From a virus, in the IMG/VR virus record IMGVR_UViG_3300033233_000069, positions 1 to 43,498 of that record: DNA of 43,498 nucleotides. One strand, given 5' to 3'. Below the pieces are notes generated by a model. That model was given only the letters and a program-made list of their open reading frames with translations. It did not search any database and had not been told where the DNA came from. How positions within the stretch are numbered: position 1 is the stretch's first letter; the number at the start of each line of letters is the position of its first letter. A program made the translations under genes and the position numbers. Shown here piece by piece: positions 1 through 43,498 of the stretch.

Positions 1-43
1 CATACAGCGCGCACGGAAACACACAACACGGAGGCTTGTCACA

Positions 44-253
44 ATGCGTCACATCAGCGTCAATACAACCGATGGTCAGGTTGCGATGGCACTCGTAGCG
101 CGAGAATGTGCCCGCCGTAGGATGGGGGGCGCTCGTGTCACCGGCTACGTAGCAGCCGCAACAAACCTGCCGAATGACATGGTGGCCATCTTCATGGCTG
201 GCCACCCCGACTCGGCCCTGAGCACGTTCTTCGTGACCGTGGAGGGAGTGTGA
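44..253 (+). CDS. Small hypothetical protein (69 aa)
   Basis: The start is supported by a strong GGAGG about nine bases before the ATG. The product is a small soluble protein with no membrane segment. The N-terminal half is alanine- and arginine-rich, and the C-terminal half reads like beta strand (MVAIFMAG, STFFVTVEGV). I do not recognise a family. Its stop overlaps the ribosome binding region of the next micro-gene at 255. It opens the plus-strand early operon in this window, and the promoter probably lies to the left of position 1. Confidence 0.7.
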   Translation: MRHISVNTTDGQVAMALVARECARRRMGGARVTGYVAAATNLPNDMVAIFMAGHPDSALSTFFVTVEGV

Positions 254-254
254 C

Positions 255-344
255 ATGCGCGCCGTCTGTTCCGACCATCGGCTGCCCGTCCACGATGCAG
301 GCAGCCGACCCAATCACTGCAAGTTGTGTCGGAGGGTTGTGTGA
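255..344 (+). CDS. Micro-protein with CxxH/HCxxC zinc-finger spacing (29 aa)
   Basis: A 29-codon frame starts with ATG one base after the preceding stop and is preceded by GGAGGGAG at a good distance. It encodes a peptide with the pattern C-S-D-H near the N-terminus and H-C-K-L-C near the C-terminus, the ligand spacing of a small zinc knuckle. It ends one base before the ATG of the next gene, so it fits exactly between its neighbours. The alternative is a GTG start at 250 in another frame that would extend the next gene. I prefer the two-gene reading because each ATG has its own Shine-Dalgarno sequence. The function is unknown; zinc binding is inferred from ligand spacing only. Confidence 0.45.
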   Translation: MRAVCSDHRLPVHDAGSRPNHCKLCRRVV

Positions 345-345
345 C

Positions 346-537
346 ATGACCGCTGATGAACGATACCGCGCTGCAAACCGTGACCCGCATTGCGGGGCGA
401 GTGAGTCGCCCTGCATGCCCGATGAGCCTTGTGCTGACCGCGACTTCCAACACGCAGAGGCCGTCGAGAGTGGCGAGTCGTGCATGACATGCGGCTGGAC
501 GTTTCTAGAGTCTGGCGCGAAGGATTGCGAGGACTGA
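346..537 (+). CDS. Small cysteine-rich hypothetical protein (63 aa)
   Basis: I start this at the internal ATG at 346 because TCGGAGGG lies directly upstream; a GTG at 250 in the same frame is the longer alternative. The product has six cysteines, including a C-M-T-C pair in a CxxCGW context near the C-terminus, so it may bind zinc. It has no membrane segment. It is followed after one base by the next ATG. No family is recognised. Confidence 0.6.
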   Translation: MTADERYRAANRDPHCGASESPCMPDEPCADRDFQHAEAVESGESCMTCGWTFLESGAKDCED

Positions 538-538
538 C

Positions 539-904
539 ATGCACGGACGCGACGCTCTGCGCGACTTCGATGTCGCGACCTACACCGCAGAACACGGCGG
601 TGGTACATTCGACGCGCTGACCGGCCGACCGTTCGAGCCGAAACACGGCTATGCCGTAGCGCGTGTAAGCGCGTTTGAGGGTGATGTGAAGGCCGAGTGC
701 ATGGAATACATTGGGCGTCACATCGCCGGGGAGTACGGCACGCCGTACTTCGGTACGTGGGTGACGCCCGAAGGGCGTATCGCTATCGACCCGGTGGAAT
801 ACGTCATCAGCCGAGAGCGTGCCATCACGCTCGGCCGTCACTACGGTCAACGCGCCATATGGGACTTCGCCGCTGGTGAAGTCATCATCATCGAGTGGGA
901 GTGA
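539..904 (+). CDS. Hypothetical phage protein (121 aa)
   Basis: This is a compact globular protein with alternating strand-like and helical stretches. Features include a GGTFDALTGRPFEP segment near residue 20, a YGTPYFGTWVTPEGR segment near residue 65 and an aromatic C-terminus (AIWDFAAGEVIIIEWE). The overall look is that of small conserved accessory proteins in phage early operons, but no catalytic motif is visible. It starts one base after the previous stop with GAGGAC upstream. Its own stop is followed after three bases by the next ATG, indicating one polycistronic message. No function is claimed. Confidence 0.75.
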   Translation: MHGRDALRDFDVATYTAEHGGGTFDALTGRPFEPKHGYAVARVSAFEGDVKAECMEYIGRHIAGEYGTPYFGTWVTPEGRIAIDPVEYVISRERAITLGRHYGQRAIWDFAAGEVIIIEWE

Positions 905-907
905 TAC

Positions 908-1336
908 ATGACCGGCGAATGGTACTGGCACGTCCACCACGACGTATTAGCTGAACCGCTAACGGCACCGCTGCAAGAGCGACTCGATTACATCAACAAG
1001 TATAAGCCGGAGAAGGAACGCGCGTTGCGTCTGCGCCTCATCCGCCCTGTTCGTGGCTCACTGCCCGCCGCTTATGACATGGCGCGGACATCCTCTGATA
1101 CAGCGCAGAAGGCTGTGAATATGGCATGGAAGGATTATGATTCAGCATGGCAGGCTTGGGATAACGTATGTTCATCTCGGGTGGACTATCATATACGGGC
1201 AAACTATCTCAAGGCATGGGGAGTCTATCGCACGGCACTGGCGGCCTATAACACGGCACGTGAGTCCGCCATCGAAGCACTACATATCATCGAGTGTCCA
1301 GACTGCCCGTGGAATGGGCAGACCATCTTCCCCTAG
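908..1336 (+). CDS. Heptad-repeat helical protein with C-terminal CPDCPW motif (142 aa)
   Basis: The N-terminal 45 residues form a conserved-looking cap (GEWYWHVHHDVL, then an LRLIRPVRG stretch). Residues from about 55 to 125 are a run of degenerate seven-residue units with tyrosine or tryptophan and alanine in phase (AYDMART, DYDSAWQ, AAYNTAR). They should form one long helix or coiled coil. The protein ends in ECPDCPWNGQTIFP, a CxxC pair that may bind a metal. GGGAG precedes the ATG. It is the last gene before the 200-base structured gap. The cap-repeat-CxxCPW design suggests a family with variable repeat number, which is inference. No function is recognised. Confidence 0.75.
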   Translation: MTGEWYWHVHHDVLAEPLTAPLQERLDYINKYKPEKERALRLRLIRPVRGSLPAAYDMARTSSDTAQKAVNMAWKDYDSAWQAWDNVCSSRVDYHIRANYLKAWGVYRTALAAYNTARESAIEALHIIECPDCPWNGQTIFP

Positions 1337-1536
1337 TAGCGCCCGCGCCCCTACTCCGCGCAGTACCAGTGCGCATAATGCGACGCGGCTGCGCGCCGAG
1401 TAGCGCGCGGTCTTCGCGCGTCAACGCAGGATTAGGGTAGGGCTGGTTTGCGACGCCCTCCCGTAATCGGCCGAGTCCAAACGCTCGGCCGGTCGGGGAG
1501 CGTGTCCACGCTCGACGTAGCATAGGAGGATAATAG
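1337..1536 (+). other. Structured non-coding leader with four hairpins
   Basis: No convincing gene lies in these 200 bases. At least four hairpins can be drawn on the plus strand. One is at 1358-1374 (5-bp stem, 7-base loop). One is at 1404-1420 (6-bp CGCGCG stem, 5-base loop). One is at 1468-1491 (8-bp CGGCCGAG/CTCGGCCG stem, 8-base loop, extendable by a G-U and an A-U pair). The last is at 1498-1513 (6-bp stem, 4-base loop). A strong AGGAGG follows just before the ATG at 1537. None of the hairpins has a clear U-tract. It may be a 5' leader, a small RNA or a factor-dependent terminator followed by a new transcript. Confidence 0.5.
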
Positions 1537-1722
1537 ATGCCCGTGAGCACCATCATTGGAACGCACATGGGTCGCTTAGTGGATGACCATGCGCGGGAGG
1601 TGCGTGCTGCTAAGAACGCGCGCAACCGTAACCGAGTTCACCCGAAGGGTGCTGTTCATGGTCTTGCAATGCCAGCATCAGCCGAAACGCTACGACGGCA
1701 GTGGGAGGGGAGGGCTAGATGA
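1537..1722 (+). CDS. Small basic hypothetical protein (61 aa)
   Basis: The ATG is preceded by a textbook AGGAGG, the strongest ribosome binding site in this part of the window. It is the first gene after the structured leader. The product is arginine-rich (segments HAREVRAAKNARNRNR and RRQWEGRAR) without hydrophobic stretches, consistent with nucleic-acid or protein binding. Its end overlaps the ATG of the amidoligase-like gene by four bases (ATGA), so the two are probably translationally coupled. No family is recognised. Confidence 0.7.
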   Translation: MPVSTIIGTHMGRLVDDHAREVRAAKNARNRNRVHPKGAVHGLAMPASAETLRRQWEGRAR

Positions 1723-3149
1723 CCGCGCGAGAGGAAGCGGTACGCACCGCTGACCTCGCAACGTGCGATTGTGACCCGTGCAAGCGCAAGAAAGGACTCC
1801 CTCATGGCGTCCACTCGCTTGCGATGCACTCGTATTCGTCGCAGCCGAGCCGGGGATGGCTCGCTCGCAAGACGGCCGCAGACCGCGCCGCTGAACGAGA
1901 AACTGGTAACCCTACTCCTACCCTCGGTGTGGAGTTGGAAACCGCCATTCAGGAACCTGCACGTATACCCGAACTACCCGGCTGTCCCATCGTCCACCCA
2001 CTGTCCCATCACGCGACGGACGATGAGGTACGTATATATTGTCTCCAAATGAACGAATGGCGGGCATGGCGCTTGCGTAATGACCGTCATATCATACGCG
2101 CCCAAGAACGTCAAACTATCGAAGGGGCCATGACGGCGGATGAGGCCGTTTCTATGGCAGCACCACGAGGGCTATGGCATGTGAAGCATGATAGCTCTGT
2201 GACTGGTCCAGAGTTTGCTAGTCATCCGGCTACGCTGGCTTATTGGCATAAGGCTCGCCCATACCTGACAAGTATGTTTAAATCCCTCTTGCATGGTGGC
2301 GTGCGTTCTCATGATGGTGACACATGCGGATTGCATATCAACATCGGCACGGATGCATTTGATGATGCAGGCCATCTTGCGCGGTTCGCTGAGATGGTCG
2401 TCCATAACCCACGTTGGTCTATGCGAATGAGTCAACGGACCCAGCATAGCGCAAACCATTGGGCGCGTTTTGGGAATGAGTTGGACTCTGACCTCCTTGA
2501 CGATTGGGCGTACAGGGTTATGCGCTATGGATATGCGTCTCAAAACCGCTATTGCGTGCTCAATGCGAGTAACCAAGGGCGTATCGAGTTCCGTTTGCCC
2601 CGTGGCACGCTGCGCATAGACCGTTTCTATGCGAAGTTGGAATGGACCGCCGCGATGGTGGAATACACTCGCGATAGCGGGCATCTTATTCAAGTGAGTG
2701 CGTTCATTCGCTGGGCTCAGGAAGTGGGTAAGTACCCGGCGCTCATGTCCTTCATGCGCGAGAAGTTTCGCGGTCGCTTCGAGGAAATGGCAGCCCCGGA
2801 ACCGGAGATGGTACCCGAGCTAGATGAACCGGACCGCCCTATCGACCCTGACCTCCTCGCGGACGTTACCGCTGAGCCGGATGAAGGCACGGAGGAAAGG
2901 CCACAGTGTAGCTGCGGGGATGGATGCCCTGATGGTGAATGCCTAGATTGCAATAGTGAGCCTGAGCTTTGTAACTCTCGACAGCCCGATGGTTCCCGCT
3001 ACTACTGTGAGTTGTGGCTGGGTCATAGCGGCCAGCATGGGTATCCAGATGTGGGTGTCTATTGGGATGACATAGAGCAGCAGCGCCTTCTCGCAGAGAT
3101 GGACGCTTCACAGATGCTCACGCCGACTAGGATGGCTATTGATGTCTGA
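1719..3149 (+). CDS. Amidoligase-like (COOH-NH2 ligase) protein with Cys-rich C-terminus (476 aa)
   Basis: The central region carries the motif series of the glutamine-synthetase/GCS-like putative amidoligases (Pfam Amidoligase_2 type). These are GVELE at about residues 70-74, DSSVTGPEF at about 159-167, CGLHINIG at about 204-211 and IEFRLPRGTL at about 290-299. Such enzymes are predicted to couple a carboxylate to an amine using ATP, through acidic and histidine metal/nucleotide ligands on strands. The N-terminus adds a CDCDPC cluster. The C-terminal 110 residues form an acidic linker followed by a cysteine-rich segment (CSCGDGCPDGECLDC) that may bind zinc. A class II glutamine amidotransferase lies two genes downstream in the same operon, a pairing known for this superfamily. 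The substrate is unknown. The family call is fairly secure; the biochemical role is inference. Confidence 0.8.
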   Translation: MTAREEAVRTADLATCDCDPCKRKKGLPHGVHSLAMHSYSSQPSRGWLARKTAADRAAERETGNPTPTLGVELETAIQEPARIPELPGCPIVHPLSHHATDDEVRIYCLQMNEWRAWRLRNDRHIIRAQERQTIEGAMTADEAVSMAAPRGLWHVKHDSSVTGPEFASHPATLAYWHKARPYLTSMFKSLLHGGVRSHDGDTCGLHINIGTDAFDDAGHLARFAEMVVHNPRWSMRMSQRTQHSANHWARFGNELDSDLLDDWAYRVMRYGYASQNRYCVLNASNQGRIEFRLPRGTLRIDRFYAKLEWTAAMVEYTRDSGHLIQVSAFIRWAQEVGKYPALMSFMREKFRGRFEEMAAPEPEMVPELDEPDRPIDPDLLADVTAEPDEGTEERPQCSCGDGCPDGECLDCNSEPELCNSRQPDGSRYYCELWLGHSGQHGYPDVGVYWDDIEQQRLLAEMDASQMLTPTRMAIDV

Positions 3150-3420
3150 TATCGACCGTCAATCCCCCATCCTGTTAGCCCTGCGCGCTCGTGCGCAAGC
3201 TGTGGACTATCGTAATCACGCGGAACCGCGCGAGCCATCATGGCATCGTCCGACAACGCAAGCCGAGGACGCGTATCAGACCATCCGTGAGAAAGGTATA
3301 GCGCGCCGTGCAGAAGAAGCGCATGCCTCAATAGCCGCATACGATGCGTTTATGACGGCGCTGCGGTCACCATTAGACGCTGCCGATGGGCAGCAGGAAG
3401 GAGACACCGGGCATGGATGA
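3142..3420 (+). CDS. Small helical hypothetical protein (92 aa)
   Basis: I choose the ATG at 3142 over the TTG at 3139. The ATG overlaps the end of the ligase gene by eight bases. The protein is charged and probably helical, rich in alanine, arginine and glutamate (AEDAYQTIREKGIARRAEEAHASIAAYDAF), with no membrane segment or catalytic motif. It sits between the amidoligase-like gene and a cysteine-rich gene, and could be a partner of either. No family is recognised. Confidence 0.65.
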   Translation: MSDIDRQSPILLALRARAQAVDYRNHAEPREPSWHRPTTQAEDAYQTIREKGIARRAEEAHASIAAYDAFMTALRSPLDAADGQQEGDTGHG

Positions 3421-3748
3421 CCCGTGTTATTGCAATGCTTGTATCGGCGTCAGTTCAGCAAATCGCATACCTAGCCTTGGCACGACAGCTTACCTCACAG
3501 CATCAGAGATTGCTTCAGTGGAGTATGCCGAGCTGGCAGCGCTCCAACACGACGCTTCGATATGTCATCCCGAATGCGGAGAATATCGCAATATCGGTGA
3601 TGATGGCGAGCATGCCCATGACAACGTAGACGGGCGATGTTGGCACCCTGACGAGGATATGCCGTCTCGTAAGGTGCGCCTAGAAGATGTATTCAGGCGT
3701 ATCGAAACACTCAATGAGTCGCGACATAAGTCGCAGGAAGGTAGGTAG
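3413..3748 (+). CDS. Cysteine/histidine-rich hypothetical protein (111 aa)
   Basis: The ATG at 3413 has GGAAGGAG upstream; a longer frame from 3386 lacks such support. The N-terminus reads DDPCYCNACIG, and the middle has ICHPECGEYR followed by several histidines and a GRCWHPDED segment, so at least one zinc site is likely. The C-terminal 25 residues are helical and charged. It is encoded between the amidoligase-like and amidotransferase genes with short overlaps, so it may belong to the same functional unit. That is positional inference only. Confidence 0.65.
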   Translation: MDDPCYCNACIGVSSANRIPSLGTTAYLTASEIASVEYAELAALQHDASICHPECGEYRNIGDDGEHAHDNVDGRCWHPDEDMPSRKVRLEDVFRRIETLNESRHKSQEGR

Positions 3749-3758
3749 CACGTCAATC

Positions 3759-4730
3759 ATGTGCATGATTGCATATCGCCCGACCGCGAAGGGACGTGGG
3801 GCGAACATTCCGACACAAGTCATAGACACAGCCATCAAGCGCCACCCTGATGGGTTTGGAGTCGCATGGCGCGAGGCTGGGCAACTGTATACCAAGCGTT
3901 TTGGGCCAGCCGAGAGAGAGGCGTTTCGTAAGACCCTCAAGCGCGTGGATAGGCGCTCCGATATCGAGTATGTGGCGCACTTCCGCATGGCTACACATGG
4001 TCCATGTGCGCAGTCGCATGCACATCCGTTCGAGTATCAGGATGCCAATGAAGGTCGCGTGTTCGTGTTTCATAATGGCATCATTGATATCGACACGGAA
4101 GCCAATGAGTCGGATACGGAAGTCTTCGTTCGTGATGTGATGGCGCATCTACCCTCGCGTTGGTGGGCAGATAAGGCCATCACATTCCTTGTCGAGCAGT
4201 CTATCGGATGGTCGCGGCTGGTTCTCATGACGGCTACGGAAACGGTCAACTTGCAAGAGAAGGATGGCACGTGGGACGGTGGTCTGTGGTATTCATCCAA
4301 TCACAAGCCTACGACGACGTACTTCTATCATGGGGGCCAAGTCTCACCCTACAACGATGACGATTGGTCACTGTCTCTAACTGCCGCCGAGAGAGCGGCG
4401 AGAAAAACATGGCCTATAAGCGTCAGGTCGCCCATCGCTATCCCGGCCAAGACGGGCGAGGACGCCTATCTACCGGACCGCCTTATAAGCCGACCATATC
4501 AGTACCACCACGGCGGCCATACCCTGACGGCCGTCAAGGATATCGACCGCTCGAAGGATGGTGATTGGCCCGAGAGCGTCATGTGCGACACGTGCTATAC
4601 ATTCGGGGATGTATATTGCATTGATGGAAATACTTACATCGACATGGGTCATCGCGTTGATGCCGATGCCGAAGCGGACGATACTCACGAAGAGGAGCGG
4701 TCCATGGATTACGAACTGACGGAAGCATAA
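3759..4730 (+). CDS. Class II glutamine amidotransferase (Ntn hydrolase) domain protein (323 aa)
   Basis: Starting at the ATG at 3759 gives Met-Cys-Met-Ile-Ala-Tyr. Removal of Met would leave the N-terminal nucleophile cysteine required by class II glutamine amidotransferases; upstream in-frame ATGs would bury it. Supporting motifs are HFRMATHG at about residues 74-81, an HAHPF segment near 87-91, HNG at 105-107 (oxyanion hole) and SDTEVF at 118-123. These are the standard layout of GATase type 2 domains, which release ammonia from glutamine. The last 120 residues are not part of that domain and include a CDTCYTFGDVYC segment and an acidic tail. Its natural partner here is the upstream ATP-dependent ligase, which could use the ammonia for side-chain amidation. 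The acceptor is unknown. Confidence 0.85.
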   Translation: MCMIAYRPTAKGRGANIPTQVIDTAIKRHPDGFGVAWREAGQLYTKRFGPAEREAFRKTLKRVDRRSDIEYVAHFRMATHGPCAQSHAHPFEYQDANEGRVFVFHNGIIDIDTEANESDTEVFVRDVMAHLPSRWWADKAITFLVEQSIGWSRLVLMTATETVNLQEKDGTWDGGLWYSSNHKPTTTYFYHGGQVSPYNDDDWSLSLTAAERAARKTWPISVRSPIAIPAKTGEDAYLPDRLISRPYQYHHGGHTLTAVKDIDRSKDGDWPESVMCDTCYTFGDVYCIDGNTYIDMGHRVDADAEADDTHEEERSMDYELTEA

Positions 4731-4740
4731 TCAGGAGGTT

Positions 4741-4938
4741 ATGGTGCATCATTACGTACTCGTAAAGATGGGTGATGTTGTCGGTGAGCGGCTGCGTGAG
4801 GGTATCGGCAACTTTTTCACCATAGAGGCTGCCGAACGTCGTCGTTTGACATTCGCCGATGCCGACATGTGGGCGATTGTTCGTGTGTTTACCGAGCCCG
4901 GTACCGCGCAGTGGGGCACGAAGGAGCCCGGCCGATGA
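4741..4938 (+). CDS. Small hypothetical protein (65 aa)
   Basis: It is preceded by TCAGGAGGTT, an excellent ribosome binding site, and lies ten bases after the amidotransferase stop. The sequence alternates hydrophobic and charged residues (HHYVLVKMGDVVGERL, ADMWAIVRVF), which suggests a small alpha/beta fold. No motif is recognised. It overlaps the next gene by four bases (ATGA). Confidence 0.65.
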   Translation: MVHHYVLVKMGDVVGERLREGIGNFFTIEAAERRRLTFADADMWAIVRVFTEPGTAQWGTKEPGR

Positions 4939-5108
4939 TAGGCACCTACGAAACATACGATGAGCGCATCATCAGGCATCGTCGTGCCATGTGTAAGCGC
5001 GACTGCCCAAGCTGCGGTTCGCCAGCGGGTGAAGCATGTCGCTGGTATACTTGGCCGTACGCGCACCCATCACGTTTACTAGGCAAGTGGGAGCAGAAAG
5101 GTAGGTAA
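4935..5108 (+). CDS. Small zinc-ribbon protein (57 aa)
   Basis: The ATG at 4935 overlaps the preceding stop, giving a 57-residue product. The core is C-P-S-C-G-S-P-A-G-E-A-C-R, the CxxCGxxxGxxC signature of tiny phage zinc-finger proteins, flanked by basic helices and followed by a histidine that could complete the site. These proteins are common in actinobacterial and other phages and are usually supposed to bind nucleic acid. No target can be read from the sequence. Confidence 0.7.
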   Translation: MIGTYETYDERIIRHRRAMCKRDCPSCGSPAGEACRWYTWPYAHPSRLLGKWEQKGR

Positions 5109-5112
5109 TGGG

Positions 5113-5313
5113 ATGAGTGGTATCGGATTGCCGAAAGGCATGACAAGTGATGAGGCGTATGTCGCCGTGGAGCAGGTGTGCTATTGCGCGGCATCTACCG
5201 CCCGCGATGGGCACTTGCATGAGGATGATGGGTCTGTGCTCTGTTTGCACTATGAGGGCGAGGACGGTAATCGTTGCCCGCAAGCTCTATCCATCGAAGG
5301 CGCTCCCGTTTGA
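5113..5313 (+). CDS. Small hypothetical protein (66 aa)
   Basis: The start ATG follows GGTAGGTAATGG, a moderate ribosome binding site. The protein has four cysteines and two histidines (VCYCAAST, DGHLHEDDG, VLCLHYEG, NRCPQAL) and could bind one metal, but the spacing fits no family I know. It overlaps the next gene by four bases. Confidence 0.6.
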   Translation: MSGIGLPKGMTSDEAYVAVEQVCYCAASTARDGHLHEDDGSVLCLHYEGEDGNRCPQALSIEGAPV

Positions 5314-5465
5314 CCGCATGGTCCATCCTGCACATTGGCACGGTGTATTTCGTGCAACGTAAGGCGGGTGGCCGCACATGGCGCTGGGGTCCGTGGCGTT
5401 CGCTATGGGCCGCCGACAAGTGCATGGAGCTACTGCAACGCAATGAGAAACGAGGTGAGTTGTGA
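5310..5465 (+). CDS. Small basic aromatic protein, TTG start (51 aa)
   Basis: The TTG at 5310 overlaps the preceding stop as TTGA, matching the coupling pattern of the operon; a longer frame from 5274 would overlap its neighbour more deeply. The product is basic and tryptophan-rich (GGRTWRWGPWRSLWAADKCMELL), with a beta-like first half. No family is recognised. It is the last gene of the second plus-strand block, before a hairpin and a probable promoter. Confidence 0.5.
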   Translation: MTAWSILHIGTVYFVQRKAGGRTWRWGPWRSLWAADKCMELLQRNEKRGEL

Positions 5466-5473
5466 GCACGTCG

Positions 5474-5496
5474 CACGGCGGCGCAGCGTCGCCGTG
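5474..5496 (+). terminator. Strong hairpin at operon break
   Basis: CACGGCGGCG and CGTCGCCGTG form a 10-bp stem (one G-U) closed by a three-base loop, starting nine bases after the stop at 5465. There is no downstream U-tract, so it is at best a terminator-like or RNA-stabilising hairpin. The lack of coupled genes on both sides supports a transcript boundary here. Confidence 0.4.
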
Positions 5497-5503
5497 ATAT
5501 ACT
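5495..5503 (+). promoter_or_regulatory. Extended minus-10 promoter candidate
   Basis: TGATATACT matches the extended minus-10 consensus TGnTATAAT at all but one base. No minus-35 match is seen 16-18 bases upstream, where the hairpin stem lies. It would start transcription near 5510, about 29 bases before the ATG at 5539. It is plausible because it falls at one of the few gaps in the plus-strand operon. Confidence 0.35.
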
Positions 5504-5538
5504 AGATATGACCACCACCCAATGAGAGGACGGTGTAT

Positions 5539-6357
5539 ATGACGAACGGCAGAGTGCGTAAGTTGGCCGCGATGGCTGACCCTGCGCAGAATGACAGCGC
5601 AGAGGAACGTCAAGTTGCTCTTGCCAAGCTCGGTATCGGGGCCGACGTTGACCCGACCGACCGCAACGCGCTGATGGTGCAGGCGGCGAACATGATTGGC
5701 CTCGTGGCCTATCAGGTCGCGCAGGCCACCACCATCGGCGACATCAAGGATGCCCGTGCACTGGCGAAGGCCGTGCAGGGCTACGTACATGACCGCAGTC
5801 TCGGCATCGAGGCCGAAAACCCAGCGGCTGCCATCGTGCTCGTGTCCGAATACAAGGCGGGCGCGGAGCTTATCCGTATGAAGGATGCGGGGGAACGCTA
5901 TAAAGGCCCCGGAGAGATACGGCCAGCTAACCAGTGGCAGGGCCGGGACCCAGCCCTGCCAACTATCGAAGACTTAGGATTGACAAAGTATCAAGCGGAG
6001 TCATGGCAACAACTCGCCCGCCAGTATCCATCCGCCGATGCGCTTATCGCTCGCATCGAGAGCATGCCTGAGGGCACCCGCGTATCGCGTGCTGCTATCT
6101 CGCCCGGCGACGCGCCGGAGGGCGTGCGGGTCCGCAAGCCTATTCCGCGCGAGGTATCTATCGAGGCGGAGTTTGACGGCATCGCGGACATTCGCAAGCT
6201 GGTCGCTGTAGCACAGGAGCTACGGGGTCCTATAGAGAACGGAGCATTAGCTATCGACATCGGGGCGCTCTCGTGGGAAGAATCGGCTGCGTTGGCGGAT
6301 GAAGTCGAAGGTGTAATCCGTATACTCGTGGCTATCATCAAGCTCGTGAGGGCATGA
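5539..6357 (+). CDS. Probable DNA-associated phage protein with helical repeats (272 aa)
   Basis: I choose the ATG at 5539 because GAGAGGA lies eight bases upstream; a GTG six bases earlier is the alternative. Residues from about 40 to 110 form a helical domain (ALMVQAANMIGLVAYQVAQATTIGDIKDARALAKAVQGY is a typical stretch, given here only for its helical pattern). A segment near 145 reads EDLGLTKYQAESWQQLA. This resembles the linker/HTH-like motif seen in ParB-like and plasmid/phage DNA-associated proteins, where ITKxQSSRWQxLA is common. The C-terminus is again helical. The domain identity is tentative. It leads the third early block and could be a regulator or replication accessory factor. 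Confidence 0.6.
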   Translation: MTNGRVRKLAAMADPAQNDSAEERQVALAKLGIGADVDPTDRNALMVQAANMIGLVAYQVAQATTIGDIKDARALAKAVQGYVHDRSLGIEAENPAAAIVLVSEYKAGAELIRMKDAGERYKGPGEIRPANQWQGRDPALPTIEDLGLTKYQAESWQQLARQYPSADALIARIESMPEGTRVSRAAISPGDAPEGVRVRKPIPREVSIEAEFDGIADIRKLVAVAQELRGPIENGALAIDIGALSWEESAALADEVEGVIRILVAIIKLVRA

Positions 6358-6656
6358 TGAGCCGCCCGATAAACCCGGACTCATTCTGGAACCGCATGGA
6401 CGGAGGTAAATCCCTGCCACGCCCGTCCCACGTCATCAAGGAAATCCGCATGCAGCTCGGTGAGTATTGGGTTAGTTGTACCTGTGGCTTCTATGCCACT
6501 GCCCCCACTGCGGCGGATAAGACGACCCTCCGGTATCACGAAGACCAGCGCGAGGATTGGTATAAGTTACCCAAGGGCACCGGGCTAGCCGAGGTGTATG
6601 CTGCCCATATCTACGAAGCGAAAAATCTACCGCAACTGATGGAGGGCGACCGATGA
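6354..6656 (+). CDS. Hypothetical protein with CTCG zinc-like turn (100 aa)
   Basis: The ATG at 6354 overlaps the preceding stop; a second ATG at 6357 is equally possible. The sequence VSCTCGFYATAPTAADKTTLRYHEDQR has a CxC pair followed by a histidine and looks like a small beta-hairpin metal site. The remainder is polar. No family is recognised. It overlaps the next gene by four bases. Confidence 0.65.
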   Translation: MMSRPINPDSFWNRMDGGKSLPRPSHVIKEIRMQLGEYWVSCTCGFYATAPTAADKTTLRYHEDQREDWYKLPKGTGLAEVYAAHIYEAKNLPQLMEGDR

Positions 6657-6925
6657 AACAACTCGACCGTCTCTCGCAGCGTGCGCTCGAACAGCAGGGC
6701 GCATCTTTGCATGAGCGCCTGACTAGTCACCGACTCGCTAAGGGGGGCGAGGCCCTCTATCGAGTGACTCTGGATGACCTTACCCTCGGTAACGAGATGG
6801 TTGTGCTCACAACGCCGACCGGCCTTGAATCCAAGCGTCGCTATGGCGCTACCGTCATCGGTCAACTGGATGAGGAACCACATGGATATGCGGAGAAAGC
6901 TCGCCCATGGGAGGACAGCCAGTGA
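6653..6925 (+). CDS. Hypothetical protein (90 aa)
   Basis: This is a small soluble protein with a helical N-terminus (LDRLSQRALEQQGASLHERL) and a beta-like middle (ALYRVTLDDLTLGNEMVVLTTPTG). No recognisable motif is present. Four-base overlaps with both neighbours support translation as part of the operon. Confidence 0.65.
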   Translation: MKQLDRLSQRALEQQGASLHERLTSHRLAKGGEALYRVTLDDLTLGNEMVVLTTPTGLESKRRYGATVIGQLDEEPHGYAEKARPWEDSQ

Positions 6926-7110
6926 CCATCTACGGTGTGCGTGTACTTGAGGCGCTTGTGCAGCCACGTACGCTCGCAGAACTGGTAGGGCTGACAGGAT
7001 TTGGTGTGCGATATGTTATACGTGGCATCGGTGAGGCACGCACGGAGGGACATGTCATCGTGGCCATGGGCGTCAAGGTGGGCCAGACAATATATAGGAG
7101 GCTGGACTAA
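6922..7110 (+). CDS. Winged-helix-like DNA-binding protein, GTG start (62 aa)
   Basis: The GTG at 6922 is favoured by GGGAGGACAG eight bases upstream and by the GTGA overlap with the previous stop. The product reads as a minimal helix-turn-helix. A first helix (VRVLEALVQPRTLAELV) is followed by a second (TGFGVRYVIRGIGEARTEG) and a beta wing (HVIVAMGVKVGQTIYRRL). This resembles small MarR/ArsR-like or phage winged-helix domains. It may regulate the early operon; the target is unknown. Confidence 0.6.
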   Translation: MTIYGVRVLEALVQPRTLAELVGLTGFGVRYVIRGIGEARTEGHVIVAMGVKVGQTIYRRLD

Positions 7111-7370
7111 TGACCAGACCAGTGACCGTTTTCGAGCGGGTCGGTGAATGGAAGGCCGCGTTCGATGCCATCCGTGAGGAGTTGACGCCTACTGCTATGC
7201 GTACCATTCTCGCGGAGATGAGTGAGGTGGAGGGCGTGGCCCAGCTATCGTCCTACATGTCACTCGCACGTAATGTCATGGCAAACGACAGATGTGCCGC
7301 TACGGTGGCGGCTATGTTGACAGCGACCGGCATCAAGCCTGTGCCGGTCGAGTATGAGGAGCCGACATGA
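7110..7370 (+). CDS. Helical hypothetical protein (86 aa)
   Basis: The ATG overlaps the previous stop (TAATG). The protein appears all-helical, with a repeated pattern of amphipathic segments (VGEWKAAFDAIREEL, AMRTILAEMSEVEGVAQLSSYMSLARNVM). No motif or membrane segment is visible. It overlaps the next gene by four bases. Confidence 0.65.
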   Translation: MTRPVTVFERVGEWKAAFDAIREELTPTAMRTILAEMSEVEGVAQLSSYMSLARNVMANDRCAATVAAMLTATGIKPVPVEYEEPT

Positions 7371-7660
7371 CCCCCATCGACCTGCTCGACGAAGCCTCGT
7401 GGTTCGACGGCGTGCTCCTCGTCGCTACGACGCGGGAGGACGACCGGCCCGTGGCGCTTGCTGTTGACTTCAACCGCACCGTGGGCGACCTTCGCCGCCT
7501 CCTCGCCCTGGCCCGGGACGCGGAGCGGCTGCGGACGGCTGCCATGAACCTTTGCGACGCCGCGAACGATGTCCTCAAGGGTGTCAACGATGAGCGGCTC
7601 GGGCGACTCGACCATGCTGCCGATGTGTTGGGCGCCGCCCTCGAAGGCACCGACCGATGA
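7367..7660 (+). CDS. Hypothetical protein (97 aa)
   Basis: This is a small acidic protein. Residues 15-32 are beta-like (GVLLVATTREDDRPVALAV), and the rest is a helical, alanine- and leucine-rich stretch (LRRLLALARDAERLRTAAM). GC content appears higher here than in adjacent genes. No family is recognised. Four-base overlaps with both neighbours indicate coupling. Confidence 0.65.
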   Translation: MTPIDLLDEASWFDGVLLVATTREDDRPVALAVDFNRTVGDLRRLLALARDAERLRTAAMNLCDAANDVLKGVNDERLGRLDHAADVLGAALEGTDR

Positions 7661-7935
7661 GGCCCCGTGTACACTCCGATGTGGGAGATGGGGACCTATG
7701 TCCATTGTTCCCCGAGCACGGGTTCATGCTGACCGTATCGGCTTCGGACCCGCCCAAGCAATACTGTCCACACGTCGAACATGATGGTGCTCCGGGTAAA
7801 AATGGGGCACCACACAGTCGGGCCATCTGGCCCCTGTATGGGTTCGAGGAGTCCGTGAAGACATATATGGCCCGGCTTGACCGGGCTATCCGTGATGCAG
7901 GAGGTGTGTCATCGTTACTAATCCCATCGAAGTGA
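7657..7935 (+). CDS. Hypothetical protein with paired Cys/His motifs (92 aa)
   Basis: Two short motifs, CPLFPEHGF near residue 15 and YCPHVEHDG near residue 36, place two cysteines and several histidines in zinc-ribbon-like spacing. They are followed by a helical C-terminal half (ESVKTYMARLDRAIRDAGG). This recalls FDxHR-type phage zinc-binding proteins, but the match is loose. It overlaps both neighbours by four bases. Confidence 0.6.
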   Translation: MRPRVHSDVGDGDLCPLFPEHGFMLTVSASDPPKQYCPHVEHDGAPGKNGAPHSRAIWPLYGFEESVKTYMARLDRAIRDAGGVSSLLIPSK

Positions 7936-8117
7936 CCATCGAGACTCGTGAGGAAAAGGCTGTCGGCCTATTCCGCGAAGTAGTTGGTGGAGATAAGCGT
8001 GCTGCGGTGCGACGCATCATCCTATACGTGCTGGCATTCGTGTGCGTCGTGGGTCCGTTGCCAGCGCTGGCAGTCGTGCCGTTGGCGTTGCTCGTTTCCA
8101 CTGACCAACTGCTATGA
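7932..8117 (+). CDS. Small membrane protein, GTG start (61 aa)
   Basis: GTGA overlaps the previous stop. After a charged N-terminal helix of about 28 residues comes a hydrophobic stretch (ILYVLAFVCVVGPLPALAV continuing to about residue 56). It can form one long or two short membrane helices broken at the Gly-Pro-Leu-Pro turn. It is small and away from the lysis cassette. It might be an inner-membrane accessory protein; a holin role is not supported by position. Confidence 0.6.
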   Translation: MTIETREEKAVGLFREVVGGDKRAAVRRIILYVLAFVCVVGPLPALAVVPLALLVSTDQLL

Positions 8118-8446
8118 GTACAATGTCGTCTCGCACTAAGCTCGGTAATCTGTTGGTATCACTGCTATCCGAGACTGACTACTTAGAGGCTGGTCAGTAC
8201 GTCGCCGCCATCGAGTTCGAGGCCATCATCAACCACGAAGCCACCTTGCGTGAGCGCGGCTGGCTGGACGAGTACGAGAGTGAGGCGACCTGCGCTACGT
8301 GCTGCGGAGATGGGGCGCAATCCGAGGCCGACCGCATCCTGGCGGCGGTGAAAGAGCTGCCAAAGTGGGACAAGTGTGCGGTGCCGGGTGGTTTCCATGT
8401 CAATCTTTCCGCCGTCCTGCGCATCATCGAGGGAGGGCAGCTATGA
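8114..8446 (+). CDS. Hypothetical protein (110 aa)
   Basis: The protein begins with a helical region (TKLGNLLVSLLSETDYLEAGQ), then has CATCCGDG, a CxxC pair near residue 60, and a polar C-terminus. A zinc turn is possible, but only one pair of cysteines is clear. It overlaps its neighbours by four bases each. No family is recognised. Confidence 0.65.
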   Translation: MSTMSSRTKLGNLLVSLLSETDYLEAGQYVAAIEFEAIINHEATLRERGWLDEYESEATCATCCGDGAQSEADRILAAVKELPKWDKCAVPGGFHVNLSAVLRIIEGGQL

Positions 8447-8688
8447 GCGACAAGCCGCGCATCCTCATGACGTTTCAGCCGCTCCCTGAGCGGGCTACAC
8501 CGAGTGAAGCTATTGCCTATATGGATGCTGACATTCGTGAAGCCATGCTCAAAGTGCAGGAACGACTACGCAATCAGGCAATGGCATTGCATACGACCGG
8601 CTGGCAGGAGGATGATGAAGCGGAATATACCATCGTCCAGCGTACGGTCATCGGACGGCTTCGTATCACACGTGGAGAGAACGTATGA
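8443..8688 (+). CDS. Hypothetical protein (81 aa)
   Basis: The ATG at 8443 overlaps the previous stop and has GGGAGGG upstream; a much longer frame from 8299 is not credible because it would lie inside the previous gene. The product is a small alpha/beta protein with a helical middle (AIAYMDADIREAMLKVQERLRN) and a beta C-terminus. No function is recognised. It ends overlapping the nuclease gene. Confidence 0.65.
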   Translation: MSDKPRILMTFQPLPERATPSEAIAYMDADIREAMLKVQERLRNQAMALHTTGWQEDDEAEYTIVQRTVIGRLRITRGENV

Positions 8689-9758
8689 GTAAACCTGCGT
8701 TCGACCAACTCCTGAACGGCGAGGGCTTCCGCTTCTACCGTTACGATGCAGGCGATGGGTCAGAACCAGTAGACTTGCTCTCGGTCACGTCCATCCGCAA
8801 CCTGTGTGGCGAAAGCTACAACCTCGTCAACTGGCAGATGGCGAACCTTGCCGATGCCGCGCTCGGGACCATGAAGCGCGTTGTCATTGGCCCGCGTGGT
8901 GGCGTCAAGGAAGTGCGACAGGTCTTCGAGTTCCCGAGCGAGTTCGCACAGAAGTATGATGCAACGAACGGCGAGCAGCCGAAGATTGATGCATTGCGCA
9001 AGTGGTTGCGCGAGCAGGCCGATGAACCGAAGAATATCGCAGGTATGCGCGGCACCATCACACACAAAGCCATCGAGAAGAATATCGCATGGGGCCGCAT
9101 CGAGCGACCCTATGTCGAGGCCGCGTTTGCCGGATTATCACACCGCGACCGCACTAAGGTCAAGCGCGACATCAATGATGAGGACATCCGTTTCGTGCGT
9201 CATAGTGTGCGCCACTATTGGCACATGCGCGAAAAGCTCCCCATGGTCATCCTTGCCCGCGAAGTACGAGTCCTGAACCTTACTGCCGGATACGCGGGAA
9301 CATTCGACGCTCTGGTATGGTTGCTGGGTACCTTCAATATGTCCGGTGATTTCATCCCGCTTGACATTGACCGGACGAAGCTGCCGAAGGTAGGAGATAT
9401 CACGGTTGACGTTATCCGTCAACTTGGTGGGACCTTGGTACTATTGGACTGGAAGACATCGAAGGGCATCTATACCGACCAAGTGATTCAGGCCCATGCG
9501 TATCTCGCAGCCGAGTTCGTGGTCATCAATGGGCAGAGGGATGAGCGTTTGACCGCACTGCTCGAAGCCGCGCAGTCGGGCGGCCTCGTCCATATCCGGC
9601 CGAATGGTTGGGGGCTGCACCTGTTCTCGTTCGAGGCCGAGGCCGTACGGGCGTTCCTCGGCAGCGTGGCCTTCGCCCGGTTCCTTGCGAAGTATCCGCA
9701 GCCGGACACTATCTTCAAGTATGAGTTGAAGGGTGCATCAGAGGAGGTAGACGAATGA
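8685..9758 (+). CDS. RecB/Cas4-like PD-(D/E)XK nuclease (357 aa)
   Basis: The motif order matches the RecB-family nuclease fold. GTITHKAIE at 123-131 supplies the first histidine. An REV segment near 192-194 is followed by GYAGTFDAL at 202-210 with the catalytic aspartate. DWKTSK at 255-260 supplies the D/E-x-K, and QAHAY at 269-273 is the Q-x3-Y helix. Four cysteines of a Cas4-type iron-sulfur cluster are not evident, so it is closer to cluster-free phage exonucleases of this family. It probably degrades or processes DNA ends for recombination or replication. The length of 357 residues is typical. It lies inside the early operon with four-base overlaps on both sides. Confidence 0.85.
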   Translation: MSKPAFDQLLNGEGFRFYRYDAGDGSEPVDLLSVTSIRNLCGESYNLVNWQMANLADAALGTMKRVVIGPRGGVKEVRQVFEFPSEFAQKYDATNGEQPKIDALRKWLREQADEPKNIAGMRGTITHKAIEKNIAWGRIERPYVEAAFAGLSHRDRTKVKRDINDEDIRFVRHSVRHYWHMREKLPMVILAREVRVLNLTAGYAGTFDALVWLLGTFNMSGDFIPLDIDRTKLPKVGDITVDVIRQLGGTLVLLDWKTSKGIYTDQVIQAHAYLAAEFVVINGQRDERLTALLEAAQSGGLVHIRPNGWGLHLFSFEAEAVRAFLGSVAFARFLAKYPQPDTIFKYELKGASEEVDE

Positions 9759-10072
9759 AGAACAAAGAACCGTTATGCGCAGACTATCCGGAGCCGTGCC
9801 CTGAGCATCCAGCCTCGCTTCGTAGTCGGCGTTACGACTACGAATATGAGGAAGACCCGAAGCCGATGGCTAAGAGCGACCGCGGCGCTGCGGCTGAGGT
9901 CGAGCGGCTGCGGGCGGCGCTAGAATACATCCGAGATGAACTCGGTGTACCAGACCCGGGCTACCCGATGCCGATTGCGAACGCTGCAAACCGGGCTCGT
10001 GCCGCCCTCTCGCCGGACGCCGAGTTGAGCGACTATGACGCATCCCGAGTGCTAGCGGTGGAATATGAGTGA
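9755..10072 (+). CDS. Hypothetical protein (105 aa)
   Basis: The N-terminus has CADYPEPCPEH, followed by an acidic-basic stretch and a predicted helix (AAAEVERLRAALEYIRDEL) of coiled-coil type. Helical segments of this form (VERLRAALExIxD) recur in many small phage proteins. No catalytic motif is visible. It overlaps the nuclease gene by four bases and the next gene by eight. Confidence 0.65.
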   Translation: MKNKEPLCADYPEPCPEHPASLRSRRYDYEYEEDPKPMAKSDRGAAAEVERLRAALEYIRDELGVPDPGYPMPIANAANRARAALSPDAELSDYDASRVLAVEYE

Positions 10073-10526
10073 CACGCAGTCCGTGCTCGACACTATGACG
10101 GCTGGCATCATTGGTCGCAAGGCCGAGCGCGCCGCCGGTCTCACGCCGGTCGGGATGGAGCGCGCGGAAACGCCGGGAATCACGCAACCGACTGGTATTA
10201 CCCTGGAGCAGATGGAACAGCATTTACTGGCCCTTGATGATGCCAACCGAGCGAGTCGTCGCTATTATGAAAACCTGATTCGTACGGCCCAGCGTTTCGT
10301 GGCCGCCCTGCAAGAGAAACCCGACACAACGCTAGATGAAGGCGCAGTATTCAAGGAGTCAGTCGTTGTGCAAACGGCCATCATCGGAGACGTAGCGCCG
10401 CGTGATTCGCTCGGCGTGGGTTGGGTCTGTCCAACCCATGACCAGCAGGGGCTCAAGGAGTTGACGAGTCGAAAGAGCCGGAAGTACCGGGCTTGCGCCT
10501 TGTGTGACGAGTTCGAGAAAGGATAG
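10065..10526 (+). CDS. Hypothetical protein with C-terminal Cys pairs (153 aa)
   Basis: The middle is helical (TLEQMEQHLLALDDANRAS continuing to the AQRFVAALQEK segment). The C-terminus carries WVCPTHDQQG and YRACALCDEFEKG, that is CxxH and CxxC, a likely zinc ribbon. The layout of helical body plus C-terminal treble-clef-like finger suggests a small regulatory or DNA-binding protein. The exact family is not recognised. It overlaps the previous gene. Confidence 0.65.
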   Translation: MSDTQSVLDTMTAGIIGRKAERAAGLTPVGMERAETPGITQPTGITLEQMEQHLLALDDANRASRRYYENLIRTAQRFVAALQEKPDTTLDEGAVFKESVVVQTAIIGDVAPRDSLGVGWVCPTHDQQGLKELTSRKSRKYRACALCDEFEKG

Positions 10527-10529
10527 GTT

Positions 10530-11294
10530 GTGCAACGTTTCGTTTCTCTGGTGGGCGCGTTGGCGCTCACACTGTTACTCGCCGGGGGGTCCCTAGGAGC
10601 GGGTCAGCCACAGACAACGACTATCTGCCATGGGGCGGGCTTGGCTGGAACGACACAGTTCACGACCCTTACGCTGCCCTCGCAGGCATTGGCAGCCCAC
10701 TTTGACGAGAATGGCACGCCGCAGGCAGGCCACGAACAGGACTACTTCGGCCCATGTGTCGAGGCCACACCGTCACCGTCACCGTCACCGTCACCGTCAC
10801 CATCACCATCACCGGAGGTAACACCATCACTAGAGCCTTCCGTCGAACCGTCTCCGTCATCGGAGCCTTCGTCACCGCCTACACCTTCGCCTTCACCCTC
10901 GGCATCCCTCACGCCCTCGCCGTCGCCCGGGGTGACGCCGACTCCGACGCCCGAACCGACTGCGACGGCCTCTGTGGGGCCGAGTCCGACGCCGATTGCT
11001 ACCGAAAATCCGACCCCGAGTTCGACCCCTGCGCCGACTGCGACCGAGACCTCTGTCCCGACCCCGAATGCCAGCGAGACCCCTATCCCGACAGTCTCAC
11101 CGTTGCCCACGGGTTCTGCTACTGCACTCCCGGGGAACGTGACCCCGACTACTACGCTTCCCGCGACGGACGCCGCCGCGGCTGGTAATCTTGGTAGCAA
11201 TGACTCGGCACGGGCAGCCGTACTCATTATCATCTTCGGTGTCATGGCCTTCTATCTTGTATGGCGAGTCCTTTGGCCTCGCAGGAAGCGGTAA
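10530..11294 (+). CDS. Secreted Pro/Ser/Thr-rich surface protein with C-terminal anchor (254 aa)
   Basis: The GTG start has AAGGATAGG upstream. Residues 1-24 form a signal peptide (VSLVGALALTLLLAGG core). Residues 28-76 are a small domain with TTICHGAG, an AAH and a terminal GPC, resembling short Cys/His domains in secreted actinobacterial proteins. Residues 78-215 are a low-complexity Pro/Ser/Thr stalk, and residues about 229-248 are a membrane helix followed by RRKR. The stalk starts with a hexamer tandem repeat in the DNA (10771-10812). Its topology implies a protein exposed on the infected cell's surface with a cytoplasmic basic tail. A role in blocking other phages or altering the envelope is possible but unproven. 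It is unusual in an early phage operon. Confidence 0.8.
   Translation: MQRFVSLVGALALTLLLAGGSLGAGQPQTTTICHGAGLAGTTQFTTLTLPSQALAAHFDENGTPQAGHEQDYFGPCVEATPSPSPSPSPSPSPSPEVTPSLEPSVEPSPSSEPSSPPTPSPSPSASLTPSPSPGVTPTPTPEPTATASVGPSPTPIATENPTPSSTPAPTATETSVPTPNASETPIPTVSPLPTGSATALPGNVTPTTTLPATDAAAAGNLGSNDSARAAVLIIIFGVMAFYLVWRVLWPRRKR
10771..10812 (+). repeat. Hexanucleotide tandem repeat
   Basis: Five copies of CGTCAC are followed by two of CATCAC, encoding the Ser-Pro start of the stalk of the secreted protein. Such repeats can change copy number by slippage in multiples of two codons, altering stalk length without frameshift. Confidence 0.85.
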
Positions 11295-11298
11295 CCAT

Positions 11299-11655
11299 AT
11301 GACCCTACCCACTCACGTCCGCCTCCTCTCACAGCGTATCGACGTGCGCGAGGAGGGAGAGCTACACATGGAGGCTCATGAGGATGGTGCGGAGCCTCAT
11401 CAGCATCGTGTCTATGGGGTGTACGATGAGGAGAAACAGGTCATCACGCTCGATGCTGCCATGGGCTTCGAGCGCCAGCGCGAGACATTCCTACATGAGA
11501 ACCTGCATGCCATGTGTGCAGTCGCGCAACTAGACGGACTATCCGCCATGGAGGGGTTTGATGAACACTGGGTAAGTTCGCTTTCACCCGTGATGTTGTC
11601 GTGGATGCGTGACAATCCCGCAGTGATGAAGTTTCTCATGGAGACGCAACCGTGA
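11299..11655 (+). CDS. Small zincin-like metallopeptidase (118 aa)
   Basis: I start at the ATG at 11299, just after the surface-protein stop, with AGGAAGCGG upstream; a longer in-frame extension to 11191 would overlap that gene. The key motif is HENLH at residues 66-70, an HExxH zinc site in a helix, with acidic residues FDEHW about 20 residues later as a possible third ligand. The ending LSPVMLSWMRDNPAVMKFL resembles small phage proteins of the type E-x-x-V-x-x-L-S-P-x-L...LRDNP that carry HExLH. It may be a toxin-type or processing protease. The substrate is unknown and activity is not proven. Confidence 0.65.
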   Translation: MTLPTHVRLLSQRIDVREEGELHMEAHEDGAEPHQHRVYGVYDEEKQVITLDAAMGFERQRETFLHENLHAMCAVAQLDGLSAMEGFDEHWVSSLSPVMLSWMRDNPAVMKFLMETQP

Positions 11656-11933
11656 CGCGTAAGAACCGCTATGACCCCGAGGCTGAGGACATAGATGCCA
11701 TATTGGAAAACCCTGAGCAATGGACCCGCGCTTCGCGACGGGCAGCCGGGTTGCGCATGCATGTTGACCGAGGGCCTGCACGCATGCAGCCCCCGCGCTA
11801 CATCCGGCGGAACATCAAAGCGTTCCTGCCGGACGCAAAACGCACGCATCGCAATCGCCGCCGCATCGCTCGTATTGCGCGCGCCATCAAGGAAACATGG
11901 GGCACCGATGCCATGCTGACAGGAAAAGATTGA
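11652..11933 (+). CDS. Arginine-rich hypothetical protein, GTG start (93 aa)
   Basis: GTGA overlaps the previous stop. The protein is strongly basic in its second half (PPRYIRRNIKAFLPDAK and HRNRRRIARIARAIKETW), suggesting nucleic-acid binding. The N-terminus is acidic. No domain is recognised. One base separates its stop from the next ATG. Confidence 0.65.
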   Translation: MTRKNRYDPEAEDIDAILENPEQWTRASRRAAGLRMHVDRGPARMQPPRYIRRNIKAFLPDAKRTHRNRRRIARIARAIKETWGTDAMLTGKD

Positions 11934-11934
11934 C

Positions 11935-12162
11935 ATGAAGTTTCGTACACTCAATAGCGATTACACCATTGACACCGAGGCGATGACATGGAGTCGTCAA
12001 GTGCGCGAGGGGCGAAAGAGTCCCCTGCTGTGGGCTAACAGCGGCCCACTGGCCCAAGTGCCGGACCCGATTGTCGGTCAGCGTTGCGCCCTGCTCGAAA
12101 CCTCCAAGGGTCTACATGGTGTCATCTATACGAGTACGGTCATCGAGGTGCTCGATGCCTGA
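11935..12162 (+). CDS. Small beta-rich hypothetical protein (75 aa)
   Basis: The ATG follows one base after the previous stop. The sequence reads as successive strands (KFRTLNSDYTIDT, TWSRQVREG, GVIYTSTVIEVL) without motifs. A small barrel or SH3-like fold is possible. It overlaps the RNA ligase gene by eight bases. Confidence 0.65.
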   Translation: MKFRTLNSDYTIDTEAMTWSRQVREGRKSPLLWANSGPLAQVPDPIVGQRCALLETSKGLHGVIYTSTVIEVLDA

Positions 12163-12700
12163 TATTGAGTTTCGCGGCTGGCCGAAGATTGCCAGACTCA
12201 ATCGTGACATCATCATCACGGAGAAAATCGACGGCACGAATGCCGCCATCGGCGTCACAGAGGATGGCATCGTCTATGCACAGTCGCGGACCCGCATCAT
12301 CACCCCGGAGAACGACAACTACGGCTTCGCCAAGTGGGTCGAGTCCATCGCGGACTATGCTCGCAGTACGCTCGGCCCTGGCTTACACTTCGGGGAGTGG
12401 TGGGGCAACGGCATCCAGCGCAACTACGGACAGGCGACCAAGCGGTTCAGCCTGTTCAACGTCGCCCGCTGGGCGGACCTCGGCACGGAGGGCGTCATCG
12501 GCGTCGTTCCCGTGCTGTACGAGGGGCCATATGAGAAGGCCAGCATCACACTCGTCCTCGCGAACCTAAAGGTCCATGGGTCCTACGCCGCCCCCGGCTT
12601 CATGGAGCCCGAGGGCATCGTCATCTATCACACGGCTGCCAAGACCATGTTCAAGGTTACACTGGAACATGATGAGAAGCCGAAGGGGAGTACCGAATGA
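12155..12700 (+). CDS. RNA ligase family protein, minimal (181 aa)
   Basis: The ATG at 12155 lies within the end of the previous gene. The covalent nucleotidyltransferase motifs are present in order. Motif I is TEKIDGTN with Lys24 as the predicted AMP acceptor; AQSRTR follows near 42-47. GEWWG is at 80-84, FSLFNV at about 98-103, EPEGIVIYH (motif IV) at about 151-159, and MFKV with Lys167 is motif V. The layout fits Rnl2-like RNA ligases reduced to the catalytic domain. Phage RNA ligases typically reseal tRNAs cut by host defences. No polynucleotide kinase is seen in this window, so the end-healing partner is absent or elsewhere. Confidence 0.85.
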   Translation: MPDIEFRGWPKIARLNRDIIITEKIDGTNAAIGVTEDGIVYAQSRTRIITPENDNYGFAKWVESIADYARSTLGPGLHFGEWWGNGIQRNYGQATKRFSLFNVARWADLGTEGVIGVVPVLYEGPYEKASITLVLANLKVHGSYAAPGFMEPEGIVIYHTAAKTMFKVTLEHDEKPKGSTE

Positions 12701-12936
12701 ATACAACGCTTGAAGTCTTGCAGTCGGTCGGCGATGAGCGGCTCCGTCAAGACCTGCGGTGGGGGCAGCAAAACCATGGTGACGGTCTGTGGCTAGCCAT
12801 TCTGACCGAGGAGGTCGGTGAGACGGCAGAGGCCATGCTGGACCTTAGTCAGACGGATATACGAGCCGAGTTGGTCCAAGTGGCTGCCGTTGCAGTGGCA
12901 TGGATTGAATCTATCGACCGAAGAGGTGTGACTTGA
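12697..12936 (+). CDS. MazG-like nucleotide pyrophosphohydrolase (79 aa)
   Basis: This is an all-alpha NTP-PPase pattern. [15 protein letters not shown] leads into [13 protein letters not shown] at about 36-48, with the E-E-x-x-E metal ligands. Next comes [16 protein letters not shown], the second metal-binding helix. The length of about 80 residues is that of single-domain MazG-like enzymes, which hydrolyse (d)NTPs to monophosphates. It is encoded next to two other predicted nucleotide enzymes, and the three probably adjust nucleotide pools during replication. Confidence 0.8.
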
Positions 12937-13412
12937 TGCGTGTATATCTCGCAGGCCCAATGACGGGCATAAAGGGCTTCAACATACCAGCCTTTGATGC
13001 CATGGCCCTGCGACTGCGTAAGGCGGGCTTCGAGGTCGTCAGTCCGGCCGAACTGGACAACCCGACCATCCGGTCCATCAGTCTCGGCTCGGCGGATGGT
13101 GCTATCGCCACGCTGGAAACGCATGGCGCTACATGGGGGGATTTTCTTGCACGCGATATAGAACTCATCGCCGATGATGGCATCGAGGCCGTGGTCGTGC
13201 TGCCCGGCTGGGAGAAGTCGCGCGGCGCGCGGTTGGAGACATTCGTCGCCAATGCGTTGTGCGGACTGCCCATCTACACGGTGGGTCTAGCATGGAATCA
13301 CCTGACCCTGCATCCCGTGCCCTCCCTCACGCTCGTTCGCGCATGGGCAGCGAATGATGACATCGTGTTCGGCCATCAGTACGACCATCCAGCCGTAGAG
13401 GCACACCGATGA
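12936..13412 (+). CDS. DUF4406 / nucleoside 2-deoxyribosyltransferase-like protein (158 aa)
   Basis: I choose the ATG at 12936 (GAAGAGG upstream) rather than the TTG three bases before. The N-terminus VYLAGPMTG is the loop motif of this Rossmann-like family. FNIPAF and an SPAELD segment follow, and the [13 protein letters not shown] motif near 85-100 closes the active site. These proteins are related to nucleoside 2-deoxyribosyltransferases and N-glycosidases and are common in phages, probably in nucleotide salvage. The last 35 residues after the domain are extra. It overlaps the next gene by four bases. Confidence 0.85.
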
Positions 13413-13819
13413 ATCCCAAGGACGCCATCGGCCTCACGAAGTCGCCGCTACGACTCGTACCCCCCGCCCTTGTCATCGAAACGGCTGCTGCAATGGCTAA
13501 TGGGGCAGAGAAATACGGTCCGTACAACTGGCGGGAGACGGGTGTCAACCTGTCTGTCTACCTTGAAGCCCTGCTGCGTCATGTCTATGCGTACATGGAT
13601 GGCGAGGAGAGCGCCGAGGACTCGGGTGTGAAGCATCTTGCCCATGCTGCTGCCTGCCTTGCTATCATCTTCGATGCTGAGTCGGTCGGTAAGCTCATTG
13701 ACGACCGACCTACGCCCGGTCAGGCAGCTCGTCTCATGGCTGAACAAACGCAGCAGACGACGACGACCATCAACCCGTGTGACGGAAGCAACTGGTTCGT
13801 GGTGCACCAGGAGAGGTGA
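13409..13819 (+). CDS. dATP/dGTP diphosphohydrolase-like (DUF5664-type) protein (136 aa)
   Basis: Signature segments are [13 protein letters not shown] at the N-terminus, [15 protein letters not shown] at about 28-42, [17 protein letters not shown] at about 55-71 and [15 protein letters not shown] at about 74-88. Together they match the phage family annotated as dATP/dGTP diphosphohydrolase N-terminal domain (formerly DUF5664), an all-alpha metal-dependent NTP pyrophosphatase relative. The C-terminal 40 residues are a polar Thr/Gln-rich tail. The family includes the dGTP-removing enzyme of diaminopurine phages. No PurZ homologue is seen here, so a general pool-adjusting role is more likely. 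Confidence 0.8.
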
Positions 13820-13822
13820 TGC

Positions 13823-14032
13823 ATGACCTTGACTGAGCAGCCCGTCAAGCCCTCCCCTAAAGGGCCGGTGAAGGATAATCGTACCTTTGAGGCCGTCATG
13901 AAGGACCTGTTGCCCCCGTGGGCAGACAGTTTCATGATGCAGATTCAAAGCAAGACCGTCAAACAGCCGGTATTCTGGCCGGTCAATCTATACGGTGGGT
14001 CGCAGAATGAACGGGAGGTTGTTTCCTCATGA
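13823..14032 (+). CDS. Small hypothetical protein (69 aa)
   Basis: GGAGAGGTG precedes the ATG. The sequence is polar with a proline-rich start (EQPVKPSPKGPVKDN) and a PPWADSFMMQ segment. No motif is recognised. It overlaps the next gene by four bases. Confidence 0.6.
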   Translation: MTLTEQPVKPSPKGPVKDNRTFEAVMKDLLPPWADSFMMQIQSKTVKQPVFWPVNLYGGSQNEREVVSS

Positions 14033-14253
14033 GACGCACGCCAGCCTTGACACGCGAGTGTCAGCAGTTATTCGAGCAGGAAGTGCGCGCCGATGGGGGC
14101 TGGCAGCCGAATGGCACCCTTCCTCGGATTGCGGGAGTAACCGGACTCACGACCGACCAGGTGCGTGATGCTATCTTTAGTGTGTCAGCCGATGCATGGC
14201 GACGCAGTTTTGTTGCTACACTGAAACAGGAGGTACATGATGCCCGTTCGTGA
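14029..14253 (+). CDS. Small HTH-like protein (74 aa)
   Basis: This is a short basic protein in which LPRIAGVTGLTTDQVRDAIFSV has the spacing of a helix-turn-helix (small residue, GVT turn, recognition helix). It may bind DNA. ATGA overlaps the previous gene, and its end overlaps the start of the next gene. Confidence 0.55.
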   Translation: MRRTPALTRECQQLFEQEVRADGGWQPNGTLPRIAGVTGLTTDQVRDAIFSVSADAWRRSFVATLKQEVHDARS

Positions 14254-14440
14254 TGGCCGGTGGATTAGCTTTTCCACCCTCGCCAAGTTAGGGGTCGCGG
14301 CTAAAGCCGCAGCGGAAGCCGCTGCGCCCGATGAGCCTGCGACGCAGAACGAACCTACACAGAAGCGGACAAGGCGCTCTCGTAAGGCAGTCGAGGCTGC
14401 TATTCTGGATGCTACAGGCATTGAAGTGGAGGTCGCATGA
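14240..14440 (+). CDS. Small Ala-rich protein with basic patch (66 aa)
   Basis: Two ATGs are adjacent. The second, at 14240, lies six bases from AGGAGG while the first lies only three, so I choose the second. The N-terminal WISFSTLAKLGVAAKAAAEAAA could be a helix. The middle is TQKRTRRSRKA, a basic patch, and the end is acidic. No family is recognised. Confidence 0.6.
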   Translation: MPVRDGRWISFSTLAKLGVAAKAAAEAAAPDEPATQNEPTQKRTRRSRKAVEAAILDATGIEVEVA

Positions 14441-14658
14441 CAACCCTGCATGATGAACTGGCGGACGGGTCACCGGCTGCCTGTAAACTCTGCAACTTCC
14501 TCGGTCATAATCCCGAGGTGGCTGAGGAATGGGCACGCGAACTAGCACTGCCCGTCACCCTGGTCGGCAACACGTCCGTCGTCTTGGCACTCAAGCGTCG
14601 TGGCGTGAATATCGAGGAGGCCAGTGTGCGCAGACACCGGAGGAATCATGGACTTTAG
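14437..14658 (+). CDS. CxxC-HTH protein resembling TerS-type N-terminal domain (73 aa)
   Basis: The protein has ACKLCNFLGHNPE, a CxxC start. Its helical hairpin ends in SVVLALKRRGVNIEEASVRRHRRNHG. The pattern CxxC...(A/S)-x-L-x-x-R-G-x-x-(I/V)...V-x-R-H-x-x-x-H is the same as in many phage HTH proteins and small-terminase N-termini. The TerS-like protein at 41804-42340 has the same arrangement (CTIC, then VSPEVINRHKQHY). This early-operon copy is probably a stand-alone DNA-binding protein. Confidence 0.6.
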   Translation: MTTLHDELADGSPAACKLCNFLGHNPEVAEEWARELALPVTLVGNTSVVLALKRRGVNIEEASVRRHRRNHGL

Positions 14659-14875
14659 CCCTTCGCTCGAACAGGCTATCCTGAATCACAGGAAGGTGGT
14701 TCGGGCTGCCATCCGCTTGAAGCACAGTATCGAGGCTGACAACGAGCTGGCGGTTGTTATGCCCGTCATCACGGCCCGACTCGCTGCCATGGTGCAGCAG
14801 GGCCTCATCCCCGCGTTGTCCATCGCTGAGGTGATGGACTTGGCTGCCAATGGCGAGCTGTCCGATGCTGGGTAG
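14648..14875 (+). CDS. Helical hypothetical protein (75 aa)
   Basis: The ATG at 14648 has GGAGGA directly upstream. The product is all-helical and hydrophobic-amphipathic (LEQAILNHRKVVRAAIRLK, AVVMPVITARLAAMVQQGLI), without a clear membrane segment. No motif is recognised. It overlaps its neighbours at both ends. Confidence 0.6.
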   Translation: MDFSPSLEQAILNHRKVVRAAIRLKHSIEADNELAVVMPVITARLAAMVQQGLIPALSIAEVMDLAANGELSDAG

Positions 14876-15512
14876 CTCTGGCCGTGGTCGTGTCCTTGAC
14901 TTTGATATCGAAAACCGGCCACTGTCATATTGGCAGCCGGACCGGCCGACTGCCGAAGTCACCGCTATCGCGTCGTGCTGGACTGAGCGCGACAAGTATG
15001 GGCGGTTTCTCTTCGGCAGCATGCAGGTGGACCTGCTGACGCCATGGGACGATGGGCCGAGCGACATCCTGTTGGCCTTCCTAGAGCGTTACAACGAGGC
15101 AGACCTGGTGACCGGCCACTACATCCGCATGCACGACCTGCCCATCATCAACGGCGCACTATATGAGTTGGGTCTGCCCTTGCTCGGACCGAAGATGACC
15201 TGCGACACGAAAATGGACATGTTCAAAAAGGCTGACGTTCCAGCCACGCAGGAGTTCCTGCTAGAAACGTTGAGGGTCGCAGACGACGACGGTAAGCCGT
15301 TGCAGAAGTTCCACATGTCGCAATCCGATTGGCGCGAGGCGAACCGCCTGACGCCAGAGGGCATCGAGAAGACGAAGGCGCGCGTCTCGTCCGATGTACG
15401 GGACCACATCTATCTGCGTGCCGCCATGCTGGAACGTGGCATGCTCAGAGCGCCGAGAATGTGGAATCCCGGCGGCGGGTTCTCGGAGAGCACGGAGGGT
15501 AGGCATCGGTGA
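14865..15512 (+). CDS. DnaQ/RNase H-fold 3'-5' exonuclease-like protein (215 aa)
   Basis: Starting at the ATG at 14865 (an alternative in-frame ATG is at 14850), the N-terminus VLDFDIENRPLSYW gives the ExoI motif with Asp14 and Glu16. GHYIRMHDLPIINGAL at about 85-99 gives ExoII with Asp91. SSDVRDHIYLRAAML at about 175-189 gives a candidate ExoIII with Asp180. This DEDD pattern resembles predicted phage 3'-5' exonucleases of the DNA-polymerase-B proofreading/RNase H-like type. It is stand-alone; no polymerase domain follows. It may trim DNA ends or proofread. Confidence 0.7.
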   Translation: MLGSSGRGRVLDFDIENRPLSYWQPDRPTAEVTAIASCWTERDKYGRFLFGSMQVDLLTPWDDGPSDILLAFLERYNEADLVTGHYIRMHDLPIINGALYELGLPLLGPKMTCDTKMDMFKKADVPATQEFLLETLRVADDDGKPLQKFHMSQSDWREANRLTPEGIEKTKARVSSDVRDHIYLRAAMLERGMLRAPRMWNPGGGFSESTEGRHR

Positions 15513-16000
15513 CAGTCGATTACGGTCCCACCCCGCCGTCCTATGAGGATGAGAATAAGGATTGCCCGAAGCGTGGCGTGGCCTTGTCACATATGCGCAT
15601 CCCGCATATCATCGTGCCGACCTGTCAGTTCTGCGGCGTGCGTCTTATCATCGGGCGCACACTTGACGGTAACCTGATGTCGCCGAGTGCGGAGATGCCA
15701 ACATTCGATGTGACGGCACGACTACGCCAGCTCGGCATGATGCCTGCGGGTCAACAGAAGGCCGAATCCTCGGGGCTCGACAGCGGGCCGTGGACGGACG
15801 ATAACCACCCGGATAAAGTGCTGGGGCCATTACAGATATCGGCCCTGCATCCGTATCGTCATCCGATTGATGCTGAGGCAGTGTCCCTGCATCCTATTGG
15901 TACGATGCTCCTACCGCACACGCATACCATCGTGGAAGACTGGTCGGTCGAACGAAAGAACCTAGCGGGTCGGCATATCGAGCGCTGGCATCAACGGTGA
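15509..16000 (+). CDS. Hypothetical protein with CQFCG zinc turn, GTG start (163 aa)
   Basis: GTGA overlaps the exonuclease stop. The segment IIVPTCQFCGVRLIIGRTL has a CxxCG zinc-type turn, and a cysteine at about residue 19 (KDCPKRG) may contribute. The C-terminal half contains several histidines (LHPYRHP, LPHTHTIVEDW) and the motif ERKNLAGRHIERWHQR at the end. The domain is not recognised. It may be a zinc-binding DNA-associated protein. Confidence 0.6.
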   Translation: MTVDYGPTPPSYEDENKDCPKRGVALSHMRIPHIIVPTCQFCGVRLIIGRTLDGNLMSPSAEMPTFDVTARLRQLGMMPAGQQKAESSGLDSGPWTDDNHPDKVLGPLQISALHPYRHPIDAEAVSLHPIGTMLLPHTHTIVEDWSVERKNLAGRHIERWHQR

Positions 16001-16266
16001 TGCACGACCCGGCCATACTCTTCATCGCTTTACTCATCGTGTTTGTTGGCGCTATCGCCCTCTACCGCCTGCCGGGTCCGTGCGTCTGTGAGCATTGCGG
16101 TTTTCATGTTGACCAGCGTCGTCGGGAAGCAGCACACCAAGCCGCATTGAGCCATGATGTGCAGCACAAAGGGTTTGGATATACACATGGAGCACCTGAC
16201 CGACAGGATTGCCAGGATGCAACTTGTAAGCGCAACCGTCAGCCACCTAATGATAATATGGTGTAA
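16000..16266 (+). CDS. Small membrane protein with Cys-rich cytoplasmic tail (88 aa)
   Basis: The ATG at 16000 is chosen over the GTG at 15997. Residues about 4-23 form a membrane helix (ILFIALLIVFVGAIALY). They are followed by CVCEHCGFH, a possible zinc site, and then a histidine-rich tail with two more cysteines (DCQDATCKRN). It may be an inner-membrane protein with a small metal-binding domain. Its position just before the end of the early operon gives no functional hint. Confidence 0.6.
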   Translation: MHDPAILFIALLIVFVGAIALYRLPGPCVCEHCGFHVDQRRREAAHQAALSHDVQHKGFGYTHGAPDRQDCQDATCKRNRQPPNDNMV

Positions 16267-16275
16267 GATAGGAGT

Positions 16276-16620
16276 ATGTCAGTACCTTCATCTCCCACCA
16301 TTTTCGTTCGCCAGGACGGCACACGCATTTACGTGCGGTGGTTGCCCGTGCTCGGCGCAACCGACTACAAACTCTATGTGTTGGAAGCCGGCGGTGCATG
16401 GGGGCTGGAAGATGACATCGCCGACAGCGAAATCAACTCGGACGGTTGGTTCTTCGACATCACGGGTCCGCTCGCGGGCGTTGTCAACGTCCGCCTGACC
16501 GCACTCAACGCGTTGGCCGAAGAGTCAGATTACTCGAACGAGGTACAGGTCAACCTTCGCGGCGCTGGGGCGACCGTGCATCCCACAGACGCCTTGCAGC
16601 ACATCAGGAAAGGATACTAA
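16276..16620 (+). CDS. Fibronectin type III-like beta-sandwich protein (114 aa)
   Basis: The ATG follows GATAGGAGT. The strand pattern IFVRQDGTRIYVRWLPVLGATDYKLYVLE, later VNVRLTALNALAEESDYSNEV, is typical of Fn3 domains. These include the conserved tryptophan, the YxLY strand and the SxxS-N-E-V end. One domain makes up nearly the whole protein. Fn3 domains on phages usually decorate virions or bind surfaces. Being encoded on the plus strand near the early operon end, its role here is uncertain. Confidence 0.65.
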   Translation: MSVPSSPTIFVRQDGTRIYVRWLPVLGATDYKLYVLEAGGAWGLEDDIADSEINSDGWFFDITGPLAGVVNVRLTALNALAEESDYSNEVQVNLRGAGATVHPTDALQHIRKGY

Positions 16621-16621
16621 G

Positions 16622-16876
16622 ATGGCACCCGGACGAAAGCAGCCCACGTCAGCACCGAAGCCGAGAAAGTCAGCCGGTGCATATCGCAGTGAGACGCGCC
16701 AGGCTACGCAATCGAAGAAAACAGCACAGATGCGCTCCAACTCTGCCGAGGCTACTCGTAAGCGTGCGGGTGCTACTCCTGCGCCGACTGGCGGCGGTGG
16801 CCTTATCAACTGGGGTACGAACGTCAAGCCGCAGGCTCCCGGCATCTACATCGGTCCGAAGCAAAAGAAGCCCTAG
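16622..16876 (+). CDS. Basic Lys/Ser/Thr-rich protein with Gly-rich C-terminus (84 aa)
   Basis: The product is highly basic and disordered for 60 residues (RKQPTSAPKPRKSAGAYR, TQSKKTAQMRSNSAEATRK). It then has GGGGLINWGTNVKPQAPGIYIGPK. The tail might be a short binding peptide. It is the last plus-strand gene and is followed by the tRNA-like array. No family is recognised. Confidence 0.55.
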   Translation: MAPGRKQPTSAPKPRKSAGAYRSETRQATQSKKTAQMRSNSAEATRKRAGATPAPTGGGGLINWGTNVKPQAPGIYIGPKQKKP

Positions 16877-16879
16877 GCT

Positions 16880-16899
16880 ACGACTAATCCACGACTAAT
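16880..16899 (+). repeat. Direct repeat ACGACTAAT
   Basis: Two perfect copies of ACGACTAAT at 16880-16888 and 16891-16899 are spaced 11 bases apart. A partial match (GTCTAATG) lies at 16903-16910. They lie just after the last plus-strand gene. One helical turn of spacing could suit a protein-binding site, but this is speculative. Confidence 0.4.
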
Positions 16900-16917
16900 G
16901 AGGTCTAATGTAGTAGT

Positions 16918-16976
16918 GGGGGCGCGTGGTTTGTGGCCGATGGGCCTACATGGGGTTCGACTCCCCATCGCCTCCA
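16918..16976 (+). other. tRNA-like element with acceptor and T-arm, no normal D arm
   Basis: GGGGGCG (16918-16924) pairs with CGCCTCC (16969-16975), with one G-U. TGGGG-TTCGACT-CCCCA (16951-16967) is a perfect T-arm with the standard TTCGA loop. The 26 bases in between are too short for both D and anticodon arms; they hold a 4-bp GGCC hairpin or a 5-bp stem with a 9-base loop. It ends with an A and then TCAT. It is probably a degenerate or truncated tRNA, or a tRNA mimic. Folding software would be needed to be sure. Confidence 0.4.
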
Positions 16977-16980
16977 TCAT

Positions 16981-17053
16981 TGCGGGTAGGTCTGGTGACC
17001 AAGCGGGCCTCATACGCCTGACTAGCAGAGTTCGATTCTCTGGCCCGCCACCA
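16981..17053 (+). tRNA. Compact tRNA with CAT anticodon and encoded CCA (Met or Ile2)
   Basis: The acceptor GCGGGT (from 16982) pairs with GCCCGC (17043-17048), with one terminal T-C mismatch outside. The anticodon stem CGGGC/GCCTG (17004-17008 and 17016-17020) encloses the loop CTCATAC with T33, CAT and A37. The variable loop is ACTAG. The T arm is CAGAG-TTCGATT-CTCTG (17026-17042), and the discriminator A17050 is followed by encoded CCA. The D arm is abnormal: GGTC/GACC with only a TGGT loop, making the whole RNA 73 bases with CCA. CAT can mean initiator or elongator Met, or Ile if C34 is modified to lysidine. The short D arm is the main doubt. Confidence 0.7.
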
Positions 17054-17057
17054 TCAT

Positions 17058-17107
17058 GCCGAAGTGGCGGAATGGTAGGGCCATCACGAAGACGAGCCAC
17101 GTGATGG
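17058..17107 (+). other. tRNA-Leu-like 5' fragment ending in an 8-bp hairpin
   Basis: The first 20 bases, GCCGAAGTGGCGGAATGGTA, match the 5' acceptor and D-arm consensus of bacterial leucine tRNAs, with a GGC/GCC D stem. After that the sequence departs. CCATCACG (17081-17088) and CGTGATGG (17100-17107) make a perfect 8-bp hairpin with an 11-base loop instead of an anticodon arm, and no T arm follows. It is a remnant or recombined tRNA, and the hairpin may serve as the terminator between the convergent operons. Confidence 0.45.
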
Positions 17108-17113
17108 GTCGCA

Positions 17114-18214
17114 TCAACAGTATCCGAGTTCGTTGTGTAGCACGTAGCGCAGGTCGTCCATCGCCAAGAATGGCAGTTGCACCGCATCTCCCCAGTAGGC
17201 TCCGCTTTGCATCTCCCACGCATCTGTCTTCGGATTCCAGATGAGTTGCATGCCGCCCTCAATCAGTGGATACTGGCTGAATGGCTCAGGCATGACGCCC
17301 GTACCACAGGAGGCATCCAGTTCCATCGTCAGCGTGGTGACGGCATATTTGCCGAGGACTTCCGCATATTCCCAGGGTCGTTCCTCCCACCAACGCACGC
17401 GCTTATCGGAGCGGGCTAGTTCCGTGGGGGTCAAGAGGGCCTGCCGGACTGACTGCCAGCGCGCCATCATGCCTGAGTCACCACCACGGAATGAAACCGT
17501 GAGGTTCTGGTTGTCCGTATTCGTCGTATGGATAGGCCCACCATTGAATCGAGCGATGTAGTAGGCTACGGCGAGAGCGTCTCCACGCAGACCACTGAGT
17601 AGGTCGGCGCGCGCGCCAGGATAATCGAGATTCGCCATCGCGGCGACAACCTCAGTGGCAACAATCTCCGTTTGCGATTCCAGCGTGGCTGAGGAGCCGA
17701 CAAAGTAGCCCTGGGCATGGACGAGTTCGTGGACCAGGGTGCTGAACCATGATTGCTCGCCCCAGGAGGGGGTGAGAAAACGCTCGTTGAGAACAATGAT
17801 ACCGTAGCTCGGGTCATAGGTGCCAGCAACGGCGGAGCGACGACCGGGGCCATAGTCCACGAACCCGACACTGGTCGGCATGATGAGTTGCGTCGTGGCA
17901 CCCTCTTCGTCAATCTGGTAGACGATTTCCTTGACCAGTTGATAGAGGTCGGGCCATGTCTGCGGTTCGACCATAGACCATTTCACGTCCAGGGTGTCAT
18001 ATTCCCTATCCGCCAGAGCGGCAAGACGCAGGAGATTGTCGAACCAGATAGCGCGCTCGGAGAACGAACGGTCAATGACGGCCACACTGCCAGCCAGGCC
18101 GCCAAGCACCAAGACTCCGGCGAGTAGTCCGACGACCACCTTGCGAACGATGCGTCGTCCATTACGACGGAGAGCACAGGTGAGGCAGGAGCAGCCCGCC
18201 ACCAGGGCGCTCAC
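17114..18214 (-). CDS. Membrane-anchored HELVH zinc metalloprotease in lysis cassette, GTG start (366 aa)
   Basis: GTGA overlaps the holin stop. The N-terminus has two cysteines and a basic run, then a membrane helix at about residues 24-47 (VVVGLLAGVLVLGGLAGSV). The zincin motif HELVHAQG is at about 162-169, followed by ESQTEIVATE at about 179-188, which offers a third ligand and a family-like glutamate. The C-terminal half is a globular extension. Topology suggests a single-pass protein with the protease domain outside the cytoplasmic membrane. Being last in the holin-lysin operon, it may help lysis by cutting envelope proteins. That role is inferred from position; the zinc protease call is strong. 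Confidence 0.75.
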   Translation of the reverse strand: MSALVAGCSCLTCALRRNGRRIVRKVVVGLLAGVLVLGGLAGSVAVIDRSFSERAIWFDNLLRLAALADREYDTLDVKWSMVEPQTWPDLYQLVKEIVYQIDEEGATTQLIMPTSVGFVDYGPGRRSAVAGTYDPSYGIIVLNERFLTPSWGEQSWFSTLVHELVHAQGYFVGSSATLESQTEIVATEVVAAMANLDYPGARADLLSGLRGDALAVAYYIARFNGGPIHTTNTDNQNLTVSFRGGDSGMMARWQSVRQALLTPTELARSDKRVRWWEERPWEYAEVLGKYAVTTLTMELDASCGTGVMPEPFSQYPLIEGGMQLIWNPKTDAWEMQSGAYWGDAVQLPFLAMDDLRYVLHNELGYC

Positions 18215-18600
18215 GCCGGAATCTCAGGACTGGGAGCCTCCGGCTCCGGCATCTCGGCATGTGCTAGTTCGGCGTAGACAGCCGATTCAATGATAGCCAT
18301 GAGCTGTTCTGTCTTGACCCTCAAGCCATAACCGGCAATCATCTTGTCGGCAGCAGCGACAGCAGCCGCGAGTTTCGCCGGACCATCAGCATCCTTGAAC
18401 CTTTGTTCGGCATACTGGACCGCGATGACTGCGATAGAACGCAGCAACGCTAGGTCAGCTACCGACAGTTCGTTGAGGATGCGCTTGCGAAACTGTACCG
18501 CAACCCATCCGACGACGGCTGTCACGATACCTGCAAATGTCGTGAGCATGAGGGCCGTGAACTCGGGACTCCCGAGGATGCCCAGGATGAAATCCTGCAT
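18211..18600 (-). CDS. Holin of the LLH/superfamily 6 type (129 aa)
   Basis: One N-terminal membrane helix at about residues 14-36 (TALMLTTFAGIVTAVVGWVAV) is followed by a long charged helical region (VADLALLRSIAVIAVQYAEQRF, KLAAAVAAADKMIAGYG, LMAIIESAVYAELAHAE). It ends in a proline-rich acidic tail. This single-TM plus amphipathic-helix plan, ending in an IIE-A-V-x-x-L segment, matches the phage holin LL-H-type family (Pfam Phage_holin_6_1). The gene sits immediately after the endolysin gene and before the metalloprotease in the same transcript, the expected place. Confidence 0.8.
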   Translation of the reverse strand: MQDFILGILGSPEFTALMLTTFAGIVTAVVGWVAVQFRKRILNELSVADLALLRSIAVIAVQYAEQRFKDADGPAKLAAAVAAADKMIAGYGLRVKTEQLMAIIESAVYAELAHAEMPEPEAPSPEIPA

Positions 18601-18602
18601 GG

Positions 18603-19340
18603 TTACTTCCCTCTCTTGAGATATTCAATGAGCCGTTTCTGATATGCGGCAAGCTTACTACGCTGTGAGGCTGTGGGACGGCTTACAGCGGCCAGGTTAG
18701 CGATAAGGCGTCGAAGGGCGGCCAGGGTCTTAGCGGGCACCGGGGGTACCGCAGGCGTTGGCGCGGGACCCTTCCCGGCGAACCAGAGTAACGCACCCAG
18801 GTCACCATTGAACTTATTGCGGTCGAGTGGATGACCCTGATACTGCCAGAACAGCCACTTGATGCGCGGACGAGTCGATAGGCGGTCTGGTCGCCCGGCG
18901 TAATCCGCTACCCAGTTCGCATCCTGTCCGAGGTCGCCCGGCCACGTGCCACGGGATGAGTAAAGCAGGATTTTCTTACCCGGCGCCCCCGCCCGCAGGA
19001 GAAGGATGAACTTGCGACCCTCGTCCTTGGTCATCGTAGGTCCAAGGTAACGCGTGCCGTCAGCGCGTCGCAACCAGTTCGCCTCCATGTCGAGCGCAAA
19101 AAAGTCAGCAGCCTTGGATGCCACCAGGAAAGCACTCGCCTGTGCGGTGATTGTCGTCTGCGTGCCTCCGACACCGAAATGATATGCACCTGTTGGTAGA
19201 CCCGCCGCCCTGAAACGGAGAAGGTGATGGGTAAACTTCGGGTCTGGTGTGGAGCCATACGTCGCCCGCACGATAGCGAAGTCCAAGCCTTCCAGATTGG
19301 CATCACCATTGTATTTACTGACATCAATACCGTTGAGCAC
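18603..19340 (-). CDS. GH25 lysozyme endolysin, GTG start (245 aa)
   Basis: AGGAGG precedes the GTG. Residues 1-190 are a glycoside hydrolase 25 domain: GIDVSKYNG at 4-12 (Asp6), FAIVRATYG at 21-29, GAYHFG at 51-56, the catalytic DME at 84-86, LLYSSRGTW at 125-133 and WVADYAG at 143-149. The closing strand is LFWQYQGH at 163-170. GH25 muramidases cleave the MurNAc-GlcNAc bond. A Pro-rich linker (about 190-203) leads to a 40-residue basic helical tail, probably a wall or membrane binding segment rather than a known wall-binding domain. It would be released by the holin encoded next. Confidence 0.92.
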   Translation of the reverse strand: MLNGIDVSKYNGDANLEGLDFAIVRATYGSTPDPKFTHHLLRFRAAGLPTGAYHFGVGGTQTTITAQASAFLVASKAADFFALDMEANWLRRADGTRYLGPTMTKDEGRKFILLLRAGAPGKKILLYSSRGTWPGDLGQDANWVADYAGRPDRLSTRPRIKWLFWQYQGHPLDRNKFNGDLGALLWFAGKGPAPTPAVPPVPAKTLAALRRLIANLAAVSRPTASQRSKLAAYQKRLIEYLKRGK

Positions 19341-19351
19341 GTGCGCGCCTC

Positions 19352-19633
19352 CTACCTAGGCCCGAAGGCGAGATATAGACCCGCCAGGGAGATGATGGTA
19401 ATGACGACCCACCGCCCGAAGGCAAAGAACAGCTTAACCGTGTCCACCGAAGCCCTCGTTTCGATTTGCACGTCCTCTATCCTGTCCAGGCGTATCTCGT
19501 GGTCAACGAGAGTCTTCGCGAGTGGCGCTACCGCTGCCGCGACAGCGGCCACAACGCGCGTCTCAGAATCATTTACAGCGCGATATACGTCGCGCCAGGA
19601 GAGAGGACCGGATTGCTCCACGGCTTCACTCAC
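19352..19633 (-). CDS. XhlA-like membrane protein, GTG start (93 aa)
   Basis: The N-terminal 60 residues form an amphipathic or coiled-coil segment (AVAAAVAPLAKTLVDHEIRLDRIEDVQIE). One C-terminal membrane helix follows at about 68-90 (LFFAFGRWVVITIISLAGLYL). This is the arrangement of XhlA/hemolysin-type accessory proteins (Pfam XhlA), which interact with holins. It lies directly before the endolysin gene. It may be a second holin, an antiholin or a pinholin-type modulator. The ribosome binding site is weak, so the start is not certain. Confidence 0.65.
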   Translation of the reverse strand: MSEAVEQSGPLSWRDVYRAVNDSETRVVAAVAAAVAPLAKTLVDHEIRLDRIEDVQIETRASVDTVKLFFAFGRWVVITIISLAGLYLAFGPR

Positions 19634-19639
19634 GAGAGT

Positions 19640-19966
19640 TTACCCGAGGACGATTTCGTCGCCATCAATCGTCGCAACGAGCGACGTGGCGGCGCTGGCA
19701 TGCCCCTTGAGTAGTTCCGCGGCCTCAAGCACGTAGTAGCAGAAGTGGTCGAGAACCGCTCCCGATGCGATGCTATAGGCATCGAAGATACGCGTCGTCG
19801 CGCCGTCTGCGCCAATACCCATAGTCACCGTTACAGCGCCCCCAGTCGGGTTGGCGATATGGATATGTCGCACGATGGTCTTCGTGACGGCGGGAACCGT
19901 ATACAACGTTGCCGTCGAGGCGGCGAGTTGTAGGGGTCCGGCGAGTCGTTTGGCGATACGAGCCAT
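19640..19966 (-). CDS. Small beta-rich virion/fiber-domain protein (108 aa)
   Basis: GAGGAG precedes the ATG. The sequence LAGPLQLAASTATLYTVPAVTKTIVRHIHIANPTGGAVTVTMGIG is a beta-sandwich motif with the LYTVPA-x-T-x-T-I-x-x-I-H-x-x-N-P/S-T-G pattern. The same pattern occurs in the N-terminal domain of the glycine-rich fiber encoded just upstream (residues about 40-85). The rest (IFDAYSIASGAVLDHF) continues the domain. It probably is a stand-alone copy of that fiber domain, located at the junction of the tail and lysis genes, and a virion component. Confidence 0.65.
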   Translation of the reverse strand: MARIAKRLAGPLQLAASTATLYTVPAVTKTIVRHIHIANPTGGAVTVTMGIGADGATTRIFDAYSIASGAVLDHFCYYVLEAAELLKGHASAATSLVATIDGDEIVLG

Positions 19967-19984
19967 AGTTTTTTGTTTCTCCTC

Positions 19985-20013
19985 ATGAATGTGGGCTAGC
20001 TAACCACACTCAT
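19985..20013 (-). other. Hairpin in the 5' leader of the lysis operon
   Basis: On the minus-strand RNA, positions 20013-20004 pair with 19994-19985 in ten base pairs (one G-U) around a nine-base loop. It lies between the promoter-like TATAAT and the GAGGAG of the gene at 19966. It may stabilise or modulate the lysis transcript; no U-tract follows, so it is not a classical terminator. Confidence 0.4.
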
Positions 20014-20020
20014 TATACCA
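20012..20020 (-). promoter_or_regulatory. Extended minus-10 promoter for the lysis operon
   Basis: On the minus strand the sequence reads TGGTATAAT: a perfect TATAAT (20017-20012) preceded by TG at the extended position. No convincing minus-35 lies 16-18 bases upstream. It overlaps the end of the glycine-rich fiber gene and would start transcription near 20005, 40 bases before the gene at 19966. Confidence 0.45.
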
Positions 20021-20021
20021 G

Positions 20022-21488
20022 CTACCAACTGTAAACGATGATATATCCGAGACCACCTGTGCCACCAGCTCCACCGATGCCAGGGTTCATGCCAACGCCG
20101 CCACCGCCACCGCCACCGCCACCCCGGCCACCGTTGCCACCGGCCGCTCCGGCCGTACTAGCGGTGACCGTTGTGCCGCCACCCCCACCGCCAGCGCCGC
20201 CCCTCGTAGAGTTGCCATCGGCACCAGCCGTGCCTGCTGTCGGGGATGCACCATCCGTTCCGGCTGCTCCACCGCCACCTGTGGTATAACTGTTTGACGC
20301 GCCACCGGCAGAACCGGCCACGGTGGCGGGTGCCGAGGAATGGCATCCGCCATTTCCGCCGCCGCCGCCACCAAAGATGGAGGAACCACCTGCTTTTACA
20401 ACGGGGGTAACAGCAGCACTACTACTGCCGCCACCGGCACCGCCGTATTCACTGTTAGGGGTTGAGGAGGCTGCACCAATCCCACCATCTGAGCCAGTTC
20501 CACCAGCGACACCCGATGCACCCTTGGCTGCACCAACAGGGCCTGGGTCCCCACCGATGCCGCCTACCTCTCCGGCGGCAACGCCACCGGCTGAGCCAGT
20601 TCCGCCGCCGCCGCCACCGGGAGTCTTGAGCGCACTAATCTGTCCACCCCGTCCGCCGCCGCCGCCGTATGCGGTAATATAGGGAGTCGTACCAAAGGTG
20701 CTATTGCCACCCACTCCACCATCACCACCGGCCGCTCCGGCCGTACCAGCAGCACCACTACTTCCCACAGCACCGACGTTGACGTTTTCCGTTCCCCCGA
20801 GGTCAGAGGCACGGAATATCCGCTGCGCATATGCACCGCCACCGCCGCCGCCACCGCCTTTAGCGACGACAGCAGTGGCCAATGAGGCACCGCCACCGCC
20901 GCCACCGCCGCCACCCCACAGGCTAACCTGTACAAAGGTCGGGGTGAAGGAAGTGGGCTTAGTCCATACGCCAGCACCACTGGCTGTAAAGACCTGAACG
21001 TCCGAACCACCCGCTGCCGCAGCGCCAGTCGGTCCGACCGGTCCCATGAATCCATCCTCGCCGTCTATGCCATCCCAACCGGGGATACCGGCACCGACTG
21101 CCCCCTGAGCGCCCGTATTACCGGCAAAGAGTTGTTGTCCCTGGTCGTTGTACGTCTTCCAGCCATCGTCCGCCAAGGTCGCAAAACCACCAGCCAGGAT
21201 AGTGATGGTCGGTAGCATGATATTAGCAGCCGCAGTGCCATTGATGGTCAACTTGGCCGTGATGCTGATACCCGTGCTATTGACGAGATGGATGCCCTTG
21301 ATGATGGTTTGCGTGGAGGCGGGAACCGTGTAGAGTACGCCGATGGTGGCAGGAAGCTGACCTTGTGCAAGCACCTTGAAACTATCAGTGCCCGCCGCTA
21401 TCTCATCACCGAAGATGGTATACGTGATGGAGGTCGCAGCGCCACCGACTCCTCGAATCGTATCGCCGGTGTCAAGCGTCAATGACAT
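20022..21488 (-). CDS. Glycine-rich tail fiber protein (488 aa)
   Basis: The first 125 residues are a beta-type domain with the LYTVPA...IHLVNSTG pattern shared with the downstream 108-residue protein. A short collagen-like patch (GWDGIDGEDGFMGPVGPTG) follows, and then a strand segment VWTKPTSFTPTFVQVSLWGG. From about 190 to 480 the protein is extremely glycine-rich, with runs of up to ten glycines interspersed with Ala, Ser and Thr, and it ends in LGYIIVYSW. Glycine-rich domains of this type (Gly_rich_2) occur in phage adhesins; polyglycine II packing is known in some tail-fiber tips. It is probably a receptor-binding or fiber-tip protein. It is encoded next to the hub-collagen fusion. Confidence 0.8.
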   Translation of the reverse strand: MSLTLDTGDTIRGVGGAATSITYTIFGDEIAAGTDSFKVLAQGQLPATIGVLYTVPASTQTIIKGIHLVNSTGISITAKLTINGTAAANIMLPTITILAGGFATLADDGWKTYNDQGQQLFAGNTGAQGAVGAGIPGWDGIDGEDGFMGPVGPTGAAAAGGSDVQVFTASGAGVWTKPTSFTPTFVQVSLWGGGGGGGGGASLATAVVAKGGGGGGGGAYAQRIFRASDLGGTENVNVGAVGSSGAAGTAGAAGGDGGVGGNSTFGTTPYITAYGGGGGRGGQISALKTPGGGGGGTGSAGGVAAGEVGGIGGDPGPVGAAKGASGVAGGTGSDGGIGAASSTPNSEYGGAGGGSSSAAVTPVVKAGGSSIFGGGGGGNGGCHSSAPATVAGSAGGASNSYTTGGGGAAGTDGASPTAGTAGADGNSTRGGAGGGGGGTTVTASTAGAAGGNGGRGGGGGGGGGVGMNPGIGGAGGTGGLGYIIVYSW

Positions 21489-21491
21489 GAT

Positions 21492-24400
21492 TTAGCCTCC
21501 GAAGAACGTGAACGTGCGCTGGCTGGCCGAACTACCTGCACCTGCTGGTCCCGGCGGACCGGGCACGAATGAATCTTCTCCATCCTCACCATCATACACC
21601 ATGAGACCGAAGCCGGGGACGCCCTGCGCGCCAGTTGGTCCCGTTGCACCAGTGGCACCGGGGTCTCCTTGCACGCCTTGAATACCCTGTACGCCCTGTG
21701 CGCCGGTTGGGCCTTGTGCTCCCTGCGGGCCGGGGACCAGCGAATCTTCACCGTCTTCACCGTCGAAGCCAGGTACACCCTGCGGGCCGGTCGCGCCAGT
21801 GTCACCCTGCGGTCCGGTCGGCCCGATAACTCCCTGTGGGCCGGTTGCGCCAGTCTCACCCTGCACGCCTTGCACGCCTTGCGGACCAGGCACGAATGAT
21901 TCTTCGCCGTCCTCGCCGTCGAGGCCGGGTACACCGATACCGGCACTGCCTTGTGCGCCGTCAGCCCCAGTGGCCCCTGGCGCGCCCGCGACGCCATCCT
22001 GCCCTGGTGGTCCAGGCGGTCCGTCCGCCCCGTCCTCGCCGGGCATACCATCCTGTCCGGGCGGACCCTGTGGGCCAATACTTCCCGGCACACCGGGAGG
22101 ACCGGGCGGCACGAAGGCATACCCTTCGTCATCTCGACCATCCATTCCGAACATCAGCACGCCGGGCTCGGAATCGAGTAGTCGCGTGCCCTTTACCGGG
22201 TCCCAGGTATCCGTCTCGGCATTGTAGACATACTGCTGGCCGGTGGTGATATCAATGTATGTGTTCGATGATGTATCTGATGGAATGGGCGGACCGGAAC
22301 CAACCTGGAGGTCTGTCGGCGCGGAAATCAGGTCGCCGGTACCAAGGTTCATTCCCCACACGCCATTGATACCCGTTGACCCGAACTGTGAAGTCCGTTG
22401 CGTCCACGTGATGCCATCTGTGCTCGATGCCAGCTTGCCGCTATTGCCAACAGCTACCCATACCCCATTGGCATAGGCAATGTCATTGATACCTACGCCC
22501 GCAAAGGAAGAAGTTCGCTGTGTCCATATGCTGCCATCAGGACTCGTCGCCAGCTTGCCGCTCCCTCCAACGGCTACCCAAAGACCGGCACCATTGGCAT
22601 CTTTACCATATTGCAACTTATTGATAGTGTCAGCGCCAAAACCCGCGTCACGGAGTACCCAGCCAGAGGTGCCTGTATAACTCGTTCCTAGCCGACCATT
22701 GACTCCGACGACAATCCACAGGCCGTGCCCGGCAGCATCTTTTCCATACGCAACACCAATCAGCGCTCCCGCCCCGATGGGTTGCCCCAGAGCAGTCCAC
22801 GCCGCATCAGCCACCGTAGCTGTAGAAATGTTCCCGTCTTCGTTGACATCAATCCAACGCTTATTGCCATAGGCAACATCATACTTATATCGCGTATAGT
22901 ATGCAGGAGACCCCCAGTTTATCGTGATGCCGTCTTCGCTCAACCACATGTTACCGAAAGTACCGACCGTCACATAGAAAGCTCGTCCGTCCGACCCCGT
23001 GCCAAAGGCAATGGAAGCATGGTGACCGCCGCCTAGAGATACTGGGACCTTCTGCCAGTTGATGCCGTCCAGGCTATATTGATTTGAGTCGGCCCATAGC
23101 TTATCGCCATAGACTATCGGTTCAAGCGTTGTGCCAGCACCAAGAGCCGACGACCTCGATGTCCAAGTGATGCCGTCAGGGCTCGTGGAGATGATATTGC
23201 CGTTCCCAACGGCGACGAAGACGACACCGGACATGAGGGCCGGTAGGCCGCCACCTTTCGGGAAAAGCGTGGGAGAGGTTATCCAGTGCCCATCATCGAA
23301 TGATTCCCAGGTGATACCGAGAATCGTCCAGTAGGCAGCATCCACACCACTCGGAGCACCCGATGGGTCTGCGCCGAACGCATCGGAACCCCAGTTCTGC
23401 GTCTGCACCGCGCCATGATTGATGATGACCGGGACATTATCGCAGATGTCATAGTTCTCCAATGGCGCAAACGACCCGAGCCTTGTGCCCACGGAAATCT
23501 GTCGGCCGAGCCGACTCGCATCAATCGCAGCCTGTAGGGCGCGTCGCTTCAGGTCGGCTGCATCTACCGATTCAATCATCACCGGCGCTTGTCCGATACG
23601 GCCCCATTCGCCCTGGTCTACAGCGGAACTCTCGGCACGGTATAGCAGATTGGACCCCGCCCTGTCGCGACCAATCATATTGACCCGGGAGGCCCAGTCG
23701 GTCCCGAATGGGATGACGCGGTACCCTTGTGCCAGGTCCCCATAGCTAATGGCCAAGTCGTCCTTATCCACACCGGGATTGTCTTCCACCATGACGGTAT
23801 ATACGCCCGCCAACTTCTTGACACTCAGACGGGTTTGTTTCTGTGTCCCGGCGCGATGCGAGTTCAGGAGTCCCAGCACAAAATCCAGGGTATTCTGCAT
23901 CGTGCTGTAGATACCGGCGATTTTTTCATCCATCGCATCAATCGTGCCCAGCGTGATGAAGTTGACGAGGGAATCCGACTGCGAGATGGTGTACGTCAGT
24001 TGTGCGGTGACGATTTCCTTGATGGTCTTATTGACGTAGAACGACCCTGCTGGAGCTTGTTTCTTTGGCTTCTTCGGGTCAAAGCGTTCATCCCAGGTAT
24101 ATCCGAACAGGGCCAAGTAGTCGATTCCATAGAAGACCACCTCGGTATCGGTCGCATCCATGTCCCATACGAGACCAGCGAACACTTCGACCCATTGCCC
24201 GCCACGATAGAACTCGATGGCGTAGTGTGTCTGCTTGGGTTTGATAACGAGGATATTCGGGTCATCCACTAAGAGCGTCAGGTGCATCTCGCCCGGAGCG
24301 TTCCAACCGAGCGAGGCACCGGCCAGATGGGCAGCCGGACGATAGATAGTTGCAAGGGTTGCGCCTGGGCCACGATTGAAGGTAGCAGTCGTCGCTGTCG

Positions 24401-24731
24401 TGACCGTGATGTTGCCATAACCCAATGAGTTCGACCAGAAGGAAACGAGATATCCCGCGTTCGGGCCTTCGGTCAGACGGTAGAAAGACCCACCTGTTTG
24501 ATGCACGGGGTCATATGGCACGATGATGGGATTGACGACGTATGGCCCACCAGGCGCAGCATTGACCGTCGAGGGATACGAGATGATACCCGTCGTCGTA
24601 CGCGACCAAATCTTCGTCGTCGCGTTGAACGTAAGGCTGGTCTTGCCGGGCACGCCAATGCCGCCGCCAGCCAGGCCGCCCATGCCCAGAATCTTTATTC
24701 GCCATTCCTCAAGGGGGTCTACAACGGGCAT
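21492..24731 (-). CDS. Tail hub protein fused to beta-propeller and collagen-like fiber (1079 aa)
   Basis: The N-terminal 450 or so residues resemble phage tail-tip hub proteins (Tal/gp37-like): a strand-rich start, [14 protein letters not shown], then a second domain ending near [14 protein letters not shown]. From about 498 to 790 repeated units contain VAVG...(S/T)x-DG-x-x-W-T-x-R (SPDGITW, SLDGINW, SPDGSIW, STDGITW), typical of bacterial YCF48-like/BNR-type propellers. From about 872 to 1067 comes a Gly-X-Y collagen-like region, interrupted at least three times by a DGEDGE(E/D)S(F/L)VPG cassette. The last residues (QRTFTFFGG) may be a trimer tip. It is probably a trimeric baseplate-fiber protein. 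All three parts are in one open frame; no frameshift is seen. Confidence 0.82.
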
Positions 24732-25135
24732 TAGGCTACTGCCTTAGGGAGACGCTGACGAGTTCTGATTCTATGGCAGTTGGCGCAAACGATGTCGCAT
24801 TTCGCAATCTCTTCCAGTAATCTCGCCTGTGACCTTCCGTGCATGCTGGAAACAGGAAAGAGCTTCTCTCCGCGCACGTGGTCGAAGTCCATACACTCCG
24901 GCGGAAACAATCCCCCGCAATCCATACACGGAACGGCCTTTAGAGCATCCGTGAAAGCCCTATCACGCTCGCGAGTCGCTCGGTATCGGCGTTTACTGGT
25001 AGCATTCATAATATCTCGATTGGCTTGATAATATTGGCGCTGACCCGCTCTGACTTTTTCGGGATTATTCTGATGCCAACGTTTATTCCTAGCTCGACGT
25101 TCGTTTGGATGTGTGGCATCCCATTTAGCTCCCAT
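24731..25135 (-). CDS. HNH endonuclease inserted in the tail operon (134 aa)
   Basis: I use the ATG at 25135, one base after the stop of the Dit-like gene; the longer frame to 25258 is only the antisense extension. Residues 70-121 carry C-M-D-C-G, DFDHVRGEK with the HNH aspartate-histidine, and CANCHRIRT, a zinc-bound HNH fold. The N-terminal 60 residues are basic and tyrosine-rich (QYYQANRDIMNATSKRRYR), typical of mobile HNH proteins. The base composition looks more AT-rich than in the flanking tail genes. It is probably a free-standing homing endonuclease that inserted between two tail genes, and it has no good ribosome binding site. Confidence 0.8.
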   Translation of the reverse strand: MGAKWDATHPNERRARNKRWHQNNPEKVRAGQRQYYQANRDIMNATSKRRYRATRERDRAFTDALKAVPCMDCGGLFPPECMDFDHVRGEKLFPVSSMHGRSQARLLEEIAKCDIVCANCHRIRTRQRLPKAVA

Positions 25136-25136
25136 T

Positions 25137-25637
25137 CTAAGTGATGGAGGGATTCTTGGCGTAGAAGGTGACACTCCACATGATAGCCAGCGGGTCGGAG
25201 TCCAGGCCGCCATGCATATCCCGGTCAATGGTGTAGCGCAACCCGTTCGGCCGCACACTGATAGTCTTCTGTGTAACGGTAGGCGTAACTCCGCTAATCG
25301 TATACCACGTCAGATTAGTAAACCCAAGGGTCCCCGACGTAGCAATCATTGCCGCTTCAAGCGTGGCGAGACGAGCATAGGCTTCCCCGCGCGTCTTGTC
25401 ATACACTGTGCCACGCATAGCGAGCTTGCGAGCGCCCAACCACGTGCCGCCCACGTCGATACCATCGGCCAAGGCCAGGGGTTCCGTGAACTGGCGAATC
25501 TCCAACTCGGTTGGGTCAAACGAATCCACCGTACAACCGACCAGGACGGTCTTACCATTAACAAGACTGGCCGTTACCGTGTTCAGGGCTACACCACCGA
25601 AGGAGATGGCCCGCGTCAGGTCGGGGACGGATGCCAT
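25137..25637 (-). CDS. Dit-like distal tail protein (166 aa)
   Basis: The strand-rich sequence begins DLTRAISFGGVALNTVTASLVNG. It has a VDSFDPTELEIRQFTEPLALADGIDVGGTWLGARKLAM segment (typical of N-terminal Dit/tail-hub rings) and continues with RGTVYDKTRGEAYARLATLEAAMIA, a helix before the closing strands. It is encoded immediately before the hub-like protein (once the HNH insertion is set aside), the usual place of Dit. Confidence is moderate because Dit proteins have few conserved residues. Confidence 0.6.
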   Translation of the reverse strand: MASVPDLTRAISFGGVALNTVTASLVNGKTVLVGCTVDSFDPTELEIRQFTEPLALADGIDVGGTWLGARKLAMRGTVYDKTRGEAYARLATLEAAMIATSGTLGFTNLTWYTISGVTPTVTQKTISVRPNGLRYTIDRDMHGGLDSDPLAIMWSVTFYAKNPSIT

Positions 25638-25639
25638 GG

Positions 25640-26584
25640 CTAGACCCTCGCCCGCAGGCGCAGAAGGGCGCGAGACCTCCGTCGCCAGTCATCTCGCGCA
25701 AGATTGAGCATGCCCATCAGGGCTGCCGGACTCACATCGGAGTTGTTCGCCTTCGCCTGCCACTGCGCAAACAGGTCGCGCTCGGCGAGAAGCCTGGTGA
25801 TGGCCTCGGCTTGGCAGTAGGCAATCATGGCCAGGCGCACCTCGTCGCTCACGAAGACCACATCGGCATCGGCGCTCACCTGCACGTAGGGACTGTAGCC
25901 CCATACGCGAAGAAGGAAGTCGGTCTCAGCGCCATCAAACTGCGTATGAACCGAGTTGGGCAGGAATAGTGTGCCGTTCCACACAGACCATCCGGTTTGC
26001 GAATCGGCCACGTAGCCAGCGCTGGCAGGAGGAATGACCCACCAACGGATATTCGGTGTCTCCGTGGTCTTCCACAGCTCGACGCGCGATACCTCGATTT
26101 CCGGCACCGGCTCGGACGGCACGATACCGACTTGGCGGAACATCCCGGCCGTGATATCGGTGGTGAAATCCACGGCTGACCCGCCTAAGGTCGCCGAGAC
26201 CTCAAAGGCATTGGCTGTCAACCCGGCCGCGATGACGTAATAGGTCGTCCCGACAACCAAGCCTGAGCCACCAGTCAGAAACCGGAACATCACAGCATTA
26301 CCTGCCACCAGACCGTGTGCCGTGGAAGTCAGTACGTTTGTTGAAGCTACCCCGAACGGAGTGGTAAGGGCCTTCGTAACACCGACCTGCCGCAGTTGAT
26401 ATGTCAACGTATCGGCAACGGGAACGATGTCCTCTTGGAACTGTTCGGGTGCGATGCGCCCGACTTCTGCGAGCGCGGCCTGGATGAGCGTGCCCACAGC
26501 CGCAGTATCGAACGTCGTATTGTTGGGGTCGCGCAGCGCTGCACTGACCGCCGTCTTGAAGGCAGAGAATGTTATACTGGCCAC
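25640..26584 (-). CDS. Head-tail connector/adaptor with inserted beta domain, GTG start (314 aa)
   Basis: GAGGTG precedes the GTG. The N-terminal FSAFKTAVSAALRDPNNTTFDTAAVGTLIQAALAEV and the C-terminal MIAYCQAEAITRLLAERDLFAQWQAKANNSDVSPAALMGML are helices typical of phage head-tail connector proteins. Between about residues 75 and 150 sits an inserted beta domain (STAHGLVAGNAVMFRFL, GTTYYVIAAGL, FEVSATLGGSAVDFTTDI). The same domain is found in the adjacent decoration-like protein at 26651-27379. I read this as domain shuffling within the structural region. The exact connector class is uncertain. Confidence 0.65.
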   Translation of the reverse strand: MASITFSAFKTAVSAALRDPNNTTFDTAAVGTLIQAALAEVGRIAPEQFQEDIVPVADTLTYQLRQVGVTKALTTPFGVASTNVLTSTAHGLVAGNAVMFRFLTGGSGLVVGTTYYVIAAGLTANAFEVSATLGGSAVDFTTDITAGMFRQVGIVPSEPVPEIEVSRVELWKTTETPNIRWWVIPPASAGYVADSQTGWSVWNGTLFLPNSVHTQFDGAETDFLLRVWGYSPYVQVSADADVVFVSDEVRLAMIAYCQAEAITRLLAERDLFAQWQAKANNSDVSPAALMGMLNLARDDWRRRSRALLRLRARV

Positions 26585-26609
26585 GAAGCACCTCTACTTG
26601 TATCGGCTA

Positions 26610-26633
26610 GGGCGGGTTCGCAGCAACCCGCCC
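26610..26633 (-). terminator. Strong hairpin between decoration-like and connector genes
   Basis: GGGCGGGTT and AACCCGCCC form a perfect 9-bp stem with a six-base loop, lying between the stop at 26651 and the GTG at 26584. On the minus strand it is not followed by a U-tract. It may act as a weak terminator, an attenuator, or an RNA-processing element separating high and lower expression of capsid and tail genes. Confidence 0.45.
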
Positions 26634-26650
26634 CGCCGAGAGTGATGTGC

Positions 26651-27379
26651 TTAGACCGTAACCGCCGGGTCGCCGAGATTCGCTTCGTCAATGACGAAGT
26701 AGATGTCCCCAGTACCCAGGTTGCCACCCTCCGCAACGGTGAGTGTCAACTTGCCCGCGACTTCGATGTCACGGTTTACGTTCGGAGCAGAGGTCGCCGC
26801 CGAGATGGCAGCACCAGCAGCATCCGAAATAATCATGGAGGGGCGGAAATACAACGGCACCCGCTGAGTCACATTGACCCACGTAGAGGCAGTGATATCC
26901 GAACCCATGTCGATAGATGCGCCACCGTCCGTCGCACTGATACGGAACGTCGTGTCCGTCAAGTTACCAGCGAGCACGTAATAGTTCGTATTCAATGCTG
27001 GAAGAGTGCCACCCGTCTTCGAGATGAAACGAATGATGTCACTGGCCGCGAGGCCATTGACGCCAGAGTTAATGAACAGGTCCTCTGCCGCTCCACCTGT
27101 GTCATCCCCGGTCGTAGTGCCCGAGAACTTCAACTTGTCCGTGTCATAAGACCACAGGGTCGCGCCATACACATCTTTCAATGTGAAGATGGCATTACCC
27201 ACGGAATCCGCAGCGCCGAGAGAGTTGACCGGGATAGCAACGGCAACGAGCTTGCCGAAACCGACCCCGATGACAGTTGCCGATGCATCGCCGGACGCAT
27301 TAGCGAGCCAGGTTGCCTTGGTCTTGACGACACCGCGAGAGCGGTGTTCGACCTTGACGTTCGTGATTGTGCCTGCCAT
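26651..27379 (-). CDS. Decoration-like structural protein with inserted beta domain (242 aa)
   Basis: The start MAGTITNVKVEHRSRGVVKTKATWLANASGDASATVIGVGFG closely parallels the next gene upstream (MAGTITSSVKSRKGLGIVRIRAAITCDASGNASATVIGSAYG). The ends also match (NRDIEVAGKLTLTVAEGGNLGTGDIY against NRDIFVAGNIKLAVAQGGNATTGALD). The extra residues, about 95-170, carry the TGGTLPALNTNYYVLAGNLTDTTFRISATDGGASIDMGSDI domain also seen in the connector. It is probably a capsid decoration or minor structural protein produced by tandem duplication followed by domain insertion. Its location after the capsid gene supports a virion role. Confidence 0.65.
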   Translation of the reverse strand: MAGTITNVKVEHRSRGVVKTKATWLANASGDASATVIGVGFGKLVAVAIPVNSLGAADSVGNAIFTLKDVYGATLWSYDTDKLKFSGTTTGDDTGGAAEDLFINSGVNGLAASDIIRFISKTGGTLPALNTNYYVLAGNLTDTTFRISATDGGASIDMGSDITASTWVNVTQRVPLYFRPSMIISDAAGAAISAATSAPNVNRDIEVAGKLTLTVAEGGNLGTGDIYFVIDEANLGDPAVTV

Positions 27380-27385
27380 GGTCGG

Positions 27386-27820
27386 CTAGCCTTCCTGCAC
27401 GAAAACGTCGAGCGCGCCCGTTGTAGCGTTGCCGCCCTGGGCAACGGCCAGCTTGATATTCCCCGCAACAAAGATGTCGCGGTTGATGTCATTGGCCGTA
27501 GTCGCAGGTGTGATGGCCGCACCAGCATTGTCCGTCACGGCCATGGTGGGGCGCTTGAACAACGGAGACGTGCCAGCGTTGGCGAGTGACCAGATGGTCG
27601 CTCCGCTATCGCCGTCCGTCAATGTGAGGTCAGCACCAGTGTCCATCGTGGCACCAGCCCCGGCTGTCGGGTCATACGCGATACCGACGATACGGCCATA
27701 GGCCGAACCGATAACGGTAGCCGATGCATTACCAGACGCATCGCACGTGATGGCCGCCCGGATACGGACGATGCCAAGGCCCTTGCGGGACTTGACGGAT
27801 GAAGTGATTGTTCCTGCCAT
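27386..27820 (-). CDS. Decoration-like structural protein, short paralogue (144 aa)
   Basis: This is the short version of the protein encoded at 26651-27379 and has the same N- and C-terminal segments without the middle insertion. It is strand-rich with frequent Ala, Gly, Thr and Asp, as in capsid decoration or cement proteins. It is encoded directly after the major capsid gene, separated by a hairpin and a possible promoter, and six bases before its paralogue. Virion location is inferred from position; no catalytic motif is seen. Confidence 0.65.
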   Translation of the reverse strand: MAGTITSSVKSRKGLGIVRIRAAITCDASGNASATVIGSAYGRIVGIAYDPTAGAGATMDTGADLTLTDGDSGATIWSLANAGTSPLFKRPTMAVTDNAGAAITPATTANDINRDIFVAGNIKLAVAQGGNATTGALDVFVQEG

Positions 27821-27860
27821 TCAGGATGCTCCTTTTCTCTGCCGGTTGCTCCGGCTGCTT

Positions 27861-27899
27861 GGCCGAGCGGTAGTCCGCTCTATTGATTAGATTGTAGCA
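27861..27899 (-). promoter_or_regulatory. Extended minus-10 candidate and leader hairpin upstream of decoration genes
   Basis: On the minus strand TGCTACAAT (27899-27891) matches the extended minus-10 TGnTATAAT with one mismatch. Downstream in the leader, GAGCGG and CCGCTC near 27865-27880 form a 6-bp hairpin with a four-base loop. No good minus-35 is seen. It could give the decoration genes a transcript of their own after the capsid gene's hairpin. Confidence 0.3.
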
Positions 27900-27907
27900 G
27901 AAGATTG

Positions 27908-27961
27908 GGCGTCCCGCCGACTCAACTAGTCCTACGGGCTAGCAGTGGACGGCGGGACGCC
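27908..27961 (-). terminator. Nested 12-bp hairpin after the capsid gene
   Basis: GGCGTCCCGCCG (27908-27919) pairs perfectly with CGGCGGGACGCC (27950-27961). Inside it, CTAGTCC and GGGCTAG (27926-27942) form a second 7-bp hairpin around TAC, one pair being G-T. It starts eight bases after the capsid stop on the minus strand. No U-tract follows. It is probably a terminator-like element or an mRNA-stabilising structure for the capsid transcript. Confidence 0.55.
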
Positions 27962-27968
27962 TATTCAG

Positions 27969-28967
27969 TTATAGACCAGATGCACTTTCAATGCGGATGT
28001 ACTTCACACCCGGCATATTCGATGTAGAGGTACCGGCACCAGAGATGACGGCACCGAAAAATGCCTTCCAGCCAACGCTCGCCAACTGAGACAACTCATC
28101 GCCGTGCCCACCGGGCGCGACATAGTACGAACTCAGCGTACCAAAGTCTCCAAAGGCATAGGCATTGGGGCCGAAGAGAATCGTGGAATACACGTCCACT
28201 CCACCGGCTCCGCCCGCCGCGAAGACCCGAGCACGAGCGCTCTCGAAGAAGCGGACCCCGGCATACTTGCCGAGTTCCCCGTTGAGGATGGGGGCAGACC
28301 CGGCATAACGAGCCGCATCAATCCAACCACCAACATCATCGTCTTCCTCGAAATCGAAGACCACGGCCGGATGCGCGATGGCACGATAGCCGTCGCCAAA
28401 CGACGGAACGCTGTCCGCCTTGAGATTCTGCACGGCACGTCGCACGAGAGAACCAGTGATGGCATCGGTAGACCCCACGTCGGTTCGGGCTACGTTGCCC
28501 GCACCAGCGTAAAGGACATTGGTGCCCGCAGCGAGAGTCTGAGCAACGTAGTTGTCCATAGTCTCGGCAGCCTGTCGAGCAATAACCTTGGCAGCCTCAG
28601 CGAGAAGGTCCAAGGGGGATTCCAGCATCGCCACGTCGGTAATGCTAACACGCTGACCTGCCTGATAGGCAGTGAACTCCTCGTAGCCAAGGGCGAGTTC
28701 CTGGGCCGTGGGTGAAACACCCTCGGTCAGCCAGGGGGCAGTGCCCGCGCTATGACCGATGATGTCAGCATCAGCAGTGAGCGCGAACATGGGGACGCTC
28801 AGGAAGCGCATCGTGGCATTGGTACCCTTGACGAAGGTAGCCTTGATGAAGTTCCCGGGCATGAGATGGGGCAGTGTGGGTAGAAGAACCTCTACCAACT
28901 GCTTGCGGATGAGAACCTGGACAGTCTTGTCAAAGTTCGTGGTTGCAGTGTCGGTGGGACCTGCCAT
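27969..28967 (-). CDS. Major capsid protein, N4-gp56 family (332 aa)
   Basis: The sequence fits the N4-gp56-type capsid family. It has an N-terminal FDKTVQVLIRKQLVEVLLPTLP, then a GTAPWLTEGVSPTAQELALGYEEFTAYQAGQRVSITDVAMLESPLDLLAEAAKVIARQAAETMDN region (A/S...itd...sP-x-DLL...qaaetlD). A helix VRRAVQNLKAD and the FDFEEDDDVGGWIDAARY and LGKYAGVRFFESARA segments follow. The length of about 330 residues is normal. The scaffold gene lies directly upstream, as usual. AAAGGAAAAG is the ribosome binding site. It assembles the HK97-fold icosahedral shell. Confidence 0.9.
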   Translation of the reverse strand: MAGPTDTATTNFDKTVQVLIRKQLVEVLLPTLPHLMPGNFIKATFVKGTNATMRFLSVPMFALTADADIIGHSAGTAPWLTEGVSPTAQELALGYEEFTAYQAGQRVSITDVAMLESPLDLLAEAAKVIARQAAETMDNYVAQTLAAGTNVLYAGAGNVARTDVGSTDAITGSLVRRAVQNLKADSVPSFGDGYRAIAHPAVVFDFEEDDDVGGWIDAARYAGSAPILNGELGKYAGVRFFESARARVFAAGGAGGVDVYSTILFGPNAYAFGDFGTLSSYYVAPGGHGDELSQLASVGWKAFFGAVISGAGTSTSNMPGVKYIRIESASGL

Positions 28968-29020
28968 TATGGTCGTCTTTTCCTTTATCTATCCCGGGGA
29001 GCGCCGGGTCGCTTCGTAGT

Positions 29021-29593
29021 CTATTGGCGGAACACAACCGAGGGGTCGAATGACTTGAGATGCTTTTCAAGTTCGGCCGCTGTCATGTCCTCGATGGCCT
29101 TAGGAACCGCCGACTGCGTACGTCCAGGGTTTGCACCCACGGGCGTCGGAGTCTCGATTTCCCCTGCGAATCTGGCCGTTAGACGGGCCTCATTCGCAGC
29201 CAGTTGGTCGTCTGTTAGCCCCGCTGCCGCATCTCCGAGAACCCCAAAGGATTCTGGATACTTGGCTTCGATGCGGGCCAACTTTGCCTCAGCCGCCGTC
29301 TTGGCGATGAGGAGTTTCTGCGCTTCGACCAGTGCCCGAAGCTCGGCATCCCCGTTCTCTTTGTCCGAAGCGAGTGCTAGCGCTCGCGCCTCTGCGGCGT
29401 CCGCCCGAGCCTTCTCGACTGCGGCCTGTTGAATCAGGGACGTGACCTTCGCGTCAAGTCCAGCGTTTCGACTACGGAGCGTAGTAACTTCGTCAACGGG
29501 AGTGGGAGTGCCAACGGTAGCCGTCGCGGCTGCCTGCTGGGCCTCTTCGCTCTCGGGCGTAGCGCCTTCGTTCGTATCTGTCATTGTAATCAT
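29021..29593 (-). CDS. Scaffolding protein (190 aa)
   Basis: It is acidic at the start, then has a long coiled-coil-like region (AAVEKARADAAEARALALASD, AELRALVEAQKLLIAKTAAEAKLARIEAKYP) and a basic end (EDMTAAELEKHLKSFDPSVVFRQ). This composition and its position just before the major capsid gene are typical of phage scaffolding proteins. Two starts are possible: the ATG at 29593, with GAGGT only three bases away, and the ATG at 29584. The second would be leaderless if the TATAAT at 29597-29592 is a promoter. I list the longer form. Confidence 0.8.
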   Translation of the reverse strand: MITMTDTNEGATPESEEAQQAAATATVGTPTPVDEVTTLRSRNAGLDAKVTSLIQQAAVEKARADAAEARALALASDKENGDAELRALVEAQKLLIAKTAAEAKLARIEAKYPESFGVLGDAAAGLTDDQLAANEARLTARFAGEIETPTPVGANPGRTQSAVPKAIEDMTAAELEKHLKSFDPSVVFRQ

Positions 29594-29597
29594 TATA
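29592..29597 (-). promoter_or_regulatory. TATAAT box directly before the scaffold gene (possible leaderless promoter)
   Basis: On the minus strand TATAAT is followed by GATTACA and then ATG at 29584. Transcription starting six to seven bases after the box would begin at the ATG itself, giving a leaderless message, a frequent arrangement in actinobacteria and some other bacteria. No minus-35 is recognised. Confidence 0.3.
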
Positions 29598-29611
29598 CCT
29601 CATGCGGGAGC

Positions 29612-32600
29612 CTAGCCACCGAATAGTGACCTCAGCCCCATCATATCTTGCTCAAGTATAGCACGCACATCTACGGCTGCCACCGGAACGGAAAGGTCAA
29701 CCCGTGACGTAGGGCCAGTGGACGGGGTAGGCTGTTGCAGATTTTGCAACTGCTGCTCTTGTTTGGTCGGAATAGTAGGCGCTTGGGATTCGCCGCCGCC
29801 CTGCAAGAAATCTAGCGCCTCACTGCCCACGCGACCGAATAGCGCGAACCACCGTTCGGGCGACATCATCGCCAACTGACCAGAGACCGCCCGACCCACG
29901 TCGGGACCACCAGATTGTATCAGTCCCCGCACGAGCGGTGAAACACGAGCCGACATGTCCGACCATGGGAGTGAGGGCGTCAGGTAATCAAGGGCGAAGC
30001 CCGTCTCAGATTTGCCAATCTCTTCCATCGCGGCATTGAACTCCGGGTCATATTCGCGCTGGATGGCGATGGCGTTCTGTACGCGCAGGATGTCATAGGT
30101 CAGGCCATAGGGGTTGCGCGAGAGATACTTGATGGTCAGCGGCAAGACCTTGCCCCACATATAACTCGCCGGATATAGACCGAAGACAGGGTGATTCAGA
30201 CTGCGCATCATCACGGTTCGCTTGGTCTGCATCTCGGCAACCATCCAGGCGTCATCCTTGGCCGACAGGAGTTTGTCGCGCACTAGTTGCGCGATGAGGG
30301 CCTGCGTGCGATTGAATGGCACAGCAGCGCTGGTCGGGATATTCTTGACCATGGCCGCCAGTTCGTTGCGCGTGCTGCCCTCCAGCCTCGGCTGTAGTTC
30401 ATCCCGGAGGAACTTGGCATACTGCTGCATGATGGCCTCTTCATCGGGATTTGCGCGCGGTAGCCCGGTGGCGACACGTTCACGCAGCCATTGGGGCAGG
30501 CGGTCTGCAAGATTAGGCGTACCCGCCCCCGGTCTATAGAGCCCGGTGTCGATGACAAGTTGCTTATACTCATCCACCACGGACTCCAGATGTTCGATGT
30601 TGCTCTCTGGTAACCCCGTAAGGCCCTGCGGGTCCATATGCTCTCGCAGTCGAGCAAAATATGCCTTGCGGGCTACTTCGGGACCGAAGGCAAGGTCGCC
30701 CAACTCAGCGGCAGCCTCTTCCGGTTTGGTCATAGCATACTGCGAAAGGTCATTCGCCGCCTTGGAGGAATGAAAGTTGTTGACGAACTTACGGTATGCA
30801 AGCACCGCCTCAACTTGTTTAGGGTCAGCCAGAGCCGGATGCAACCTAGCATCCATCTCGATAGCACGAATATGCTCATCGAGAGCATGGATTGCCTCGT
30901 GACGCAAAGTACCAGCAGGCGTTGCACTCACTACTTCGGGACGGCCGGATACTGCCCACTGTAACTCATTCTGCGCCACACCCTTGTCCCAGCTCAGTTG
31001 GACATCCTTGCCCTTGCCATAGAATCGCGGACTCAACTCGATGCTAGTAGCGCGCACGCCGGGTTCATAGTTCACCGTCTCGGCCTGGGCATGCAAATCA
31101 TCGGGGTGAAACTTCGGATTGACACGGATGTTCTTGAGTGTAACGTCAGGGAAATCAGCCTTAAACTGTCCTATCTCATCAACCACTGACTGCTTGATGC
31201 CCACTGGCATATCTTTGAATCCACCACCGATGAACCGTGGCCCGAACTGCGCCGTCAAATCTTTGATGCTGGTGGCGGGAGGAACAACGACTTGTCCCAA
31301 CCCAGCACTCTCGATGACGGTCTGTCGCCCGGATGGGTCAAGGGTCGTCAGAAACAACTCAGACCAACGCTTGATAGCATCGGGGGCCTCGCCCGCTTTG
31401 AGCATGTTAGCCAAGTGACCCACCCAACGGTCTGCTGTTTCACCCGGTTTGAGGTCTGCCTGCAGGACACCCGTCAGGAAATCCCAAGGGTCCATGCCCC
31501 GGTCCTGCGCAAGCCGCGCCACGAGGTCTTGCGCCTGCTTGCCATATGCACCAGGAAGGTCCAAGCCTCCCTCGCCCACGGGTTGTGCCACGCGATACCA
31601 ATAGGATTGCCAACTATCGCCGAAGTAACGCTCGGCACGCTTTACATAATCAGGATGGGCATGCAGGTCATTGGCGAGTCGCTCTTTCAGCCAGGGAATA
31701 TCCTTTGCGCCCGGCACGCGTGCGCCTGTCGTACGGTCGAATATTCCCGTGATGTCTTTGCGCAGGGCGGCTCCATCCACATAACCGAGTTCACGCGCCA
31801 ACGCATCGGGATTGATGGGTCGAATATCGGCCACTGTATGAGGCACCAGCCACTCACTTTCATGAATGAGTCCCGCCGTACTGAGACCAGTATCTCCAAC
31901 CGTCACCCGTCGAGCAGAGGCCAGTTGTTCTTGGATATAGCGCAATCCTGTTTCCTTGTCATCCAACACATGACCGGCTGCCTGAGAATAGACATTGCGG
32001 ATTTCCGCGAAAGACTTGGCCATGGGGCCTGCCAACTCTGCCTTCATCTCGGCTTGCAAGGCCGGGTCTGAAATACCCTCGATGATTTTGGGTACATCCT
32101 CAAGGGTTTCCCGCACGATACTGCCAAGGTCTTCATGCAACATCTTCGTCATGTTGTTGGCGATATACGTGTCCGGTGCGTTCTGAATAGCCTGCATCTT
32201 TTCGGCGAACTTCGTTCGGCCAACGCGCGCCTCCAGACCAGTACGGAGTCCATCTGTGAAGTTACTTCGTGTAGCATATTCAGGCAAGTCGAAAGCAAAG
32301 TCCCGAGCGGTTCCCGTGCGACCGATGTTCTCTTCAATGGCACGTAACCCACGCAGGGCGGTAGCTTTCAACCCCCCGCCGCCGACTGGCATGATGCCCT
32401 GCATGGCCATGAAATACGGTGCATCAGTGATACGCTGAATGAGGAACATGGGGCTGGAGTAACGCAACTTGTTATACATCGTCACGGTTACGCCTCCGGC
32501 CCAGTTTGCCGGGTCGATACCTCTACGTCGTAAGATGTTTCTCATTCGCTGAGTCAGTTTTGGCAATACACCCATGACGCGCATATCGCCCTCTGTTGCA

Positions 32601-35113
32601 TCGAGCAGAGCACCCATTACGTCATGTGCGGTCAGGGCCTCACCGCTAGGCGTACGGAAGTTGAGGGGGATGGCATCCTGCATAGCCGCCCAAAGACCGG
32701 CCCTGGGTCCCGTATCTTCAATCCTCAAACCACGCAGGGTCGTATGCTCTATCCCGGCTGCATCGCGCGCTGCCGTAAATAGGTCGCTGGCTGCTTGCTT
32801 CGGCAATCCCAACTTTTCGACAGCCGTTTTCTCGAAGCGCCGTTGGATGTTCAATACTAACCGGCGACCCGTGACAACATCCAGGGAAGTACGGATATAG
32901 GCATCCAAGGATTCCCCTACGTCACCCACGTGAGACCCTATCGTCTGTCCAAGGACATTACGCACGGTATCCATGGCGCGCGGCTGCGCAGGCATATCGA
33001 ATACGTGCTGGATAGACGGGTCTCGCTCGGCCACGTATTTGCCGGTCATCGCATCGCGCTTGAGGCCCCATGCCACGCTGTCTTCCGGCTTGAACCCGAT
33101 GCGCCAAAGGGGTTTACCGTCGATAGTATTGCGGGCAAGCATATCACGAATGGGTTTCAGTGCGGGGTCATTGAGTTGCTCGGTCGCGCGCACAGGGAAG
33201 ATGCCCCGGTCAATATCCCGACGCAGAGCACTCAGCAGTATATCAAGCTGTGAACCGCCACCGGGAGCATATCCGATGTCCCCGATGAGGGGATACACGC
33301 GAGCAGCATCATTCCACATCGCTGTGCGCTCGGCAATCGTGGTCCCGCTCTTGATACGGGCAAACAGTTCCTCGGCGAGGGTGGTGTCAAGTGTGTGGTC
33401 ATTCATCAATGTGAGCTGGTCGAGCGGTAGCTTGTCAACAGCATTGCCATAGGCCACACGGTCTACTTCCCTGATAGCAGCGTTAAGTTCTGAGTCCGAG
33501 ACTTTATAAGTGGCCGCATGTAACAACGAACGTAAGTCGTCGCTCATAGCTCCAACCTTGACCGCCCATCCGGCTACATCACCACCGAAAACATGCGCCG
33601 CGCGTCCGGCGAGATTGTCCAACTCGCCAGGAGTAAATGTGTTTTTGGCGTTTTGCACCATTGAATCCGTCAGACGGTCAAGTACATCCCTCTGTGAACC
33701 ACCAACCATCGGGGCGATGATATCATCAGGTGCTGTATGTACGAGGTCTTCACCCAGCCCCTTGGACAACTGCGTGGCGCGAGTCTCGCGGGCGATGAGT
33801 AGATTGGCCTGGTCTAAACTGTAGCTTGCAAGAGCCTGGTCAATCTCGGTCGTTTTCCCGGCCCCCCGAGCCAGATTACGCAAGTCATTGATGGTTGTCT
33901 CACCATAAGCAGACCGCAGGGAACCAACAGCCACGCCCGACCGAAGGTCTATGAGAGAACGAGTCACTGAACTCTTTGGGAGGTGGGGATTGACAATCTT
34001 CCCGGCCGCCCGAAAGATGGGACCAGTGATGGGACTGTCAGCCACGCGGGCCGCAGCAATGGCTACCTTCTCAAAAGCAGACGTGGCAGCGATACCTGAT
34101 TCACCAATGGCACGCCCAATAGCGACAGCCTTACCCCCGATGCCAGCCAATCCGCCAGCGATAACTAGGGGGTCGGTGACCGTGCCTCCGACAATCTGCT
34201 TGAGAGGGTCACCAGAGACGGACTGACCCGACCGAATGATGAAGTCGAGAGCGTGCCTCTCTGTCCATCCATGCTGTCGTACCCCCTCGATGGCTGTTTG
34301 TTCGACGGGCGATACAGTATCACCACGGTCGAACCGGGCCATGGATTCCTCTAGGCGATTACGACCACCGGAGGCATTAGCCTTGAGATATGCGGTCGCC
34401 TGGGCCTCGGTAAAGATGCCAGCCTGGAACTGCGCCACAGCATATTTGGCATCAGGCCCAATGTCGATACCCTCATTCTGCCGTCTCATGATGGCAGGAA
34501 GGGTTTTCTCGATGCCTGCGATGCCGGGAGCCGCACCAGGGTCAAAGAAGCCAACATCGCCTAGGAAGGATTGTAAGTGTGCAGCAGGTAGACCAAACCA
34601 TCCCTGTAGGGCATGCGACAATGCCCCACCCAACGAACCCTGTCCCGCCGCACCCATGTAAGTATCGAGGGATTTGCCGACAAAGCCTGCCTTACTTTGC
34701 ATATCGGCAGCATCCGCAATCTCACGGTTGAAGTCAGCCCGCAGGTTTCCACCGCCGAACATATCAGCATCAGCAGCCGCCTTGACGGTTAGCCACTTGT
34801 TGTATGCCGCTGGGTCTGTCGTCTTCAATACTTCGCCATTCTTGGCGAACTGCTGGTCGGCACCCAGGCCGCCAAGAGGGATATGGCTCAACAGGGTACC
34901 CGCTGCGGTAATCGGTGCAAGTGCAGCCTGAGTAAATGGATTATCGAAAATCACCTTCCCCAAATCCCCGAGAAAAGAAGACTCTGCCGCCTGCGGAGCA
35001 CGCGGCATGTTCAGGCCGCTTGGTACCGAAGTAGTTGGACCAGAAGGCGAGAGGGTCTTAGGTCCGACCGGGGCAGGAGTCGGCGGTGTCGCGAAGACTT
35101 TGGGGTCGAACAT
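29612..35113 (-). CDS. Giant virion-associated protein with HEAIH zincin motif (1833 aa)
   Basis: I start at the ATG at 35113 (MFDPKVFATPPTP), two bases after the stop of the 826-residue gene. The N-terminus is Pro/Ser-rich, then mostly helical, with a glycine/alanine-rich hydrophobic patch at about 305-330 (DPLVIAGGLAGIGG). The middle is helical with scattered domains. HEAIHALDEH at about 1405-1414 is an HExxH zinc motif in the form typical of peptidases of large phage polyvalent proteins. The C-terminus is helical with an LTPSLPWSDM segment. Located between the scaffold and portal-proximal genes, it may be an internal virion or ejection protein carrying a protease domain. The function of most of it is unknown. 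Confidence 0.75.
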   Translation of the reverse strand: MFDPKVFATPPTPAPVGPKTLSPSGPTTSVPSGLNMPRAPQAAESSFLGDLGKVIFDNPFTQAALAPITAAGTLLSHIPLGGLGADQQFAKNGEVLKTTDPAAYNKWLTVKAAADADMFGGGNLRADFNREIADAADMQSKAGFVGKSLDTYMGAAGQGSLGGALSHALQGWFGLPAAHLQSFLGDVGFFDPGAAPGIAGIEKTLPAIMRRQNEGIDIGPDAKYAVAQFQAGIFTEAQATAYLKANASGGRNRLEESMARFDRGDTVSPVEQTAIEGVRQHGWTERHALDFIIRSGQSVSGDPLKQIVGGTVTDPLVIAGGLAGIGGKAVAIGRAIGESGIAATSAFEKVAIAAARVADSPITGPIFRAAGKIVNPHLPKSSVTRSLIDLRSGVAVGSLRSAYGETTINDLRNLARGAGKTTEIDQALASYSLDQANLLIARETRATQLSKGLGEDLVHTAPDDIIAPMVGGSQRDVLDRLTDSMVQNAKNTFTPGELDNLAGRAAHVFGGDVAGWAVKVGAMSDDLRSLLHAATYKVSDSELNAAIREVDRVAYGNAVDKLPLDQLTLMNDHTLDTTLAEELFARIKSGTTIAERTAMWNDAARVYPLIGDIGYAPGGGSQLDILLSALRRDIDRGIFPVRATEQLNDPALKPIRDMLARNTIDGKPLWRIGFKPEDSVAWGLKRDAMTGKYVAERDPSIQHVFDMPAQPRAMDTVRNVLGQTIGSHVGDVGESLDAYIRTSLDVVTGRRLVLNIQRRFEKTAVEKLGLPKQAASDLFTAARDAAGIEHTTLRGLRIEDTGPRAGLWAAMQDAIPLNFRTPSGEALTAHDVMGALLDATEGDMRVMGVLPKLTQRMRNILRRRGIDPANWAGGVTVTMYNKLRYSSPMFLIQRITDAPYFMAMQGIMPVGGGGLKATALRGLRAIEENIGRTGTARDFAFDLPEYATRSNFTDGLRTGLEARVGRTKFAEKMQAIQNAPDTYIANNMTKMLHEDLGSIVRETLEDVPKIIEGISDPALQAEMKAELAGPMAKSFAEIRNVYSQAAGHVLDDKETGLRYIQEQLASARRVTVGDTGLSTAGLIHESEWLVPHTVADIRPINPDALARELGYVDGAALRKDITGIFDRTTGARVPGAKDIPWLKERLANDLHAHPDYVKRAERYFGDSWQSYWYRVAQPVGEGGLDLPGAYGKQAQDLVARLAQDRGMDPWDFLTGVLQADLKPGETADRWVGHLANMLKAGEAPDAIKRWSELFLTTLDPSGRQTVIESAGLGQVVVPPATSIKDLTAQFGPRFIGGGFKDMPVGIKQSVVDEIGQFKADFPDVTLKNIRVNPKFHPDDLHAQAETVNYEPGVRATSIELSPRFYGKGKDVQLSWDKGVAQNELQWAVSGRPEVVSATPAGTLRHEAIHALDEHIRAIEMDARLHPALADPKQVEAVLAYRKFVNNFHSSKAANDLSQYAMTKPEEAAAELGDLAFGPEVARKAYFARLREHMDPQGLTGLPESNIEHLESVVDEYKQLVIDTGLYRPGAGTPNLADRLPQWLRERVATGLPRANPDEEAIMQQYAKFLRDELQPRLEGSTRNELAAMVKNIPTSAAVPFNRTQALIAQLVRDKLLSAKDDAWMVAEMQTKRTVMMRSLNHPVFGLYPASYMWGKVLPLTIKYLSRNPYGLTYDILRVQNAIAIQREYDPEFNAAMEEIGKSETGFALDYLTPSLPWSDMSARVSPLVRGLIQSGGPDVGRAVSGQLAMMSPERWFALFGRVGSEALDFLQGGGESQAPTIPTKQEQQLQNLQQPTPSTGPTSRVDLSVPVAAVDVRAILEQDMMGLRSLFGG

Positions 35114-35114
35114 A

Positions 35115-37595
35115 CTACAGTGCCTTCGGCGGACCGAACTTAGGAATGAGTAGCGATGGAGTGGGTGCAGGTGTCGGTGCCGCATAGGGCGGCTCATAGA
35201 GTCGCGGTGGTGCTGTAGGTGTTGGAGTCACAGCCAAAGGCGTCGCCGTAGGCGCAACCGTAGGCGCAACCGTAGGCGTAACCGTAGGCGTTAGGGTCGG
35301 CAGATAAGATGGCTGTGGCGGCGCGAATGTCGGCAGGGTATTCGTTGGAACACCGATGTCGATATTCCGAGATGCAGGACTGATACCTGGCACCCTCGGT
35401 AGGCGCAGTTCATGCTGCCCAAAGGTGAGCGCGACTGGTTGAAGTGCGCCGGATACCTGCTGGCTACCAGGCAGTTGCAGGTCGGTACGATGCTGCGGCA
35501 AGCCGCCTCGTCCAGCATTTGCGAACGCACCCTCACCAGACGTATCCGGTGAAATGGCCATGGTCGTCATTATCCGCCATGCTTCGGCGATACGCTGGTC
35601 GTAGATATTCGTCGTGCCAAACTGGCTTTCGGCTTGCGCAAGAAATGCCTGCTGGAACTCTCGGTCACCAGCCAATGCACTGACCTGCTCGGCCGAAAGA
35701 TTCTCCGCAGCCGATTTGACCGATGCGGCCAATGGTGTATCGAATGTCAAGCCAGGAACATTGCCCAAAGACCGAAGCGAGGGCGAGATGACGTTGATAG
35801 CCGTCGCGATATTGAAATCCGCACCAGTGGAAAGTGGTGCAGACACAGTAGCTACCTCTTGGCCATTAGCATCATAGGCATGACTTGCCTGTGTTGCCGT
35901 AAAAACACCATCTTTGATATCCGCAGAGATAGTGGCAGAAACCTTACCGTTGCTATCGCGAATATTGACCGAGGCAGATGTATTGAGGCTACCGTCAGAG
36001 TTGACTAATGTAGTCCCATATTTGGCATCAAAAGCCTGAGCCCGGGCCAACAGGTCCCCCTGCGACATTGCCGGTGGACTCAGAATCATATTGCCACTCT
36101 TGTCTATCGTGGAAGATACACCATCTGCCACGGGGCTCGTCAACGTCCATTGGAGTTTACCAGCAGAATCTGGATAACCATACATCGTGAGTACCGCATC
36201 CCCTACCCGATAGGTGATGACGCTACCAACCTGAATCGGTGCAGTATTGGGATTACTCGGGTCGGTTACGGTAATGCTATGCAGGGGTACGACCGCCATG
36301 ATGGCCTTGCCACCCAACTGTGGGATGGCAACCATCTGCGAATCACCAGGAACAGATGCTCGCGGAACGATACCGAGCGGACCATTACCAGTAGGGTCAT
36401 AGTTACCCTGAGCATCCGTGGCAGCATAGACGAAAGCATCAGGATTAGCTGCCTTCGCATCGCTCTGTTGTTTGAAGAAGGCACTCGCCTGCTGGACATT
36501 GGCGTCGATACCACCCTGTCCGAGCATACCCGACCCGAATGAAGGATTATTTCCTGCATCCTCACCGATGGCACGTGCCGCATCAGCCTTAAGCATATTA
36601 GCCGTAGCCGGGTCTAAGCCCGGTGTGCCAGCCAGGCCGCCGACCGCATTAGAGAATGTCTGCGCCGCAGTCTGGCGGTCGAGTTGGCTGGCGTTAGGAT
36701 TACCCCATGTCCGAACGAACTGGTTGTATGCGGCATCATAACTTTGAGCGATAGGCCAAACCTTCAAGTTGGCACCCCAAGAGGCCATTTGGGATTCGTT
36801 ATCCACTGCTGATTTTGCCTGAGAAATATATCCGTCCTTCTGAGCCCGCACAGCGATGGCAGCATAACCAGCCGTAGCCCTCGTTATGGCACTGGCAAAG
36901 AAGGTTTGTGTCACATTGCCATCCCAGTCTGGGTTGATAGCATGTATAGCATCGAGTACCGCCTGATACTTGGCCGGATTCCCTGCGATGTCTTGGGTCA
37001 ATCCTTCGAGAACCAGGTCGCCATCAGCGGTGATGTTGAGACCAGCCGCAGCCGCATACTTCTGCGCTGCATCCGTAAGCGCATTACCGACTGCGATGTC
37101 CGTCTTGGTCGTATCTGCCACGAACTGATTATAGGCATCCGTCTTCGCCTTGGCGGCTCCTGCACGACCCTTAGCCTTAGCGCTTTCGATTAGTTGCGCA
37201 GCATCCTTTTGTAGTGAACGCCAAAACTCGCTATCTTTCGGAATTTTCTTGGCCCACCTGAGAAAGAAATCGGCATATCCACGGTCGCTCAACTTGCCCT
37301 GTAAGTGTTGCAGGTCTGCCTTGGATTGCTCAACAGCATATTGCAACTGCAAATACTGGTTCTTGGTAGTATCGTATTCCGGGTCAGCAGGGTCAAGCTC
37401 AGCCATGCGAGACTTCCAGTAGGCAAGTACCCGTTCATCCGTCGCCTTGCCACCCTCGAACACGCCACCATTTTTCCAGGCATCCATGAGATTACGGTCA
37501 GCCTGGGCCTGCATCTCGCGAGCGATAGCGATAATCGTATTTGCCAGACTGGGGACAGCCCTGGGCAGACGCCCGAACTTACCACGCCGAGCCAT
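35115..37595 (-). CDS. Large virion protein with proline-rich repeat C-terminus (826 aa)
   Basis: The ATG overlaps the preceding small gene's stop (TAATG). The first 320 residues are helical and Ala/Lys/Gln-rich (SLANTIIAIAREMQAQADRNLMDAWKNGG, KAKGRAGAAKAKTDAYNQF). From about 360 to 600 beta-like stretches appear. The last 90 residues are low complexity, with TPTV/APTV/APTPAPTP runs. In the DNA this includes a four-copy 12-base repeat at 35247-35294. It is encoded between the giant protein and the portal-proximal small genes, so it is probably a structural or ejected virion protein. No enzymatic motif was recognised. Confidence 0.7.
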   Translation of the reverse strand: MARRGKFGRLPRAVPSLANTIIAIAREMQAQADRNLMDAWKNGGVFEGGKATDERVLAYWKSRMAELDPADPEYDTTKNQYLQLQYAVEQSKADLQHLQGKLSDRGYADFFLRWAKKIPKDSEFWRSLQKDAAQLIESAKAKGRAGAAKAKTDAYNQFVADTTKTDIAVGNALTDAAQKYAAAAGLNITADGDLVLEGLTQDIAGNPAKYQAVLDAIHAINPDWDGNVTQTFFASAITRATAGYAAIAVRAQKDGYISQAKSAVDNESQMASWGANLKVWPIAQSYDAAYNQFVRTWGNPNASQLDRQTAAQTFSNAVGGLAGTPGLDPATANMLKADAARAIGEDAGNNPSFGSGMLGQGGIDANVQQASAFFKQQSDAKAANPDAFVYAATDAQGNYDPTGNGPLGIVPRASVPGDSQMVAIPQLGGKAIMAVVPLHSITVTDPSNPNTAPIQVGSVITYRVGDAVLTMYGYPDSAGKLQWTLTSPVADGVSSTIDKSGNMILSPPAMSQGDLLARAQAFDAKYGTTLVNSDGSLNTSASVNIRDSNGKVSATISADIKDGVFTATQASHAYDANGQEVATVSAPLSTGADFNIATAINVISPSLRSLGNVPGLTFDTPLAASVKSAAENLSAEQVSALAGDREFQQAFLAQAESQFGTTNIYDQRIAEAWRIMTTMAISPDTSGEGAFANAGRGGLPQHRTDLQLPGSQQVSGALQPVALTFGQHELRLPRVPGISPASRNIDIGVPTNTLPTFAPPQPSYLPTLTPTVTPTVAPTVAPTATPLAVTPTPTAPPRLYEPPYAAPTPAPTPSLLIPKFGPPKAL
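35247..35294 (-). repeat. 12-base tandem repeat in the 826-residue virion gene
   Basis: Four consecutive copies of CGTAGGCGCAAC (two exact, two with one or a few changes) encode Thr-Val/Ala-Pro units in the C-terminal tail. Copy number may vary without frameshift. Confidence 0.8.
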
Positions 37596-37729
37596 TAGCG
37601 GCCTCGCTTTGACTTACCGCGCCGGGCAACAGCAAGGGCGATGGCGACAGCCTGCTTCCGCGACTTACCAGCCGCCATTTCTGTCTGGATATTCGCCCCA
37701 ACGTTCTTCTTGCCCGGTTTGAGCGGCAT
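37595..37729 (-). CDS. Small basic protein of the PLKPGK type (44 aa)
   Basis: The sequence starts MPLKPGKKNVGANIQTEMAA and ends KRGR. It contains the helical core KSRKQAVAIALAVARR. Short proteins with KPGK...I...EM...GK-x-x-KQAVAIAL-x-x-A-R-x-x-GK are widespread in tailed phages and of unknown role (DUF6496-type). The gene is too short for most gene callers but sits exactly between its neighbours, overlapping the next ATG by one base. Confidence 0.75.
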   Translation of the reverse strand: MPLKPGKKNVGANIQTEMAAGKSRKQAVAIALAVARRGKSKRGR

Positions 37730-37731
37730 GA

Positions 37732-37899
37732 TTATCCCTTGACCCTGCCAAGCTTCGGGTTCTTCGCCTTAGCTTTTGCGCTCGCGTTACGCGTTCCCGT
37801 AGCCAAGATAGCGCCTGCGCGCTCCTTTGAGATGCCTTGCTTGCGGGCAATCTGTGCCTGCACTGCTTTGAACCCAGGATGTGCCTTATGTGATGCCAT
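37732..37899 (-). CDS. Small basic protein of the HPGFKAVQ type (55 aa)
   Basis: The protein starts MASHKAHPGFKAVQAQIA and continues with RKQGISKERAGAILATGTR and KNPKLGRVKG. This pattern (HPGFKAVQ..IA.K.G.s...AGAILA...R.AS..AK..NP.L..V) is a recurrent small phage protein next to portal genes, of unknown function, possibly packaged with DNA. It lies between the previous small gene and the portal gene with two and six bases of spacing. Confidence 0.75.
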   Translation of the reverse strand: MASHKAHPGFKAVQAQIARKQGISKERAGAILATGTRNASAKAKAKNPKLGRVKG

Positions 37900-37905
37900 C
37901 GCGCA

Positions 37906-39894
37906 CTACCTTCTCCCCAACTTGACCTGAGTCATGATACGACCCTTAGCCTGACCACCCTGAATCATACCCTGCAACAGCGTCGGCTGCGCACTAGTCG
38001 TAGTCGGAGGCTGCGCGAATGGCGCTGGCGCGCCGCCAGCCTCGGGCGGAAGACCCGGAAGGGGAGGCGTTTGACCCATCATGCTCGGCTCCCCGCCAGC
38101 GCCGGGCGCGCCGGGCATCACGCCAGGGGTCCCTGCGCCAAGAGCGGCACGGAGGTCCGCCTGCCCCGAAGTCATCTGACCCTGAGCCTGTGCTTGGGCA
38201 CCCTGCGGAGCGTTCAAACCGAGTGACTGCAAGGCCGCAAGCAACTGCGCCATGACCTGAACCCGCTCCGGCCAAAGGGTAGCATCCGTGCTTTCCTCGC
38301 GGATGAGTTGCTGTTCCGTCTCCGGGTCATCCACGCCAACGGCATCCATGCCGCGTGCCTGCGACCACAGTTTCGCATTGACGAGATTGGCAGCACGGAT
38401 GGCTGTCTCCTGCTCATCGCGCGGCGACAGGCTCGGGTCGATGATGTCGAGAATGCCACCACCGCTGCCAACGATAATCTTGACCGTAGCATCCTTCGCG
38501 GCCCATACCTTTAGCGCCAACTCCCACACATCACGACGCCACTTATACAAGAGACGACGGCGAATCGAGATGCGCAACTCATAGTTAGAGATGAGTGCGT
38601 TGATAGCCTTTGAAGATGAAAGCATTGATGTTGGAGCGAGACTCAGTAATAGGTCACTCAATCCCGAGACGACGATAAGCTCTCGGTCGATACGACCAAG
38701 ATATTGTTCCAGTTGGAACTGTGCAATGAATGGTGTGATAACCTCGATACGGTTACCTGGACCGGGGCTAACCAACTCATTACGAATAGGCTTGAGACCA
38801 GCCGGAACACGCGGAGGTGCTTCGGGTCCGACCAACTGCCAGTAGTCACCAGCCACACCATTGGCAATCATTTGTGACCCAGCAGTGATACGCTCGTACT
38901 TTTCGCGGATTAGTGGTTCTACGTCATATAGGTCAGACCGCCCACCCGGCAGACCGGGGACGAACGTGTTATAGAGCGGCAGATACGGAAGTGCGCCTTC
39001 GTATTCCTTGTATTTGATAGGACCACGAATGATGAAGTTCCCCGCGATGACAACGTTGTATGTGTCCATGCGTACGAACTTCGTTCCGCGCCATACCGGC
39101 TGACGATACCAGTAATCCCATACCTCGACGCGAGCATCACCCATCGCCAACCATGGGCGACGTGGCTCGCTTTCCCAATCATGGGCTTGCACGAGCGGCA
39201 ATACCGTACCATCATCCTGTTTGAAGGGAATCACATCTACGCCAAACGCCTCGGCGAGTGCGTTAGGTTCATAGCGAGTGACATATGCGGCCCATTCCAG
39301 TTCCTCGTATTCATCGGTCTTGAATCCGAGATAGAGATTACGTGGCTGCTCCACGACCTGCACGCATACCTTGCCCTTATCGCCTTCGTTTGCATCCCAG
39401 TAGACGCGCCCGGCAGTGATACCGTACAGACTTTTGACCGTGATAGCCTTGTGAAACTTGAGGTCGAAATCTTCGGATTGTTTCCAAGCCGTGTAGAGAC
39501 GCTCAATCGCTGCTGCGGCAGTTCGTGCCTCGGGGGTTGTATCCGTAGCCAGCATGTTCTCGATGGGTTCTACTGCCTGCAATGCAGAGGGTACGTCCAC
39601 ATATACAGGCGGCGTATTGACTGATACGTGGGAGCGTCCGGGTTCCTTAGCTGATGGGTCAGATGCCCACAGGTCTGCCCCGCCCTTAGTCATATCCTCG
39701 GCGTAGTACAACTTATCGGCGCGGTCACACCATTGCCGGAGACGGTCCTGATTAGGCTTGATGGCCGCAATCCGCCGTGAAAGGTTATAGATGACCTGCT
39801 TCGTCTCATCATCGGCAGCATGCAAGACGCCCTTGAGGAGCGTCATATCAGCAAAAACAGTCTCCCCGTCGGTACCGAACCAGTTAGCACTCAT
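37906..39894 (-). CDS. Portal protein (662 aa)
   Basis: Its position directly after the large terminase and the typical length support a portal. The sequence has an N-terminal helical region (IYNLSRRIAAIKPNQDRLRQWCDRADKLY). A stem/wing-like middle includes EPIENMLATDTTPEARTAAAAIERLYTAWKQ and YRQPVWRGTKFVRMDTYNVVIAG. The crown-side helical part includes ELIVVSGLSDLLLSLAPTSMLSSSKAINALISNYELRISIRRRLLYKW. The last 90 residues are a low-complexity Gly/Pro/Ala/Gln tail. It forms the dodecameric ring through which DNA enters. ATG with TAATG coupling to the terminase stop. Confidence 0.85.
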   Translation of the reverse strand: MSANWFGTDGETVFADMTLLKGVLHAADDETKQVIYNLSRRIAAIKPNQDRLRQWCDRADKLYYAEDMTKGGADLWASDPSAKEPGRSHVSVNTPPVYVDVPSALQAVEPIENMLATDTTPEARTAAAAIERLYTAWKQSEDFDLKFHKAITVKSLYGITAGRVYWDANEGDKGKVCVQVVEQPRNLYLGFKTDEYEELEWAAYVTRYEPNALAEAFGVDVIPFKQDDGTVLPLVQAHDWESEPRRPWLAMGDARVEVWDYWYRQPVWRGTKFVRMDTYNVVIAGNFIIRGPIKYKEYEGALPYLPLYNTFVPGLPGGRSDLYDVEPLIREKYERITAGSQMIANGVAGDYWQLVGPEAPPRVPAGLKPIRNELVSPGPGNRIEVITPFIAQFQLEQYLGRIDRELIVVSGLSDLLLSLAPTSMLSSSKAINALISNYELRISIRRRLLYKWRRDVWELALKVWAAKDATVKIIVGSGGGILDIIDPSLSPRDEQETAIRAANLVNAKLWSQARGMDAVGVDDPETEQQLIREESTDATLWPERVQVMAQLLAALQSLGLNAPQGAQAQAQGQMTSGQADLRAALGAGTPGVMPGAPGAGGEPSMMGQTPPLPGLPPEAGGAPAPFAQPPTTTSAQPTLLQGMIQGGQAKGRIMTQVKLGRR

Positions 39895-41456
39895 TAGGTT
39901 GCCCTCGTCAGGTCGAACGGCACCGATGCCAAGCCATCAACAGGGGTGCGGCGCAGGAGATGAACAGCACAAACTAGGGCCATGACCGCATCCTGTTCCA
40001 GTTTTCGGTCTTCAAGGCGGTAGGCAAGTAGTTGTTTCCTTACTTGGAGCCAGATACCCTCTCTCGGGAGGAGAAGACGGCCCTCATCAATGATGGTACG
40101 GAGGTCTCCAAGAAGCATCCGCTTCTTTTGAATCGTCCCGCCGAACTCGATATTAGTCAGATTCGGGATGTCGCCCTCAAGAGCTTCCCTGAACATCTTA
40201 CCACCAAATCCTGTGGCGTCTAATGCAGTATAGCATGAACTGCCGAGACGCCCGACGTGATATGCATTGAAAGCATCCACGGCCAGGGCTACCAGTGTCT
40301 CCGTAGATTTCTGACCACGGCGCTGTTCGGCCCGCACGCCGACCAGAAAGGGACGGCCCTCGTAACCTTTCTCCGGGTTAGCCACAACCTTGAGTACGAT
40401 AGACCATGCGCTGTCTGCTTGTTTCGCCGGGTCAACTCCCTGCAAGTATACGCCTTTCGCCTTCACGGTCGCGCGTTCAGGCATGCCGTTGATAAAAACA
40501 TCCTCCACGTTCGCACCATTGAAGTAGGCAGCCTTCGCCTGGAGAAACTCACCGTCGATATTCTGCTTGATGGTACGCTCGTCCATATCAGCAGTCAGAC
40601 GGTCGAACATCACTTGGTCAAGACCGTATCCAATATTATCACGGGTAGACATCCGTAGGGAACACCAGGAAGTGAGTCGGTTTGGATTCTCAGGATTACC
40701 AAACTCCCAGTTATCGGCGAAGTCAGACCCAAGGTCTTCGGACGGCGTAGACATCATGATGAGCTGTCCGCCGGTCGAGATACGCCGAAGACTGAAAACT
40801 TCCTTGATGAGAAAGTTCAGGTTGCGCTCGATACCCGCCTCATCGAATGAGATACCATGCAAGACCTTACCCAACTGACCGAGGGACTTTTCTCCCGTGG
40901 TACGAAAATGCACCTCAGCGCCACCCCATTCAGGGGCAAATCTAATCCAGCGATAGTCCCCGTATTCCTTCGTATCCCATGACGCTACAGGGCCAGCGGC
41001 CGTAAGGGGGCAACCCCGCTCCCCTTGCCCGCCATGGGTGCCAGACAGCAGACGCACGATGTCGCTAAACACCAGGTCAGCTACCTCCTGCGAGATACCG
41101 AAATGGCACCAATGGTACTCAGAGCGCAGCCAGCCTATAGCCTCTGATTCACTCAGCGGCTTCACCCTGTTCGTCTTATCAAGGCAACAGAAGATGATGA
41201 GCACGGCCATCAATGAAGTCTTGCCCGCCTGGTTGCCCGAGGCGAGGAGTAAGGTCAGGAACTCAGCCGAGCTGAGGGATTGCGCATCGCGCGAGAGAAC
41301 CATACCCCCAAATGCTAACTGTCCACGATGCAACTCGATACCCAGTCGCTCTCGTGCAAAGGTGCGTAGCTTACGGGCCGCGGCCACCTGCTTATAGGTC
41401 AGGTTGAATCGCGCGCTCAAGAGGTAGTCGGTGCGGCGGTCGCTGACCTTAGGCAT
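39894..41456 (-). CDS. terL: Terminase large subunit (520 aa)
   Basis: Walker A is GNQAGKTS at about 74-81 and Walker B is ISFDE at about 202-206. The coupling motif lies at about 233-238 (IMMSTP). The nuclease half has the RNase H-like acidic residues: VDPAKQADSAW at about 341-351 (Asp342 and Asp348), ALDATGFGG near 411-419 (Asp413) and an EQDAVMAL segment near 493-500. This is the complete ATPase-nuclease motor that cuts and packages DNA. It follows the HNH gene, overlapping it by eight bases, and precedes the portal. Confidence 0.92.
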   Translation of the reverse strand: MPKVSDRRTDYLLSARFNLTYKQVAAARKLRTFARERLGIELHRGQLAFGGMVLSRDAQSLSSAEFLTLLLASGNQAGKTSLMAVLIIFCCLDKTNRVKPLSESEAIGWLRSEYHWCHFGISQEVADLVFSDIVRLLSGTHGGQGERGCPLTAAGPVASWDTKEYGDYRWIRFAPEWGGAEVHFRTTGEKSLGQLGKVLHGISFDEAGIERNLNFLIKEVFSLRRISTGGQLIMMSTPSEDLGSDFADNWEFGNPENPNRLTSWCSLRMSTRDNIGYGLDQVMFDRLTADMDERTIKQNIDGEFLQAKAAYFNGANVEDVFINGMPERATVKAKGVYLQGVDPAKQADSAWSIVLKVVANPEKGYEGRPFLVGVRAEQRRGQKSTETLVALAVDAFNAYHVGRLGSSCYTALDATGFGGKMFREALEGDIPNLTNIEFGGTIQKKRMLLGDLRTIIDEGRLLLPREGIWLQVRKQLLAYRLEDRKLEQDAVMALVCAVHLLRRTPVDGLASVPFDLTRAT

Positions 41457-41811
41457 CCCCGTTCACTTCGTCATCTTCATCGTGGGGGCATTTTCTACCC
41501 CAACGCATAGCAAAGTTACAGTTCATACACAATATACGGTAACCCTCATCCTGGGGCCATTCGCGATTTCGTAGGTCATATAGAACATTACCCCCCTTAT
41601 GAAGCCTCCGATGCTCTCCACCATTTCTCAGTTCATGGTCCAAGGTGAGAAAGATACGTTCCTCCTCGCTGCAACATGCACAAACCGAACCATAAGCATC
41701 GAACATCCCTTTCCTTAGTGCAGCACGGACTTTAGAATCATAACCAGGATGACGCTTTAGCCATTCACGTGAATGTTGCCGTCTCTTCAAAAGCCTCTCT
41801 TCATCAGTCAT
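41449..41811 (-). CDS. HNH endonuclease between small and large terminase genes (120 aa)
   Basis: The ATG at 41811 has GAGGA eight bases upstream; an in-frame ATG at 41829 has poorer spacing. Residues 44-47 are CACC, 57-60 are LDHE (the HNH aspartate-histidine), and 95-99 are CMNCN, with a further Cys-His pair near 108-110. The N-terminus is a basic helical arm (RLLKRRQHSREWLKRHPG). It resembles free-standing homing HNH proteins. HNH proteins near terminases can also assist cos cleavage, but this protein looks more like a mobile insertion. Confidence 0.75.
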   Translation of the reverse strand: MTDEERLLKRRQHSREWLKRHPGYDSKVRAALRKGMFDAYGSVCACCSEEERIFLTLDHELRNGGEHRRLHKGGNVLYDLRNREWPQDEGYRILCMNCNFAMRWGRKCPHDEDDEVNGDA

Positions 41812-42340
41812 CAAGTATTTCCTCGGCATAACCCTCTATTGTGATTCCGTCTTCTAGTTGCTGGTTAGTCAAAGTAACCGGAAAAGAGTCACCAGAAAGC
41901 ATACGTAAAATAGCGAAGGCAAGCTCAGCATTACCCTGCTTCGACTTCACCTTCTCACGCGCATCCTCGATTTTCTGCGCCCCGAGCGCAGTATTAAGGG
42001 CAGGCTGCAAATCCTTATCGAGAATGTCTGATGCAGGAAGCCAAACCCTATCAGCGCCCTCACCGACCCATTGACCCACGCGGTCAATTCGAGCATCGAG
42101 TGCATCAAGCACGCGCCCTTTGATGATAGCGGCTGCATCACGCTTCGTCTGTCGCTGCTCTTTTGACACGACCGGAACGTAGTGTTGCTTATGACGATTA
42201 ATAACCTCCGGGGAGACGGTCGCGCCAAACTCGGCCAACTGGCGAGAGATACCAGCAGCCGTGATGTTTAGTTCCAGTGAACGGTCAATCGTACCTCGTA
42301 ATGTAGTATTAGCACAAATCGTGCAAGGACGACCGCTCAT
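41804..42340 (-). CDS. TerS-like (small terminase) protein (178 aa)
   Basis: The N-terminus CTICANTTLRGTIDRSLELNITAAGISRQLAEFGATVSPEVINRHKQHY is a CxxC-HTH type DNA-binding domain. It is followed by a helical region (EQRQTKRDAAAIIKGRVLDALDARIDRV) and a further helical C-terminus. Position before the large terminase (with an HNH insertion between) and size fit a small terminase. Direct sequence identity is not established, because small terminases are very diverse. Confidence 0.65.
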   Translation of the reverse strand: MSGRPCTICANTTLRGTIDRSLELNITAAGISRQLAEFGATVSPEVINRHKQHYVPVVSKEQRQTKRDAAAIIKGRVLDALDARIDRVGQWVGEGADRVWLPASDILDKDLQPALNTALGAQKIEDAREKVKSKQGNAELAFAILRMLSGDSFPVTLTNQQLEDGITIEGYAEEILDD

Positions 42341-42552
42341 TGAGCACGAAAACGTTGCTTAGGTGGTCCCTGAATAAGACGCTTGATACTCTCGGGCGGC
42401 CCAGTTTCAGAGTTGAACCCGATACGCAAGTAGTCGAATCCACCGTCAATGAACGTATCGCCGCATTTACAGGTCACGAAATCGTGCCGAAAGTTAGAAA
42501 AGATGCGGTCGCCGCATGCATTGCAACGGACGCCGTGCTGAGTCAGAGACAT
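42337..42552 (-). CDS. Zinc-ribbon protein of the CxxCGDxIxSxxxHDFVxCxCG type (71 aa)
   Basis: The ATG at 42552 is chosen because GGGGAGG lies eight bases upstream; a GTG at 42558 is worse spaced. The core is RCNACGDRIFSNFRHDFVTCKCGDTFIDGG, with CxxC and CxC pairs, followed by FDYLRIGF. This is a recognisable small phage zinc-ribbon family (HDFV and DGG-x-D-Y-x-R signature). Its function is unknown. It overlaps the TerS-like gene by four bases. Confidence 0.75.
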   Translation of the reverse strand: MSLTQHGVRCNACGDRIFSNFRHDFVTCKCGDTFIDGGFDYLRIGFNSETGPPESIKRLIQGPPKQRFRAQ

Positions 42553-42557
42553 TGACA

Positions 42558-42974
42558 CTACCTCCCCATTAGTATAGCAGTCACGCGGCCTTCACGTAAA
42601 TCGGAAGGTCGAATAACCACGGCCGGGATAGCACAAGCGTTCATAAGCTGGAGCCACTTCCACTGGTCCTCAGAAACCACGCCCTGCTCACGCTTGAACT
42701 CCATGGCGATGACCGGATGTGGCATCCCTGGCTTAAACAGCATGAGGTCCGGCCATCCAGGGCTCATAGGCGTCACTATCGCTCCTTCGTTCCCGACCCA
42801 ACCCTTACCAGCATGCGCAACCACCCACTTACGACGCTTTGCACGTCCGATAACTCGTTCCTGTAGGGTTTTCTCCGTCATCTGACGGTCTAAGCAGTCA
42901 TTATCCGTGATGGAACGATGTCTCGCACCGCAATGAGAGCAGACGAGCGCCGCAGGCGCTCCGCGCGTCGTCAT
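42558..42974 (-). CDS. VRR-NUC domain nuclease with N-terminal zinc pair (138 aa)
   Basis: The N-terminal 20 residues have VCSHCGARH, a CxxCxxxH finger. The rest is a VRR-NUC fold of the PD-(D/E)xK superfamily. EKTLQERVIGRAKRRKWVVAH, then WPDLMLF at about 74-80 (Asp76), EFKREQG at about 92-98 (Glu92-Lys94) and DQWKWLQLMNACAIPAVV are typical. Such enzymes cut branched DNA or act as Holliday-junction-resolving nucleases. It is adjacent to the primase-like gene. Confidence 0.85.
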   Translation of the reverse strand: MTTRGAPAALVCSHCGARHRSITDNDCLDRQMTEKTLQERVIGRAKRRKWVVAHAGKGWVGNEGAIVTPMSPGWPDLMLFKPGMPHPVIAMEFKREQGVVSEDQWKWLQLMNACAIPAVVIRPSDLREGRVTAILMGR

Positions 42975-43498
42975 TCGTCATCCTCGTCGGGCTCGTCGCC
43001 CTCTCGTTCAGCCAAGGCTACAGCCCCCAATGGCTTAAGTCCCTTCCATCCACGTGATAGAGCCGCACGATACCGTTGGAAGCCCTTTTTCTCTAGAATA
43101 GTCGTGAACTTCACCATGGAAATCGGGTCATCTTCTCGCCCGGAGCGCGCATGCCACTCCACATATGTCTCATACGCATGCTGGCCGCCACACGTGTACT
43201 CGGGAGAGATGATAAACACGTCTCGTAGGGCCTCGGCCACCGGGTCATTGCGCTCCATGAACGCCTTGGACTGCTCCACGACGCGCTGAGGCAACGTGAT
43301 ACCAGCCCCGCCCTCCTGCCATTGGTCATACCAGGCTTTTGCGGCCCAGCACAGGATAGATAGGACACCAGCACGCTCGCCCGCGAGGGTCTGATATAGA
43401 CGCTTATCTTCCGCCGACCCCTCGAAACGATGGCGGAAGTCAGCCACCATGACCCGCGCACCCATACTCGGACCGATATCTTCCAGAGAGGGCGCATC
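42971..43498 (-). CDS. C-terminal part of a D5/P4-like primase-helicase, truncated by window edge
   Basis: The frame is open to the last base, so the 5' part of the gene lies outside. The visible ~175 residues include FRHRFEGSAEDKRLYQTLAGERAGVLSILCWAAKAWYDQW. Next come QRVVEQSKAFMERNDPVAEALRDVFI and a CGGQHAYETYVEWHARSG segment, then KFTTILEKKGFQRYRAAL. This is the helical lid and C-terminal winged-helix arrangement of D5-type phage primase-helicases, which follow the sensor-2 region with F..-lp......l..eL.gil.w.l.g. The conserved Walker motifs would be outside the window. The last residues are acidic. Confidence 0.65.
   Translation of the reverse strand, partial: DAPSLEDIGPSMGARVMVADFRHRFEGSAEDKRLYQTLAGERAGVLSILCWAAKAWYDQWQEGGAGITLPQRVVEQSKAFMERNDPVAEALRDVFIISPEYTCGGQHAYETYVEWHARSGREDDPISMVKFTTILEKKGFQRYRAALSRGWKGLKPLGAVALAEREGDEPDEDDE

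Follow-up and report, generated by a model that had tools for sequence, protein, structure and literature searches.

The complete virus record IMGVR_UViG_3300033233_000069 of IMG/VR, whose 43,498 bases constitute the window analysed here, carries four plus-strand open reading frames, confirmed by an ORF check, that encode a predicted amidoligase (AL), a 93-aa protein, a Cys/His-rich protein and a predicted glutamine amidotransferase (GAT). As an earlier note on this DNA had described, two small genes alone separate AL and GAT. The closest relatives of the locus are the uncultivated phage 3300036766_000385 (the sister contig), with a GAT 91% identical to that of the window, and another uncultivated phage (L011), with an AL 59% identical. 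The features considered are:

1719..3149, plus strand: AL, predicted glutamine-synthetase-like COOH-NH2 ligase, 476 aa (PHROG, Pfam, PDB profile, AlphaFold model)
1923..2660, plus strand: catalytic core of AL, residues 69-314 (invariant residues; confident part of the model)
2889..3146, plus strand: Cys-rich C-terminal tail of AL, residues 391-476, CELxxGHxGxH motif (low-confidence model, likely flexible)
3139..3420, plus strand: small gene, 93 aa, overlapping the AL stop codon (homologue in the sister contig only)
3386..3748, plus strand: Cys/His-rich small gene, 120 aa, or 111 aa when read from 3413, the better start
3759..4730, plus strand: GAT, predicted class II (Ntn) glutamine amidotransferase, 323 aa (GATase_4; GlmS/PurF profile match)
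3759..4310, plus strand: glutaminase core of GAT, residues 1-184 (conserved residues; model against the GlmS domain and EgtC)
4311..4727, plus strand: C-terminal region of GAT, one CDTC pair (low-confidence model)
12933-13412: DUF4406 gene
13409-13819: dATP/dGTP diphosphohydrolase-like gene

The better start of the Cys/His-rich gene, ATG 3413, overlaps the stop of the 93-aa gene. The GAT reading frame is open from 3687, and 3759 (MCMIAY...) was chosen as its start because it yields the N-terminal Cys of class II GATs. The pair shares a plus-strand block with genes for nucleotide enzymes, an exonuclease and an RNA ligase, whereas the head, tail, packaging and lysis genes of the window are on the minus strand; therefore, we infer that the pair is expressed early. 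Known phages presented no nucleotide similarity to the window.

Profiles, active-site residues and models agree on the family assignments that had been proposed for AL and GAT. AL matched PHROG 16683 (E=1.6e-16) and the PHROG 'amidoligase enzyme' family (4e-5), as well as Pfam Amidoligase_2 (PF12224; profile 5-245/245, E=5.4e-4), in this last case along the entire profile but with 20.3 bits, slightly below the 22-bit cut-off; the same profile was matched at E<=1e-3 by 41 of the 57 aligned AL relatives (best 6e-35). Since PHROG 16683, Amidoligase_2 and GATase_4 profiles match, the AL and GAT motifs are not due to chance. Furthermore, a PDB search with a profile of eight phage ALs retrieved the YbdK-type ligases 1tt4 (1.6e-4) and 1r8g (5.6e-3). 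The AL motifs quoted in the earlier note were exact (G70VELE74, C203GLHINIG, E290FRLPRGTL), and the catalytic set of the window AL was complete, comprising GxExE 70-74, DxS 158-160, GxE 163-165, GxH 204-206, R240 and ExR 290-292. Among the 57 ALs, G70, E72, E74, D158, G163, E165, G204, H206, R240, E290 and R292 were invariant where aligned, and S160 was kept in 55 of 56 aligned relatives; judged from the alignment, this residue pattern is that of glutamine-synthetase-fold ligases. In the AlphaFold model of AL, the core had a pLDDT of about 90 (mean of the model, 75), and Foldseek matched it to glutamine synthetase (3e-6), YbdK (5e-4) and annotated viral amidoligases (to 2e-12), including those of the Marvin-group phage Tesla, Arthrobacter phage Salgado and Pseudomonas phage tf. 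Global TM-scores were low for the AL and GAT models alike, which we attribute to their unstructured ends. The 1719-3149 product is, then, a predicted glutamine-synthetase-fold amidoligase with a complete active-site set.

With respect to GAT, the match to Pfam GATase_4 was over the cut-off (1.1e-6), and the PDB matches of its profile were GlmS/PurF glutaminase domains (1e-11), GlmS-family ones being the best, with the HxRxATHG, HP, HNG and SDTE motifs lining up in the alignment against the GlmS family. The Met-Cys start and the HNG motif, also pointed out beforehand, were indeed present: C2 (start at 3759), R76, N106 and G107 were kept in 56/56 aligned relatives, T79 in 55/56, D119 in 54/56 and H80 in 53/56. 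In the profile alignment, R76, T79-H80, N106-G107 and D119 correspond to glutamine-site residues of the GlmS family; moreover, R73 and D123 of GlmS, which hold the alpha-carboxylate and the alpha-amino of the gamma-glutamyl group, have conserved counterparts in GAT. The AlphaFold model matched the GlmS glutaminase domain (2.5e-6) and EgtC (1e-4), so that the fold check suggested by the earlier note recovered the expected folds for both proteins. On the strength of sequence and model, the 3759-4730 product is a predicted class II GAT of Ntn-hydrolase fold, with the full active-site set. It stands alone, with no synthase domain fused. In GlmS, PurF and AsnB, synthase and glutaminase domain form a fusion; class II GATs that occur on their own, EgtC among them, act as gamma-glutamyl hydrolases.

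Recurrence of the gene pair in related phages was confirmed by wider scans, which yielded 80 AL loci and 80 GAT loci. The counts, which do not amount to a census, were taken on loci ranked by how similar they are to the window: GAT was present in 78 of the 80 AL-seeded viral loci, and AL in 77 of 79 further GAT-seeded viral loci; all four unpaired viral loci end at a contig edge beside the gene. Dereplication (GATs under 60% identical) left 60 pairs from viral contigs and phage isolates, in which AL was followed by GAT on the same strand in 59, the remaining one (L138) being GAT-AL-GAT, with a median stop-to-stop gap between AL and GAT of -3 nt (49 within 150 nt). The window, the sister contig and L011 also present AL followed by GAT on one strand, and GAT was found in 74/80 AL loci of bacterial genome contigs, mostly from Ruminococcus and relatives. 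A functional linkage between amidoligases and GATs was reportedly predicted by Iyer, Aravind and co-workers, and the earlier note was right to invoke it. A third obligatory neighbour was ruled out, since the widest neighbour cluster covers at most 12 of the 60 loci; clusters included terminase, MazG-like, WhiB-like, primase and others (names read from their sequences), and one ATP-grasp-like cluster occurred in 6 loci. No natural AL-GAT fusion was found among the loci searched, and fusion was dropped as proof of a complex.

The AL-GAT module is spread over very diverse phages and many bacterial genomes, and the pair has already been reported in Pseudomonas LUZ24/tf, mycobacteriophage Marvin, OM43 phages and RIO-1-like phages, although our reading of the literature turned up no biochemical test of its function. 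The window locus is almost certainly a member of this known module; therefore, it represents a new example and not, as had been suggested, an undescribed system. Among the known examples it is divergent, and its operon contains inserted small genes. In the Marvin group (Gattaca gp111-112), AL is likewise followed by GAT on one strand, and AL matches that of the window in sequence and structure; however, this group has no small genes between AL and GAT, identity is about 25-27%, and an N-terminal Cys-rich region is present in addition to a short C-terminal one. In Methylophilales phages MEP401/402 and phage ctgrD200, AL adjoins GAT and replication or RNA polymerase genes lie downstream of the two, but with nothing between AL and GAT, 20-30% identity and an internal Cys-rich region in AL, unlike the window. 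RIO-1-like phages, phiEco32 and LUZ24/PaP3/tf podoviruses share with the window a same-family AL and a GAT among replication-side genes. The RIO-1-like 'peptidoglycan modification cassette' comprises AL, ATP-grasp, GGCT and GAT, and its description (PMC5498523) credits it to Hardies et al. 2013 and to an Iyer paper that it dates to 2002. This cassette has a second amidoligase, an ATP-grasp and a GGCT, none of which was found in the window: a GGACT (GGCT) profile search of the record gave no match with a positive control, and neither a COOH-NH2_lig match nor an ATP-grasp was found, these two being weak absences since the COOH-NH2_lig control was silent. A full peptidoglycan cassette in the window was rejected on these grounds. 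In Bacillus and Geobacillus phages with AL and GGCT, and in phage C75C1 with a GAT-GGCT fusion, the AL family and a gamma-glutamyl-cleaving partner are shared with the window, but AL belongs to a sister subfamily and GGCT replaces GAT or is fused to it.

The additional parts of the operon had a much narrower distribution. The 93-aa gene has its only homologue in the sister contig (phmmer 1e-50), and tblastn searches against phages gave no match for it or for the Cys/His-rich gene. The latter is missing from the sister contig, where GAT lies about 10 bases past the homologue of the 93-aa gene; L011 has two different small genes between AL and GAT, and most phages have none. The CELxxGHxGxH tail was limited to the ALs of the window (one copy) and the sister contig (two copies), and the L011 AL ends without it. 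Cys-rich appendages in general are nevertheless frequent: at least two CxxC pairs ahead of the catalytic core were present in 40/57 dereplicated ALs, and at least one beyond the core in 33/57 dereplicated GATs. The inserted small genes and the AL tail are lineage decorations outside the conserved module. Consequently, from the reading given in the earlier note the families and their linkage held, whereas its claim of novelty and the role assigned to the Cys-rich AL C-terminus and the Cys/His-rich small protein did not: the four-gene order is not recurrent in other phages, and a four-gene or Cys-protein system is ruled out by the gene absence in the sister contig and the tail absence in L011.

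To separate ammonia supply from gamma-glutamyl cleavage, we surveyed the AL subfamily to which phage C75C1 belongs, a sister of the window's own. Among 55 dereplicated loci, 22 had GGCT without GAT, 6 had GAT without GGCT and 8 had both; neither partner was found in 10, and 9 were too truncated to tell. GAT and GGCT form one polypeptide in four of the eight loci with both (L004, L266, L268 and L271), while L129, L130, L138 and L257 were rejected as fusions, having GAT only. A Pfam check of nine GGCT calls, chiefly the less certain ones, and of an additional fused protein placed all of them above the cut-off for GGACT. AL and GGCT are annotated in Geobacillus GR1 and Bacillus 055SW001 phages, and Arthrobacter phages Ottawa and Salgado carry AL and GAT plus an upstream GGCT detected by profile; a tblastn search of one GGCT against phages gave no match. 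The AL tree, a quick tree with many weak forks, requires a minimum of six GAT/GGCT changes in this subfamily. In the window's own AL subfamily GGCT occurred in just 5 of 60 loci, the partner being nearly always GAT alone; since the window also lacks a GGCT match, the exchange is observed in the sister subfamily only. The Pfam note on Amidoligase_2 reportedly names both GAT and GGCT as partners, and therefore the association is not new; new here are the partner counts and the AL tree.

Both predicted folds, their complete putative active sites and the obligatory linkage are supported by sequence and modelled structure. In this context, AL would activate a glutamate-type gamma-carboxylate with ATP and join it to an amine, like other glutamine-synthetase-fold ligases, and GAT would grip the gamma-glutamyl group and break its amide via the N-terminal Cys, so that both would share one gamma-glutamyl substrate, most often proposed to be a host cell-wall peptide, made and broken during phage takeover. 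A comparable logic exists in ergothioneine synthesis, where EgtA is a glutamine-synthetase-fold gamma-glutamyl ligase and EgtC, a structural match to the window GAT, is a stand-alone class II Ntn hydrolase, although that operon is unrelated. Making and breaking a gamma-glutamyl amide is the explanation that we tentatively favour. It accords with the folds and active sites, the near-total linkage in viral and bacterial loci, the conserved R73/D123 counterparts and a GAT that stands alone like EgtC and unlike GlmS, PurF or AsnB. Moreover, GGCT takes the place of GAT in the sister subfamily, through repeated changes on the tree, even though the window's subfamily nearly always has GAT, 10 untruncated loci had neither partner found, and many forks of that tree are weak. 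Alternatively, in a glutamine-dependent amidation following MurT-GatD logic, as the earlier note had read the pair, GAT would hydrolyse glutamine and deliver ammonia with which AL amidates a host or phage carboxylate. The strict gene order with overlapping genes, the conserved glutamine-binding residues and the GlmS glutaminase domains as best PDB matches would suit it, and an ammonia-channelling complex would show tight translational coupling too. GGCT cannot supply ammonia, so its replacement of, or fusion to, GAT lets gamma-glutamyl cleavage compete seriously with this chemistry, and the absence of AL-GAT fusions among the loci searched also speaks against amidation, which we consider rather doubtful. 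Because GGCT and GAT both cleave a gamma-glutamyl amide, glutamine-synthetase-fold ligases make it, and EgtC is a hydrolase, the shared gamma-glutamyl substrate is placed slightly ahead. It is possible, if somewhat doubtful, that phage AL-GAT and AL-GGCT are interchangeable systems of this type, in which the gamma-glutamyl group attached by the ligase would be taken off again by either a cyclotransferase or a class II Ntn hydrolase, rather than the glutamine-dependent amidating enzymes of current annotation.

Regarding the target, it may be host peptidoglycan or its precursors, altered early in order to exclude superinfecting phages, a reading compatible with either chemistry. Published reports propose a cell-wall peptide change with superinfection block for phiEco32, credited to Iyer et al. 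2009 (PMC10580990, PMC11318856), besides the RIO-1-like cassette mentioned above, and the position of the pair apart from the minus-strand structural genes is consistent with this proposal. However, no supporting experiment was found in the reports consulted, no secretion or cell-wall domain was recognised in AL or GAT, and the window lacks a detectable GGCT and, with the weaker control, ATP-grasp. A role in phage nucleotide or nitrogen metabolism, either through synthesis or removal of a small soluble gamma-glutamyl amine or through modification of a base or nucleotide, seems unlikely: the pair is located among nucleotide genes (13409-13819; DUF4406, 12933-13412) and a related phage module contains GGCT and glutathione-synthase genes, but no base-modification enzyme was recognised among the window genes searched and the genes around AL-GAT loci vary. 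With near-absolute AL-GAT linkage and the GAT/GGCT exchange, ammonia supply versus gamma-glutamyl cleavage becomes a direct biochemical question.

In the window, a 142-aa gene (908-1336, + strand) lies upstream of the predicted amidoligase (AL), whereas its apparent counterpart in the sister contig L010 (2944-3405) is located downstream of the predicted class II glutamine amidotransferase (GAT) and carries a long AAYxTAW-like repeat. The small genes flanking the AL-GAT pair look shuffled among these close relatives. A Cys motif, DPCYCNxCxGV, opens the Cys/His gene of the window (3413-3748); in the sister it instead closes another small gene (L010 2159-2383), and it is possibly a mobile small motif.

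Among the other AL/GAT loci recovered in the scans, GAT and gamma-glutamyl cyclotransferase were detected within a single fused protein in L004 (5001-5897), L266, L268, L271, and L259; the fused protein of phage C75C1 is annotated as cyclotransferase only. Moreover, one AL is flanked by two GATs in L138 (5974-9479, order GAT-AL-GAT), and short GATs of ~190-200 aa, a size near the bare glutaminase core, adjoin sister-subfamily ALs in L129 and L257.

Elsewhere in the window, the following features were predicted:

11191-11655, +, weak matches: putative metallopeptidase family DUF6782 (4e-4), PHROG 1233 (1e-9)
12071-12700, +, RNA ligase (PF09414, 6e-13; PHROG 548, 1e-30)
12933-13819, +, DUF4406/nucleoside 2-deoxyribosyltransferase-like gene, then dATP/dGTP diphosphohydrolase N-terminal-like gene (PF18909, 3e-25)
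16981-17053, +, single tRNA-Met (cat) gene, located between + strand block and - strand structural block
29612-35197, -, 1861-aa ORF within the structural block

The gene pair at 12933-13819 comprises nucleotide pool genes, possibly tied to modified bases.
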